Shown here: piece after piece, positions 1 through 64,000 of the stretch | Layout: the number at the start of each line of letters is the position of its first letter | Numbering within the stretch: the stretch's first letter is position 1 | DNA from: Myrmaecium sp. VS I D KN 1 | Taxonomy: Eukaryota; Ascomycota; Dothideomycetes; Valsariales; Valsariaceae | Direction of reading: 5' to 3' | DNA length: 64,000 bases | NCBI GenBank assembly: GCA_019775845.1 | Contig: JADQAV010000045.1 | Coordinates: 62,001-126,000 of the forward strand | The notes under the pieces: generated by a model | Database searches by the model: none | What the model was told of the DNA's origin: nothing | The model's input: the letters and a program-made list of their open reading frames with translations, nothing else | Program-made: the position numbers and the translations under genes

Positions 1-2
1 AG

Positions 3-89
3 TCTACCGGCTCCAACCAAGATGAACCCAACATGAAGGCTGCCACCGACAGTCCCAAGGAGGTCGTCGATGCGACCAAAAACAAGTAG
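3..89 (+). CDS. 3' end of an unidentified protein-coding gene
   Basis: An open frame enters from the left edge and stops at the TAG at 87-89. Only 28 C-terminal residues are visible: polar and charged, rich in Lys, Asp, Asn and Thr, ending in VVDATKNK. They carry no recognisable domain. That this is the tail of a gene is inferred from the codon pattern and from the pyrimidine-rich, UTR-like DNA that follows. The family cannot be named. Confidence 0.45.
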   Translation, partial: STGSNQDEPNMKAATDSPKEVVDATKNK

Positions 90-1732
90 GGCGCTCGTGT
101 TGTGCTTCCGCTCAGTTTCTCGCCTGTGCTCCTGAAAGAGACGTGAACGAAGTTATGGGACCATGATACTACGATGTGCGGTTCTGTCTTGGTTCTCTCA
201 ATTTTCCTTGATGGGCGGGGGGCCGGGAGTCGGGTATGGATGTTGGCCCTTACCTTTCTCATTGCACGAAAAGATACCAGGCGCGAGAGTCGCTTTTACC
301 CCCACCACCACGGTCACTTCCGTATAGTACCCTTCTGTTCCATCACGCTCTTGCCGCCAACTCCTCTTAGCAGTCGCAAACCACGTCCCCGACGATGTTC
401 TGTTATCCCTCCCCCCCACCCACCACTTTCCCCCTCTGTGCTGATTTCACGACTCTTTTTTCTTTCCTTTTTTTCTCTTCTTCTTCTTCTTCTTTCCTGT
501 TCTTTCCCACACTCACAAGCCCGGTATTCTCTGTTTCTGTTTTCTTTCCTTTCCTATCTTCTTTCTTCATCATGTAAAGCCGGGACTGGATAGATCACGA
601 ATCTCATGATTCTATCGAAAGAAATGGAGAGGATCATTTTATATACTGTTGTTTACAATAGCGCCGCTTCACGTTGTGGCTGAGCTGCAACGAATGGTGC
701 CACTCGTCGCAGGCGGTTTACTTGGGGTGGGTGGAAATTCTTCGTGACTGCTGTTCTGGTTCCTTCTCAATCGTGGTCTGCATGCCACGCCTCCCCTGCA
801 TGATGGCTCGATACGGTCCTGAAGATGGAAGGAAGCGTCATCGCGGAGTGATGAGCTTTCGCTGTTGCAGTATCGCATCACGAATGGTACTCGCTCACGC
901 TTTCTGCTCCCAATGTATCCCATCTGTTTGCTCAAGGAACTCTGCGCCTATACTGCGCGGGTTTGGTGCGTTACGACCATGTCACTACCTCCATTGTGAA
1001 GTCAGGTAAGGTCTTATTGTCGGACGGATTGGTGCTCGGGTGTGCAGGGAAACTGTTGATGGAGGGATTAGGCCCCCTTCTGACTTGTTGAACGTCCTCC
1101 TACAGAGTGTTCGCGGGTATTCTGGACCTTTTTGGAGGAAGGCAGAGGGGTGTGGGGGCGAGCACTTCGTGTACACAACGATGCAAGCTTTTCTGTTTTC
1201 TTTTTTTTTTTCCAATGTTCTTTCGTCGAATGTGTGTATGTAAGCTGCGCGTGTGAGTTGGTTGGGCCTTCTTCCTGTTCTCTCTCAATTTGATGCTTTC
1301 TATTCTTTCTAGGGAATTATAATTATATAATTGACGTTTTTTTTAATACAGGGAGCGAGTATATTCCCAAATACTTGGATGCGTCTCCATCAAAGCTCAG
1401 TACTGTACTAAATATTTGACTCAGGAAGACCGTTGAGATGGAAGGAGAGCCTCGCCCAAGCACCCCGACTTGCCGACGTCGCAGATCCACCGGCATCTGG
1501 ACCCGGGAAGGCCAGGGGGGCGGACGGGCAGGCATGGCGTCACCTCGGCCCAGGATTGCATGTTCCATTGGTCCTCCGTTTATCCCCGAGGGGAGAGCTG
1601 GAATCCGTTATCAAACCACCCCGTAATCCTTTCTAAGGTTCTCCTTTTCTTTCCCATCTTTCCGTGTTAACCAAACATACATACCTTCAATTGCGCTTCC
1701 GACAAATTCCCTGTTGGTTTCAACATCTCACC
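90..1732. other. Intergenic region with pyrimidine tracts
   Basis: This stretch lies between the partial gene and PCS60. It contains a strong C/T tract at about 400-560, probably the 3' UTR of the partial gene or promoter DNA, and a T-rich tract at about 1196-1212. Short open frames are present but none resembles a protein. The last 60 bases before the PCS60 start should hold its 5' UTR. Confidence 0.5.
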
Positions 1733-3455
1733 ATGGCGACCACCACGCTGGCCAATTCCTTCTCCGCGGACTCGTCCTCCACCGCCGTGATCATCCCGAC
1801 GAAGCCGGACGCGCTCACAGTCTCGTACAAGCAGCTGAGCGCGGAGATCCGCTCGTTTCAGCGCAAGCTCGCCGCGCTCGGCATCACCAAGGACTCGGCC
1901 GTCTCGATCGCGATCCCGAACAGCTACGAGTTCATCGTGGCCTTCCTGGCCGCGGGCTGGCAGCGGGGCATCGCCGCGCCCTTGAACCCGGCGTACAAGC
2001 AGAGTGCGCATCACGTCTTCCTTCCGTTCCGTCCCACGTAGTAGAAAACGGTCGCTGATCCACTGTCCCAGGTGAATTCGAATTCTACATCGACGACCTG
2101 TCCTCGGCGCTGGCGATCGTGCCCCGGGGCGCCTACGCGCAGGACGCGGCGGCGGTGCGGGCGGCGCGCAAGTACCGGGCTGCGATCGCGGAGGTCTACT
2201 GGAACGGCCGGGAGGTCGTGCTGGACGTGAAGGAGGCCGGGAAGCTGGCGGGCCAGGGGGAGCGGCCGGTCGGGACGGCGGAACCGGAGGACATCGCGCT
2301 GGTGCTGCACACGAGCGGGACGACGGGCCGGCCGAAGGCGGTCCCGCTCACCCACCGCAACCTCACCCGGACCATGACCAACATCCGCAACACCTACCAG
2401 CTCGGCCCGGCCGACCGGACCATGCTCGTCATGCCGCTCTTCCACGTGCACGGCCTGCTGGCGGGCTTCCTGGCCCCGCTCGGCGCGGGCGGCAGCGTCA
2501 TCGTGCCGCCGAAGTTCTCGGCCCGGGACTTCTGGGCCGACTTCGTGGCTCACGGCGCGAACTGGTACACGGCCGTGCCGACGATCCACCAGATCCTGCT
2601 GAAGAACCCGCCGCCGGCGCCCCGGCCCGCCATCCGCTTCATCCGCTCCTGCTCCAGCCCGCTCAGCCCGAAAGTCTTCCACGAGCTCGAGCAGGCCTTC
2701 GGCGCGCCCGTGCTGGAAGCCTACGCCATGACGGAGGCCGCGCACCAGATGACGTCCAACCCGCTGCCTCCCGGGCGACGACAGCCGGGCTCCGTCGGCG
2801 TGGGTCAAGGCGTGGAAGTGCGGATCCTGGACGAGGCCGGCAAGCCCCTCCCGACGGGCGCGGAGGGCGAGATCTGCATCCGCGGCGAGAACGTCACGCG
2901 CGGCTACCTGAACAACCCGGCCGCGAACCGGACCGCCTTCACGGCCGAGGGGTTCTTCCGCACGGGCGACCAGGGTAAGATGGATGCCGATGGTTATGTC
3001 TTCATCACCGGCCGCATCAAGGAGCTCATCAACAAGGCCGGCGAGAAGATCAGCCCGATCGAGCTCGACAACGTGCTGGCCCAGCACCCGGCCGTCGCGG
3101 AGGCGGTCAGCTTCGCGATCCCGGATGAGCTGTATGGCCAGGAGGTTGCGGTGGCGGTGGTAGTGAAGGAGGGTTTGGCCTCACCACGTCCGTCGGCGAA
3201 GGATCTGCAGGAGTGGATGCGTGCGCGGGTCGCGGCGTTTAAGGTGCCGAAGCAGGTGTGTTTTCTATCCCTTCATTTCCGCTTCTTTTTCATTCTTTTC
3301 AATCCATCCCTCCCGTGTGCTGACAAGGATGAAAACAGGTCTTCTTCACGGACGTCATGCCCAAGACGGCGACGGGCAAGGTCCAGCGCCGGATGGTGGC
3401 CGAGGCCATGCTGAAGAAGGCGAAGGCGGAGAAGGGGCCGCAAGCGAAGTTGTAG
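1733..3455 (+). CDS. PCS60: Peroxisomal AMP-dependent acyl-CoA synthetase, oxalyl-CoA synthetase-like (Pcs60/Fat2)
   Basis: Exons 1733-2003, 2072-3255 and 3339-3455 give 523 residues. The AMP-binding signature HTSGTTGRPKA is at about residues 170-180. Later motifs include GYLNNPAANRTAF, FRTGDQGKMDADGY and the C-terminal catalytic segment PKTATGKVQRR. The protein ends in AKL, a class-1 peroxisomal targeting signal, so a matrix location is likely. In yeast and plants this branch (Pcs60/AAE3) activates oxalate to oxalyl-CoA for its breakdown; that activity is inferred from family resemblance. Both introns are short with GTGNG donors; the first has a branch-like GCTGATC. The ATG at 1733 sits in a CACCATGG context and gives the usual family N terminus. 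The coding DNA is strongly GC-rich at third positions. The gene converges on the Alba gene, with under 200 bp between the stops. Confidence 0.88.
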
Positions 3456-3650
3456 GTAGGAGTAGGGTGGTGCTGGATACCGACCGTATTGTACATGTGA
3501 ACGGGGGAAGAAAAAAAGTGGTGTTCTTGCATCTCTCTTGTGTTTTTCCCCCTTTAGTGTATATGTATATATATATCATCAACGATACTCATCCATCCGG
3601 ACCATATCATCCACCATCTTTCCCCTCCCCCCAACCCCCCCCGCCTCAAC

Positions 3651-4505
3651 TCACCCCGCATTGCTTTGCTCCCTAAGCACCCCCCTCAACCCCTCCACCG
3701 ACCGACACGCCAACCAAACCCGCAGCACCGGCCTCGCGCGCCGCCGGCCCCGTCGCGTCCGCGGACTTTCCAGCCTCTCAAACTCGTCATCCTCCTCATC
3801 CTCCTCCTCCCCCCTCTCCTCCCCCTTCTCCCCCCCTTTCTCCTCCTTCAAAACAACAACCTCCTCCTCCACAGCCGTGTACTGAAACCACCGTCCCTGC
3901 CCGGCCCCGCCTTCGCCTTCGCCTTTGCTGTCGCCTTCGCCAGCGAGCGTCCGCTTCGCGATCTCGACGCAGCTCACCAGCTTGCTGGCCGCGCGGGGGT
4001 GCGTTGCTGTGAACTGGACGAGCGGTGGTAGTTTGGCGGGGGTGGTGGTGGGGGGCTCCGCCTGTGGCTTTGCGTCCGGCTTCGTCGACTCAGCTGTTGG
4101 TTCCGCCTGCGGCTTCGCCTCTGCCTCCGCCGCCTCCGCCGCGGGACGCAGCGCCTCCAGCGCCCGGCGGACGATCTGCCGGATCGACGACCCCTGCCCG
4201 ACGGCGAGGGGGTGGAGGGTGTGTGTGCTAGGGAGCTGGGCGCAGACGGCGGAGAGGGCGGAGGGGTTTGTTTTTGTTGTTGTTGTTATGGTGGGTGATG
4301 TTTTGAGGTGTTTGCTGCTGCGCTGGTGGAGAGGGAGCGTTTCGTCGGAGGGGGCTTTGCGCTTTTGTCGGGTTTGGTTCTGGCTTTCGGCTGGAGGTGT
4401 TGAGGGCGCTTCTTGTAAGGGTTGTTCCTGGGGAAGGTGGTTGGTTGCTTGGTCTTTGGGCTGCGGTTGGGCTTTGGGTTGTTTGAATTTGTTTGCTTTC
4501 GCCAT
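3651..4505 (-). CDS. Alba-like DNA/RNA-binding domain protein
   Basis: A single exon encodes 284 residues. The N-terminal third is basic and Q/P/K-rich. It is followed by an Alba-like fold split by an insert: strand and helix in SAVCAQLPSTHTLHPLAVGQ and the next residues, an Ala/Pro/Glu-rich linker, then LVQFTATHPRAASKLVSCVE with the helix EIAKRTLA. The C-terminal half has a long acidic Glu/Asp run and an Arg-rich patch. Alba proteins bind RNA or DNA, often within RNase P/MRP-type or chromatin complexes; the exact role here is unknown. The frame stays open upstream to about 4994, but the ATG at 4505 (MAKANKFKQPK) is preferred because the upstream extension is low-complexity and looks like leader DNA. 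The linker inside the fold is unusually long and repetitive (KPQAEP twice). Confidence 0.68.
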   Translation of the reverse strand: MAKANKFKQPKAQPQPKDQATNHLPQEQPLQEAPSTPPAESQNQTRQKRKAPSDETLPLHQRSSKHLKTSPTITTTTKTNPSALSAVCAQLPSTHTLHPLAVGQGSSIRQIVRRALEALRPAAEAAEAEAKPQAEPTAESTKPDAKPQAEPPTTTPAKLPPLVQFTATHPRAASKLVSCVEIAKRTLAGEGDSKGEGEGGAGQGRWFQYTAVEEEVVVLKEEKGGEKGEERGEEEDEEDDEFERLESPRTRRGRRRARPVLRVWLACRSVEGLRGVLREQSNAG

Positions 4506-5823
4506 GGTGGGCGGGGAGGGATAGGAAGGAAGGTGGAGGCGCGGGGGAGAGTGTGAGATCGGATCGGGTCGGTTCGGTCGGAGGTAGGCTGGTTGGTCGG
4601 CGCGGAAGGGGAGGAGCTGGGGTTGTGAGTTGCGAGTTGTGAGATTGGACGAAACTGCTGTCAATGGTGGGAGGATGTGGTGTGGTCGGTCTGGTGGTGT
4701 GAGACGGAGACGGAGAGGCGGATGAGGTTGTTTCGTCGGCGCGGTTTTTTTTTGGGCGCGGGTGACGTTCCCCGTCGTCGTTGGCTCGGCGGGCGGGAGG
4801 ACGGGGGAAGGACCGGGGCGGGCGGATGGGCGGGCGGATTGGCCGGAGTTTGCTTGTCGCGGTTTCAAGTTGGCGACCTGATGGCCTGACGGATTCCCAG
4901 TCGTTTTTTTTTTTTTTTTCTCTCTCCCACTACAGTACTTTCGCGCGCCTGAGTGTAAAGAAAAGAAAAGAGCTGAGGTTGTGGCATCTTGCATCTGGAC
5001 ACCCCACGCTCGTGCCTGACTCAGGCACCCTACTTAGTCAGGCACCCTCGCCAGCCCAGGCAGCCAGGCCAGACCATGTGGGGGTCGAACTTCCTATGTG
5101 GCTGAAAAAGGGCGCAGCACCGACCAACAAAACAAGCAAGCACAAGCAGCTTTGGCGAGACAAGACGACGAGCTCTCCCTTTCCTCCTCGCCTCTCTCTC
5201 TCTCCTGCTCCATCCAGTTTTGTTCACGACATGATCATCACACCACCCCGGCACGACTTCCACCACCACCACACGCACGTCCCGAAGGCGCTTGTCAGCC
5301 ATGGCCCTAAGTGTGAATTCACTGATTCCGGGCCCCGGGATAGGTCCAATCCTTCGCTAGGTAGAGATGACACCCGCCTAACACCGCCCACCGCCCTCTC
5401 TGAACGGGGCCTCAACGGTTCGGGAAACTGCGGGGAGCGACCTGGTAGCTATTTTTTCTTTGCTTTTGCGGGCATTTGTTGTTTGTGGCGGGCGGGTAAA
5501 GGGATATGATATGATATATACGAGGAGGAGCTGTTCTCGCTGTTATTCTTCCTTCCTCCCCCTCTCCCATCCATCCATCCATTTATCCTCCTCCGTATCA
5601 TTTGAATATACTTATCCCTCACCTCCCACACTGTTCGACAGTTCAATTGCCTCCTCTCCTGGTTCCCCGCTTGCTCCGCCTCGTGTTTGGCTTCGTTTCC
5701 GCTCCTCGCTGCCTTTCAGCGCGCGCGCAATTGCTCGATTTCTCGGAGGCATTCTTTCTTGCTTTCATCCGACATAGCTTTTTTCCCACGCCGGAAGCAC
5801 TTTAACTCCTCTTCGTCCTCATC
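4506..5823. promoter_or_regulatory. Divergent promoter region between the Alba and protoglobin genes
   Basis: This 1.3-kb region separates two divergently transcribed genes. It has a T-tract at 4904-4919, an AP-1-like palindrome at 5012-5028 with a partial copy directly after it, a GTGAATTCAC palindrome at 5312-5321 and a GC-rich near-palindrome at about 5328-5340. C/T-rich leader-like DNA runs into the protoglobin start. No protein-like reading frame was found. Confidence 0.5.
5012..5028. promoter_or_regulatory. AP-1/Gcn4-like palindrome
   Basis: The arms GTGCCTGA and TCAGGCAC pair perfectly around a single central C. The centre reads TGACTCA (5017-5023), the classic binding core of Gcn4/AP-1-type bZIP proteins. 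A second copy of the right arm follows at once, TTAGTCAGGCAC (5034-5045), where TTAGTCA is a Yap1-like core. The structure is seen directly; binding is inferred. Confidence 0.45.
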
Positions 5824-6954
5824 ATGGCACCCTCAAACCGTCGTCCGATGATGCACGTCGATCGCAAGGACATTTACACCAACCTCGAAGCGCGCATCCA
5901 ATACCTGCATTCCTTCCTCGACTTCAGCTCCAGTCAGTCCGTCCTTATATCCGGAAGAGAAGTGGAAAAAACGAAAGAAGGACGAAAAAAAAGAAACTAA
6001 CAGCTCCAAACTCGATCCAATCCAGACGACATCGAAGCCCTCACGTCCGGGGCCAAGTACATCCGCGCCCTGATCCCGGCCATCGTCAACATCGTGTACA
6101 AGAAGCTGCTCCAGTACGACATCACCGCCCGCGCCTTCGAGACCCGCTCGACCTCGTACGAAGGGCCCGTCGATCAGTACCCGGACGAGGACTCGCCCCA
6201 GATCCTGCACCGGAAGATGTTCCTGCGCGGCTACCTCACCAAGCTTTGCTCCGATCCGAGTCGGATGGAGTTTTGGGAGTATTTGGATAAGGTTGGGTAG
6301 GTCTATTTTTCTTTTGATTCTGCTTCAATACGCTCAAGATCACCATCTCCGCATCCAACCGAGAAAACCGACATACTGTTACCGATCATCCCCGCTAATT
6401 CTCCCTCCAGGATGATGCACGTCGGCCGCGGCCGCGCGCACCCGCTCCACGTCGAATACATCCACATCTCCCTCACCCTGTCCTTCATCCAGGACGTGCT
6501 GACGGAGGCGCTGCTGGCGCACCCGCGCCTGCGGCTGGAGAAGAAGATGGCGCTCGTCAAGGCGATCGGGAAGGTGCTCTGGATCCAGAATGACCTGTTC
6601 GCCAAGTGGTACGTCCGCGACGGGGACGAGTTCGCCGACGCGATCGAGGAGGTCGTCGTCGAGCGCGAGGGCTACCTGCACGGCCGCCGCGTCATCGGTG
6701 TTGGCGAGGATTCTTCCTCCGCCTCGGGCAGTGAGGCGGCGGGCCCGGAGGAGACGTCTGGTGGCTGCCCGTTTAGTGGGTTGGTTAGGGACACGGGGAG
6801 GTTGTCGATGGCGGAGGCGCATCGTGCGAATGGCGTTCCTGTGGCTGATGGTTCGCCCCGGACGCCGGAGAATGCGGGTGGGCGGCCTGCGTCAAGTGGG
6901 AGTGGAAGTGGAAGTGGGGTGCGGAGGGAGGGCGAGGAGGCGTTGGCTGCCTGA
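5824..6954 (+). CDS. Fungal protoglobin (globin-sensor domain protein)
   Basis: Exons 5824-5932, 6026-6296 and 6411-6954 give 307 residues. Residues about 8-210 match the single-domain protoglobin/globin-sensor family: MHVDRKDIYTNLEARIQYLH, then ALIPAIVNIVYKKLLQYDIT, RKMFLRGYLTKLCSDPSRME, EYLDKVGMMHVGRGRAHPLH and LVKAIGKVLWIQNDLFAKWY. The histidines in the MMHVGRGRAHPLH segment (about 130-140) are candidates for the haem-binding proximal His. The remaining ~100 residues are a low-complexity Gly/Ser/Glu tail with no domain. Protoglobins bind haem and small gases (O2, CO, NO); the role of fungal members is unsettled. The second intron has a GCTAAT branch point. Family assignment is firm, function is not. 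Confidence 0.82.
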
Positions 6955-8532
6955 GTGAGTGCCTGAACATCTGCGACACCACCACCATTCCGTGTCCTAA
7001 GGTACCAGCACGATGCTTCCCCTTTTTTTTCTTTTTCCTTTTCTTACTCCATTATCGGTCATCGTCTATGTTTCCCGGTCGGCGTTCAAAGAGTATCATC
7101 GGTAGGATAGCGTTTCGGTTTCGGGTTCTCACATATCGTCTTCTATTTTCCTGTCATGTCTCTCTTTATCTCTGGAAGACCATTTCTCTCCCTCTTCATC
7201 CATACGCCTTCATCGCGCGTCCCGGTAATCGCAAATGTATATCCCGCGTCCAAGCAACGCTATTCTCTCATTGTCTTCGCGTCTCATCATGTTGTATCGT
7301 TGTCAAGATGCTTCGTGCTTTGTTCGTTTCTCGTCGCTCGTACCGGTAGGGATGGTGCTGCGCAGATAGGGGTGTCATTGCGAGCTTCATCTTCTGCTTT
7401 CTTTCCTTTCTCTGAACGCATACGTCGTGTCGAACGCAGACAACTACTTCTCCTTCTCCTGTCTCTCTCTGCATCTCAGATCTCGCCGCGGTTTCATTGT
7501 TGTCGGTCGTGCATGCAACACGCGCCTCAGGCCCCCCTCGACATCTCCCCAGACCGTCACCATTCACAACCAACAACCACTTTCACTTGCCCCCCCCAAC
7601 CAACTTCCCTCCCGTCACAGTCACCAGCACACACCGCCCATTGACTCTTCCATACAATTTCCTTTTCCAGGCCTAGCTTCCTTTCGTTTCCTTGTTTTCG
7701 TTTAGCGAGGATTCTTACGGAGGTCTTCTCTTTCTTGCCTGTCTGCTTCTTCTTCTCCTTTACACACCTTTCCCTCCGTATCGCATCGACATACACACAT
7801 CCGTCTTTCTCTTCTCTTCTCTTCTCATTCCCTACACATTCTCCACCTCGTTTTCATACCTCTACACACACCCACGCTCGCGAGGCGTATCGTATATACA
7901 TACGGCGTCTTCATTTTTCCCTTCTATCATTCCCAATCGTTTGTCGTTGTCGTTGCCACCGTCGCGTTCGTCATTGTCGTCTGCATCATCATCAACAAAG
8001 TCAGTTTTCGGACAGACTTGGATACGGACAAAAGACAAGACACGTGACAAGATATATACAACACAACACAACACAACACTCCACTCCACTCCACACACAC
8101 ACACACACACCGAACGAAGAAACGTCCTTCGACCTCATCGTTATCTTCGAATCGCGAGAGAGTCGGCACGGCACGTCAACGTCGTTTTCGAACGTAATCA
8201 GGTAAGTGCTTCGCACGCTCTTCATTGTCATCACCGTCGTCGTATCACCACCACCACATATCCTCGGTGACGTGGATGAAGGACTGCTCCGTTCATTGTC
8301 ACCGTCGTCGCTGGGGAAGTGACATGCACCGTCGCCGGCAACATTGTCTGGCAGACGCTCGACGCATCGGTGACGGACGACCTTCACACGTCGTTGCCTT
8401 CCACCTTCACATCTCGCTTCTTCCCTTCCTCCCTCCCAAGCACACTTCAGTTCACCATCCGACTAACATCATCTCTCCAAACCCACAACAGAGGAAAGAA
8501 CCAACAAGCAACACCGACCCAGACAAGCAAAA
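6955..8532 (+). other. Intergenic region and long pyrimidine-rich leader of the coiled-coil gene
   Basis: No protein-like frame is present. From about 7430 to 8140 the plus strand is dominated by C/T and CA repeats, including an ACAC run near 8091-8110, typical of fungal promoters and leaders. A likely 5'-UTR intron lies at 8202-8491: donor GTAAGT after CAG, branch GACTAAC about 25 nt before the acceptor CAACAG. If so, transcription of the next gene starts at or before about 8150. Confidence 0.45.
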
Positions 8533-11056
8533 ATGGTATTCCAATGGGTCAACGGGTTCGCCGACAGGCTGTCGCGGCTGTGTCAGCACACCGCGCACGC
8601 CTACAACGGCAACGAGCATGAAAACGAAGAGATGCAGGACGTGCAGATCGGTAAGTTTTTCTTCATTCCACCCCTCTTCTCTTTTCTTTTCTGTTCTTTC
8701 CTTTCCGTTTCCGTCGAAGGTAAAAAAAACCGCACTCACATGGTTGTGCTCTCCTATAGAAGAAGAAGTCGGCGACCAGAGCCGCATCATGCAAGACCGG
8801 GAACTCCAAGAGCGAGTCCGAGTCCAAGCGGAAGGCGGAGCCCTTCAAGATGAAGAACAAGACGAAGAAATGCTCGTCGATATCCCCGGCGCCTTTCCTC
8901 ACAGCGACGATGGCCACATCCAAGAGCCAGAAAACCCACAATTGCAGCAGCAGCAGCAGCAGCAGACAATCCCCGCACCACCAGCGGCACGCACGCGCCT
9001 GCAGCCCGCCGACCGACAAGCGCTCGACTCAAGCGAGCTGCTCGGATACATCCGGGAGCAGTCGCTCATCGGGGTGGAAGAGCTGGCACGATCGCTACAG
9101 CGACGTCAAGCCGCCGAGCTCGTGGCCACGGAACGCGGCGCGCGGATCCGCGCCGAGCGACGAGCAGCCCGTGGTATCGAGCACGTGGCTGGGAGCGAAG
9201 ACGGAGATGCCGGTCCGGCGCCTGAAGTGGCGCGCAACACGCTGCGGGCACGCGTCCTGCGTCGGCGACAGGACGTGGTGAATCAGGACCGCCTGGAGAC
9301 CGACCCAGACGCGGCGCTGCGTCTGGTGACCGAGAATATGGCGAGACACGAGCAGGCGGCGGTGACCGCTGCAGAAGCAAGTGTTGAAACCGAGCAGGAG
9401 GAAGAGGAGGGTCAGCGATCGAGGAAGAGGAAGGAAAGGGAGGAGGAAGAGGAGAGCCTGGACGTGGATACGCCAGCGCCTCCCAGACACACAAAGCGGG
9501 TCCGTTTCGACGCGACTACGCCAAGTGCCGCTCCCGTGGAGACGGCGAGGGATACACAAGCGAGCAGACCAGCCCGCAGGGTGTCGACGGTGCGCAGTAC
9601 GCGCAACCGCGGCCCACGACCAGTGGGAGGACTGCCATTTCTGCCGGAGCCTTCCGAGGTGCCGGGAGAAACGGCGAGGGAACGACGGGCCCGGCGGACG
9701 CGGGAAATGGCTGAGGCCGAGGCGCAAGCCCGTGCCGAAGCCGCCGAGGAGCGACGGAAGAAGCGGGAGAGGCTGACCGCTTCGGCGGCCGGTCCTGCCG
9801 CTTCGACCCTGGCTCCGACAATCATCACTCCCGCACCCGCTGCCCCGTTGCCCGCCGAACACATGGCGGCTGGGCCTGTGAGCCCACAGAGCTCGACCGC
9901 GGAGACCCACCCGCAACTCGGTCAGGGCCGCAAGCGCGCGGCGGAGGTGGCCGACCTGGAATCAGAACAGCAGGAAAGACTCCTGCTTCTGTACCAGCGC
10001 AACCGGTTCATCCTCGACACGTATCGCCAGGACATCCAAGCGCGGACCCGGCGCGCGATGCAGGCGGAGCACGACGCCGCAACCGAGGCGCTGACCGACC
10101 GCATCGAGCTCCTCGAGCGAGAGCGGGAGGGAGCCTGGGGCTTGGCGGAAGCCGAGAAGGCGTGGCGGGAGCGCGCGGAGAGGGAGAGAGATCGGCAGGT
10201 CGAAACCGTCCAGGTCTCGACACGCCTCGACATGGAGTTGATGGTGATCGAAACCCGTGGCGTGGTAGACAGTGCAAGGATGGACGTCGATGCCATGGAA
10301 CGGGAGAGGAATGAGGCAAGAGAGCAGGCCGAGGAGGCGCTGGCGGCCTTGGGGAGTGAGAGGGAGGCGAGGGAGGAAATGGAAGCGAACGTGGTCGAAT
10401 TGGAGGCCGAGAGGGAGCAGCTCGACATCCAGATGGCGGAGCTGGAAAGGGAGATGGAGGAGGCGGTGCACTCCAGAGAGATGGCAGAGAGGGAAACCGC
10501 CGAGCTCCAAGAAAGGGCACAAGCACTGGAGGACGTGGCAAGGGCGGAGATGGAGGCGAGACAGGTGCTGGAGGAGCGCCTGCAAGCCGCAAAGGCGGAG
10601 GCCGTCGAGCTCCGTACCACTGCTGCTGCAGCCGTGGACGCCGAACGCCGGCGTGCCGCGGAGCTGGAAGCCCTCCAGCAGCAGCAGCAGGAACGCGACC
10701 TCGACGTCACCATCAACGAGATGCGTGGCGAAGAGGAGAGCGAGGAGCTCGCGGCCGCCCGTGCTCGCATCGCGGAGTTGGAGCAAAAGCTCGAGGACTC
10801 CGAAAAAGCCAAGAACGCCTTCCGCCGGCAGAAGGAGGAAGCCAACCGGCAGCTCAACCTCCGCGCCGGTCAAGAGAGGGAGACAAGGGGAGCGCCGGCC
10901 GGTGCGATGGCGCCCCCGCAAGCTCCACCCGCGACCCCGTCGGTGCCGCAGACGCCTGGCAGGCAATTGAGGCCTCGTCCAACGCAGACGCCGCGACCGA
11001 CGCCGCGGCCCACGCCCAAGGGCAAAGGCACTCCAAAGCCGACCTGGAAGAGGTGA
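8533..11056 (+). CDS. Unrecognised long coiled-coil protein with basic C-terminal tail
   Basis: Exons 8533-8650 and 8760-11056 give 804 residues. The start was chosen at MVFQWVNGFADRLSRL, an amphipathic segment followed by an acidic stretch; the second exon's frame is also open upstream through the intron. Visible parts: a poly-Gln run near 101-108; an Ala/Arg/Glu-rich region (about 110-430) with a basic KR patch at about 215-225; a coiled coil of roughly 300 residues (about 440-735) with heptads rich in Glu, Arg, Ala and Leu, for example LEAEREQLDIQMAELEREME; and a Pro/Thr/Arg tail with repeats such as RPTPRPTPKGKGTPK. There is no enzymatic motif. It could be a cytoskeletal, septal or nuclear scaffold protein, but nothing in the sequence decides this. 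The hairpin minisatellite begins about 200 bp past its stop. Confidence 0.72.
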
Positions 11057-11252
11057 AGAGGTTCTTGTTTCTCGCCCTCCCTCTTGACAGGACCGGCGGA
11101 GACGCCGCTGTAACCTACAGACTTCAGACATCAGATCCCACCTCAGAGCTCTGCTTCGGCATCTCTTCGAGGCAAGACCTGTTTGTAAAGGAGCTGTAAT
11201 TGTTCGGCATCTTTCTCTCTCTTGATTGTGGCTTTTTTTTGAATCCTCCCAG

Positions 11253-11697
11253 AGGGTGGCGCCCTAGACAGCCAAGGAAAGACGACAGTGGTTCCGGGGA
11301 CAATGCAGAGGGGTTGGCGACCCAGACAGCCAAAGACGAAACAAACCAGAACAAGCGGGTGGCGCCCGAGACAGCCGAAGACGAGACAGAGGACAAATGG
11401 GTTGGCAACCCAGACAGCCGAGAATGAGGCAGACCAAGAACGAGCGGGTGGCGTCCGAGACAGCCAAAGACGAGACAATTCAAGCAGGACAGGTGGGTTG
11501 GCGACCCAGACAGCCAAAGACGATATATATTATAAAGAGTGGGTGGCGCCCAAGACAGCCAAAGAGAAGACAGACCAGAAAGAGTGGGTGGCGCCCAAGA
11601 CAGCCAAAGACGAGGCAGTCCAAACAGGTGGGTTGGCGACCCAGACAGCCAAAGACGAGACAGAGCAGAAAGAGCGGGTGGCGCCCGAGACAGCCCA
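11253..11697. repeat. Minisatellite of ten ~46-bp units, each with a small hairpin
   Basis: Ten tandem units share a spacer like AGACAGCCAAAGACGAGACAG and a short inverted repeat with the constant loop TGGCG. Type A has arms GGG/CCC (centres near 11259, 11362, 11451, 11546, 11591, 11681). Type B has arms GGGT/ACCC (centres near 11317, 11405, 11501, 11636). The order is A-B-A-B-A-B-A-A-B-A and the spacing is 42-58 bp, mostly 44-49. The base pair closing the type A stem differs among units but stays complementary. The array contains few stop codons, which creates overlapping reading frames on both strands; these are not taken as genes. It lies between the coiled-coil gene and the convergent glycosylase gene. 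Confidence 0.9.
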
Positions 11698-11933
11698 GTC
11701 CTTGTTGATCCGAAAATACTGTATAGATAGAAGGTACAAGACCAGTCTCCTCAATTATAAAAGACAAGACATCATGATGAAAGCAATCTTACCTCTATCT
11801 GTGCCCCATTTGATGCCATGCCTGATATCTCCACGAGTGTCCAAAAAAAACGAGGAGTGGAACAACGCTTGACGCGAAGAAAGAACGGCAAGAAGAAAGC
11901 AGAAAGACAAGAGGAAAGAAAGAGACCTACCAG

Positions 11934-13223
11934 CTATGCTCCCAACACATCCACATCCACATCTTCTATCCGCCACATGTACCACATGAACAGGCTTCGA
12001 TACGGCCTGAACCTCTCCGCCTCATCGATCATTTCCTTCTCACTCAGGTACTTCCACTTCCCCTTTCCCCCGGTCTTCAACCGTGCCACATCCCTCCCCA
12101 ACCAGCTCGCCATGCCCCTTTGCACTCCCAAGTCCCCGGTCGAGAAGACATCCGCCCGCTTCAGCGAAAAGCACATGAACATCTCTACGCTCCATCGTCC
12201 CAGCCCGCGGACGGACGTCAGCAGCTCCATGATCTCCTCATCCGTCGCCGTAGTCAGTCTGCCGGCGGAGAGCGTGCCGTCGAGGAACTTCTCGGCTAGG
12301 CCCACGATATACTCCGCCTTGCGCTGGCTGAGGCCGGCGGAGCGGAGCGTGGGCATGTCTGCAGCCACCACCTGGGTCGGCGAAGGGAAGAAGGATGCCG
12401 AGTCGGCGCCTTCGGCCGGGGAGAAAAGCTTAACAAATTTGGCTTTGATGGATTTGGCAGCGGCGCCGGAGACCTTTGGGTGAAGGTTGGTTGTTAGAAA
12501 GCGAGCAAGGTGTTACTCAACGGAGAAAATGCGCGGTTTTACCTGCTGCCCAATGATTCCGCTCACGAGACTGCGCCAGGGATCAACCTCTTCTGCTAGC
12601 CCATCTGGGCTGAAGAGTTTGCAGGGGTGCGTTTGCATGCAACGCGCGAGCTTGCCGGTTGGGTCATTGGCGATGAGGTGGGCCTCCGCTGCTTGAAGGA
12701 GATTCTCGGTGGTGATGGACGCGGCATTGACTTCTGGTCCCTCTTCAGGAGTGGTTTCAGGGAGAGCAACGACTTTGTGCCCTCCAGGAGTCTGGAGGGG
12801 AGCGTTGGTTTTGTGGGGATCCGCCAGTCGGGGATGATGGTTAGGGCTACTGCGTGGGAGCGGGGAGGAGTTCAAAAAGGCGATACCGGCGGGAGTTGGT
12901 GTGGTTGGAAATGCGGCATGATTAGTTCTGGCGCGCTTGGTGGATTTGGGCGTGCTTGGAAGCGTAGGGATGATGAATGCTGGCTGGGTGAAAAGAGGTG
13001 GTGGTGATGAAGGGATATGCTCGTCCGAAGGGGCAGTGATAGCTTTGCTGCGCGGGTTGCTGGCTTTGCGCTTCTTCATGGATTTTGCGGGGGTCGGTGG
13101 AAAGGCGCCTATTTCCTTTTGATTTTGTGATGCTTTTGTTTCATCTCGAGCAGTTCCATTAAACTGCTTGGATGTGGCATTCAACTGGCCGGCGGAGATG
13201 CGTGTAGACCGACGGAGAGACAT
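11934..13223 (-). CDS. MAG1: DNA-3-methyladenine glycosylase, HhH-GPD superfamily (Mag1/AlkA type)
   Basis: Exons on the minus strand, 13223-12543 and 12473-11934, give 406 residues. The first ~170 residues are basic, Ser/Thr/Pro-rich and disordered, consistent with nuclear targeting. The catalytic domain starts around HLIANDPTGKLARCMQTHPC and includes DPWRSLVSGIIGQQVS, the helix-hairpin-helix SVRGLGRWSVEMF (about 314-326) and VFSTGDLGVQRGM, where Asp 341 is the expected catalytic Asp. These enzymes excise alkylated bases such as 3-methyladenine and start base-excision repair. The single 69-nt intron falls right after GIIGQQ in phase 0. The frame stays open upstream to 13415, but MSLRRSTRISAG is the more natural start. 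Family and fold are certain; substrate range is inferred. Confidence 0.87.
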
Positions 13224-14224
13224 GGAGCTAGGACATAGGCTGGCTGGACGGGGTAGTTTGATGGGGAGAAGAAGGAGACTTGGGTATATTAGAATATCTC
13301 TAGATATCTTGAAGGTGGTGGTACGTCCGAAGATACAAGAGGAGGTCATTGAGAGATGCGATGACGTTGGTGTTCTTGTCGCGTTTCCGATCTGGCGCGG
13401 AACCACATGACTCAATTACTTACTGAAATGCTGACATATCACGCCTGATCGATTGGCACATGTGGATAGATCAACACAAAATATCCCATGTTCGCCAAAC
13501 CATCAAGCAACAGTTCAGTATTTTGCAACTAGATTGTCATTCATAAGCCAGGTCCCATATTGTGTGGCAAGCAGGGCGCGTACAGGCTCGCCAAAAAATA
13601 CAATGGCCGGATTGGAATGTTCAATCGTGAGATAAGTACATATGAACTGGGTCGTACCAATTCCATGAGTTAACGCGAACTTTATGGGCTGAAAAACATA
13701 CACGATTATTTGAGCAGCCCAAGAGCTGCATACAGATGTTTAGCAGGCGCGAGAGCTCCCGCACTGGGGAACTTTGGTTGCTAATATAGATGTTCGTTCC
13801 AAGCGGTGTCCCACAATTGATGGCCACACGGTCGCATGCGAAGCCCGCTGCAAGAACTCACGAGCCCCTTCATGTTCATATTTCAAGTTCCGTGGATATG
13901 GGTGTAAGTGCTGAATCATCAGCATGCCTCTAGTGGACTGACGTAGTTGTGTAGACCGATGCAGGCCACTGCTTTGTCTCCAGCGCACAAGAGAGTGCCA
14001 ACTTTCTGAACCGGATGAGTAGTGAGAGATCTGCCAATGCTCAAAAGCAGTTATGGTTGTCAGACATGCCACCATGGGAACACGGTCTGTATCCGGAGAG
14101 GCAATTGTGCTTGATGTAGAAGAAATTGAAGTTTTCGCCCTGTAGTGTACACTCTAAAGCACACGCGACCGTCTCCTAATGTCGCATCGGTATCGAACGC
14201 TGTACATGATCGCCTCAAAGTCCT
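13224..14224. other. Intergenic region, AT-richer, possible eroded coding remnant
   Basis: The part from about 13430 to 14140 is lower in GC than its neighbours and has a few short minus-strand frames with protein-like composition, for example SNPAIVFFGEPVRALLATQY at about 13535-13610. None extends past 111 residues and I cannot assign a family. It may be decayed coding sequence or plain promoter and terminator DNA between MAG1 and QCR7. Confidence 0.25.
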
Positions 14225-14819
14225 CTACGCCTTGGTCTTCCTCTTCTCGATGACCATGGCCTCCAGATCCTCGCGCTCCTTCAACTCGGCTTCAATCTCC
14301 TCGAGAATAGGAGACAGATACGGGGTGTCCTAGGGTACGTTAGAGGTATTCTAACACGTTGGTGGTCCTTATCTCATACTTCCTCGGGCTTCGTCCACTC
14401 CTCCTTGGGCAAAAGCTGGTGTGCAAGGGAGCACTGGATGTTCTGTCAGTGGCAAGCCTGGAGCCAATTGGTTCATCAGCCCTCACCTGGAAAGCACGGC
14501 GCATACGGAATACGCGGTCGTAGGCCTCCTTGGGCGGGAGACGCTTGATGGCGAGGAGAACGATCTCGGATTCTTCGGGAATCAAATCATCGGCCCTGGA
14601 GGATTCCAAAATGTCAGAAACATCTTCCTATCCCAAAGGAACGGATTTAGGCCTCTAAAAGGACCTGAAGAGGTGCAATTGTAGCCTGGCGAGTGTGACT
14701 GACTTGAGACCGAGCTTCCTGTAGCCTGCGAGGTCGGTGTACCAGTTGGCCAAGGGCTGCATCCACTTGCGCAACCACGGCCTCTTGCTAATCTGTTTGG
14801 CGAGAGAAGGAGCAGACAT
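14225..14819 (-). CDS. QCR7: Cytochrome b-c1 complex subunit 7 (14-kDa subunit, complex III)
   Basis: Four minus-strand exons, 14819-14704, 14595-14487, 14433-14380 and 14329-14225, join exactly into 127 residues, the usual length for the family. The N terminus MSAPSLAKQISKRPWLRKWM and the core DDLIPEESEIVLLAIKRLP, AYDRVFRMRRAFQCSLAHQL and LLPKEEWTKPEED are hallmarks of Qcr7/UQCRB. The protein sits on the matrix side of complex III and is needed for its assembly and ubiquinol oxidation. The gene is intron-dense: three introns of 108, 53 and 50 nt in 595 bp. It is divergent from a mitochondrial NAD+ carrier gene, with ~600 bp between the two starts, so shared promoter elements are possible. 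Confidence 0.93.
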
Positions 14820-15416
14820 ATTTGCGACTGCGGAATTGGACCGGAGGGCAACGGTGGGGATAGCGTAGCGGTGGCTGTCTATGTCTGCACAGGATGATGG
14901 AAGTGATGTTCAGGATGTTAGCGAAACGAGTCTCTGAAGGCCAATGCCAAGCCTGGCAAAGCAGATTTCCTGGGCTGCTCAATGGCTGGCCGGAAGGGCC
15001 AAACCCCCACCGAAAGCTGCCCCGGTTCCCTGCACAACCATCCGACCACCCGTCCCGGCCCTCATACTGCACGACTCTCCCACTTCTCCGCCTTCCCGCG
15101 CGCTCGAGATCGTGCCTATCCCGCTTGCGCCTGCTTCGCCTCCGCACCGCTCAACCGGCTTGGAACTCTGCTTCCGCGCCTCGTATTCACGGATTCCTTC
15201 AGCTTCACGTCGTCTGCCCGCTTGATCAGTCTCATAGTCAATGGAGCCGCTCAACCGCTGATAGACATTGTGTCACTCAAGTGCTGCGGGGTTTTCCGCA
15301 CACTGAGGCACCGTACGGGGGCGACGGGAACGTACGGACACTCGAAGATCTTGAAATGCAGTTCTCCCAGCCACTCTTGCTAACCAGTCCTGCTTTCCCT
15401 GTCCACAGTTGTTAAG
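14820..15416. promoter_or_regulatory. Divergent promoter between QCR7 and the mitochondrial carrier gene
   Basis: This ~600-bp stretch separates two divergent genes for mitochondrial proteins. It is C-rich on the plus strand around 15000-15170 and allows a spurious open frame. A short pyrimidine run with CCCTGTCCACAG precedes the carrier start. I recognise no specific operator. Confidence 0.4.
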
Positions 15417-16682
15417 ATGGCAGTCGACAGTCCCACCCCGCCGCCGTCCCCAGCACCCGCACACATAGCAACTGAACCAGTTTCGAGAACCACTTCGCAC
15501 GCAAACACGAACCATGCGCCGTTATTTGGACAGCCGCCGTCGGCGCTTGCGAAATTCTGCGCCAAAATGACCAATCCTTCTATCAACAGTTTTTCAGGCG
15601 CAATGGCAGGAGTCGCATCCGGAATCGTCACATGTCCGCTTGACGTTATAAAGACGAGGTTGCAGTCGCAGGGTTCATTTACACGCAACAACCGGCCATC
15701 CCAACGGAAAGTCTACAATGGTTTGATTGGAACAGCTCGGGTCATATGGAGAGAAGATGGCACGCGGGGATTGTACCGCGGGCTAGGCCCGATGCTCCTA
15801 GGATATCTTCCCACTTGGGCAGTTTATATGAGCGTTTATGACAGCTCCAAGGAATTCTACAGACAACATATTGGTGGGTTCCCTGGTTATGGGTGACAGC
15901 GTCTCAATTTCGATCTAATCGCGCTACTAGACAATCCTTGGGTAGCACGGGTATCCGCATCCATCTCGGCTGGAGCCTGCTCTACGCTCGTCACCAATCC
16001 TATCTGGGTTATAAAAACAAGACTGATGTCACAAGTGAGCGCGCGAGCTGTCGACTCATATCGCACACCCTGGTATTACAAGTCAACTTGGGATGCTGCC
16101 GGAAAGATTTACAGAACCGAGGGTTTACGAGCCTTCTACTCAGGATTAACCCCAGCATTGTTAGGCCTAACGCACGTGGCCATACAATTTCCACTATATG
16201 AGTACTTCAAGATGCAATTTACTGGCCTAGAGATGGGAGAAACCACAGAAAAGGACGAGCATGTCCATACTTTCGGTATTCTTGCCGCTACATTCCTAAG
16301 CAAGATTTGCGCGACATCTGCAACATATCCTCACGAAGTTCTACGAACAAGGCTGCAAACACAGCAGCGTTCCATAGCAAGTCATCAACATCAGGACGAC
16401 GTGGCTTTCCGCGGGGGGTCCCATCAAACACGTCCACCGGCCATGGCTGCATCGTCTGACAACATGCCCAATCTCCCACGCTATCGTGGAATTCTGCGGA
16501 CCTGCCGAACCATCATTCACGAGGAAGGCTGGCGAGCATTCTACTATGGAATGGGGACTAATATGGTTCGCGCAGTTCCGGCGGCCATGACAACCATGCT
16601 TACTTACGAAACGCTGAAAAAGGCGTGCTTTGAGCTGAAGGTGGAAGGTATGAGAGCTTGCGAGCTGGGGGAAACAAGGTGA
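15417..16682 (+). CDS. YIA6: Mitochondrial carrier, NAD+ transporter type (Yia6/Ndt1)
   Basis: Exons 15417-15873 and 15931-16682 give 402 residues. The three tandem carrier repeats each show their signature: PLDVIKTRLQSQ, PIWVIKTRLMSQ and PHEVLRTRLQTQ, each beginning a matrix loop. Six membrane segments are expected in the inner mitochondrial membrane. The second-repeat sequence NPWVARVSASISAGACSTLV is very like the fungal NAD+/pyrimidine-nucleotide branch (Yia6/Yea6), which imports NAD+ into mitochondria. Folate or FAD carriers of the same clade are the alternative. An extended polar insert in repeat 3 (about 315-350, His/Gln/Pro-rich) is seen. The intron has donor GTGGGT, branch TCTAATC and acceptor CTACTAG. 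Start ATG 15417 is the first in frame. Confidence 0.82.
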
Positions 16683-18048
16683 AGTTTCTCTCGAAGAGTC
16701 GAAGCTTTCAAGAGCGTGGACTCATTGTCGGAGCTTTTCTCATTTCATCTGCGCGCTTTATACCTCTTGATCACGGATCGTCCCATTAGCCAGCAGCGCA
16801 TTGTACATACAGTATCATTCAATCGGTCCCTTGAACGGTTGAGGCACGGTAGACCTGTGGCTTGAGCAAGAGGGTTGGGATCGGTTCAAGAGAGTTGAGA
16901 ATTCAAGTAGGGCGTTTTCCGGAGAGAGGCGGACGAAAGGACAGGACATGAGGCGTGAGGCATATCGGTCTTCTTGGAAGAGCATATCCAGGCGAGGTGT
17001 TCTAATTTCGTTCTTTGCGCAGCTCGGTGGGAACATTCAAGCAGTTCTTATGCATTAACTTACCACGTCGTCTTTTTTCTCGATGTTAGTTGTTCAAATA
17101 TAGCAGCCTCGTGTATCGACGGCATTTTCTTCCATCATCCAGTGGTCTGCCATATACCTGTTTTGGGAAGGCTGCGGAGGACGGTATGATTTACGCAGCT
17201 GTAGTGTCGGTTGCAGACGATTCAACGGCTCTGGTCCGTAGATGGACAGGGCTCTCGTCTGTAGATCTCCGTTCGCAGGGTGCAATACAAAAAATGATAT
17301 CGAAAAGAATACTGGGAGGTCCAGGAAAGCACGAATCAGCCGGTTTACAATCCGCTCCAAGCCCGGTCCTCTTCGCTCCACCTTACTGGTCACCTGGTCT
17401 ATCTTCGGTATGAGGACACGGTGCCGAGTTTTCGCGGAGGAGCTGGCGCTTGGCCTCCACAGAACGAGGATAGTGGCCGTTTCCTTGGGGGCCCGGATAT
17501 TTGCCCATTGGCTACTACCTACCTCTCCTGTGTCGGGGGGATCTTTGTGTATTCGAGCATTCCCACCCAGAGACTTGCCTCGCGCCTGCTTGCACGAGGA
17601 CCAATTCCATTCTCTGGTGGCATGTAACTCAGTGGTGGACATCGGGTGCGTCTCCTTCGTGATCATCGCACGCATCGCTTCCCACGCGCTACTAAACACA
17701 CTCAACGATCGCGAGCGATCGAGTGCGCCGTTTGACCCCGTTCCCGCGGCGCGGAGATTCGCAGCAGGGGTTGGTACCTCGCTGAGGTTCTGGCAACGCC
17801 AAACCCTTCTCCCTCTTCCACCTCGTTCCCGAGAGCTTCGGACGTACACCTGAACATCACCTTACCCACCACATCCGTCCCCGCGACACACTGCGATACC
17901 CAACGGTCCGAATAGGCGAACACCTGTGCGCCAGCCTCCTTTCCCCGGCAAAGGTGTCCGATCCTTATCAGCTGGGACAGCACGATAGACCGTCCGGCAG
18001 CTGTGTTCGTCTGGTGAACGCCGCCGTTGGCGTCTGACCTCGCCCATC
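16683..18048. other. Intergenic region between the carrier gene and ANP1
   Basis: This ~1.4-kb stretch holds the carrier's 3' UTR and the ANP1 promoter. Reading frames of 203 codons (plus, 17242-17853) and about 251 codons (minus, 17849-17094, GTG start) overlap each other, but neither resembles a protein. A 16-nt near-perfect palindrome, CGATCGC-GA-GCGATCG, lies at 17706-17721, about 330 bp upstream of ANP1. Confidence 0.45.
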
Positions 18049-19495
18049 ATGCTTCTCCCAAAAGGCGGTTTGACCTGGAAATCGGCCAGGGCACGATTGC
18101 CGCCGTACAGAGCCGTCCTGCACTTTGTGACGCGGGCGCGCTTCCTGTTTGTCGTCGCGATCACAGCAATCATTGTACTATCATGGAGGGGGTTGAGTGG
18201 TACCGCTGAGGAGATGCAAAGGTACGTCCTCGGACGACCGTCTGATGCCGATTGATCCCGATGTGCCTGAGCTGATGGATGGAGTAGATTCTACTGCTGG
18301 GGTCCCGCGAAGTCCCCGATGGAGATGACACCTAATGAACACGCGGAATGGAGCAGTCACATGCAAACGCCCGTTATATTCAACCCTCATACTCCGTTGG
18401 AGGTCAACCATAGTTCCATCTCCATGGTCGACCTCAACGGCATCAGTGCCACCGATAAAGCCGTTATCAATCAGGAGAGAGTCCTCATCCTCACCCCCCT
18501 GCGCGACGCCGCCCCGTATCTGGAGAAGCATTTCGAGCTCATCCAACAACTCACATATCCCCACGAGCTCATCGACTTGGCCTTCCTTGTTGGAGACTCC
18601 ACTGATGACACCCTGGCAGTTCTGAGCAAGGAGCTCGAGCGTGTGCAGACCATGTCGTTGACAACGCCCTTCCACAGCGCGACAATCGTGAAGAAGGACT
18701 TTGGGGTCACCCATGGGCAGGATGTGGAGGACAGGCATTCCTTTGCTGCGCAAGGGCCCCGTAGGAAGGCGATGGGTCGCGCGAGGAACTACCTGCTTTC
18801 CGCCGCCCTCAAGCCGGAGCACTCTTGGGTCTACTGGAGGGATGTCGACATAGTGGATAGCCCGGCGAAAATCATCGAGGACTTTGTTGCGCATAACAAG
18901 GACATTCTAGTGCCCAGTATGTCGACACAGTATCCCAGCTGATGAGATTCGACTGACATCATGGCAGACATCTGGTTCCATCGCTACAAGGAACAGAACG
19001 GAAAAATGGTTGATATTGAGGGAAGATGTAAGTCGCGAATACAGACAAAGCTCCAACATAAACTGATGCAGAATCTCCAGTCGACTACAACTCGTGGCAG
19101 GAATCACCCGAAGGCTTGAAGCTCGCCGAGAGTCTGGGCAAGGACGTCGTGCTTGCAGAAGGCTATAAAGAATACAAGACGAACCGCAAGTACATGGCGA
19201 AGATGGGAGACTGGCGAAACAACAAGGATGAGGAAATACCCTTGGACGGTATAGGAGGCGTGAACATCCTGGTCAAGGCCGAAGTTCATCGCTCAGGTAG
19301 GTGGTGCTGTTCACATTATGCAGGCGCCGTGGCTGATGAATCACAGGTATCAACTTCCCGTGCTATGCTTTCGAGAACCAGGCAGAGACAGAAGGCTTTG
19401 CGAAGATGGCTAAGCGCGCTGGTTATGAAGTCGTTGGTTTGCCGAACTATGTTGTCTGGCATATTGACACAGACGAGAAGCCTGGCAACGCGTAA
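18049..19495 (+). CDS. ANP1: Mannan polymerase II complex subunit, GT62 mannosyltransferase (Anp1)
   Basis: Exons 18049-18221, 18288-18916, 18968-19027, 19081-19296 and 19347-19495 give 408 residues. A short basic cytoplasmic tail is followed by one signal-anchor segment (about 30-47, ARFLFVVAITAIIVLSW), so this is a type II Golgi membrane protein. The GT62 domain (Anp1/Mnn9/Van1) follows: RVLILTPLRDAAPYLEKHFE, LAFLVGDSTDDT, the metal-binding DVD at 243-245 within VYWRDVDIVDSP, then FDYNSWQESPEGLKLAESL and a C-terminal GINFPCYAFENQAETEGFAK. The protein extends the alpha-1,6-mannan backbone of N-glycans in the cis-Golgi. All four introns are 50-67 nt and restore the family sequence exactly. 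Choice of Anp1 over Mnn9 rests on the N terminus MLLPKGG. Confidence 0.9.
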
Positions 19496-20385
19496 AAGTC
19501 ACCATAGCTCTTCCAGTTCACATACTTGTGCGATTAGGGGACTCGTGTTAGGTTGGACAGGGCGTGGGGGGTCGGCGGATGGAGTAATGAGGATTTGGTC
19601 CCGCACGAAACGAGTCGCGACGGCCGCCATCTTGCAGCTATCAGTCGCGCTCTGTATCAAACTGTCCCTTGGATGACCGAACGGGAAGTGTTGTGTCCGG
19701 GCGGAACTTGCATCGAGCGATGCCTCTGCGTACACGACCACGTCCGGCACTGCGCGACTAAGCTGTACAAAGCGGGATACCAGGCATAACCATAGGAGCG
19801 TTCTCGGACTTTCCCCTTCCTCGATTCATCAGCTTTGGAGCTGAGCGGCGTTCTACGGCTGGGCTAGTCATGGATGGCATGTACGCTGTGTGTGGCGCTT
19901 CATCTTGCGGAGAGAAAAGAAGACGCATTAAGGGTTCTTGGGTGTGGATGTTCTCTATCTTGAATGTTTATATATTTAGTTTGGAGTCGCAATGGGCTCA
20001 ATACACGGTTCTGTGAATATGAGACGGTATCGGATTCCTTGAAGGTGACGTGAGGAAGGCTGGCTCTTCGGCGTGCTATGCTTTTCCTTATAGCCGTTGT
20101 TAAGACCGACTCGGTCTTTTGTTGTGCACAAAACACGCGACTTTGAACAAAGCCAGCGACAAAACTCCATCCTCCACCGGCGCATCCCGCGACGGTGCAT
20201 CGTCTTCCGTTCGCACTCTGCATGCATCTCGTCGTCGTCCGTGCCAAGCGGTGTTTCTTCGGTGATCCCTGTCACATCGCAAAGCTACCAGGTACCTCTC
20301 GAAAACAAAAGCATTGCCTTGTTGTCCACGCTTCACCAACCCAACTGTCTTGCGCGAGCTCCATCGCGCACAGTGGACTCCAGTC
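19496..20385. other. Intergenic region between ANP1 and NUP133
   Basis: This stretch holds the 3' UTR of ANP1 and the promoter of NUP133, with no protein-like frame. A TATATATTTA element lies at about 19968-19977. Several short open frames around 20100-20380 run in all directions and look fortuitous. Confidence 0.4.
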
Positions 20386-23300
20386 ATGTTCTCACCGGAG
20401 GCAAGCCTCGCCAGCGTTCACGCGAACTCGTCGCACAATCCTCGCCGTCGCCAGCGCACCTCGGATGCGGACAGCCTCAACCACCAGCAGCCCCAGAAGA
20501 AGCGGAGTAAGCTCTCGGAGGAGACCTTTATTGCACCGGCAACCGGGAAGCTGAACGGCAATGGACATTTAGGCAGCTTGAATGGCCATGCTAAGCCGCG
20601 ACAGAGCTCGCTGCGCACTTCAGACATACCGGTTCGGGACAAGAAGAGGACCGGCAATGGGCAACGAGGGCTAAAGAATGACGGGCAGGTTGTGTTGGTA
20701 TGCTTGCGCGCCTTATAGAGATGTCGTTCGTCATGGCTAATTGTGTTTGATAGACCAAGAACCCCAACTTCAGCATCCAGATGTTGCCCGGCTATCCTGC
20801 TCAATTGCGCCAGAATCCCAACGGTAAGCATTCTCCGCGACAACGACGTTACGTGCCAGGAGCTAACATGATACAGAGCCATACAGAGCCTCTGTTCTAC
20901 CATCTACGCCATATGCGCTGACCTTGACACACGACACCGCGCTCGTCTGGGACTACACAACCTTCAGTCAAACTCCAACGCCTTACACGCTCAAGTTACC
21001 GAATCCGTCGAAAAAGAATGAACCCTTGCCTGTAGGCGCTATTGTCAGGAGCGGATCCTCCACCGAGATTGGACTGGTCGTGATATCGCCCATTAGCGGG
21101 AAGATCACCTTTTGGGACAATGTCGATAGCGCGGAGACCTTCACTCTATTCCAGCAGAAGCGTCACAGCGTGGAGGGGATTGTGACAGGCCAGTTCTCAA
21201 ACGAAGTCGTCACGGACATTATCGACGCCGAACACGCCGGTTTCGTCCTTACTTTTAACACGGGTCGGTTGGCGCAGTTGACGCTGAGGGATACCCAAGG
21301 GCGCCCGAGCATCAGCGCGCAGTTCATCAAGAATGCGACCAATGGCGGCGGATTGTTTGGCGGACTGAAGAGCGTTCTCTCGGGACAATCGCTGAAACGC
21401 GCTGTCGCAGCCGTCAAGACTCGTCAATCGCCGTCGAAAGGGCATATGGAGGTGGTGACCGTGACCAAAGCTGGCGTCTTCCAATGTTGGGACCTCAGCT
21501 GGGCCGGCCAGCATGTTTTCAAAGGGGAATTGGATACGTACGCTGAGGTTCACGAGGCTCTGCACAGAGCTACCCCCGCGGAGCTACGAAGCCAGGCAGA
21601 CGAGATCACATTCCTTGACTTCTCCATACTCTCACAACCGAAGAAGAGCAGCATGGATCTAGTGCGCTCGGCACCGACGTCGCCGCTTAATGTCCTCGCG
21701 GTGGTGCTTCTTAGTGGCGCCTCTGGGTCGAGCTTTGCTCTGGTTGAGATCAACCTGAGCGATACTATGGAGGTTTCGCATGTCATTTACCTACACTCCT
21801 ACGACAAGCCCACGGAACTGAAGGACCCGTACGTTCAGTTATTGGTTCCTGCGCCTGCTCATACCGCTCTCGTGCTGTTCAAGGAGGCCATTGTGGTGGC
21901 GTCTTTGGATAAGCCTACGATGAGTCCCGATGACCAGCTTCGGGGCCCATTACCTTCCTTCCAAGACACGGTATATATGCGCAAGGGCAAGAGTGTACGC
22001 TTTGTTGGCTATGCACTCGAGACCGCCGACAGGAAAGACGGCTCTTCGTCATGCGCTGTCTTTGTTCAAGGTCACGGTGTCATCCGCGTCACTGCCTTTG
22101 CTCCAAGCGAGGAAGAAGACCTGGAGAGACTTGGTATCACTGCAAAGACCAGGATGGAACAGGCCGTCTTCTTCAGCCACGTCCCAGAGAACATCATCGA
22201 CTTCACCGCCAATACTCTCAAGCAGTACTCACCCGATGAGATCGCCGCTGCGGCCCAGATTCTCAGTAGTGAGATCCTCGGCAGCAAATCGACCTATCTA
22301 CCACCGCTTCTTCATTCCATGGAATCGCACCTCTCAGCTCGCTCCAAGGCACTGCGAGCTTTGAACCACTACCTCCGGAGCAACTGCCCCACCCTGGACC
22401 GCGTCTCTCGTTGGAAACTCCTCTGGGACGCAGAGAAGCTCGCGGGTGCTCGGGCGATGTGGAAGACGTATGATGAGCGCCTCGGGCAGGACCATATCAA
22501 ACAACGACCCCTGCTTGCCGAGATCATGGAGCTCATCGCGGACCGCTACAAGACTCCTCTTCGCACGGATATCGGCGAGCTCGACCACGTACGGCAGTGG
22601 TTCTTCCGGGACGTCGCAAAGATCGAAATGATCATCCCCTGGACCCATCATGCCATCAGCGAACTGTACAAGGACGGCATGAAGGATCGTCTTTCGCTCA
22701 TCCAGCTGATTAGTGAGGCGGACGATATCACGTTAGCTACCATGGAGACTGCGTTCGAGTTCCGTCAGGAGAACCTGGAGTTCTATGGGCTTGGTAGCGA
22801 GGATGTGCAGTTTGGCGTGCTCAAATCAGGTTACCGCGGGCTGCCCGAGTTCTGGACGTCCATCTACAACATGCTTAGCTCCTCGCGGTTGCTGATTGAC
22901 CTTGCACGCGAATTGGCGACCCAGGCGTTTGAGACGACGGCGAGCGAGTCCAATACGACGGCGGCATATGCCCGGAAGGTTGCGATGGATGCTCCCCGTT
23001 TAGTGTTTGTCTGCTGCTTGGTGCATATCGAACGGTACCGTGAGAAGTTGGAGGATGAAAACGAGGCGCAGCGAGTGAACGGGCAGGTCATCAAGACGGA
23101 GTTCGAGACGAAGATTCGCCATGGTCTGCTCACCCGCTTGTCCCTGGTCGGGCAGAGCAAGGAAGGCATGGAGATTGCGGAGAAGCTGCACGACATGCGC
23201 TCACTGGCCGAGCTGGTGCTGGACGAGATCTCCTACTTTGTCACCGAGCTCGAGGCTGCTGAGACGGAGGAGCAGGCGAAAAAGTGCCAGGAGACGCTGG

Positions 23301-24583
23301 ACGCGATGAACGCGCGGGTCCAGAGTTATTTCAAGCGGTTCGGCGATGAGTGGGCGGAGGAGCTGTACAGCACGCATATTGCATCGGATAATTTGGCCGC
23401 GCTGTTCAAGGAGCAGCTCAACACGCAGGACTCGTTGACCAGGTTTTTGCGGGCAGACAAGAGCCGGGCGAAGCTGGCATGGATCAACGATGTCACCGGC
23501 GAGAAGGACTTCCAGGCTGCGAGCAAGGCGTTGAAGGTAGCGGGTACAGAGCAAGAGGAGAACGTGTGGTGCAAGAAGGTGGAGCTGTCGCTGGCGAAGC
23601 TGGCGCAGATGGCGGCGGATGGGCAAGCGACGGTCGAGCCGAAGGTGGAGCGGGAGCTGGAGCTGGTGGGGATCCAGGAGGAGTTGTACACGCATTTCGA
23701 GCCGTTCATCTCGACCGCGACGGACGGGGAGGCGAAGATCATGCTGCTCATGGATACGTTCGCAGGCCATTTGCAGGGACAGCCAGCGTTCGGGCAGCTA
23801 CTGAAGCGGGGCTTCGAGGAGCTGTGCGCGCATCGGGCCATGGATCCGCAGATGCTGATCGACGTGCTCACGCTGATGGACCACGCGGCCACGCCTGTCG
23901 AGCTGGAGTACAGTGAGCTGCTTGGCAAGGAGTTCCATCTCGCGCTGCAGGTGTTGCAGGCGGAGTGGGATGACATGGCCCCGACAACGCGGGACTACCT
24001 CCTCCGGCTCGTGTGGAAGCGGGCGTTCATCGCGGATGATTGGGAGCGGGTGAACGCAAGCACGAGCTCACAGGCGGAGAGCGTGATGCTGGAGCAGGTG
24101 CGGCAGACGGTGCTGTTTCGAACGCTTTACGAGGGCGCCAAGGCTACGAGTATGTTCTCTTCTTTTTTTCCTTCTTCTTCCCCCTGTTTCTCCGCTTTCA
24201 GGTGGCTGTATGCTGAGCAAGGCGCAGACAACTATCAACTCCCCACGCCGGTCGCCCCGCTGCATCCCGTCGAGGTGCTGGGCGCTGGTTGCGACGCAAA
24301 GGATCTGGCGACACGCTTCCCGCTCGAGGATCTGCGGGAGCCCATCATCCGCGACAACGAGGCGGATGAGAGAGCGCTGGATCTGGCGATCAAGGAGCAT
24401 CGTTTGAGCCACTGGTTCCAGGTGGCGAAGCACGAGGCGGCGTCCCTGCTGAAGGAGGAGCGCGAGGAGGCGGCCCGGGAGGCTCTGGAGGTCGAAGGCG
24501 TGGAGGGTGACGATGCGGCCGCCGTCGTTGTCAATGGCGTGGAGGGCTTCGAGACGGTGGATGGGGATGTTGAGATGGAATAG
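20386..24583 (+). CDS. NUP133: Nuclear pore complex subunit Nup133
   Basis: Exons 20386-20697, 20754-20823 and from 20877 onward. A further intron at 24150-24221 (donor GTATGT, acceptor GCAAG) would give 1,338 residues; reading through gives 1,362. The N terminus is basic and disordered (NPRRRQRTSDADS). A beta-propeller region follows (about 105-520; e.g. LTLTHDTALVWDYTTFSQ, LVVISPISGKITFWDNVDS). The C-terminal two-thirds is alpha-helical stacks (ALRALNHYLRSNCPTLDRVS, FWTSIYNMLSSSRLLIDLAR). These match the Nup133 N-terminal-like and non-repetitive nucleoporin C-terminal families. Nup133 is the distal arm of the Y-shaped (Nup84/Nup107) scaffold complex. The C terminus is strongly acidic. The second intron has the branch point GCTAAC. 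The last intron is uncertain. Confidence 0.88.
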
Positions 24584-25232
24584 GAACAGGCTTTTTTTTT
24601 CCCTTGGTCTTTCTGGACGAGTCCGGTTTTCTTTTCCTTTCCTTCACTTTGCATCAGGACATTCCTCGTTTGTCTGCTGATCTCTTTCACGGTTTTTGGG
24701 GTGGAAGGGAAGGGAAAGGCTTCGCTGGGGAAAACCTGCGCTCAGTGCTGTACTATTTTTGTGTGTTCCTATCTTACTTGCCTTCCTGACGGACGGAGGC
24801 CTGCTAGCAAACGACTCCTTGGTTGGGGCATATGGCGTTGGTACCAATGGCATGACTTCATTATTTTCTTTTTTTTTTTTTTTTTTTTTTTTTTCTCTTT
24901 CCCTTCCTTACCGTCCGGTCCCGGTCTTCGAATCGGTAGCAGAGAGCACAAGGGGCGGGTGGGAAATGATCATGTAGTCACAAGTCAACCGTCTACTTTT
25001 GATTCTTTTTCCTTCCTAATCATACCGAAACAACATTCATCAATCCTCAGTCCAAGCGAGCATCACGCCCCTTAATCACCAGCTCCGGGTATTATTTTGC
25101 TCGTCTCATGTTCCACACCTTCCGCTTTTACCCCGACGCAAGAAGCAAAAGCAAACTCAATCACGACATTTTTATTTTTGGGGTCATATAGGTTCCCTCA
25201 AGCTCTGCGCTGACCGACCAGCGGCAGGGAAA
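24584..25232. other. Convergent intergenic region with a T26 tract
   Basis: This is 3' flanking DNA shared by NUP133 (plus) and ARG4 (minus). It is T/C-rich, with an uninterrupted run of about 26 T at 24869-24894 and other T-runs near 24591-24600. No gene is seen. Confidence 0.5.
24869..24894 (+). repeat. Poly-T tract (26 T)
   Basis: This is an uninterrupted T-run in the 3' flank of NUP133. It lies between convergent genes and has no coding context. Confidence 0.8.
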
Positions 25233-26722
25233 TCAAGAGGAAGAAGAAGGAGAAGGAGAGATGATCTCCTTCATAACGCGGATCTGCTCGCGGACGCTGG
25301 ACTCGCTGGTGCCGCCCTTGGCGCTGCGCATCTCGACGCTGCGGTGGTAGTCGAAGGTCTGCTGGATGTCCGGGGCGAAGCGGGCGTCGACGGCGCGGAG
25401 CTGGTCGTAGCTCAGCCGGTCCATGGGCACGCCCTCGCGCTCGGCCAGGGCGACGACCCGGCCGGAGATGTGGTGGGTCTCGCGGAAGGGGACGCCCTTG
25501 CGGACGAGGTAGTCGGCCAGGTCGGTGGCGAGCATGTCCGGGGTGAGGGCGGCGAGCATCCGGTCCGGCTGCACGGCGAGCGTGGAGAGCACGCCCGTCG
25601 CGATCTGGATGCTGTCCCCGACCGTCTTGACGTGGTCCAGCAGCGGCTCGACGCTCTCCTGGAGGTCCTTGTTGTATGTGGACGGGATGCCCTTGATGGT
25701 CATCATCAGGCCGGCCATGTGCCCGAACGCGCGGCCGCTCTTGCCGCGGAGCAGCTCGAGCGAGTCTGGGTTCTTCTTCTGGGGCATGAGGGAGGAGCCG
25801 GTGGAGTAGGCGTCCGCGAGCTTGACGAAGCCGAACTCGGCGCTGCTGTAGATGATGAGGTCCTCCGCCCAGCGGGACAGGTGCTGCATGAGCATGGAAC
25901 CCCACTGCATCGTCTCCACGACGAAGTCGCGGTCAGCGACGCCGGCCATGGAGTTGTAGATCAGCCCCTCGAAACCGAGCTCCGCGGCCATGGCGTCGCG
26001 ATCGATGCCAAAGGGATTGCCGGCCAACGCGCCGCAGCCCAGTGGGCTCCGGTTGATGCGCTTGGTGACCTCACGAAGCCTCTGCAAGTCGGTCGCAAAC
26101 GCCAGACCATAGCTCAGCATCCAATGGCTCCATCGGATGGGCTGCGCGCGCTGCAGATGCGTGTAGCCGGGCATCACGTGTTCGATCTCAGCCTCGGCGC
26201 GACTGCACGTCACCTTGAGCAGGTCGACCAGGTAGGCCTCAATCTGCTGGAGCTGCTTGCGCAACCACAGACGCATATCCGTAGCCACCTGTTCGTTGCG
26301 GCTGCGACCTGTGTGCAGCTTACCGGCGATGTCCTTGCCGATGATCTCGCCCAGCCGGCGCTCGTTGGCGGTGTGAATGTCCTCATCGACGCCGGGCTTG
26401 ATGACGAACTTGTTCTCGGCCCACTCCTTCTCGACCTCCTTCAGCCCCCGCTCAATGGCTGCGAACTCCTCCTCCGTCAGGATGCCGCCGTTTTTGTTCG
26501 CGCGAGCCCACGCGATCGAGCCGGCGATGTCTTCAGCGTAGAATGTGCGGTCGTAGTAGATGGACTCATTGTAGGCCACCATGAGGGGATCGAGGCCGCC
26601 TGGAGGGTCGTTGGTCAGACAAATTGGTTGGGATACGCGAGAGAGGGCGTGGTGGTACCTGTGAAGCGGCCGCCCCAGAGCATGTTCTCGCCCGGGGCAG
26701 CTGGTTTCGCGTTGGAAGCCAT
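25233..26722 (-). CDS. ARG4: Argininosuccinate lyase
   Basis: Minus-strand exons 26722-26659 and 26599-25233 give 476 residues, the normal size. The N terminus reads [20 protein letters not shown] after splicing. Family motifs include [67 protein letters not shown] and the fumarase/lyase signature [12 protein letters not shown] (about 290-300). The enzyme splits argininosuccinate into arginine and fumarate, the last step of arginine synthesis. The single 59-nt intron interrupts the Gly codon in RFTGG. The C-terminal SPSPSSSS replaces the usual few charged residues and is a small oddity. The gene is divergent from VFA1; a GAGTCAT (reverse ATGACTC) lies about 160 bp upstream of the start. Confidence 0.96.
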
Positions 26723-27181
26723 TGACAGGCGAAGTGAGGTTTCAATGGGCGATTGGGGGTTTCTGAAGCTGGGCGGAAGAGGAGTGAGTCGGAGGAAGAG
26801 TGAGAAGTGAAGTGGAAGGGAGGAAAAGAGGAGGAGCGTCGGATTTTGTTTGTGACTTCGGCGGACCAACCGCAGGGCGGGGAGTCATACCGATGACCTC
26901 TTATCTTTCGTCGCCTGGGGCCGCGATGTCGGGGAAGCACGGAGGTGGGAGCTCGGACTCACAGCCTCAGGCCTCCCATTAGCTGTCTGCCCCGCAGTCC
27001 CACCCCGCTCCGCCTGGCCGCTGTCTCCGCCAACTCTCACTCTCATGCCCTCACTCTCACACTCTCTCTTTCTCCATACTCACAGGATTATGTTCATCGA
27101 CCCAACACTGGTCCATCTGCAGTCCAGGGCGCATAAATAATAAAGAGAGACGAGGCACCCTAGAGGATCCACGAAACGACC
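26723..27181. promoter_or_regulatory. Divergent promoter of ARG4 and VFA1
   Basis: This is 459 bp between two divergent starts. GAGTCAT at 26882-26888 is a core for Gcn4/CpcA-type cross-pathway control on the ARG4 strand. A CT-rich stretch with repeated CTCACTCTCACT elements at about 27030-27080 lies near the VFA1 side. Confidence 0.4.
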
Positions 27182-28037
27182 ATGGCCCAGCCATTACAAA
27201 ACACCTGGCACCACCGCCGCGTAGCGGAGGCCTCGGCAAAGCCATGCTGGATCTGTTACAAACCGACGGCAAGTGTGCTCATCACGCCGGATAGCAAAGT
27301 ATAGATCAACCATTCTCCCGGCCGTAGCGGGTTGTGTCCGGCACCGCGCTCATGCAATGGTAGGACCACTTCTACATCTGCCCGGGACACCTGAAAGACC
27401 GCCAGTTCTGCATCCCGGATGCCGACGAGGTTGCAGCGGTGGCTGAGAAGACGCGCAAAGCTGAGCTGGAGAAGGAGGTGGAGAAGGTGAAGCGGGAGTA
27501 CGAGGAGCGGCAGAAGAAGAAGAAGGAGGCGAGGAAGGCGAAGGAGGAGGAGGAGAAGAAGAAGGGAGAGGGGAAGGATGACGGCGCAAGCAAAGAAGAG
27601 AAGGAGAAAAATGCGGAGGAGGACAAGAAGGATGAGAAGGAGCGAGATGAGAAGGTGGGTCGCTGTCTGGCCCTCCCAAAGCACTCCGGCACGATCTTCG
27701 ATCTCCGGGTGTAATGCTGTAACATGCACTGATGTTGCTGGTGCTGTTGCACACTTGCCATGATCATCGCCCGCTAACGAGGGAGGCAGATCAAAGCACT
27801 CACACACGCGGACCAAGCACCGGCCCGGACAGAAGACGAAGGCCCGAGGATCTTCACTCTCCAGAAGCACGTCTGCCCCTCACCGCGCCGTCGGAACAGT
27901 GGACCGCTAACTCTGTCCCCAGGAGCTTCTATCAGATGCGTCTCGACCGGATAAGGAACGCTGAGATTGCCCGGCGCAACCGCGAGCGGCTCAAGAACCC
28001 TACGCTCTTCCCCTCCGTCCCGACCGGCGATCCATGA
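27182..28037 (+). CDS. VFA1: Vps4-associated protein 1 (Vfa1)
   Basis: Exons 27182-27298, 27364-27654, 27790-27866 and 27923-28037 give 199 residues. The N-terminal zinc-finger-like part reads HHRRVAEASAKPCWICYKPT then DHFYICPGHLKDRQFC, giving two CxxC-type cysteine pairs. A long Lys/Glu coiled coil follows (about 70-135). The conserved C-terminal motif is FYQMRLDRIRNAEIARRNRE with NPTLFPSVPTGDP. In yeast, Vfa1 binds the ESCRT disassembly ATPase Vps4 at endosomes. The third intron (27867-27922) fits the protein only with a GC-AG donor (AA|GCACGT, branch GCTAAC), yielding LQKSFYQMR; the nearby GT donor gives the wrong frame. The gene is convergent with the distant C2H2 gene. Confidence 0.86.
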
Positions 28038-30206
28038 CGTGGTCCTCACGCTCGTCGTCGTTGCGTCCAAGCGGTCCAGCGACTGGTGCCGGGTTTGCCT
28101 GGCTATCTCACCAGGTCGATGTGCATAAGGCGTGGCCTCTCAGCAGCTAGTTGGAATCACCAGGCCCTCACTCCCATCAGTCCCAACGGACCCCACCGAC
28201 GGACGAAGGACGGATGCAGTCGGCCCGAGCCAAGAAGGACGGAACCGAGCTTGTCTTCGGAGAGGAAGGGAGGGGGAGGGAGATCGTTAGGAAAGAACAG
28301 AGAGTGCGTCGGTGGGGTGTGTCCGCCGGAAAAGTCAGCATCCGCGGAGGGGGAATGCTCGGGGGGACGCACTGCACCACATGGCACCCGCACTGCCCGC
28401 ATTGCCCGCACTGCCCGCACCGGCGTGACACTGCTGGAACTGCAGTCAGCATTTAGGCCCTCCTTTTCCTCTTCCTCCCATGCCCGCACGCACCCTCTCA
28501 CCGCTTTCCGATCTGTCCAATCCCGATGGGAGCTGCTGTTCATACCAGACTATTAGTATGTACCTATGTCGGATGAGGAGTACATTACATACGATCATCA
28601 AGTCACTACATCCCTCTTTACCCAAGCCGTACATACATACCATACCGTACTGTACCCTGATACGCGGTCAAGTCAATAGGCAACTTGAACGCCTACAATC
28701 CGACCCGATCTTTTCCATCCTTCCTTCCTTCCTGCCTCGCACATCCACAGTAGGCAGGTACATACTGTAGGTGCCTAAGGTAGGAAAAGGTCACCCCTCC
28801 CTCCCAGCCTCGCCAAGCCATCGTACCTTCCACCTCCCACGCCGCAATGCAGTGCGACATGCACGCCCTACCCTCCTAGTAGTAGCCCTATCCCCAGCCC
28901 TGTCCCCAGCCCTAGCCCTGCACCCAGCCCTGTCCCACATTCCGAAGCCGAAACCGCAAAGCCGCAAAGCCACAAAGCCGCGAAGCGTTGAAGGCAAGGA
29001 ACCCCCCCCCCCCCCTCTCCCCCCACATCCCCGGAAGAAAAAAGGAATGACCTACAGCCACCCTTGCTCGGCCGAGGACAGGCCGACTGCGATATGGACG
29101 GGGGGGTGGGGGGAACGGGACGGGACTTACCGGTTGGTCTTCGGTCCGGCTGTGTGTGTGTGTGTGTGTGTCTTTTATTGGAGGCGGGTTGGAGGCGGTT
29201 TTGTTTCTTGCGTCAGCTTCTGCCTTGGTGGGGGAGAGGGGATGGGGAGGGAGGTCTTTTTGGGTTGTTTCTGGGGGGAGACGTAGAGCGGGGGGGAAGG
29301 TCATATACCGGAACTAACCGAGGGGAGGAAGAGGAAGAAACAAATTCGATCGACAGAGAGATGGATAGATGAATAGATACATAGGAATAGTAGCAACGAT
29401 GCACATATACGCCCTTCGCCAAAAAGGTGTCGGTCTGCAAAGTATATACAGTTCGATACCGACGCTGATGGGAGCGTTGGGGGCGTATAAGCCGCAATAC
29501 CCCATGTTCCTCTCCCGTCCCTTCCTTCCTTTCTTTGTTCTCTTAAACAAAGCGTACGAGAGACAGGTTTCACAGGCAGACAAGTTGTGGAAGAAGTAGA
29601 GACGACGGAAGACGATGACGATGTAAGGTTGGATCAACAAGCTTTTCGCTAGAGCTAGCATCAGGAAGATCTGGAAAGATAAGAAAGAGCAGTATAAGAA
29701 AAGGAAAAAAGAACAAAATGGATAAAAAAGAGTAGGTGATGAAGATGAAAGGCGAAGGAAACAGAGCCGACTTTGATGAAATGGGGGAGTATGTAGAAGT
29801 AACAAGTAACCAATAGTAGGAAATAGTAGGTGGTAGAAGAAGAGAAATATAACACCCCCAAGAACAGAGAAGAAAAAGAAAAGAAAAGAGGAAAAGGGCT
29901 ATATAAGAAAGAAAAAAAAGAAACCACAATCCCTCCTTTCCCAAATGCGCAAAAAAGAAAGCCAAAGGGCAACCGAAAACTCAACCACGTATGGAAGGCA
30001 AGAGAAAGGGAAGTGCAAGGCAAGGCAAAGGAGGGCCATGGGATCGCTTGCTTGATGGTGGGAAACCCTCCCAGAAAGGAAAAGAAGATGAAGAAAGAAG
30101 AAAAAGATGCCTCAACCCCAAATTGCTTTTTACGCTCGAAAAGGAAGAGAAGAAGAAAGAAAAGGCTTCAACATCGCCCAAACCAACGAACCTGAATTCC
30201 ACCAAT
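28038..30206. other. Long convergent intergenic region with skewed repeats
   Basis: Convergent genes here are usually separated by a few hundred bp, but this gap is 2.2 kb. It holds CTGCCCGCA-type repeats (28395-28422), CCAGCCCTG-type repeats (28893-28935), GCAAAGCC-type repeats (28953-28988), a poly-C run (about 29002-29016), a G-run cluster (29100-29127), a TG repeat (29152-29171) and an A/G-rich stretch (29560-30170) that is probably the 3' UTR of the C2H2 gene. Reading frames here are low-complexity. Confidence 0.5.
29099..29127 (+). repeat. G-run cluster with quadruplex potential
   Basis: Within about 29 bases the plus strand has runs of 7, 6, 3 and 3 G separated by one to three other bases, fitting the general four-tract G-quadruplex pattern. 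It lies just after a poly-C run at 29002-29016, so strand composition flips within 100 bp. Folding is inferred. Confidence 0.4.
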
Positions 30207-32346
30207 TCACAACTCATTCCGCGTCTCCTCGATGACATGCTGCTTGTTCACTCCCCCCGGAACGAGCCCGCCCCCGACGCTGACGGACGGCACCCGCTCC
30301 TTCGACGACGGCGGCGCCGGCGCCGGCTCGTCCTTCATGCACGCGTTCTCCAGCATGTTCGTCCACTTGCCGCTCGTGCCCGCGTGGCTGTGCTTCAGGT
30401 GCTGCCGGAAGTGGTCCGCCCGGAAGAACTTCTTGGCCTGGTTGCACTCGCCGAACTTGTGGACGTGGTTCAGGTGGTCGGCCCGCGCGTGCCAGTTGGG
30501 CGGGTTCGGGAACTCCTCGCCGCAGTACCCGCACACGTCCGCCGCCGTCGGGTGCACGGTCGAGCGGTGGAAGGCGGCGTGCGGCCCGGACAGCGCGGCG
30601 CAGGACCACGAGTGCCGGCGCAGGTGGAGCGAGTTCTGGTGCCGCTCCGCTTCGTTCTTGTTCTTGAAGCGGTTCGGGCAGTACTGGCACGTATACTGCT
30701 TCTCCAGCTCATGGTTGCTGGTGCGTGCCACGTCAGTAATCCGAACGCCATGCCTGTGATGAGCCCTCACTTACCGCAACTCTTCCTCGGTCTCGAACTT
30801 CTTCGGTTTCTTCGGGCAGCACTCGCAGATGAACATGCTTTGCATCCGAGAGACGCTGTTCTGCCTGGAGTGTGACAGACTCTCCGCCGACATCTTCCGG
30901 GTTTGGGATGACTCCGGCTGCGTCCTACCGGAAATGGACGACAGCCGCGGGCTGGGATTGAGCGAACGTCCTGTTGAGTAAGGGGATGTGGGCCCGAAGT
31001 CAGGCTCCAACCCACCCGGAGACAATCCGCCGGGGGATACCCGCTGTTCGGAGTAACTTGTAGCGCTGCTAGCGATGGATTGCACCGAAAGTCCGTAGGA
31101 GGATGCGTAGGAGCCGGTGCGTTGGCTGAGGGACGAATGGGTCGAGGATACAGATCCGTGGCTTGGATGGAATCGAGACACGGGAGAACTCCGGTTGCCT
31201 AGCATTTGCTGCGAGCGACGGTGGTATAGATCGTTGGAACCACCTGTCGCACGCTCCTCTCTCGTCGCTTCAGTTGGCGGCGATGATGCGCGTCGTTTGC
31301 TCCCCGCCTTCGCGTTTGTCTGATAGTCTTCCGAAATAGACGGGCTGCGATCGTTGATGTTGAGCTCGCGCATGCCATTTTCTTCCGCGAGCTCCGGGTC
31401 CAGAAGTAATCCCGGGTCGTAGCATCCGATTTGGTCAAACCCGCCGGGTGTTGAAATACTCCCGAGGCGCCTTGAGTGAACTGTATCGGCTGACGAGGGC
31501 TCATGAAGAGGGCTCCGAAATCCGGATTGCCCTGGAGAAACGGCGCCTGACTGGGGCCATCGAGAAACAACCGGGGATTCCAGCGAACTGTGACGCCGTT
31601 CGGGCATGGATAGCGGCTTCAATTTTCCATTCAACTTGTTGAATGAACTGAGTGTATTGGGAGACGCATCTGAGGCGCTCGTGGATAATAAATTGGGCAC
31701 AGAGGAGCGATTGGGTGTGTTCGGACCGCCAATTTTTGAAAGAAGCTGTTTATCGTAAGCTTGTGAGGAGTTTTCCAGCGACCTTTGCCCCAGTTGACGT
31801 TCACTTTGCAATCTGTGATCACCGTTAGCGAAATCTGCCACTCTACAGGCGTGAGCCCCGGCGATGGCTGCAAACAAACCTGAAATTCGCGAGGGACGGC
31901 CTTCGTGAGCCATCGCGATCTTCATCGCTGTGATCCAAACCGTCCATGATCATATCCGCATCGGGCCGAACCGTAGAGATGGAGCTGGCTCTCCGTGCGG
32001 CCTCGAAGTCCGGTGGTACGCCCACGTCCGACAATCTATCCTGCTCGGTTCGCGTGTAGCCACCGAACAGACTTGACCCGGGTTTTACGGAGCCAAAAGA
32101 GGTACGTCCAAAGCCAGGCGCATCCGGGCTATTGCCCCATTGCCACCCTGTATCGTGACCCTCGTTCAGTTCGCTGATGTGACGCGGAGGCGGAAGAGGG
32201 GGAGGGGGTGAGTCGCGGGCGTTCGGTATCGCCATGGGGGCGGCGGGAGAGATGTGTGAAGAGCGGCGCGGTAGGGGATGGCGATCGTGTGAACCCGAGT
32301 CATATATCCGTATCGATGGCGTCGAGGATGTGTGGGCCATGTCCAT
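30207..32346 (-). CDS. C2H2-type zinc-finger protein, probable transcription factor
   Basis: Minus-strand exons 32346-31880, 31812-30775 and 30717-30207 give 671 residues. The first ~470 residues are disordered, rich in Ser, Pro and Arg, with short acidic patches such as DADMIMDGLDHSDEDRD. The C-terminal quarter carries Cys/His fingers: FICECCPKKPKKF, YTCQYCPNRFKNKNEAERHQ with a following HLRRH, DVCGYCGEEFPNPPNWHARA with HVHKFGEC, and RADHFRQHLKHSH. Some fingers depart from canonical spacing. DNA binding and nuclear location are inferred; targets are unknown. The introns have donors GTTTGT and GTAAGT, and the first has branch CGCTAAC. The start MDMAHTSS is preferred; an upstream in-frame ATG at 32409 would add 21 residues. 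A 5-kb upstream region separates it from YVH1. Confidence 0.72.
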
Positions 32347-33252
32347 TGGGATGACCGAATGGCTTGCCACCAGCTGAAACGGCGCTCGGCAGGCGTGGCT
32401 GCCACGCAAACGAGAAGCCTGGGGCGAAAGAGGCTCCGTCCAACAGCGGAAGAGGCGACGAAGATTTCAGCAGCGGCGGCGGCGGCGACGGCGACGGCAC
32501 GTCCGAGGCGAGTGGTCGACGTGCGACCGACGTGAGGGGGTGGGTGGATGGCGAGAAGGGAGGTAATTCGAACAGGACAAATACAGAGGCGACGGCGACA
32601 GGAGAGGAGGAGCAGGTTCTGCTTCCACCGGGGGCGGGTTAGAGAACGGTGGTGCAGTGGGAGAGCGGTAGGAATTGCCAAACTGTGAACGGGCGGCGGC
32701 GATGGCGGCGGCGGCGGCGGAGGTTAGCCTCGAGACAGCTCAGCCCTATCGGGTTGGGGGCTGAGGGAAGGCTGCGAGAGGGGGAGAAAAAGGGCTGAAG
32801 GGCTGAAGGGCCGGCGGGTGGACGGGCGAACGAGGGGACGGAGGGGACGAGGGGACGAGGGGGGGCCGGAGGGAAACCGGAACGTACAGGGTGGTTGGAA
32901 GCCGTGCAACGACTGCAACTGTGCAGGCTGCTGCAGAGCAAAAGCAAAGCGAAGCAAAGCAAAGCACTGGAAATCGAGAGAGATCGCTCAGTTTGCGCGC
33001 GACCGAGTCTCAAAGAAAGGATCTCATGTGGTGTGCTGGCGGCCGTCGGTCATGGTAGTAATGTAACTTCAGGGTCAAGTTCGGTCGCAAGTGTCTCGCC
33101 AGTGTCGTTTAGCTAGCCAGGCCGATTTGCACCCATCCACATCCCATCTGAACGAACGGCCCAGAGCGAGTGGAGACACTGTAAAGGTGTGGATAAGGAG
33201 GGGAGGGGATTGGGGTGGGAGGGGGAAAAGGTAGTAGATAGATATTTACCAG

Positions 33253-33330
33253 AGGTAAGGTACCTTACCTACTACGGCGTATACTTAGGTAAGGTAAGGT
33301 AAGGTCATGCAAAGTAAGGTGAGATTCGTA
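33253..33330. repeat. 18-bp perfect palindrome with adjacent TAAGG direct repeats
   Basis: AGGTAAGGTACCTTACCT at 33253-33270 equals its own reverse complement. It is followed by TTAGG and three TAAGG copies in a row at about 33285-33304, and one further TAAGG near 33316-33320. It lies about 900 bp upstream of the C2H2 gene. Related CCTAAGGTA words occur in other intergenic regions of the window. Confidence 0.7.
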
Positions 33331-34091
33331 AGGAGTAGGGGGGACGCCGAAGGGGAGACGGGGAGGGGGTGAGAGTGAACGGGAGAAACGATGGAAAGAG
33401 CATCGATCGAGGATGGATGGATGGATGGATGGATAGGAGAGAAAGCAGGGGGAGGAGGAAGGCGCAGCAGTTTGATGGTGGTGGTGATGGTATGTACTCG
33501 ATCCTACATAATAGTCTCAGGCAGTTATCTCCGTCGTCCTGGAGTCCTTCACATCAAAGTCAGTCAATGTGTGAATCAGTCAATCATCAACCATTCGAAA
33601 CTGCTAGCTAGTATTCACCGTCGAGGATTCCGACAGGACCTCACCTTTCATCTCTGATGGGAAAGAATGCCGAAGGTCGTTTACGACGCTGCCCTGTTCC
33701 AGTCAGATCAACGATCGGCTCGAGGGAGAGAGCGGGAGAAACAGACATGCCATCCCTTCATCCCATCCCATCCCTCCTCTATGGATCCATCCATCCACCG
33801 GGCAATCACTCGGTGGATAACTTCTTAACCAATTGTGCAATAGCAGACAGCCTGCTACTGTCTCACTGACGTTCCCAGCGAGCAGCTACTCTGATTACAT
33901 AGGTGCAGTATAAACCAGAAATATCAATAATAATGAAGATATCAAATCAATTCCGCCCCAGCTGCCTCAGGTAGCAGCGTTCCAGCCCAGCCAGGCCCAG
34001 CCCGGGCCGCCGTGGGTGGTCGACACCTCAGGCCAGGCCAGGGGAGATCGGGGATACAAGGCCGCTTCAGGGAAAAGGAGGGATAGAAAAG

Positions 34092-34113
34092 AAAAAAAAA
34101 AAAAAAAAAAAAA
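34092..34113 (+). repeat. Poly-A tract (about 22 A)
   Basis: This is an uninterrupted A-run inside an A/G-rich stretch. It is not flanked by target-site duplications or coding remnants that would point to a retrotransposed copy, so it is read as a simple repeat. Confidence 0.7.
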
Positions 34114-37100
34114 CAACAAAAAAAGAGGGCTCGAGCTTTCCAGAAGACGTGCAGATTCCCTCATCCTTCATACAATACTATCCCACACTACATACGGAGT
34201 ACTCCCGCTTCTATGTACTAACTACGAGCTAGGTAGGAGTTACCTTAGTGACCACCACTTCCCGACCCGGCCTCTCCATCCTTACAGGGCGCCGCCGCCC
34301 GGGGCTGCTGCCGGGCTGCTGCTGCGACGAATCCTGGGCCGGCAATGACACGCTGCGAGGTGCATGCACCGTGGACTGGGAGGGGGTTCATGTTACACTT
34401 AGAGTAAATAGGTAAGCACAGTACCTACTGAACCTCACTCATCCTTGTAGGTACCGACTTATAAACACTGTATAGATTTGGAAAAAATATCAATTTGACC
34501 TCGTCGCTGAAGGGCGGAGGGGAAGCGTTCCTGGTAAACCATTATTGTAGTAAAAGCGCAAGAAGACAATGAACCTAAATGAAAACAAAAGAATGATCAA
34601 GCGAACGAAGAGAACACAGCCTTCCATGATCATTACAGCAGTACCTAGTACTCCTTCCTACTCCCGTAAAAGTAAACACGCTCCCGATGCGCTGCACTTT
34701 GGAAGTCTCATCACCATCTCACCACCGTGGAGTCGTCCATCCGCAACCATCCCGCCTACCCACAACACATGAAGGGGAGCCGTACATTCGGGACAATGAT
34801 AAGGGGACATGGGTAGCGAGCAAGCACCTTACGCAGTCCAGCGGCGCCTGCATGAACGATGAGCCATGCCTTTCCGGCGGGTTTTATACATATACACATG
34901 CTTACCGTACAGAAGGTGTTGTAGTATATCAAACAAAACCTCCCCTTACCTCCCACCTCCATACTATACCGACTGGACGTGCGGAGAAGCATACAAATTT
35001 TCGTATAGGAATATAGGTGAGGACGAGATCAAAGCCTCCGCAACATTTAAGACATCTCTTAAGCCTTGAATGCTTCGTAGCGAGTAAGGTACCCGCCACT
35101 AGTCCGTCTTCATCTCCGTCCAACGTGAATGCATGCCGCTCAGCCTTGCGCACATCCACACCGAACGGCATCCTCTGAGTGGATGGGAGTGGCGCTCCCC
35201 CCTTTTCACTCCTCAGCTACGACGGTAATCGCACAAGACACCTCCTACCCTTCGCAGCTAGCTAATGCATCGTCCCCGATCTGGTGCTCACAACCTACGC
35301 GCATGGTTGGAAGGGGGTGCTGGGGTGGTGGAGCGAATAGGGGGAGGCTGTACAGTACAAGCAAATTAGCTAGCTACCGAGAAACCTCGCCAGTTGAGCG
35401 AACCGAAATCGGTCGGAGCCCCCAGGGCATCTGCCCATCTCCATGGATCAACTCCCGGGCTGCTGTGCGTTTTTCCGAGGAGAAAGTGGAAGCACAGTAG
35501 GAGTAGGAACCGCCGCTAGTTCATCACATCGCCCCCTCCCCTTGTGCCCTGGCCAACCTGGTGGTCAATGACAGGAAAAACTGTACAGTAGACCTGAATC
35601 GGCAACGCGAATGGTCTCGGTCGTGCCTCGTCTCGTCTCGTCTCGCCTTCGGACGGTGGACGTGGCGTCGCGTGGCGGTGCTCGAGAACGCCCCCGGCTG
35701 CTTCCGCCCGGGGCCCGGGGCTTACCAGAATCTACCTTTGCACCCCGGACTCGCTGGACACACCTTCATGCATGGACGTTGGTTGGCATATCCTCGAACG
35801 ACGAACGATGGGATACATTCTGGTTTCCGCAGGTCTGAACTTAAACTGAATGAATTAGGCCCCGGATAGTCTTGCTGCTGAATAGCTTCAGCTACCTTAT
35901 TTCAGGTTTCTTCTGTCATTCCGCCAGGGGGCCGGCTGATACTATTCCTTGCCATCGGCGCCATGTCTCACAGTAGTTTTCCACTGCGTTGCAGGTACGG
36001 TACGGTACAGCAAGATCCTATCCCGATGCTATAGCTCCGATCTTATAGCCCTTTATATATACGGACGGGGTATATCTGTTCCAGACATGCCGAAACATAT
36101 AAATATAGACAGTGGAGAAAGAAATGCGGCTGTGTACATCGCTTCGACAGAGCGCTGGCACCAGCGTATGTACATAGCGTACGCGGAGGAGGGCCGTGGG
36201 TACGGAGATGAGGTTTCCAACCTCTTCTGCACGTTCCTTACCTTTTCTCCTGCCTCTCTCTCTTACGATGATGACGGGGAATTCCCGCTCATCCAGCAGG
36301 ACTGGATCTACCTGCCTGAGCTTATACCGGCTCGGCGTGTAGTCCGGTACGGGTATGGCCCTTACCTTCCCTCCTGTCGGCCTCCTCCCTACTACCTAAC
36401 CTTTCGCTGCTTGGACGCCATGGCCTCGGAACGGCATGCGAATGTTGCACGGTGAGGAGGGCTGGACAAACGCAGGTGCAGGTAGAAGGAGATATATCCC
36501 ATGAGGTACTAGGTTGCGAGCAGACGTGCTAGTGAGAAAAAGGGATGCCTCGGTCGACGTACTTGAAATGTATGTAGCCTTGTTCAACGGACGAAAAGTT
36601 CGAAGGGGATGGATGGCTCGGCTGAGTCGCTCATAGGGCTGCGAAAAAGAGCATGACGCCACAGTTCGATCCAGCCACGTGAAGATCCTTTTTCGCCCAT
36701 GTGTTTTTTTCTTTTTTGCTTTTTCGAGACCCTGCGCAAAGTGCAGTGACTCAGGTACTACTGCATCTGATTGGTTCCTCAAGCGTGTGACGAGGTAGTG
36801 ACTGAGAAATTCCCTTCAGCAACGAACAGCGTCAACCATTTCTCTCTCTCATATCAGCTTTCAGCACTGGATCCACCTCAGCACCGCCCGCGATCGCCCT
36901 TTTTCCAACGGCGAGCCCCCCCACCCAACCACCACCTCCCCTGCGTCCGACCCACACATCACTCGCCTGAAGGTTGCAGGTTGCAAACCATAGCCCATAT
37001 TCCCGCGTCTTTTGCCATTTGTTGATCGTCCGTTACATACATCCATCCATCACAACCTGCCGTGGCATCTCATCTCTCATCTTCCTCTTCCGTTCGTCCG

Positions 37101-37322
37101 TGCTGGCCTGCCTGCCCTGCCTGCTGTAACCTGCGCCGGTGAGCGACGACTGCTGCCGTGCGCGCTCGCACCGCCAGCGTTTGGTGTCGCTGAACGTCCT
37201 TCTCCTCGGAAAGGCAAGGAGGCACGAGGGGCACGGGGTTAGAGAGAGAGAACGAGAGGGTGTGAGTGCGCGCGCGTGTGTGGTGTGTGCAGGCATTCTT
37301 TTTAAGGTCGAATCTTGGCAGG

Positions 37323-38755
37323 ATGGCCTTGCTAGACAGAGTCCCTGGGGACTTGAATCTTTATATTGGCGGGTATGTGATAGTCCACTTGTTCAGCTTC
37401 ATCATGGACGGAGGTCCCTGTGTGTTATCAAGCTCGAGGACCGGATGATTGGCTCATTCCAATATTCATTCCCGTATTGACGAGGTGTTGCTCGATTGTA
37501 GATTATTCACATTAAGGCGCAAGGATGCTCTCAAGCAAGCCAACATCACCCATGTCCTCTCGGTGTTGCGCATGCCGCTCGACGAAGACCTCTTCAGCTC
37601 GTTTAAGCATATGGTCGTCGAGGTCGATGATGTCGAGGACGAGAACCTGCTGCAGTACTTTCCCCAAACCAACGCGTTCATCGAGGAGGGCCTGAAGAGC
37701 GGCGGTGGGGTCCTGGTACATTGGTGAGTCCGTCCAGAATTGATATGTATTCATTCCATTTGCCAGTTTTCGTTCCTTCAGTCTCTTCGCTTCTATCAGC
37801 TCCAGACGGGTCTCCCCAGTTTCTGCTTTGGCACTCGCGAGTCTCAAATCCCGCGTCAAAATTTCTCAAAGCCACATAACCAACCATTCTTCACGCAGTG
37901 CCATGGGCAAGTCCCGCTCCGCCACCTGCGTGATCGCTTACCTGATGCATAAGCACCACATCTCGCCCACGGAAGCGTTGGACCACGTCCGGCAGGCCCG
38001 GTCGATCTGCGAACCGAACGAAGGCTTCATGCGTCAGCTGGAGCTCTACCATCAGATGCGCGCCCCGGAGGACGTGGAGGGAACGCCCGCCTATCAGCGC
38101 TGGGCGTACCAGCGCGAGGTCGAGCTGAGCCTGGCGTGCAACCAGGCACCTGAGGCGGACAAGATCCGATTTGAGGACGAGCACGTGCAGGCGGATGGAG
38201 GTGCTGGTAGTGCGGCAAGCACTGAGCTCCGATGCCGGAAATGCAGGTGAGTTCTTCGCGGGGGAGCACAGAGAACCCTCTCATTCCCTTTTCCCACATG
38301 GAGATATGAATCCCCATCACGGCGGAACCCCCCAGATTAACAGCCCTCGCAGACGCATGCTCGCCACAACACAATTCCTCAGCCCGCACAGCGAGTCATC
38401 CTCCGCCTCCTCCTCCTCCTCCTCCTCCTCCTCCTCCTCAGCCTGCGCCCACTACTTCCTCGAGCCGCTCTCGTGGATGCGCCCGGAGCTGGAGCAAGGC
38501 AAGCTCGACGGCCGGCTCGAGTGCCCCAAGTGCCGGGCCAACGTGGGCAAGTACGCGTGGCAGGGGATGCAGTGCAGCTGCGGCCAGTGGGTCGTCCCCG
38601 GCCTCAGCCTGGCCAAGAACCGCATCGACGAGGCCAGCGCGCGGCCGCCGGCGGGCGCGACCGGCATTCGACGACCCCCCGGCGCGCAGCCCCCTGGCCA
38701 GGGCCCGCCGTCGGTGCCGGTCCCGGACGGTGGGCGGGGGATGCAGAATTTGTAG
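37323..38755 (+). CDS. YVH1: Dual-specificity protein phosphatase Yvh1
   Basis: Exons 37323-37372, 37502-37723, 37899-38246 and 38353-38755 give 340 residues. The phosphatase domain includes [20 protein letters not shown] and the active-site loop [13 protein letters not shown], with nucleophile Cys 91; its codon is split by the second intron. The general-acid region is [20 protein letters not shown]. The C-terminal zinc-binding domain has [13 protein letters not shown], then [32 protein letters not shown] and [18 protein letters not shown] run of about 16 Ser interrupted by one Ala lies between the zinc-ligand pairs. In yeast Yvh1 releases Mrt4 from pre-60S ribosomes through its zinc domain; that role is inferred here. 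All introns have GTATGT, GTGAGT or similar donors. Confidence 0.92.
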
Positions 38756-39533
38756 GCGCTGCAGGGGCGCCCGGAGTGGAAGTGGGTGGGTTGATGGATG
38801 GTGGTGGAGAGAATGGGAGAGGCGGCGGTCATGGGAATCCCGAATCCGGAAGGAGGCGGTTGGCGCACGAGCAGCCTGAGGCCATCTTATTCACACCCAG
38901 AGGAGAGGGGAGCATGAATGCGCGAGGGAATGGAGTACCTAAGGTAGTGGATGACCAAAGAATCCCGATATAAGGGTGCGGTTAAAGCGTTCAAATCAAT
39001 CAAATCTCTATCCAATTTGCACAAAACTCGCGCGCACCTCCTTACCGAGATCGAGAAGAATCGCGCTCCGTGAGGCTCCTCGTTCTATCACTATTATTTC
39101 TTCCGCAGCGTTTCGAAGAAAGAATACATACACATCAAGTGTCAGGGAAGACGACGGGATCGCTCTCCCATGTGCATCAGTGTATGCGGGTACTGATACA
39201 TGCTAAAAAAACCCTACCCCCTTTGCCCCATTAACCACGGAGAAACTGGATGGATGGATGTGTGGATGACTAGACAGCCCCACTTTCCCACGCAGTTCGT
39301 TCCCGTACTCGCTGCGAGAAAACAGGACTCGCGGGGTGACCTGGGCGAAAACGGTTCGCCCGCCAAGCCTAGGATAAATGATGAAAAAAGGAAGAAGAAG
39401 GACGAGGAGTTTGGACGGCAGAAGACTTCGACAAGATTGCATCAAATTGCTATCGAGACCGCTCCATGCGATGCCTGCCCCTTCAAGCAGCCCACCACGG
39501 CCACCTCTCTGGTTGCAGGCCGATTCGCACGGG
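38756..39533. other. Convergent intergenic region between YVH1 and the KH-domain gene
   Basis: This is 3' flanking DNA with no protein-like frame. The word TACCTAAGGTA occurs at 38937-38947 and a GGATGGATG repeat at 39248-39258. Confidence 0.4.
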
Positions 39534-41566
39534 CTACGCCCCAGGAGGTGGCGGCGGCGGTGGGGGAACGTCGTTGGAAGGAGGCGGAGGAGGGACTCCC
39601 GGCGCGCCGGAAACGCCTGGTGGGGGCGACTGCGACGTGCCCGGAGCCTGCTGCTGTTGCTGTTGCTGCATGTACGCATAGTACATGTTGACGTACGCTT
39701 GATAGCCCCCGTACGCGGCGTAAGGGTCTGCCACCCCCTGCTGCGCGTAGTATTGTGCGTACTGTTGCGAGTAGTCGGCCCCAGGTGCGGGAGCACCGGG
39801 GGTACCCGCGGCTGGAGTTACCGGAGTCGCCGGATCGTGACTGGGGGATTGGTGATCGCCGTACATGCGGGAACTGTTGTCGCCATAACCGCTGTTGTGT
39901 CTGCCGCTGCCGCCATAGCCACCACCGTAGCCTCCACCATAACCTCCACCGTAGCCGCCGCCGTATCCGTGACTGCCACTGCGTTCCCGATCGCCGTATC
40001 CCCCATTCCTGTGGCCGCCATAGTCCCGGCGTGAGGGGCCACGTTCCTTGAACTCTTCGTAGGATTTCTTCACATTAGCCAGAAGATCGAGACACAGCTC
40101 CTTCGCCTCTTGGATCCTCTCTTTATGCGGAGAGCTGGGAACCATGTTAGACTTTGACAGCACTGGAAAATGTCGGAGAAGGTGCACTTACGCAACATGC
40201 AGATACATAGGCTCGTCGCTTTCTTGGTTGGTGGAAGGCTCTGCATATCCGGATCCACGGCCCTTGATCTGCACGCGACATCCAGTGGTGGCTTGAATAT
40301 GTTTGACATTGGCACCACCTGCGCCGACAACCTGAGCTCGGAGGTTGAATCCAGGGATTGGCTCGAGATCGATAGGAATCTTCTCCTCTGGCCACTTGCG
40401 CTGTTGAACGTGGGGGATCGCAGCCACAACAGCGGCGGCGACGGAACCCCATTACGTTAGCATAGACCGAAGATATCATGTTTGACCAGGAGCATACTTA
40501 CGCGTCCGAGTTCGTCTCTCTCGAAAGGCTCCGGCTCCCTCCTTTGGAACCTGCGCTTGTCGACGAGCTCAGGGAGGTCCTCGTCTATGATCTGATTGAT
40601 CCGCGCAATCGCTTTCTCAAGGCCTTCCTTAGTCGTGCTGGTGACATGTAGGTATAGAGGCGGGTTCTGGAAACATGTTAGCCGATGAGCTCCGGCTATG
40701 AGGGAGACTACGAGGGAACGCACCGAAGGAGTAGCCATGCTCTTGTCCGGCAGGTAGTTGCCCCGGGTCGTCACATCTTGAAGATATATAAGTAAGAACT
40801 CCCTACAAACGTTATGAGAAGGCAATATTGAGCGTACCAGCGCCAGTCATTTCCTTGATCTATTTCATGCCGTTAGCAATTGCAGAAAGGGGGCCGGAAC
40901 GAATATGAACTAGCACATCCGTGAGCGCATGTCAACAGTGTTATTCGCGCAGGGCAGACGACAGAGGAGCTCGACCTGGAGCTGATGAAGCCCAACGCGA
41001 GAAAGGGAGGAAAGGGATGTGAAGTTCCTTCGTCATCAGTAAGACAACAGCAAAGTGATATACCTCTTTCTGAGTTTGGCCCTTAGTCAAGACGTAGCGC
41101 GTCCGCAGGTCATTGATTTCGATATCCTTGATATAATCTCCATCCTGGCTGTAGACATCAGTCGGGATTCCGGTCGCACTGGAAGCAGGCGCGCTTGGAG
41201 ACTTGGCGGAGGCAGGACTGCCAGTCTATATATCTGTTAGCGAATGCTCGAGGGACCGAAAGAGTCGCGTGGAGCACTTACGGAACGGACAGGCGGAATG
41301 TCCACTTGGTGAGCGTTCCTGCGCGCCGCAAGTTGCGCATTGATCTTAGCTGCAGCGGCCGCGGCCGCGGCAGCGGCAGCAGCAGGATCAAGTTTCTTGG
41401 GCTCTCCAGCGGCCGGGCTATCAGAAGCGTCCCTCGAGCGCAGCGGGCTGCGGCTGCGCCGGGCATCCGTATGGCGGGAGGCAGGTGAGCGGGAGCGGCG
41501 ATCGAACCTGGAGCTGCGGGGCTCGGTCTGGTCGAAGCGCGATCGTTTTCGGGGTTCTTCGGACAT
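39534..41566 (-). CDS. KH-domain RNA-binding protein, KHDC4/BLOM7-like
   Basis: Seven minus-strand exons: 41566-41282, 41225-41064, 40859-40838, 40776-40724, 40666-40502, 40400-40192 and 40134-39534, giving 498 residues. The N terminus is an Arg/Ser-rich stretch (PRKRSRFDQTEPRSSRFDRR), then a run of 12 Ala before AAKINAQLAARR. The first KH-like unit spans LRTRYVLTKGQTQKEIKEMT to EKAIARINQIIDED. The second has AQVVGAGGANVKHIQATTGC with a GAGG loop and RVQIKGRGSGY. The C-terminal third is low-complexity: repeated GGGY, a seven-residue Gln run and Pro runs. This layout matches the KHDC4 (KIAA0907) family, linked in animals to pre-mRNA splicing. The third exon is only 22 nt. The promoter is shared with divergent ILV6. 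Confidence 0.84.
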
Positions 41567-42077
41567 GCTGAGAGGGCGCGCAAAGGCGAGGGAATGAAGA
41601 GAAGTGATGCCTCCGAGTGGCAAGCGAGAGGGCGGTTGAAGAATACCTGGAGTTGAGCTGCAAGCAGGCAGATGAGTAGTGAGAGCACCGCTGGAAAAAG
41701 TAACGGGCGGCCCCTGCACCGATCGATGGTTGGATGCCCCAGGCGTGCAACTTCCACCTAAGGTATCAACTCAAGGTTAGGCATCAAGCTGTATGAAACC
41801 GTAATATACATGCTCGAGTATTAGTAGTGAAAGAAACGATGATAACAATCAATACGGTACGCAATTGGCTCGCAATCATCAAAAGCTACCTAGGACCTGG
41901 TAGATCCCTATGTAATACGCAACCTACCAGTGGAGGCCGCTATGCGGAGCGCGGTCCCTCCGACCCCGGACTACGGATTTTGTTTGCTGCTCGCTGACTC
42001 CGCACTCCCCAACCGTCCCTCCTTCCCTTCACATCTCCACCACTCTCGAGGTTGCTGAAGACCTAGCAATCATCACA
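41567..42077. promoter_or_regulatory. Divergent promoter of the KH-domain gene and ILV6
   Basis: This is 511 bp between divergent starts. TGACTC at 41995-42000, about 78 bp upstream of the ILV6 ATG, is a core for Gcn4/CpcA-type control. CCACCTAAGGTATC lies near 41755-41768. C/T-rich leader DNA precedes ILV6. Confidence 0.4.
41995..42000 (+). promoter_or_regulatory. Candidate CpcA/Gcn4 site upstream of ILV6
   Basis: TGACTC lies 78 bp before the ILV6 ATG, in the likely core promoter or early leader. Seen as a motif only. Confidence 0.3.
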
Positions 42078-43172
42078 ATGGCCTCAAGGCGAGCTCTGAC
42101 AGCTCTGCCGCGCGCGGGCTCGCTTTTCCGAAAGACGCTGACTCCAGCTTGCCGTCAATCCTCTTCGTCATCCACTCAAGGTAGCTCCATCCTCGACGTC
42201 CTCCAAGCCTTCCCCAAATCTGATGAATCACGCTAGCTCTTGCCTACAAGGCCTTGCATCGGCGCATTGGACCTCTCCCGACCGACAACAGTCCCCCGGC
42301 ATGGTCCGCGCCCGCGGCCGTCAGCAGCATCCTCTACGAGACGCCGCTCCCCTCTCAAGCGCCCCCGAAACGCCATGTCCTTAACTGCCTCGTCCAGAAC
42401 GAGCCGGGTGTGCTCTCGCGCGTCTCCGGTATTCTCGCCGCGCGCGGCTTCAACATCGACAGCTTGGTCGTGTGTAACACCGAGGTCGACGATCTCTCCC
42501 GCATGACCATCGTGCTGCAGGGCCAGGATGGCGTCGTCGAACAGGCCCGCCGCCAGCTTGAGGATCTTGTCCCCGTCTGGGCTGTCCTCGACTACACCGC
42601 CGCCCCTCTGGTGCAGCGTGAGCTGCTCCTCGCCAAGATCTCCATCCTGGGCCCGGAGTATTTTGAGGAACTCCTCGCCCACCACCGAGAGATGGTGCAG
42701 GCTCCCGAGTTGGATGCGGAAGGCTCCATGCCCCAGGCTACACCGGAAGAGCTTGAAGAGGATGCGCGGCGCGCGGCGCAGGAGAGTCTCCGCACAGACT
42801 ATCATCCATCCAAGCTGGCGGTTTCCGAGGCGCTCAGGCACAAGCATGAGCATCTGCGAGCCATCACGTTCTTGACTCATCAATTCGGTGGCAAGGTGCT
42901 GGATATTAGCTCGAACAACTGCATTGTGGAGGTGTCGGCAAAACCCAGCAGGATCGATAGCTTCATGAAGCTCGTCGCTCCCTTCGGTGTGCTTGAGTCA
43001 GCGAGGACTGGTAAGTCTATCGAGTGCCTGTATCAAAGAGCATATCGAATCCTAATGAAATTTCTACCTAGGTCTAATGGCTCTCCCACGCTCGCCTTTG
43101 CATGGCCCCAATGAGGTTGAGGAGAAGGAGATTCAAGATATTGTGGATCAGAGCACTTTGCCTCCCGGTTAG
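42078..43172 (+). CDS. ILV6: Acetolactate synthase regulatory (small) subunit, mitochondrial
   Basis: Exons 42078-42180, 42237-43010 and 43072-43172 give 325 residues. The N terminus MASRRALTALPRAGSLFRKT is basic and Ser/Arg-rich, a mitochondrial presequence. The ACT domain follows: KRHVLNCLVQNEPGVLSRVS, GILAARGFNIDSLVVCNTEV and LSRMTIVLQGQ. A second conserved part includes LVQRELLLAKISILGPEYFE, LTHQFGGKVLDISSNNCIVE and KPSRIDSFMKLVAPFGVLES. The subunit activates the catalytic subunit Ilv2 and confers valine feedback on the first common step of branched-chain amino-acid synthesis. The insert at about 180-210 (Glu/Ala-rich) is usual for fungal members. The short last exon encodes the conserved ALPRSPLHGP. 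The gene is convergent with argB, about 240 bp between stops. Confidence 0.95.
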
Positions 43173-43408
43173 ATCATGTCAAGCGTCCAATGCTCGGGGC
43201 GGGTGCCTGATTTGATTCGCTCTCAATTACTTTCATATTTTGTAACATTACTGCCTAGCAGAAATCTGAATTCGTCGGTACAAAACCAAAGGTTCAGTAT
43301 GTCCCGAATATTAGCATGTAGGTGCCAACATCAAGTTCAGACACATTTTGTGAGCTTAAGCTCGCCGTGCAGCAGTCATCCTTCCCTGGTCGTGCTGGTC
43401 CGAACAGC

Positions 43409-44670
43409 TCAGCAGATCTTACCCTTATTCACAACGAATGCTTCGATGGCAGCTAGACGGACACGTTCAGCCCAAGGATCATGTGTGCGATTGGCGTAGA
43501 AAACTTACAGATAGCAGCCCAGAGCCTGTTCTCGGCTTCGGGGAAGACCAAGCTCCGCTGGGGATTGTAGAAGACCTCATCCGCAACCTCTTCCGGATGC
43601 CGAGGCAAACAATGCATGAACTTCCATCCTTCCTTCGCCCCTCCACGCCGTGCCAGCTCTGATGTGATCTGGAAGCCCTCGAAAGCCTTGATCCTGGCGA
43701 TCTTCTCCGCCTCCTGGCCCATGCTCACCCAGGTGTCAGTGACAAGCACATCAGCATCCTTAACCGCCTCCTCTGGCACGGTAGTCTCCGTCAACCGTCC
43801 CGGAGTACCCTTAGCTGACTTGGCGGCAGCTTGAATAACGTCCCGCATTGCGGAAGGGATCTCATAACCCTTCGGCGTTGCGACTGCGATATCCACACCG
43901 AGCTTGACAGCACCAATTGCCAGGTCGAAGAGGACGTTGTTTGCATCGCCCACCCACGCAAGCTTCAATCCTTCGAGGCCGAGGCTGAGAATTCCCGTGC
44001 CTGTTTGTGTACTGCTAGCGGACTGGAAGTTCTCCGTGACTGTAAGGAAGTCGGCTATGGTTTGGAGCGGATGGTAAAGATCGGAGAGGGCGTTGATGAC
44101 GGGAACGGAAGAGTGCTTGGCCAAGTCTGCGACGTCGCTGTGAGGGCCGACTCGTGCAACTATGCAGAAGACCATGCTAGACATGACCACGGCCGTATCG
44201 TAGAGAGATTCGTTGACCTAAGATAAAGAGCGCTCAGTTGAATGCTTGTTATGGGCGAACAATGGGCCAGGTCAAGCCAGAAAAGAGGAGCTTACGCCTA
44301 GTTGAATATCTTCCTTGCTCAGAAACATAGGATGACCCCCCATGGTAACGACCGCACCCTCGGTCGATATCCGCGTCCGCGTACTCCGCTTGCTGAAGGT
44401 CATGGCAACCGTCTTGCCAGACAGCGCGCCTTGGAGGTGGCTGGGCTGCAGGCCCGCCTTGATTGCTTGCTTGTAGTGTTGTGCATTGCGAACTAGTGTG
44501 ACGAGCTCTGCCGGGGTCAGATCTGCTATGGATAGCAGATGACGAGGAGCGAATGGTGATGTTCGAGGCGTGGACGGAGAAGAGTAGAAGCGACGGGAAG
44601 CTCGCGTCAAGCTCCGCAGAGACATGGATAAGGGCCGAGCGTGCTGCATTGGTCTGATTGTGCGCGCCAA
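43409..44670 (-). CDS. argB: Ornithine carbamoyltransferase, mitochondrial
   Basis: Minus-strand exons 44670-44296, 44217-43509 and 43452-43409 give 375 residues. The N terminus is Arg/Ser-rich without acidic residues (LRSLTRASRRFYSSPSTPR), a mitochondrial presequence. The carbamoyl-phosphate motif is FSKRSTRTRIS. The ornithine-binding parts include VGDANNVLFDL and the motif FMHCLPRHPEE (Cys near 328). The protein ends AIEAFVVNKGKIC. The enzyme makes citrulline from ornithine and carbamoyl phosphate. The last exon is only 44 nt; without it the frame runs on into unrelated residues, so the splice is well supported. The start at 44670 is the furthest in-frame ATG; 44649 is an alternative. A GAGTCAT (reverse ATGACTC) about 95 bp upstream suggests cross-pathway control. 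It is divergent from TAG1. Confidence 0.95.
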
Positions 44671-45437
44671 AAGAGGAATTGACTACTGAAAAAAGAGAGA
44701 ATGCAAGTTAGAAAGGGATGCGGGTAGGCAAGATCAACTTGAAGAGCAAGCGTATCATGAAAGAGTCATAATACATTTATCAAGCTACTAATATCTAGTA
44801 TTTGGATCGCACAGCAAGAGGTTACTACAGTTCGTGACTAATAATCCTGCGAAGAGGGGACGTGCGTCAAAGATACATTGTTAGCGCCCGAACCCCAGAT
44901 TGTCGCGTACTAGTAAGCCATATAATACGGAAATGATACCGACTGTTTTCACGGCCTTCAGTTTGTTACCTCAGCGAGCTATATAGGCCTCATCAATATA
45001 GACATACCAAGCATGTAGCGCGGAATATGTCGATAATGATATAAAGAATACCTAGCCGCACCTTGTTCAATTCAGCCACGCTATATGGCTCTCCTTTACT
45101 ATGTAAAGATGGCAGCTTTCAGGACTGTCCGATACGACCAGGGTACAGGGCTGGCAGGGCTGACTGACACCTTGATGCCTTGCTTTCTTTTATCGTAGCG
45201 GGTTTCCCGTCTTATCGAGGACCACGTCCGTTCCTTACATCATCGTTCATTGGCTGCCTTACCACCGCCGTGCACTTGCTCCTTTGTAACCATCGACTCG
45301 TCATCACTAACATTTATATGAACTCTATCCGTACCTCTTCCATCCTCTGAACTGCAGCCCTCTGCCATATCTCGTACATGCCATGACCTGAAAATTGCCC
45401 AACTCCTAGGTTTCCTACTATCACCCGGCATCACACC
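44671..45437. promoter_or_regulatory. Divergent promoter of argB and TAG1, AT-rich
   Basis: This 767-bp region is visibly AT-richer than its surroundings between about 44750 and 45110. GAGTCAT at 44764-44770 is a Gcn4/CpcA-type core on the argB strand. No open frame of interest is seen. Confidence 0.4.
44764..44770 (-). promoter_or_regulatory. Candidate CpcA/Gcn4 site upstream of argB
   Basis: The minus strand reads ATGACTC about 95 bp before the argB start, a suitable place for an activator of amino-acid biosynthesis genes. Seen as a motif only; the word is short enough to arise by chance. Confidence 0.35.
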
Positions 45438-48325
45438 ATGGCCGATTCGACCACGTACGGGCCTTCGGGAGTGAGCAGCTCCCGAGCTGCGTCGCAACGT
45501 TCACAAGCATCTGCCTCATCCTCGGGCCCAAAATCCCGTTCGAGCGAGACTTCGGAACAGACCCCGCTCCTTTCTCCTGAGCGGCGGAGTGAGGAATATG
45601 ATGCTGAGGACCAGCATCGTCCGCGGGCTGCCACATCGTTGCTACGCTCGTTGACCGGCCGAGATCCCTCAGAAGCTGGCTTAAAACTGAAACGCTCGAG
45701 AAGGTGGCCTAGTACATGGGCGTTGGTGATCTTATGCATAGCGGTTTGTGCCATCATGCTGATGGGCTTTATTATCCCGGAGACTGTTGAGCAGTACGCG
45801 TTACAAGCAGCGGTCTTCGAGCCAGGGAAGATCAGTCTCGCAGACTTCACAGATACCGGTATAAGAGTCCATGTGGAAGGGATTTTTCGCATGGATGCGA
45901 GTCGGGTCAAAAAGAAGGCTGTTCGAGGCATTGGTCGCTTTGCAACCTGGATTGCTAGAGAAGCCGAGACTGGCCCAACTCAAGTCCACGTCTACTTGCC
46001 AGAGTATGGCAACGCTCCTCTAGTTCAGGCTAGTATCCCTGGCGTTAAGGTTGGTATCCGAAATGGGCACGCCAACAACATCTCAATGGTTGTGGATGTT
46101 GCCCCGGGCTCGTTCAAGGATCTTCGAGAAGTTGTAGAGGACTATCTTGAGAAGCGGCTGAGCCACATCAGTCTGCAAGGAAAGACAAAGGTCGCTATCA
46201 GATCTGGAATTATCCATCTAGGAGAGCAAGTAGTTGAGCATACCTTCGACCTCAAAGGCAAGTCCGCACGTCTGCGCAACCAGGTTTAGTGCTTTAGCTA
46301 ACTCGTTCACCTATCTCAACGCAGGTGGAGGCCTACCTTCTCTACCGTCGTATAACATATCCAGATTAAACTTCCATGAGGACACAGACGGCAAAGGGAT
46401 GGGTGCCGATGTGACTGTGTTGGTTCACAATGACTATTCCATAGGTGTCACCATCCCGCCCATCAGCGCTGATATCCTCGTTGACAATTGCGCGCCGGCT
46501 GATCCCTATATCAAACTTGGAAGCGCAGTCACTGGCCCGATCCGTGTAGAACCGTCGTTAGACGTAGTTGTTAATGCCACCGGTCAAGTCGAGCGGCTTC
46601 CTGCTGAGTTGACAGCAGCATGCCCAAAGTCTACGAAGTCCCCATTGGATACTTTTTTAGGTGACTACATACGTGGACAGGATGCGACTGTTTACGTTCA
46701 GTGTTGCAGTTTCCCCGACCCTCAGACGCCATCATGGGCACGGGACCTCGATGTGGATTTCGTTGTTCCGGTGCCTCTCCACGGCAAGACGTTTGACAAC
46801 ATTATTCGCAATTTTTCCCTTACTGACACTCATTTTGATCTTCCTGACCTTCTAGCGGAGCCGGATTCCCCTGAAGCGCGGCCAAGGATCTCTGCCAAAA
46901 CAAAAGTCCTTGTGGGACTGCCTAAAGAGATGAACTTCGCAGTGGACGTCACCCGCGTACGGGCAGACACCGAGCTCATGTACAAGGGAAGTAAATTCGG
47001 GAAGCTTGATCTAAGTCACTGGCAAAAGGCAAATTCGACTAAGATAGAGGGAAACGACGCCGAGGGTCTTGCCTTATTGGTAGAATCGACTGTGCACAAG
47101 GCGCCACTTATCATTACAGACGAGGAGGTGTTCGGCGAGGTGGTGCAGGCGTTGATGTTCGGCAGCGATAAGGTTCTGCTTACCGTGCAAGCTGAGGTTG
47201 ATGTCGACATGAAGACACCACTAGGGCAATTTGTGATCAGGCAGATTCCTGCTGAAGGCACGGTGCCTGTCAAACGTTGGTGACCTTATTCCAGTTGGTT
47301 TGTACACATTCACACGGCTCTATTGAGAACCTGTTCATAGCTAATAGACTTGTGCTTCATTCATAGCTCCTACTGTCGGAGGCGGCCTCAAAAAGCTTCA
47401 TCATCAAGTGGGCAATCTGCGTGTGGTCAACACGACCGAGACATCCGTCGTATTTCAAGCTGAAGTAAATTTTACAAATCCAACCTCATACGGCGCGTCG
47501 ATCCCGTACGCAGACATCCATATCCTTCACAATGGTACCGTTCTCGGGCATGCTATCTTGAAAAATGCCCAGATCGTTCCCGGAAACAATACAAACATCC
47601 TAGCCCAAGTTTTATGGGACCCCCGGGAAGTAGGTGGTGATGCGGGTTCTGTCGTCGGGAGAGAATTGCTTTCTCAATATATTTCCGGTAACTGAGCCTG
47701 TTTTTTACTGCCGTACCTCTGATCAAGCAGCCGGTTTGACAATAAATAGGCTACAATACTACACTGACCCTCAAGCCGCACGCCGAAAGTATCCCATCGT
47801 TTCCTGCAGTCGGCAAGGCCCTCCAGAACTACAACATCACGGTTCCCTTCCCAAGATTGGGGGGGCCTCAGGGTCCTCCGGGCCACCCTGGAGATGGGGG
47901 GACATCTCACTTCATACAAGAGACGACGGTACGTTTCCCCCTCTGGGCTCACGAAGTAGTGCGACTTATAACTAAACCTCTTTCAGATGCACCTTCTCAC
48001 CTCAACCGCTGTTTTCACGCTATTTTCGCCATTCACCGAAACAACGTTGTTCTTAACGTATATGAATGCCACAGCATATTACCATTCTCACCCCGCGGGC
48101 CGCATCCTCTATGACCAGGCGTTTCCGATACCTCCTGGCCTCTCTGAGTCTCCTCGACTCCCGGTGGACTGGCACTTGGACAGCTTGGGCTATGAGGCCA
48201 TCAAGAAGGCTTTGGGCGGTAGTCTCAAGCTCGATGCTCGAGCCGAGTGCGGTATCAGAATAGGACGATGGACGGAGGACGTATGGATGCATGCAAAGGG
48301 TATTGGGGCGAAGGTTCGACTGTGA
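45438..48325 (+). CDS. TAG1: Vacuolar membrane protein Tag1-like (DUF3712 repeats)
   Basis: Exons 45438-46257, 46325-47275, 47367-47687, 47750-47928 and 47987-48325 give 869 residues. A Ser-rich cytosolic N terminus with the acidic cluster SEQTPLLSPE is followed by one membrane anchor (about 92-113, TWALVILCIAVCAIMLMGFI). The large C-terminal luminal part has beta-rich DUF3712-type segments and several N-glycosylation sequons (NATG, NFSL, NTTE). This is the layout of yeast YLR173W (Tag1), a vacuolar protein that ends autophagy during long starvation; function here is inferred. The first intron begins GCAAGT, a GC-AG intron required for frame. The second intron's donor, GTTGGT, is weak but is the only one in phase. 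Introns 3 and 4 have good signals. Confidence 0.85.
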
Positions 48326-49052
48326 CCGCATTATCATCCGAGTATATGGTCACTGATATGTTTTGTGCGTGCTGTTTCTCTGCATGACAACGGCGCAGTG
48401 TTGTTGGTAATCGGAATTTTTGACCCGTCCTAACCAGAAAAAAGAACAAATGCAAACGATCATCGAAAGTCATGAAATACAAAGATACCCGTCCTTCGAA
48501 CACCGAGCCCAATGAAAACGTTCCGGTCCCCATCCATCCCGTCGCTATGCTATGCTTTCAAAAAGGGGTTTCTCCCCGAATGAGGGAAGGCTGACGATGA
48601 CCAAAGGAAAATGTACGCCGGACGGCGAATTGCTGGCCGATGAAGAAAAACATAGGAAAATATGGAGAGCACAGCCGTCCACGATTCTCACCAATGACCC
48701 AAACCACCTCCAACCCCCAACATTCATTTCCTCCTCCGTGCCAACATCATCATGATTATCATGAATCTCATGATCGTAACCCAACTTCATTCTCTCATGT
48801 CTCCGTGAGAAAATCTCAACTATGTCGATCGAGAAAGCCATTTGAATGATTTCATAACCAAACGGCTTTCTTAGTTCCCCGCCTCCGGCGCGATCGCCGC
48901 ACTGGAGCTGTCACCGAATCCGGGCTCCCAAACGCCAATAGAAGGCGAGAGACACGCTTATTTTGGTGGAGAGGAAGAAAAGGGATGTGGCATCCATGTG
49001 GTGGAGTGAGACGCAAAACGTCGTGCCAAAAACAACTGAAGCCCCTTTCCAT
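48326..49052. other. Convergent intergenic region between TAG1 and sepH
   Basis: This is about 0.7 kb of 3' flanking DNA. No recognisable gene, only short fortuitous frames. Confidence 0.45.
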
Positions 49053-52000
49053 TTATCGAAGCGGCCGAACGTCCCCGCTACTCGTCTGCCTGCGTCGGCG
49101 GACGGCCAGTCTCGCAGCCGGCTGCTGTCCAGCCGTCCCTGGCTCTCGCGAGGCCGTTTGCGTGATGAGGTTATCCTCGCTGTACTTCCGCGCGGCCGCC
49201 GCGGGGCTGAGGAGAGGGGTACCCGGAGCGAGGCTTGATCGGGTACTGAGTCGGGTGGGCCGGGTCGGTAGACGGCTTTTCGCCGCCGAACCCGGCGTGT
49301 TTGTGTTATTGCTGCCGCCGCTCTGCGAACCGCCGAGGGATCCATCGCGACTCGTGGGTCGGAAAGGCGTGCTGGAGCGCGGTTGCGGGGCAACCGGCCG
49401 TTGAAGCAGCCCGTCTGGGTATGGTGTCCTGGGCGAAGGGGGCGGCTCCATGATGATCGAGGTGGCGGATTGCGAACGCAGATGATGTGATTTGCCGGCC
49501 ATGCCCGCGGAGTGAAGGAGTGGCGGAGGCGTGAATGCTCCAGCACTGGACATCCGACCGCTGGAAACCGGACGTGTGAGCGTGCGCTTCCGAGGTTGGC
49601 TGTCACAGGCCTTGATGAGCTGCTCTGAGATCTCGCGGACGAGGATACCAGGATCGGATTGTGCAAGATGTTGCACGCTCTCGTAGAGGCCATAGCGGAC
49701 AAGCAGTGTTGCGCCTTCATCCGACGCATCGCAGATCGTCCTTATGATACGTAGCAGATTGAGACGTACAACCGCCTTCTTGGTGCGCAGCTTGTGGACA
49801 GTACGGTGGAAAATCTCTGGCACCGCTAGTTGGGCAGCGACATCCTTGCTTAGTCGAAGCAACTTCTCCAGCGGCTCAAGCAGGTTTTCGAAGGCATCGC
49901 TAGATGTGTCCGAAGTGCCGTAGCAATCGATGATAGCTTTACTGAAGGTGCTGCTAAGGAGCTCCCGCTCAACCCGGGCTGTTTCTTCTTGCAACCAGAC
50001 GAAGATGGCATCCAGTGCAGTGACCTGCCAGTAACGATCGGCGAGCAAGGAGATATAGAACTGTATACCGTTGTTCTCCCAGAGCTTCTTGCGAGCCACT
50101 CTCCCAGAATGAGCCATGTCACAAAGAATGGGCAACGCGAACTCCTTGAGAGGCCACTCGGTCTGAATCATTTCCTTCAGCAGAGGAATGATGTCACTTA
50201 GAGCAGCTTCTTCCTGTCGTGGCTTGCTGAGCCTGCACAGGTTGTGCATGGTCGGCAGGATCTGGTTCGAAACCTCGCGAAAGTGAGGTCGGTTCTTACT
50301 AGATCTGAGAAGCTCAGTTAGGATGTCAATGGCGTTCGAATTCTGAAGAGCGTCATGAGTAGTAGCAAGCATCGATAGGTTCTTAATGAATTTCAGCATG
50401 GTGATCTGATGCTGCGGGAGCATCTTCTTTAGATCTTTCAGGACCCCTAGCGTAGTGTCAGTTGAGCAATTCACACCATAGCTTGTTGAGGCGACTTACT
50501 GATGAGGACCATGCGATCTGCCACATGCTCCTTGACCTGGGTTTCAGCTTGCGAAAAGATGAGGAAAATGTTGACTATCCGCTCCTGGATAGACACAGAC
50601 ACCTTATCCGTCTCATCAAGAACCCGGTTTAGCACCTGTGACAGAGGGTAGAGAACCGAGCTGCGAGAGAAGATCCGGCAGAAGTCGTTCTTAGGCGTCG
50701 GCCCTTGGAACCCGAACACGTTCCACACGCCATTGACCCCGATGAGAACAAGGTCCCGCTCATCATCGATGTCCTCTTCCAGGAATTCGGCCAGCACGTT
50801 GATACCTCCGCAGCAGATGAACATTTGCAACGTCAAGGACGAGGTCTGGTACATCTGCCGCACGAAAGCCGCTGCTTCCTTCCGTATCTCACTCGCAAAT
50901 TTCTTCTGCGCGAATCCTGAGATGATTGGAATGCCGCCCAAGTAACAGAGACTCTCCTGGGCCTCGGCATCCTCAAAGATGATCATGTTAACAATCTTTA
51001 GTAGCGGGAGGATAAGATCTCTACGCGGGTCGTTATTCAGGATCTCCAGGATTGGGAGCATGCCGTGCGACTTGTAGATAACGGCCTTCTTGTCGGGAGA
51101 CTCGATCAAAACCGCCATCAGCTGCTCGGTAACATCCAAACGTTCATCATCCGAAAGACTGGATTTTAGTTGAACAACAAGGTCTTCGGTTTGCTTGTGT
51201 AAGCGCAGATCTCTGTCACGAGCGACGTTATTCTCAAGATCCATGGGATCAAGACCCTCCTCTTCCAATTGGGCAAACGGATCGATATCGTCCTCCTCAT
51301 TTCCCATCCATGAGGTGAGCGAGAGCTTGGAAGTTATCATAGCCAGACTGCTGTGTTCCGAGCCACTGTCACTGTCCGGCCTAGGAAAGCTTTGTGTATC
51401 TGCGAAGATGTCCGAGAAATCTTCATCCTTAACATCTTCAGCATAACGCTGAATCTCCACTTCCGAATTCGATCTCTGTATGGGACCGGTTCGACTTGAA
51501 TCTCCTTGCGATGAAGCACGATTTCGTGGCCCTCTTTTTTCACGGGTGGAACGGGGTGCTATCTTCAAGTCGGAAGGATGAAACAGCTTGGGAGTGAACG
51601 ACGCCTCAGCGCGAGCCTTCTGCATATGAGTTATTTGTACCCACTGAATAGACAATCAAAGAGCTTACCTGCATGGCCTGAAGTTTCTTCTGGAAAGCAG
51701 CATCATCGGCAGCAATCAAATCCGAGTAGTCTTCTACCGAGCTTTCTCGGAATATAGTGGTAGGGCGAGCAATCTGTCCGACCCGGGTCTTTGGATCTTG
51801 GGAAGGTTTTGGGGTGCCACGCAAGATCGCAGTCCTGGGTTCTGCGTCCCGTTTCGACGAGGGAACCGGCGCCAGGGCCGACCGGTTCGACTTCGAACCC
51901 GAAGGCATTGCCTTTGCAGCTGTACTTGCAGGTCGCACGGTTTCGAAGTCGCTGGGTTCGGCTCCTTGTCTAGAGCTCTGCGTCATCCCGGAATCGCTCC

Positions 52001-53635
52001 ATTCATCCAAACTGGATTCCTCAACCACAGAATCAAACGTTGCATAGGTCTTCAGCTTTTCGGAAGATAACATCCCCCCGAAATGATCCTGGGGCTTAAG
52101 GTGCGGAAGTTGCTGCAGGGCAGTAGGGCTGATGGCAGAGGCAAAGTCGGCGTCCCAGTTGTCGTTCATATCAGCCTCTGGCGATCGATAGATGTCGGTG
52201 TTAGGCCTCGATCTTGTACTTTGCGCTCCTGGTTTGAGGAATGATGGGGTTCTCAACTGCGGTGGTGAGACCTTCTTGCCAGGATTCGGAGCGGACACCG
52301 GAGGAGGTCGATTGGACCTTCGAAGGGTGGTATGGTTGGGGGATTTTAGGGCTTCATTCCATTCCTGGACACTCTTGACTGCCTCGTCGTACTTTGTCGT
52401 CTTCATTGCTAGTACAGAATCTGCCCTTTTCGCACTCGTTATCCATGCATGCTTCAAGAGTCGTCGGGCAGAGATCCGGAGGTTTGGATTCTTTTGAAAA
52501 CATTGCATCAAGAAGTCCCTCACGCTCTAAATGTTGTCAGCTTGGTAGTGAGAGGCTCATTCATAGGATCTAGACTTACTGTGGAAGCAGCTTGCGGTAA
52601 AGGGGGATGCTCGTCGTTGACGATCCGAAACAGCGCCTGCATAGGTTGAAGCTTGTGATAGGGCGGTTTCCCTTCTATCAGTTCAATTACTGTGCATCCA
52701 ACGCTCCAGATGTCCGAAGCCGTCGTCGCTCCGCTGAGTTCAATAACCTCGGGAGCCATCCAATATGGTGTCCCAACCACGCTGGATTCATCTAGGCCTG
52801 CCGCTTTGGTGGCCACGCCGAAATCCGCCAGTTTGACAAGGCCCTCCTTAGTCGTGAGGATGTTTGCGCCTTTGATGTCACGGTGAATAACACCCTGTTC
52901 GTGTAGATAGAGCAGCCCATTGAGGACTTGGGACATGTACAGAGCCACAAGGTTCTCGGGGAACTTGCCGAAATTCTTGCAGATGGAGTGAAGCGAGCCG
53001 TTCTCGCAGTATCTACCAAGAGTTAGAATGATGCTCAGAGATAAATGGGTCCACGTATATGCCACGCACTCCAGAATGATGTAAAGACATTCCGACGACT
53101 TAACGAAGCCATGGTATTTGACAATATTGGGATGCTACCAAATCCGGTCAGAATGCCGCACGGTCTAAAGATCTCCGGGTTGCTTACGTTTAGGTTCTTG
53201 AGCAAGTCGATCTCGAACTACAAATACTGGCCGTCAGTATCCTTGACTGCCTCTCCCAGAGGTGGTCCATACCATGATTGTCTTCAGCTCGCTCTTGGGT
53301 AAATCAGAGAGCTTGACCTGCTTGATAGCGACAGTCTCTCCGGTCCCCCAGTTGAGAGCCCTGTATACCGACCCAAAGGCGCCTTTGCCCAGGCAATCGC
53401 CCAATTGCTAGACTTCTTGTCAGCGTATACACATTCTCCCCTTCCTGGACGAAACCGTGTGGCAACCTACATAGTCCTTGAGCCCCGTCACATCCTGCGC
53501 AGCTCTCTGATTGTGACCGTTGCGACTCGGAGGTGCCGAGTTTGCGCTCGTCGTCTTGACCGCGCGAGCCTGTGCCGGGGTGCCACGACTGTTGGGTTGC
53601 CTGCCGGAGCCGACATGCGGCGATTTCGTGACCAT
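49053..53635 (-). CDS. sepH: Septation initiation protein kinase SepH/Cdc7 (STE-type)
   Basis: Eight minus-strand exons: 53635-53471, 53407-53273, 53217-53188, 53134-53070, 53012-52580, 52526-51669, 51619-50500 and 50446-49053, giving 1,399 residues. The kinase domain (about 56-320) has [35 protein letters not shown] and [13 protein letters not shown] long disordered linker follows, then armadillo-like helical repeats (about 730-1210; e.g. [20 protein letters not shown]) and a Ser/Pro/Arg tail. This is the layout of A. nidulans SepH and S. pombe Cdc7, which act downstream of the Spg1 GTPase at the spindle pole to trigger septum formation. Exon 3 is only 30 nt. The start [11 protein letters not shown] is chosen; the frame is open upstream to an ATG at 53800. 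Confidence 0.95.
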
Positions 53636-54857
53636 CGCGGGCTCGGATAACGACTCTGTCGTCGACGGAGCTAGGTGTACGGAAGCTCGAATATCGAAGG
53701 GATCGCGAGGGGTACACGGGTGCGAGACGAAAAAGGAGGAGAAGGATAATTCGCGGTAAAATAGGCGTAAAAGCTCGCTCTTGAGATCCTCATAGCACAC
53801 TCGGCCTCGGGTGGACTAGTCGAAGCGTTTGCGGTATGGAGTAGCGACGTTCGAGCCTCCCTTCGTCTGTCGGTCGCGCAGGTGGATATGCGGATGCGGA
53901 GTGTATCGCCTGCGAGGGGGATATCGCAGGTAACAGTTACGGCTGGTTCGAACGCTGGGATGAAGCGTTACAGCTAGAGAGCTGAACCCGGCGACAAAGA
54001 TCCCAGCAAACCGCTCGATCCCTTGTATTTTCCTAAAGCGGGCTCATATGTAAGGCTGACCACTGTCTGGCATGTAGGCCGCCGGCGCAGCTGGCGAGGG
54101 TGTCCGATGCTCTGGTGAAGAATAAGTGCCGTGGATTGGCTGCGGCGACTCGCTGGCTCTCGATGTTGTGTCCGAGTCGTTGTGTCGCTCTCCATGCCCC
54201 GTCGCACCGACCCGTCCAAAGACCGCCCGCCGCCCGCCCGCTAAACTCCGCACCGTGACTAGGAGTACTGACAGCCTACCAGGTAGCGAAGACAAATCTT
54301 TTCACCAGAAATTGATGAAAGTGGCAGGCCGGCAACTCACACACAGTCAACGGGATGCCCTTGAGCAATTCCACGCTCTGCACACGCACAGCGGAAGTCC
54401 TTCAAGCTGTTTGCGAAACGGTGAATCATAGTATTTACATATAGCTCCGAGCATACATCCTCAGGGCTATCGCTGCAAAGGTACGCCAGGGTCTCTTCTC
54501 ACGACTCAGGTTCCCCGGCCTTATCCACCTCGACATCTCACGTCGTGGGTTCATTGGACAACTGCCATGCTGACATGATGAGATCTTTGCCAGACCTGCT
54601 TAGCCGATTGCTAAGATCTCGTGAGTTCCAGATCTACTAGGGTTACTCAGGTGCTGCATGCTTGACGAGCTTGATGGGCAAGATAACTTTGCCAGTAGGT
54701 AGGCATTGTGTTTATTATTTGTTCAACTCCACGCTTTTGGGCTCAAATATTTGCCCCGTGTGTTTTTACCTCATCAGACGAAAATGAATGTATACAGAGA
54801 AGAAAAATCGACTCCGCAACTGTCCTTCCTCCTCCGTTCAAAGACGCGAGCCTTGCC
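53636..54857. other. Intergenic region upstream of sepH and downstream of the dehydrogenase gene
   Basis: This 1.2-kb region holds the sepH promoter (C/G mixed, 53636-54250) and the 3' flank of the dehydrogenase gene. No protein-like frame is seen. Confidence 0.4.
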
Positions 54858-55833
54858 TTAAGCTCCTCCGACAACGTTCAGCACGCCACCATCAACCGTC
54901 AGGATCTGGCCATTGACGTAGTTGTTCTTCGTCAAAAAGAGCTTCGATAGTGTCAGTTACTGCAACTGTACATAGGACAGGGGTACTTACTACTGCCTGC
55001 GCCATCTCCTCGTCAGCACCTCCCCGACCAGCAGGCACGTGCCCTTTCTCTTGTACTTTCTCAGCAGGTAGTTTACTCTTTTGGTCCGGACCGCTCTCTT
55101 TCACAGTCATTTCGGATGGGAAGTATCTAAGACAACGGTCAGCAGACTGTCATGTCCAACGGTGCAGATGATCCTACCCCGGAGCAATGCTGTTCACACG
55201 GATATTCAGCTTCTGAAATTCCGCACTCATCAGCTTGGACAAGTGCACCGTGGCAGCCTTAGCAGCATTGTATGCGAAATGCCCTTGAGCATGACGCATG
55301 ATGCCGCTCATGCTGGAGATGGTGATGACGTTCGCCGAATGGTGTCCCTCCTTCGCCGCGGCTTGCAGGAGCGGCAGGAAGGCGACGGTGGTGAAGTACA
55401 CGGCGGAAACATCCACGTTGTAGGTCTCGTTCCACTCCTCGAAGCTCTCGCTCTCCCAAAGTTTCTTCTTCATGTCTCCCGCGTCCTCGTGCTCGGGCGC
55501 CGCTTTGGGGCCCGGGATTCCGGCCGCGCACACCAACAGGTTCAGCACTTTCTCTTTCTTCTCCAACTCCTGGACGGCTTTCTCGAGCTCTTGTTTGCTG
55601 CGGACATCGCACGTGCACAGGGGAATGATCTGACCGTGGCCGTCGGGACTGTGATATTCTGATGCTCGCTTCAAGGCTTCCTCCCGGCGTCCCACGATGT
55701 ACACCTTGGCTCCGTTGGCGGCCAGCGCTTGTGCAGCCATGAGGCCGATGCCGGAACCTCCACCGGTGACAAGACATACATCCCCCTTCACGGAGAAGAG
55801 CTTGTCCGCTCTGAGATCGTTCGTCTCAGCCAT
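54858..55833 (-). CDS. Short-chain dehydrogenase/reductase (classical SDR)
   Basis: Minus-strand exons 55833-55178, 55126-54991 and 54941-54858 give 291 residues. The Rossmann cofactor motif TGGGSGIG is at about 23-30. NLLVCAAGIPGP corresponds to the NNAG region, ISSMSG supplies the catalytic Ser, and YNAAK (Tyr 188, Lys 192) completes the active site. INSIAPG-type sequence (VNSIAPGYFPSEMT) follows. The C terminus NGQILTVDGG is standard. It is an NAD(P)-dependent oxidoreductase probably acting on a small alcohol or ketone; it resembles fungal proteins often labelled 3-oxoacyl-ACP reductase, but the substrate is not evident. Exon 2 carries a polar insert (SGPDQKSKLPAEKVQEKG). Splice donors are GTAGGA and GTAAGT; the acceptor of the last exon is CGAAG with branch ACTGAC. 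Confidence 0.88.
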
Positions 55834-57019
55834 GACGGGTTATACTTGCGAACTTGTTTCGATGAACTTGAGTAACTTCCGTTGGGCTTGCAGGAAAACA
55901 GATTATTGTGTAGTTGAAGTTAGAGAAGGGAAATCGAAGGAAATATTTATTGTTTTAAAGCCCTGGAGCGTTGATGGTCGCTCGAGTCCCTGACGTACTG
56001 ATTTGCAATGCGCGACACCGCCACCACGACGTCATCGATTCGGCTGCTCCCGGTCGATCAACGAACCGGTCTGACAGCCTTATCTAAATTACTCGCTAAA
56101 ACTGCTTATTCCAGATAGTCCATATCTACTGTACAATATTTATGGATCGCCATTCTTCAGCACCGTCTCTACGTAGAGCAAAGCACACACCTAGATCATG
56201 GTTTGTACTCCGTGCTGCATGATGTAGCCATCGTGCATTGCAAAAAGGCCCCAAGCGGATCCACGCATAGCAACTATCATAAGCAGGGCATCTTCTGGGT
56301 GAAGCGCTCGAAAATCGAAAGTGTGGGTTATAAGAATTCGCTATAACATTGAATGGCTTTATGAAACGAGGAACGATCGAGAAAGAACGGCTGAGGGGTA
56401 TCCTACCATCGCGACGGACTTCGACTCCGTCTATCTAGAGATTTTTGCTCCACCGCTCGCGCGGTTTCAAGTGACTTCTTCAGATCCTCCTCACAACATT
56501 CAGACCTTGGCTCGACCCCCTCCCCGACCCCAAAGAGGTACAAAGTATCTATACCCCATCGAACGCTTTGACCGCTTTCATCCTCCTAGAATCTCTCATA
56601 GATAGCATGTGAAATATCGATGCATGGAATGGTGTGAAGACATGACCACAGCTCGGGCTAGTGAGAGGCAGACTGTCTGGAATGAAGAATGCAATACTGA
56701 ACTATTGCGCTTTGAGGTCACGGACATCGAGCCCATGGCTGCGCAATGGATAGTGTCAGCATCTACATTTGCTGAGATGCCGTTTCCTGCTATCTGAGAC
56801 CATTCAGGTCGGTCAACATGATAGGTGCGACAAGGCCGGAACAAGAAGGTAGTCTGTTTATGCATTGGCGGGTGCATAACAGATGGGATTGATCATGTTG
56901 GCTCCCTTAACAAGTTGGAAGTCGATTCCCGCTGATGATATACGCCCGCGGATAAGATCTGCCCCAAGGACGCTGAATGGGGGAGAGACGCTGCTGTCCT
57001 CCTTCAGACCTCAATCTGA
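55834..57019. other. Intergenic region between the dehydrogenase gene and ICE2
   Basis: This is 1.2 kb holding the dehydrogenase promoter and the ICE2 3' flank, moderately AT-rich around 56090-56360. Short frames here start at non-ATG codons or lack protein character. Confidence 0.4.
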
Positions 57020-58438
57020 TCAGTCCGACTTCCAGTGGCTCGTTAAACGTCCATCGTCGTCTTCTTTCGAGATCTTGAGCTCGATGAAGTACAGCGCCAT
57101 TGTACAGCCGAGATTGACCCATCTCCAAAGATTCCCGCCAGCATCGCCGCCCTGACCTCTCCACCAATCAGCTGTTTCACTATCGCCGTTTGAAGAGGCG
57201 AAATGTTGCATCAACAGGCTCGTGTATACAGCGATCAGGATGCTGGGGCTGAACCAGTTCAGCAAAGCGAGTATTCTGCTCGCATCATCGCTATCTTCCA
57301 GCGAAGGTTCCTGGGATAAGGCACGTGCACCCGATTCGCGCACTGCAGGAATAATGCGTGCGGCAGCATACATAACCATAACTCGGTAAGCCAACGAAAT
57401 CAGGACCGATGGAGTGATGGTTTGAACTGCGGCCATGATAATATTGAACGTGGAATGGACAATCGAAGGCAGCGATGACAGTGCATGTACGAGAGTCGTA
57501 TACGAAGCCATGATGATAGGAGGGAGCGGAGGCAAAGCCGGCTGCGCAGGAGGCTCAGAAGCACCGGCTGCAGAGGAGGGCTGATAGTCTGTGAAGATCT
57601 GATAGATACACAGCGTAATGTAGGCAAACTGATATGTCTGTTAGACTAGTTCTAGTAGGGGCACAGATCACTTACAAGTAATGCACTTTCCACCGGGTTG
57701 CCTCTACCGCTCACAACACCCCAGGAGCAGAGGAAAACAAGGCACATCAATGCAGCGCCGATCAGCATCGCGTCAACAGGGCTGATATCCGGGAAATGAG
57801 TAATCCTCCAGAGAAAATAGAGCGAGCTGGAAAAGATCGATGCGGAGAATATCAAGAGGCCGATCTGATTCTCAAGTTAACAATATGATAGGCGATCCGA
57901 GCCTTGCACCGCTTACCATCCAGTTGTCTCCTCTCTCTCGATTGACAAGCCATCTGGTGATTTGGCCGGCAGCTTGAATGACAAGCAGGCTGCAAAAGCC
58001 TTCGGCGATCTGGAAGACGGGAATCGACCACCGCAATATTTTGTCCCAGCTGCCAACAGTGACCCACTCCAGCAAACCTTGTCTTCCAAAGAGCCATTCT
58101 TGTATTGAAGTTTCTTCAGCCCGCTTGCTGCCAAATGTCCTCTCAGCCCATCCATGCTTCGTTACATCAGAGTCGACAGAGAATTTGTTCAGGCTCCAGA
58201 TCAGCAGAACCGAAATCGCGAGCCACTGGCTCCACCCTATCGACTGCACCAGCAACCACCTAATCCGTGATGTATCCGGTGTCGCGAGTCGGAGGACGGA
58301 GTAGAAGAAGTAGTAGGCGGCCAAAGATAACGAGAAAGCCAGACCGCAAGTTCGGCCACCTACGTCGAAGGCGAGCGGAATTGTGAAGAGGATGGCGAAT
58401 AAGAAGGCTACCGAGCCCAGCACTCGTGTTATCCACAT
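57020..58438 (-). CDS. ICE2: ER membrane protein Ice2
   Basis: Minus-strand exons 58438-57917, 57864-57676 and 57628-57020 give 439 residues. There are about eight to ten hydrophobic segments, including LGSVAFLFAILFTIPLAFDV at the N terminus, GLAFSLSLAAYYFFYSVLRL, LAISVLLIWSL, LLIFSASIFSSSLYFLW and AMLIGAALMCLVFLCSWGVV. FDVGGRTCGLAFSLSLAAYY and ATPDTSRIRWLL match the Ice2 family. In yeast Ice2 takes part in cortical ER inheritance and lipid supply for ER membrane growth; the role is inferred here. The start MWITRVLGSVAF is chosen; the frame is open upstream to 58762 but that part is Arg/Ser-rich leader-like sequence. The C terminus is a short charged tail (KISKEDDDGRLTSHWKSD). Confidence 0.85.
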
Positions 58439-59486
58439 CGATGCAGACAGTTCGAGCTGGCACGGAACGCCAGCTCGGAGATCAAACTCGGTGTAACGAC
58501 CGCGGCGGTTGGGTTGGAAAAGTCCCTTGCGCGTCCTTGCGCGCAGATCGCGCCCGAGCCGGGTGGACGTTGAAGGTGTTCGGCAAGTTGGTTTGCGAGG
58601 GGGGAATTTGACCTGAAAGCTGTGGTTGGGTGAAGAAACAATCCGTCCTGATGACGATAGGACACGTGAAAGTCGAGGAGGCCTAAGGCAGGGAGAAAGG
58701 GTGACGGTGCACTGGAGCTGCAACGTAAGGTATCGGCCAGGGATATCCAAGGCACGGTACAATGGTACTTTTGGCGCGAGTTGGATGCGAGCGGTTCGGA
58801 GGCATGCACCTTGCTACTGGTAGTGAGGCAGGTACAAAATGTAGAGGCAGTGGCAGAGGGGTGGACCGGCGGTGTTAACGTGTCGAGTGGAGTGGTCAAG
58901 AGCGGTGAAAAGGCGGGAAACCGATGGAGGCCGGGGGTCCGTGGGCGGAGGCTGTCGCGTGTCGGGGGATGTTGTCAGGGCTCGATCTCGTCCTCCCCCA
59001 AGCTGAGCTGCTGTGGCGGGTGCGCCCGAAGCCTGAAGTGGGCGGCGGAGCGTGCGGAACAGAGCGGAGCAGAACAACTTGGCCAAGTCACTTTCGCGAG
59101 ATATACCAAGGATGGGTGGAGGATACTACCAATGTTCATTTTGTTTTATACGAGCACCTACAATCGTATGTACTTAGTCGGTAGGTATGTATCTTAGGTA
59201 TTCGTACGGAGGAGCATAAGAGTAAAAGAGACTTCAATAATGTACAGCTGGTGCTCATCCCCCCACTCTATGCACAGCCACTGCACTCGGCGCCTGTAGG
59301 CGGAAGAAAAACTTAACTAGTGGGGGTAATCCTCTGGGCTATCATTGGCGAATTCACGCTGTCCTGTTGTATCTCCCGTATTGTTTCGCTCACCAATACC
59401 GATCACTAGTAGTACTCGTACACATTTTCATGCTCACCAGCAGTTTGTTCATATAATCCTGTCTGCCCGCGTGCTCTCACTGTTTG
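58439..59486. promoter_or_regulatory. Divergent region between ICE2 and MYG1
   Basis: This is about 1 kb between divergent starts. It is G-rich on the plus strand at 58850-59080, with repeated AGCGGAGC-like words, and AT-richer after 59100, including GTAGGTATGTATCTTAGGTA at about 59180-59200. No gene is seen. Confidence 0.4.
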
Positions 59487-60770
59487 ATGCTCAAACCTGC
59501 GCTGAGGACATTCTCATTCCGTGCTGCATTCACTCCATCCCGCCTCGCTTTTCCTTCACGCCATCCATTTGCCCCGCTGTCACGCATGACGACCACGCAT
59601 CAGCGCAACCTTTCCGACGTCGCAGAGACTCCCGCAAAGCGTCTGAAGATGTCCGGACCCCTCATTGGAACCCATAGGTCAGTATTCCTTCCCAGATCTC
59701 CCGACCACACCACGTTGGCCGCGCTCGAATGCAGCTAACACCTTCAAACCAAAAAAAGTGGTCACTTCCACGCCGACGAAGCTTTGGCCGTCTACCTTCT
59801 CCGCCTCCTGCCTACCTATGCCGACAGCCCTCTCGTGCGCACCCGTGATCCCGCAGTGTTGCAGACATGCCACACCGTCGTGGATGTCGGTGGTGAATAC
59901 GACGCCGCTCGTAACCGGTTCGACCACCACCAGCGCGAGTTCCAGACCACCTTCCCGGGCAAGAACACCCGCCTCTCCTCCGCCGGCCTGGTCTACATGC
60001 ACTTCGGCAAGCAGATCATCGCCGAGGTGACCAAGCTTGCGTCGGACAGCGAAGACGTGTCCGTTCTTTATGAGAAGATCTACGAATGCTTCGTCGAGGC
60101 CTTCGATGCCAACGACAACGGTGTCTCCGTCTATGACACCAAGGCCCTCCTCGCTGCCGGGCTCACCAAGCGCTTCGAGGACCGCGGCTTCAGCATCGCC
60201 TCCGTCGTGAACCGCTACAACTACGAGGTCGCTGCGCCCGGCGCTGCCTCGCAGCCCACCGAAGAGAAGACAAAGGAGCAACAGCAAGCCGAAGAGGACG
60301 CGCGTTTCCTCAAGGCATCCGCCTTCACCGGTGAACAATTCACCATCGAGCTACTCGACAAGGCCTTCTCCTGGCTGCCCGCCCGCGCCTCCGTGCGCGC
60401 CGCCTACGCCGCCCGCCACACTCACCACCCCTCGGGCCAGATCATGGTGCTCAACGAAGGCCTCCCGTGGACCGACCACCTGTACACCGTGGAGGCGGAG
60501 CACCCGGATGACGCGCCGGTCCTGTACGTGCTGTTCCCCGAGTCGGCCGAGGAGGACGCCAAGTGGCGGATCCGCGCCGTGAGCGTCCAGAACGGCGGCT
60601 TCGACAACCGCAAGGACCTGCCGGACGCGTGGAAGGGAGTGCGGGACGAGGAGCTGGACAAGGTGTCCGGCATCCCCGGCTGCGTCTTCGTGCACGCCAG
60701 CGGCTTCATCGGCGGCAACAAGACCTTCGAAGGTGCTTTGGGGATGGCCAAGAAGGCGGTGGAGATGTAA
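59487..60770 (+). CDS. MYG1: MYG1 exonuclease family protein (DHH-type fold)
   Basis: Exons 59487-59677 and 59759-60770 give 400 residues. The N terminus MLKPALRTFSFRAAFTPSRL is basic with no acidic residues, fitting a mitochondrial presequence; a second in-frame ATG (MTTTHQRN, residue 34) could make a cytosolic/nuclear form. Family motifs are SGHFHADEALAVYLLRLLP, DVGGEYDAARNRFDHHQREF, LSSAGLVYMHFGKQII, YEKIYECFVEAFDANDNGV and GCVFVHASGFIGGNKTFEGA. The FHADE and DHH residues are the likely metal ligands. Human MYG1 is a 3'-5' RNA exonuclease acting in nucleus and mitochondria. The intron has branch GCTAAC and acceptor AAAAAG. A Glu/Gln-rich insert (about 224-235) is fungal. Confidence 0.92.
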
Positions 60771-61801
60771 AGGGAGGACCAAAGTCACCGGGGTGGTTGA
60801 AAAAGAAGTGGAACAGAGTAAGTCTAGAGCCATCATGGTCATCGTTCGTATATCATCAATGGCGTTATCGGCAAGTTTATGAAAGCGTCACCGTGCGGCT
60901 GTGTTCGCCCACATGTTCTCATTCGAGAGGAAGTTGGATTGAAACGTGGAAAATATAAGAAGGCAATGGAAAATAAGATCTGCAATAGAGGTGCTGATTC
61001 CCTTCCTGGTTGCCGAATTTACTGATCTGGATGCGAGATACCTATGAGATAGCAACAAATCAATGAAAATTCAGAAGATGAAGACGAACTGTCACGCGAA
61101 CTGCAGTGCCCAACTTCCAAGTTGTTTCCGCCCAATCACTTTGCGCTCGCTCGCTCGATCGCTCGCCGTCGTTGTTGTAAAGAGTTGTGCCACAGCCATT
61201 GGATGTCCTTCGTTTACCTTTGCAATCAATAGGAATGTCTATGAGGTAGCGACTGATCGACTTCATATGACAACACACGCAAGCGAGCCGTACCGTGAAA
61301 AAGGATGAGCGACAAAAGACGCCATTTCAACCAGACGATCCGGGCACAGAAGGGGAATGTGAGGTTTTCAACCGGGAGGCCTGTAAGATACGGATACATT
61401 GGGTGGATGGAAAAAGCATAAAACGCCTAGAACTCCCGTCCACCATCACGAGTGTTGACTGAAACCCCTCCAAAAAAAAACAATACAGGTAAGGAAGGTC
61501 CCGAAACCCCATTGTGAGGACACAGCTTTCCGCCGAGTATGATGGCTCACCGCTTTGTTTTTTTTTATTCTTTTCTTTTCCCTGGCTTCTTTTCCACGAA
61601 AAAGCTCGGGCACAGTCAGCCTGACGACATCCGTTGAGCAGGTTGAGATCAGACCGATGGGGATCTTTGGCCAGTTGCGCCGGCGGATCTTCCTCGTTAT
61701 ACCTCGTTGTGCTCCTCGGCACATACGGGCCACTCGTGTCATTCACACCGGGGTGGCTTTTGCTGCACGAATGTCCGCATGCTACATAGCAAGGGCCCCA
61801 C
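60771..61801. other. Convergent intergenic region between MYG1 and IGO1
   Basis: This is 1 kb of 3' flanking DNA. It contains a GCTC repeat (61146-61166) and T-runs (61555-61567). No gene is seen. Confidence 0.45.
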
Positions 61802-62413
61802 TCATGACTGCTGCTGTCCCTCTTCAACGTCGCTGGCATTTGTTTCACGCATCAGGCTGGTTTCGCGGTGCAAAAAGCTACCTTCCTTGACCGGAGAGGT
61901 TGATTCGGAACCCCTCGGGATCGCTCCAGCTGGCGGGGAGAGGCTAATGCCGTTTAGGCTATTGGCGTTGTGTTGCTGTGCAGCATGGTGGGGAGTGCTG
62001 CTATGAGGAATCTTCTCAGGCACTGGGTGTTCGCGACCGATTTGGGTGACGCCAATGTCGGATGCCTTGCCTGCTTTGCTGAGAGCATAGTCCCCGCTAT
62101 CGAAATACTTGCGCTCCTAAGAAGAGAAGTTCGTTCAGCCCTCGATTCCTCGACTGTACAGTAACGACGCGAAGGCAATAGGCCTTACCTTCAATTTGTT
62201 CTGAAGAAGGTCCTTTTTGTTGGGCAACTTGCCATATAGGCGGAACAGACGCTGCTCATCCGGCGACAGAGACTATTCAGATCAGTAATGTGTATCTCCA
62301 CGAGTATCTCGCAATCACCCTAAGCACGAAGCACGATGGGTGGAGGAGAGAAATAGAGGTTGGAGGGGGTTACGCACGCTAACGTCGACCTTGTTCTGTT
62401 GATGAGGATTCAT
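61802..62413 (-). CDS. IGO1: Endosulfine-family PP2A inhibitor (Igo1/2)
   Basis: Minus-strand exons 62413-62378, 62272-62189 and 62116-61802 give 144 residues. The first exon is only 36 nt (MNPHQQNKVDVS). The conserved block is SPDEQRLFRLYGKLPNKKDL, LQNKLKERKYFDSGDYALSK, with the invariant FDSGDYAL motif whose Ser is phosphorylated by Greatwall/Rim15 kinases to convert the protein into a PP2A-B55 inhibitor. The remaining residues are Ser/Pro/His-rich and variable. In yeast Igo1/2 link nutrient signalling to mRNA stability and entry into quiescence. Introns are 105 and 72 nt; the first donor is GTGCGT. The first two exons are too short to show up as long reading frames, so the gene was found from its motif. 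Confidence 0.93.
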
Positions 62414-64000
62414 GACGAGAGAGAAGCGAGATATCAAGGCGCGTTGCAGACAGTTGTATAGCCGTGGTTGTGCGGCAAGATCTACTTCAACGGCTCTTTG
62501 TTCCTAGAATTCGAACAAACGGCCCGTACTTGGTCGTGGTTTTGTCGGTGCCAGGCAGTGGTGGGAGTTGACGTAGTCTCTTGAATAGCGACCGCGGCCT
62601 TCTGTTGGGAGTTGGGCTCCGCGGTTATATTATCCTACACGGCGGTGCAAGTGCTGCGCAGATGCGAAGACCAGGTCTTTCAGGCCTCACTCTGTAGCGG
62701 TGGTGAGGGAATACGATAAGGTGTTATCGACGACTGACGTGTGGACGTAGGCGCTGGCGAGAGGGTGCAGTTAAGCGGAGCGGATCGATGGTAAAGGCGT
62801 CAATGGTCCGATGAGACGTTGAGCGGGTATCGTCGACAGAATCACAGCGTATGCATGCAGACAGTGCAAGGCGGCGGACAGGCTGATGATGGGATGGTGG
62901 TGAAATCGTGCAGAGGTTGTTGGTGGTAGCCGTTAAAGAGCCAAGGCAGAGGGTGCAAACCTAGGGTGGTGCGTGTCGATGGTGGGGTCAGTGCAGCGGA
63001 TGAGTAGCGGCGTGATGCAGGTCGTGGAGTGCTTGCTGCCCGGTCACAAACAACCGGACAATCGCGATGAGCCCGCTGGAGGGGCGCCGCTGGGATGAAC
63101 TATTTCCGTGTGATTTGCTCCTAGAACGGGGACGTTCTCACAACGAACGGAGCTCGATGCTGCTGCTGGCCTGACCGACAGAGGGATGCAGATCTAAGGT
63201 GAATGACAGAGATGCGAGGAAGAGGCTGCGAGAGAGGCTGCGAGGGGGTTTATCACTGAAGATTTGGGTTTCGCACCGCCAACGATCCGTCTTGTCGGTC
63301 CTTGACTACTGTACATACCCTCAGCAGTTACTTACTAACCTTGGTACATATAGGTACCGCTATGCCTGGTAACCAGACGCCTCGATATTCCGTTTTGAAT
63401 AATACAAACGTTCGCTAGGTACAGTACCAGCTATTAAAGTAGTATGTTCATGAAGGGTGATGGCAATACCGTACCAATATCTGAGTACAGGCCTCTCGTC
63501 ACACAAACTCTTCGTGTACAGGGAGATATAACTAGGATAGCCAAGCAGACGAGCAGTCACATGGAAGTTCCCTCCACCGGCGATCACCTTCGTCGTTTGA
63601 AGGAGAGCATGACAATCGTGCAAGACTTGCTTGTTTGCTTGACTCCTCTCGCTTTCCTCACTCCCCACCATCTCCCCTCCTTCCTTGCATGCTCCCCTAC
63701 AGTCGCATTGCTCGGCCGCTCCCTCGTCCTCCACTGGTTGGTTGGTGTCGTGCAGTTGTGCAGAGTGCAGGCTGCTCGCAGGCTGCCGACGGTTGACCGA
63801 GCCACTAGTCACTGCAAGCTTCGACTAAGGAATGCCGATCGCACTAGCTGATATCATTGGTCCCTGCGTGCAAAAAAGTGCCGTTTGGCTCGCTGTAACT
63901 CGAGTTAACCAACCCTCAGCGAACGGCCACAAGCGCGAGAAGGACGGTACATACATTTCGGCATCGACTGGGTAGAAGGAGGACACGTAGCAATCAATCA
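62414..64000. other. Upstream region of IGO1 to the window edge
   Basis: This 1.6-kb region probably holds the IGO1 promoter and a long leader. Frames at 63360-63851 on both strands overlap and show no protein character. TTGGTACATATAGGTACC lies near 63340-63357. The last ~150 bases show no gene start that I can support. Confidence 0.4.

Follow-up and report, generated by a model that had tools for sequence, protein, structure and literature searches.

The window, that is, the whole 64,000-nucleotide stretch of DNA analysed here, covers positions 62001-126000 of contig C36 in a genome of 25.66 Mb in 66 contigs. Pfam matches were found in six of the nine long frames scanned in the window, and the matched frames include a nucleoporin (Nup133-like N-terminal and C-terminal domains), MYG1, Tag1 and a fungal C2H2 zinc finger. 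These matches mark the source as a fungus and probably an ascomycete. The frame at 49053-50495 matches the ARMC5 armadillo family below the cut-off (33.7 bits versus 79.9). The subject of this study is a minisatellite of ten hairpin units at 11253-11695 on the plus strand, which lies within the 877 bp between the stop of a 943-amino-acid open reading frame and a minus-strand stop at 11934. This frame (8225-11056, plus strand) is the upstream neighbour of the array, with 196 bases from its stop to the first unit; it has no Pfam match, and its Gln-, Glu- and Arg-rich stretches look coiled-coil-like by eye. On the other side, two open pieces on the minus strand (11934-13415) are treated as what is probably a single convergent gene. 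The piece at 11934-12371 matches the repair-glycosylase domain HhH-GPD (30.3 bits versus a cut-off of 26.2), and no Pfam family was matched by the piece at 12513-13415.

On the plus strand, the array is flanked by consensus words that may serve as 3'-end signals. Ahead of it, at 11184-11240, there are TGTA words and a T8 run; beyond it, at 11720-11761, there are TGTA and TATAAA words, which would be putative distal signals. Words of the type TATATA/TATAAA are also present within the array, at 11524 and 11531. On the minus strand, T8 occurs at 11850 and TGTA at 11738. If the plus-strand words do act as 3'-end signals, the array would be carried solely by a long form of the transcript. The stretch 11185-11252 contains GTAA (11185 and 11196), TTGAT (11222) and a T8 tract, with CCCAG after it up to 11252; by these words it possibly resembles a short intron whose end is the edge of the array. 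Elsewhere in the window, Tandem Repeats Finder (TRF) reports only two rows of period 1, an imperfect T-run of 31 (24864-24894) and an A-run of 38 (34087-34124).

Unit structure and conservation

The five-base centres TGGCG (TGGCA in one unit) start at 11257, 11315, 11360, 11403, 11449, 11499, 11544, 11589, 11634 and 11679, giving core-to-core spacings of 58, 45, 43, 46, 50, 45, 45, 45 and 45. Direct tandem units in the range of about 10-100 bp make this a minisatellite. A protein-coding repeat was considered and rejected, since five spacings are 45 but the others, 43, 46, 50 and 58, do not keep the frame. TRF also gives a 184-bp unit at 11311-11662, equal to about four basic units and present in 1.9 copies, so that the array may partly stem from block duplication.

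We numbered columns outward from the five-base centre (L1-L5) and defined the core as the 21 columns from -4 to +12. Six units are of type A. Their outer pair (-4,+4) is A-T in unit 1 (core 11253-11273), C-G in unit 3 (11356-11376), unit 5 (11445-11465) and unit 10 (11675-11695), and T-A in unit 7 (11540-11560) and unit 8 (11585-11605). The remaining four, unit 2 (11311-11331), unit 4 (11399-11419), unit 6 (11495-11515) and unit 9 (11630-11650), are of type B (GGGT/ACCC), and a T-A pair at -5/+5 closes units 4, 6 and 9, but not unit 2. From unit 1 to unit 10 the types run A B A B A B A A B A. In these respects (the ten hairpin units, the closing pairs of both types and the near-alternation) we could reproduce the earlier note, which had been made from the letters of this DNA. 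Two of its statements needed adjustment. It had reported no mismatch at the closing position; this is correct for the outer pair, and does not extend to the inner one, where the right arm TCCG of unit 5 (CGGG/TCCG) leaves one G.T wobble beside the loop. It had also listed three Watson-Crick forms at the closing position; these are present, but when all units are placed in one gapless register the type B units add a fourth form, G-C, at the outer position and have T-A next to the loop.

In this register the outer pair is G-C in four units, C-G in three, T-A in two and A-T in one, and is thus Watson-Crick in 10 of 10 units. At (-1,+1), five units have G-C, four have T-A and unit 5 has G.T; both middle pairs are G-C throughout. 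Because the ends of TGGCG close by T.G, the stem has 5 bp; this innermost pair (L1,L5) is T.G in nine units and T-A in unit 4, where TGGCA replaces TGGCG. In nine of the ten units, the right arm (+1 to +4) matches the left one exactly as its reverse complement. Counted by strand, all 50 stem cells hold standard pairs on the plus strand and 40 of 50 on the minus strand, where the ten wobbles are lost.

Conservation is concentrated in the core, with 16 of 21 columns invariant compared with 1 of 18 sampled linker columns (Fisher p 1e-5, for a core border that was set after inspection of the data). The five variable core columns (-4, -1, L5, +1 and +4) are all stem columns. The unpaired GGC loop and the AGACAGCC tail are invariant in all ten units, and the linkers vary. 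Variability is higher in the stem columns than in the unpaired columns of the core (one-sided p 0.012), an excess that also fits hairpin-targeted mutation.

The plus strand of 11253-11697 is biased towards purines (152 A, 150 G, 108 C and 35 T). Between the cores, measured from +4 up to the following unit, A is abundant and T scarce (15 of 305 bases are T), and AT skew is mostly above 0.5 along the array and lower or reversed immediately outside it. Such a purine bias could favour R-loops. Repeat-induced point mutation (RIP) raises TpA/ApT and lowers (CpA+TpG)/(ApC+GpT). Neither ratio separates the array from the window (0.67 versus 0.63 and 1.19 versus 1.20, respectively), and RIP was ruled out.

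Covariation and duplication history

By mutual information, the outer pair ranks first among 630 column pairs, with 1.85 bits compared with 1.09 for the next pair. Watson-Crick pairing ranks (-4,+4) and (-1,+1) above all other pairs that vary on both sides. The covariation score of 0.586 was reached in none of 500 shuffles (mean 0.162; eight of the ten rows are distinct), and the percentage paired and the doubly changed cells were each matched in none of the 500 as well. Coarser counts were unremarkable: the number of pairs with two-sided change was reached in 206 of 500 shuffles and the number of further pair types in 55. Shifting the partner by 1-3 columns reduced the covariation score to 0.057 or less. 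RNAalifold, run with no structure given on a 29-column alignment trimmed to begin at the stem, recovered this 5-bp stem, two of whose five pairs show changes on both sides.

Tandem units are related by descent, and we set the covariation against three models of duplication history. On a neighbour-joining tree of the units, built from 31 non-stem columns and itself uncertain, Watson-Crick pairing in all ten units at (-4,+4), given four states, has a p of about 2e-5 or less at six rates. On random duplication trees, simulated in three settings of 6,000 arrays each (divergence near the observed in two and higher in the third), none of 18,000 arrays had a perfect 4-bp hairpin plus even one extra pair type. 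Under a worst-case history, in which like units are merged into four lineages, p for (-4,+4) given four states ranges from 0.00006 to 0.0019 across eight settings, some of which rest on few events. We take this last range as the cautious measure of the evidence, because about three independent double changes suffice for the outer pair; it refers to one chosen column pair, before correction for the choice of pair or for the number of arrays inspected, and leaves out the second covarying pair (-1,+1).

A tandem-repeat control scan of 264 kb of the genome gave the array a score of 4 and 18 other rows a score of 0. The array was represented there by units 2-10 and one post-array stretch, with unit 1 left out, and some of the other rows overlap. 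This control is weak, since most of the 18 rows have short periods. Overall, the covariation exceeds duplication history under the tree-based, simulated and worst-case nulls, on few events. The covariation pattern proposed in the earlier note therefore stands, and since it survives the shuffles, the tree-based null and the worst-case history, something maintains the inverted repeat.

Folding of the array

With flanks of 16 nt, the stem forms with a probability above 0.7 in four of ten units on the plus strand (units 4, 6, 9 and 10) and in three on the minus strand (units 4, 6 and 9). In units 1, 5 and 8 on the plus strand, TGGC instead pairs preferentially with the GCCA downstream under the same conditions. 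Folded as one RNA, the plus strand keeps the local stem in the minimum-energy structure for one of ten units over 11245-11710 and for two of ten over 11057-11933, and long-range folds of the minus strand keep it in none. The local stem is scarce in long-range folds because the units pair with each other. As RNA, the plus strand of the array is 1.9 standard deviations more stable than shuffled sequences (3 of 100 shuffles were equally stable) and the minus strand is 1.5 standard deviations less stable than shuffles; as DNA, the stability z-scores are -1.4 and 0.0.

The competing TGGC/GCCA helix is paired in 96.9% of cells, with no two-sided change, and it can coexist with the stem only as a pseudoknot. 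The second helix of such a candidate pseudoknot, GGC with GCC, would have three pairs, none of which varies. Its energy balance is about -4 to -6 kcal/mol, as a rough estimate from stacking and penalty values. The conserved block spans the first base of the stem to the final base of this possible helix, and the coincidence of the block's end with the end of the putative helix is suggestive.

Search for other copies and related families

A similarity search of the 25.7-Mb genome, in which very common words were skipped, recovered the array only. A 17-place core pattern had nine exact matches in the genome, all within the array. Among shorter words, GGGTGGCGCCC had 15 genomic matches, five of them in the array (a reversed control pattern had 13), GGGTTGGCGACCC had three, all in the array, and AGACAGCCAAAGACGA, with one mismatch allowed, had six in the array and one elsewhere. 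A 20-place core pattern allowing up to three mismatches on both strands gave 578 matches, ten of which are those of the array, compared with 449 for its control; the excess of 129 may reflect base composition. Among the matches listed, those with a single mismatch outside the array are at C10:2206572-2206591 and C15:224428-224447. The earlier note had suggested that the stem-loop words be looked for across the genome; with the two commonest of these words and the core pattern, we found no clear second locus there.

In the window, a covariance model of the units recovered these ten alone; its next-best match has an E-value of 0.82. Rfam gave no match at the gathering score, and none with an E-value up to 5 over 11000-11950. 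There was no match to the array among plasmids and phages (blastn), nor to one exact 23-place pattern among viral contigs. Among the papers listed from the open-licence literature on hairpin or compensatory minisatellites, as judged by titles and the beginnings of abstracts, none describes a similar array, and those listed for sequence words are unrelated by title.

Discussion

The covarying hairpin minisatellite described here is real and well supported. What maintains its inverted repeats admits more than one answer. The earlier note had proposed that the repeat itself is maintained; we agree that pairing is maintained, but selection is not required for this, as hairpin-templated correction gives the same pattern. 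Our tentative preference is for a single-locus minisatellite encoding plus-strand RNA stem-loops that are kept by selection. Each 21-base core would specify a stem of 5 bp (4 bp and a U.G pair), with GGC as its triloop and the invariant AGACAGCC as its tail. All ten copies would be borne either by the upstream gene, in a long 3' untranslated region, or by a separate non-coding transcript, where the stem-loops would act as repeated putative binding sites, possibly as mini-pseudoknots in which the GGC of the loop pairs with the GCC of the tail. Selection would preserve the pairing of the stem and the sequence of the loop and tail, leaving the linkers to drift. Selection on a folded strand predicts fixed unpaired letters, wobbles on the transcribed strand and drifting linkers, and the array fits all three, its wobbles pairing on the plus strand only. 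Against this reading we count the small number of independent events, the poor long-range folding, the lack of an Rfam match and the failure to find another copy in the genome. An extended form of it, a natural ten-unit array of RNA mini-pseudoknots (GGC loop with the GCC of the AGACAGCC tail) that is included or skipped depending on which 3' end the upstream gene uses, and whose number of binding sites is tuned through tandem duplication, would be a long shot.

The RNA stem-loop reading is only narrowly ahead of template switching, a quasi-palindrome correction that needs no function and is a serious, if still doubtful, candidate. In this process, during DNA synthesis, a nascent strand folds on the short hairpin, one arm is copied from the other, and duplication and conversion spread the resulting units. 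It would yield arms that are exact reverse complements, as in nine of the ten units. Types A and B differ by two pairs, and one four-base copying event would be a simpler route between them than four substitutions. No stable RNA fold is required, so the poor long-range folding of the array does not weigh against it. The G.T pair of unit 5 and the nine T.G pairs do, having remained uncorrected, and such stems are absent from the 18 other, mostly short-period, tandem-repeat rows of the control scan. Template switching also leaves unexplained why no unit of the ten departs from GGC or AGACAGCC amid varying linkers. A loop and tail kept while linkers vary are not predicted by a purely mutational origin, and it is because of this gap that we place selection first. 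The two processes may also act together.

Experimental and comparative precedents bear on template switching from both sides. According to PMC3820800, yeast corrects quasi-palindromes of comparable size: 4-bp inverted repeats, with quasi-palindrome arms 3 bp apart, became perfect inverted repeats of 5-8 bp. The conditions there were highly transcribed DNA in the absence of RNase H2, at a lys2 hotspot, and with RNase H2 present the events were absent at all three alleles tested. The array resembles the lys2 case in the size of arms and spacer and in its arm-matching changes; it differs in that lys2 is one site, seen in selected revertants of RNase H2 mutants, whereas the array has ten diverged tandem units with an invariant loop and tail. 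Template switching has further been proposed to create and maintain the hairpins of RNA genes (PMC8794818), and the changes described there alter both stem arms at once and leave the loop intact, as in the array. In PMC8794818, however, the patterns span at least six bases in rRNA and microRNA genes compared over large phylogenies, while ours is an unannotated minisatellite with a 4-base arm; single compensatory changes were not enriched there over simulation, although multiple ones were, and the role in maintaining short stems is graded as less clear.

Chance plus duplication, aided by CpG deamination, is an unlikely source of the covariation. CGGG..CCCG carries a CpG in each arm, and two changes of the C-to-T type would convert it into TGGG..CCCA with no maintenance needed, the other states being accidents that were then copied. 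Units that share one pair may indeed be copies. Units 8 and 10 differ, over the 29 columns from -12 to +12, at -4 and +4 alone, and both differences are transitions at CpG sites. CpG ratios of 0.71 for the array and 0.69 for the whole intergenic interval compare with 0.97 for the window. The window as a whole, however, has neither CpG depletion nor a RIP-like index by the TpA/ApT value given above, and deamination cannot yield the A-T pair, which needs transversions on both sides, or type B. When transitions were favoured in the history of four merged lineages, p for the outer pair given four states was still 0.00007-0.0011, the low end coming from small counts, and the simulated duplication histories never produced a comparable array.

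A symmetric DNA site was offered by the earlier note. Each unit would then be a dyad for a dimeric protein whose two subunits recognise identical letters, which would keep the half-sites alike. This is improbable despite ten near-perfect 4-bp dyads about a 5-base centre: all four letters occur at the outer position, so that none is recognised at that place, the centre TGGCG is asymmetric and invariant bar one unit, AGACAGCC is invariant on the 3' side only, and the wobbles (T.G nine times, G.T once) count as pairs on the plus strand only.

Compared with ordinary minisatellites, the array is alike in its tandem 43-58 bp spacing, its intergenic place and its near-alternating types, and is set apart by the conserved core, the covarying stem and the varying linkers. 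Tandem cis-acting RNA stem-loops of the MS2 type offer an analogy: they likewise have repeated short stem-loops, invariant unpaired letters and A-rich linkers. The array differs from these in having no Rfam match, in units that pair with each other and in being known from DNA alone. Plant luteovirus H-type pseudoknots are compact and have a 3-bp second stem. The array could be drawn in the same way, with a 3-bp second stem, a one-base junction and an A-containing last loop, but its second stem never varies, its first loop would be one base long and there is no recoding context. Solved plant luteovirus pseudoknot structures are among those listed in PMC3835772.

If it is functional, this fungal intergenic locus would hold a tandem array of RNA stem-loops unmatched by any Rfam family. 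Covariation is usually read as proof of a functional RNA. With several stem states in the array of one genome, this minisatellite offers a compact test bed for selection on the stem versus template-directed copying of its arms, a question that PMC8794818 leaves open for short stems.
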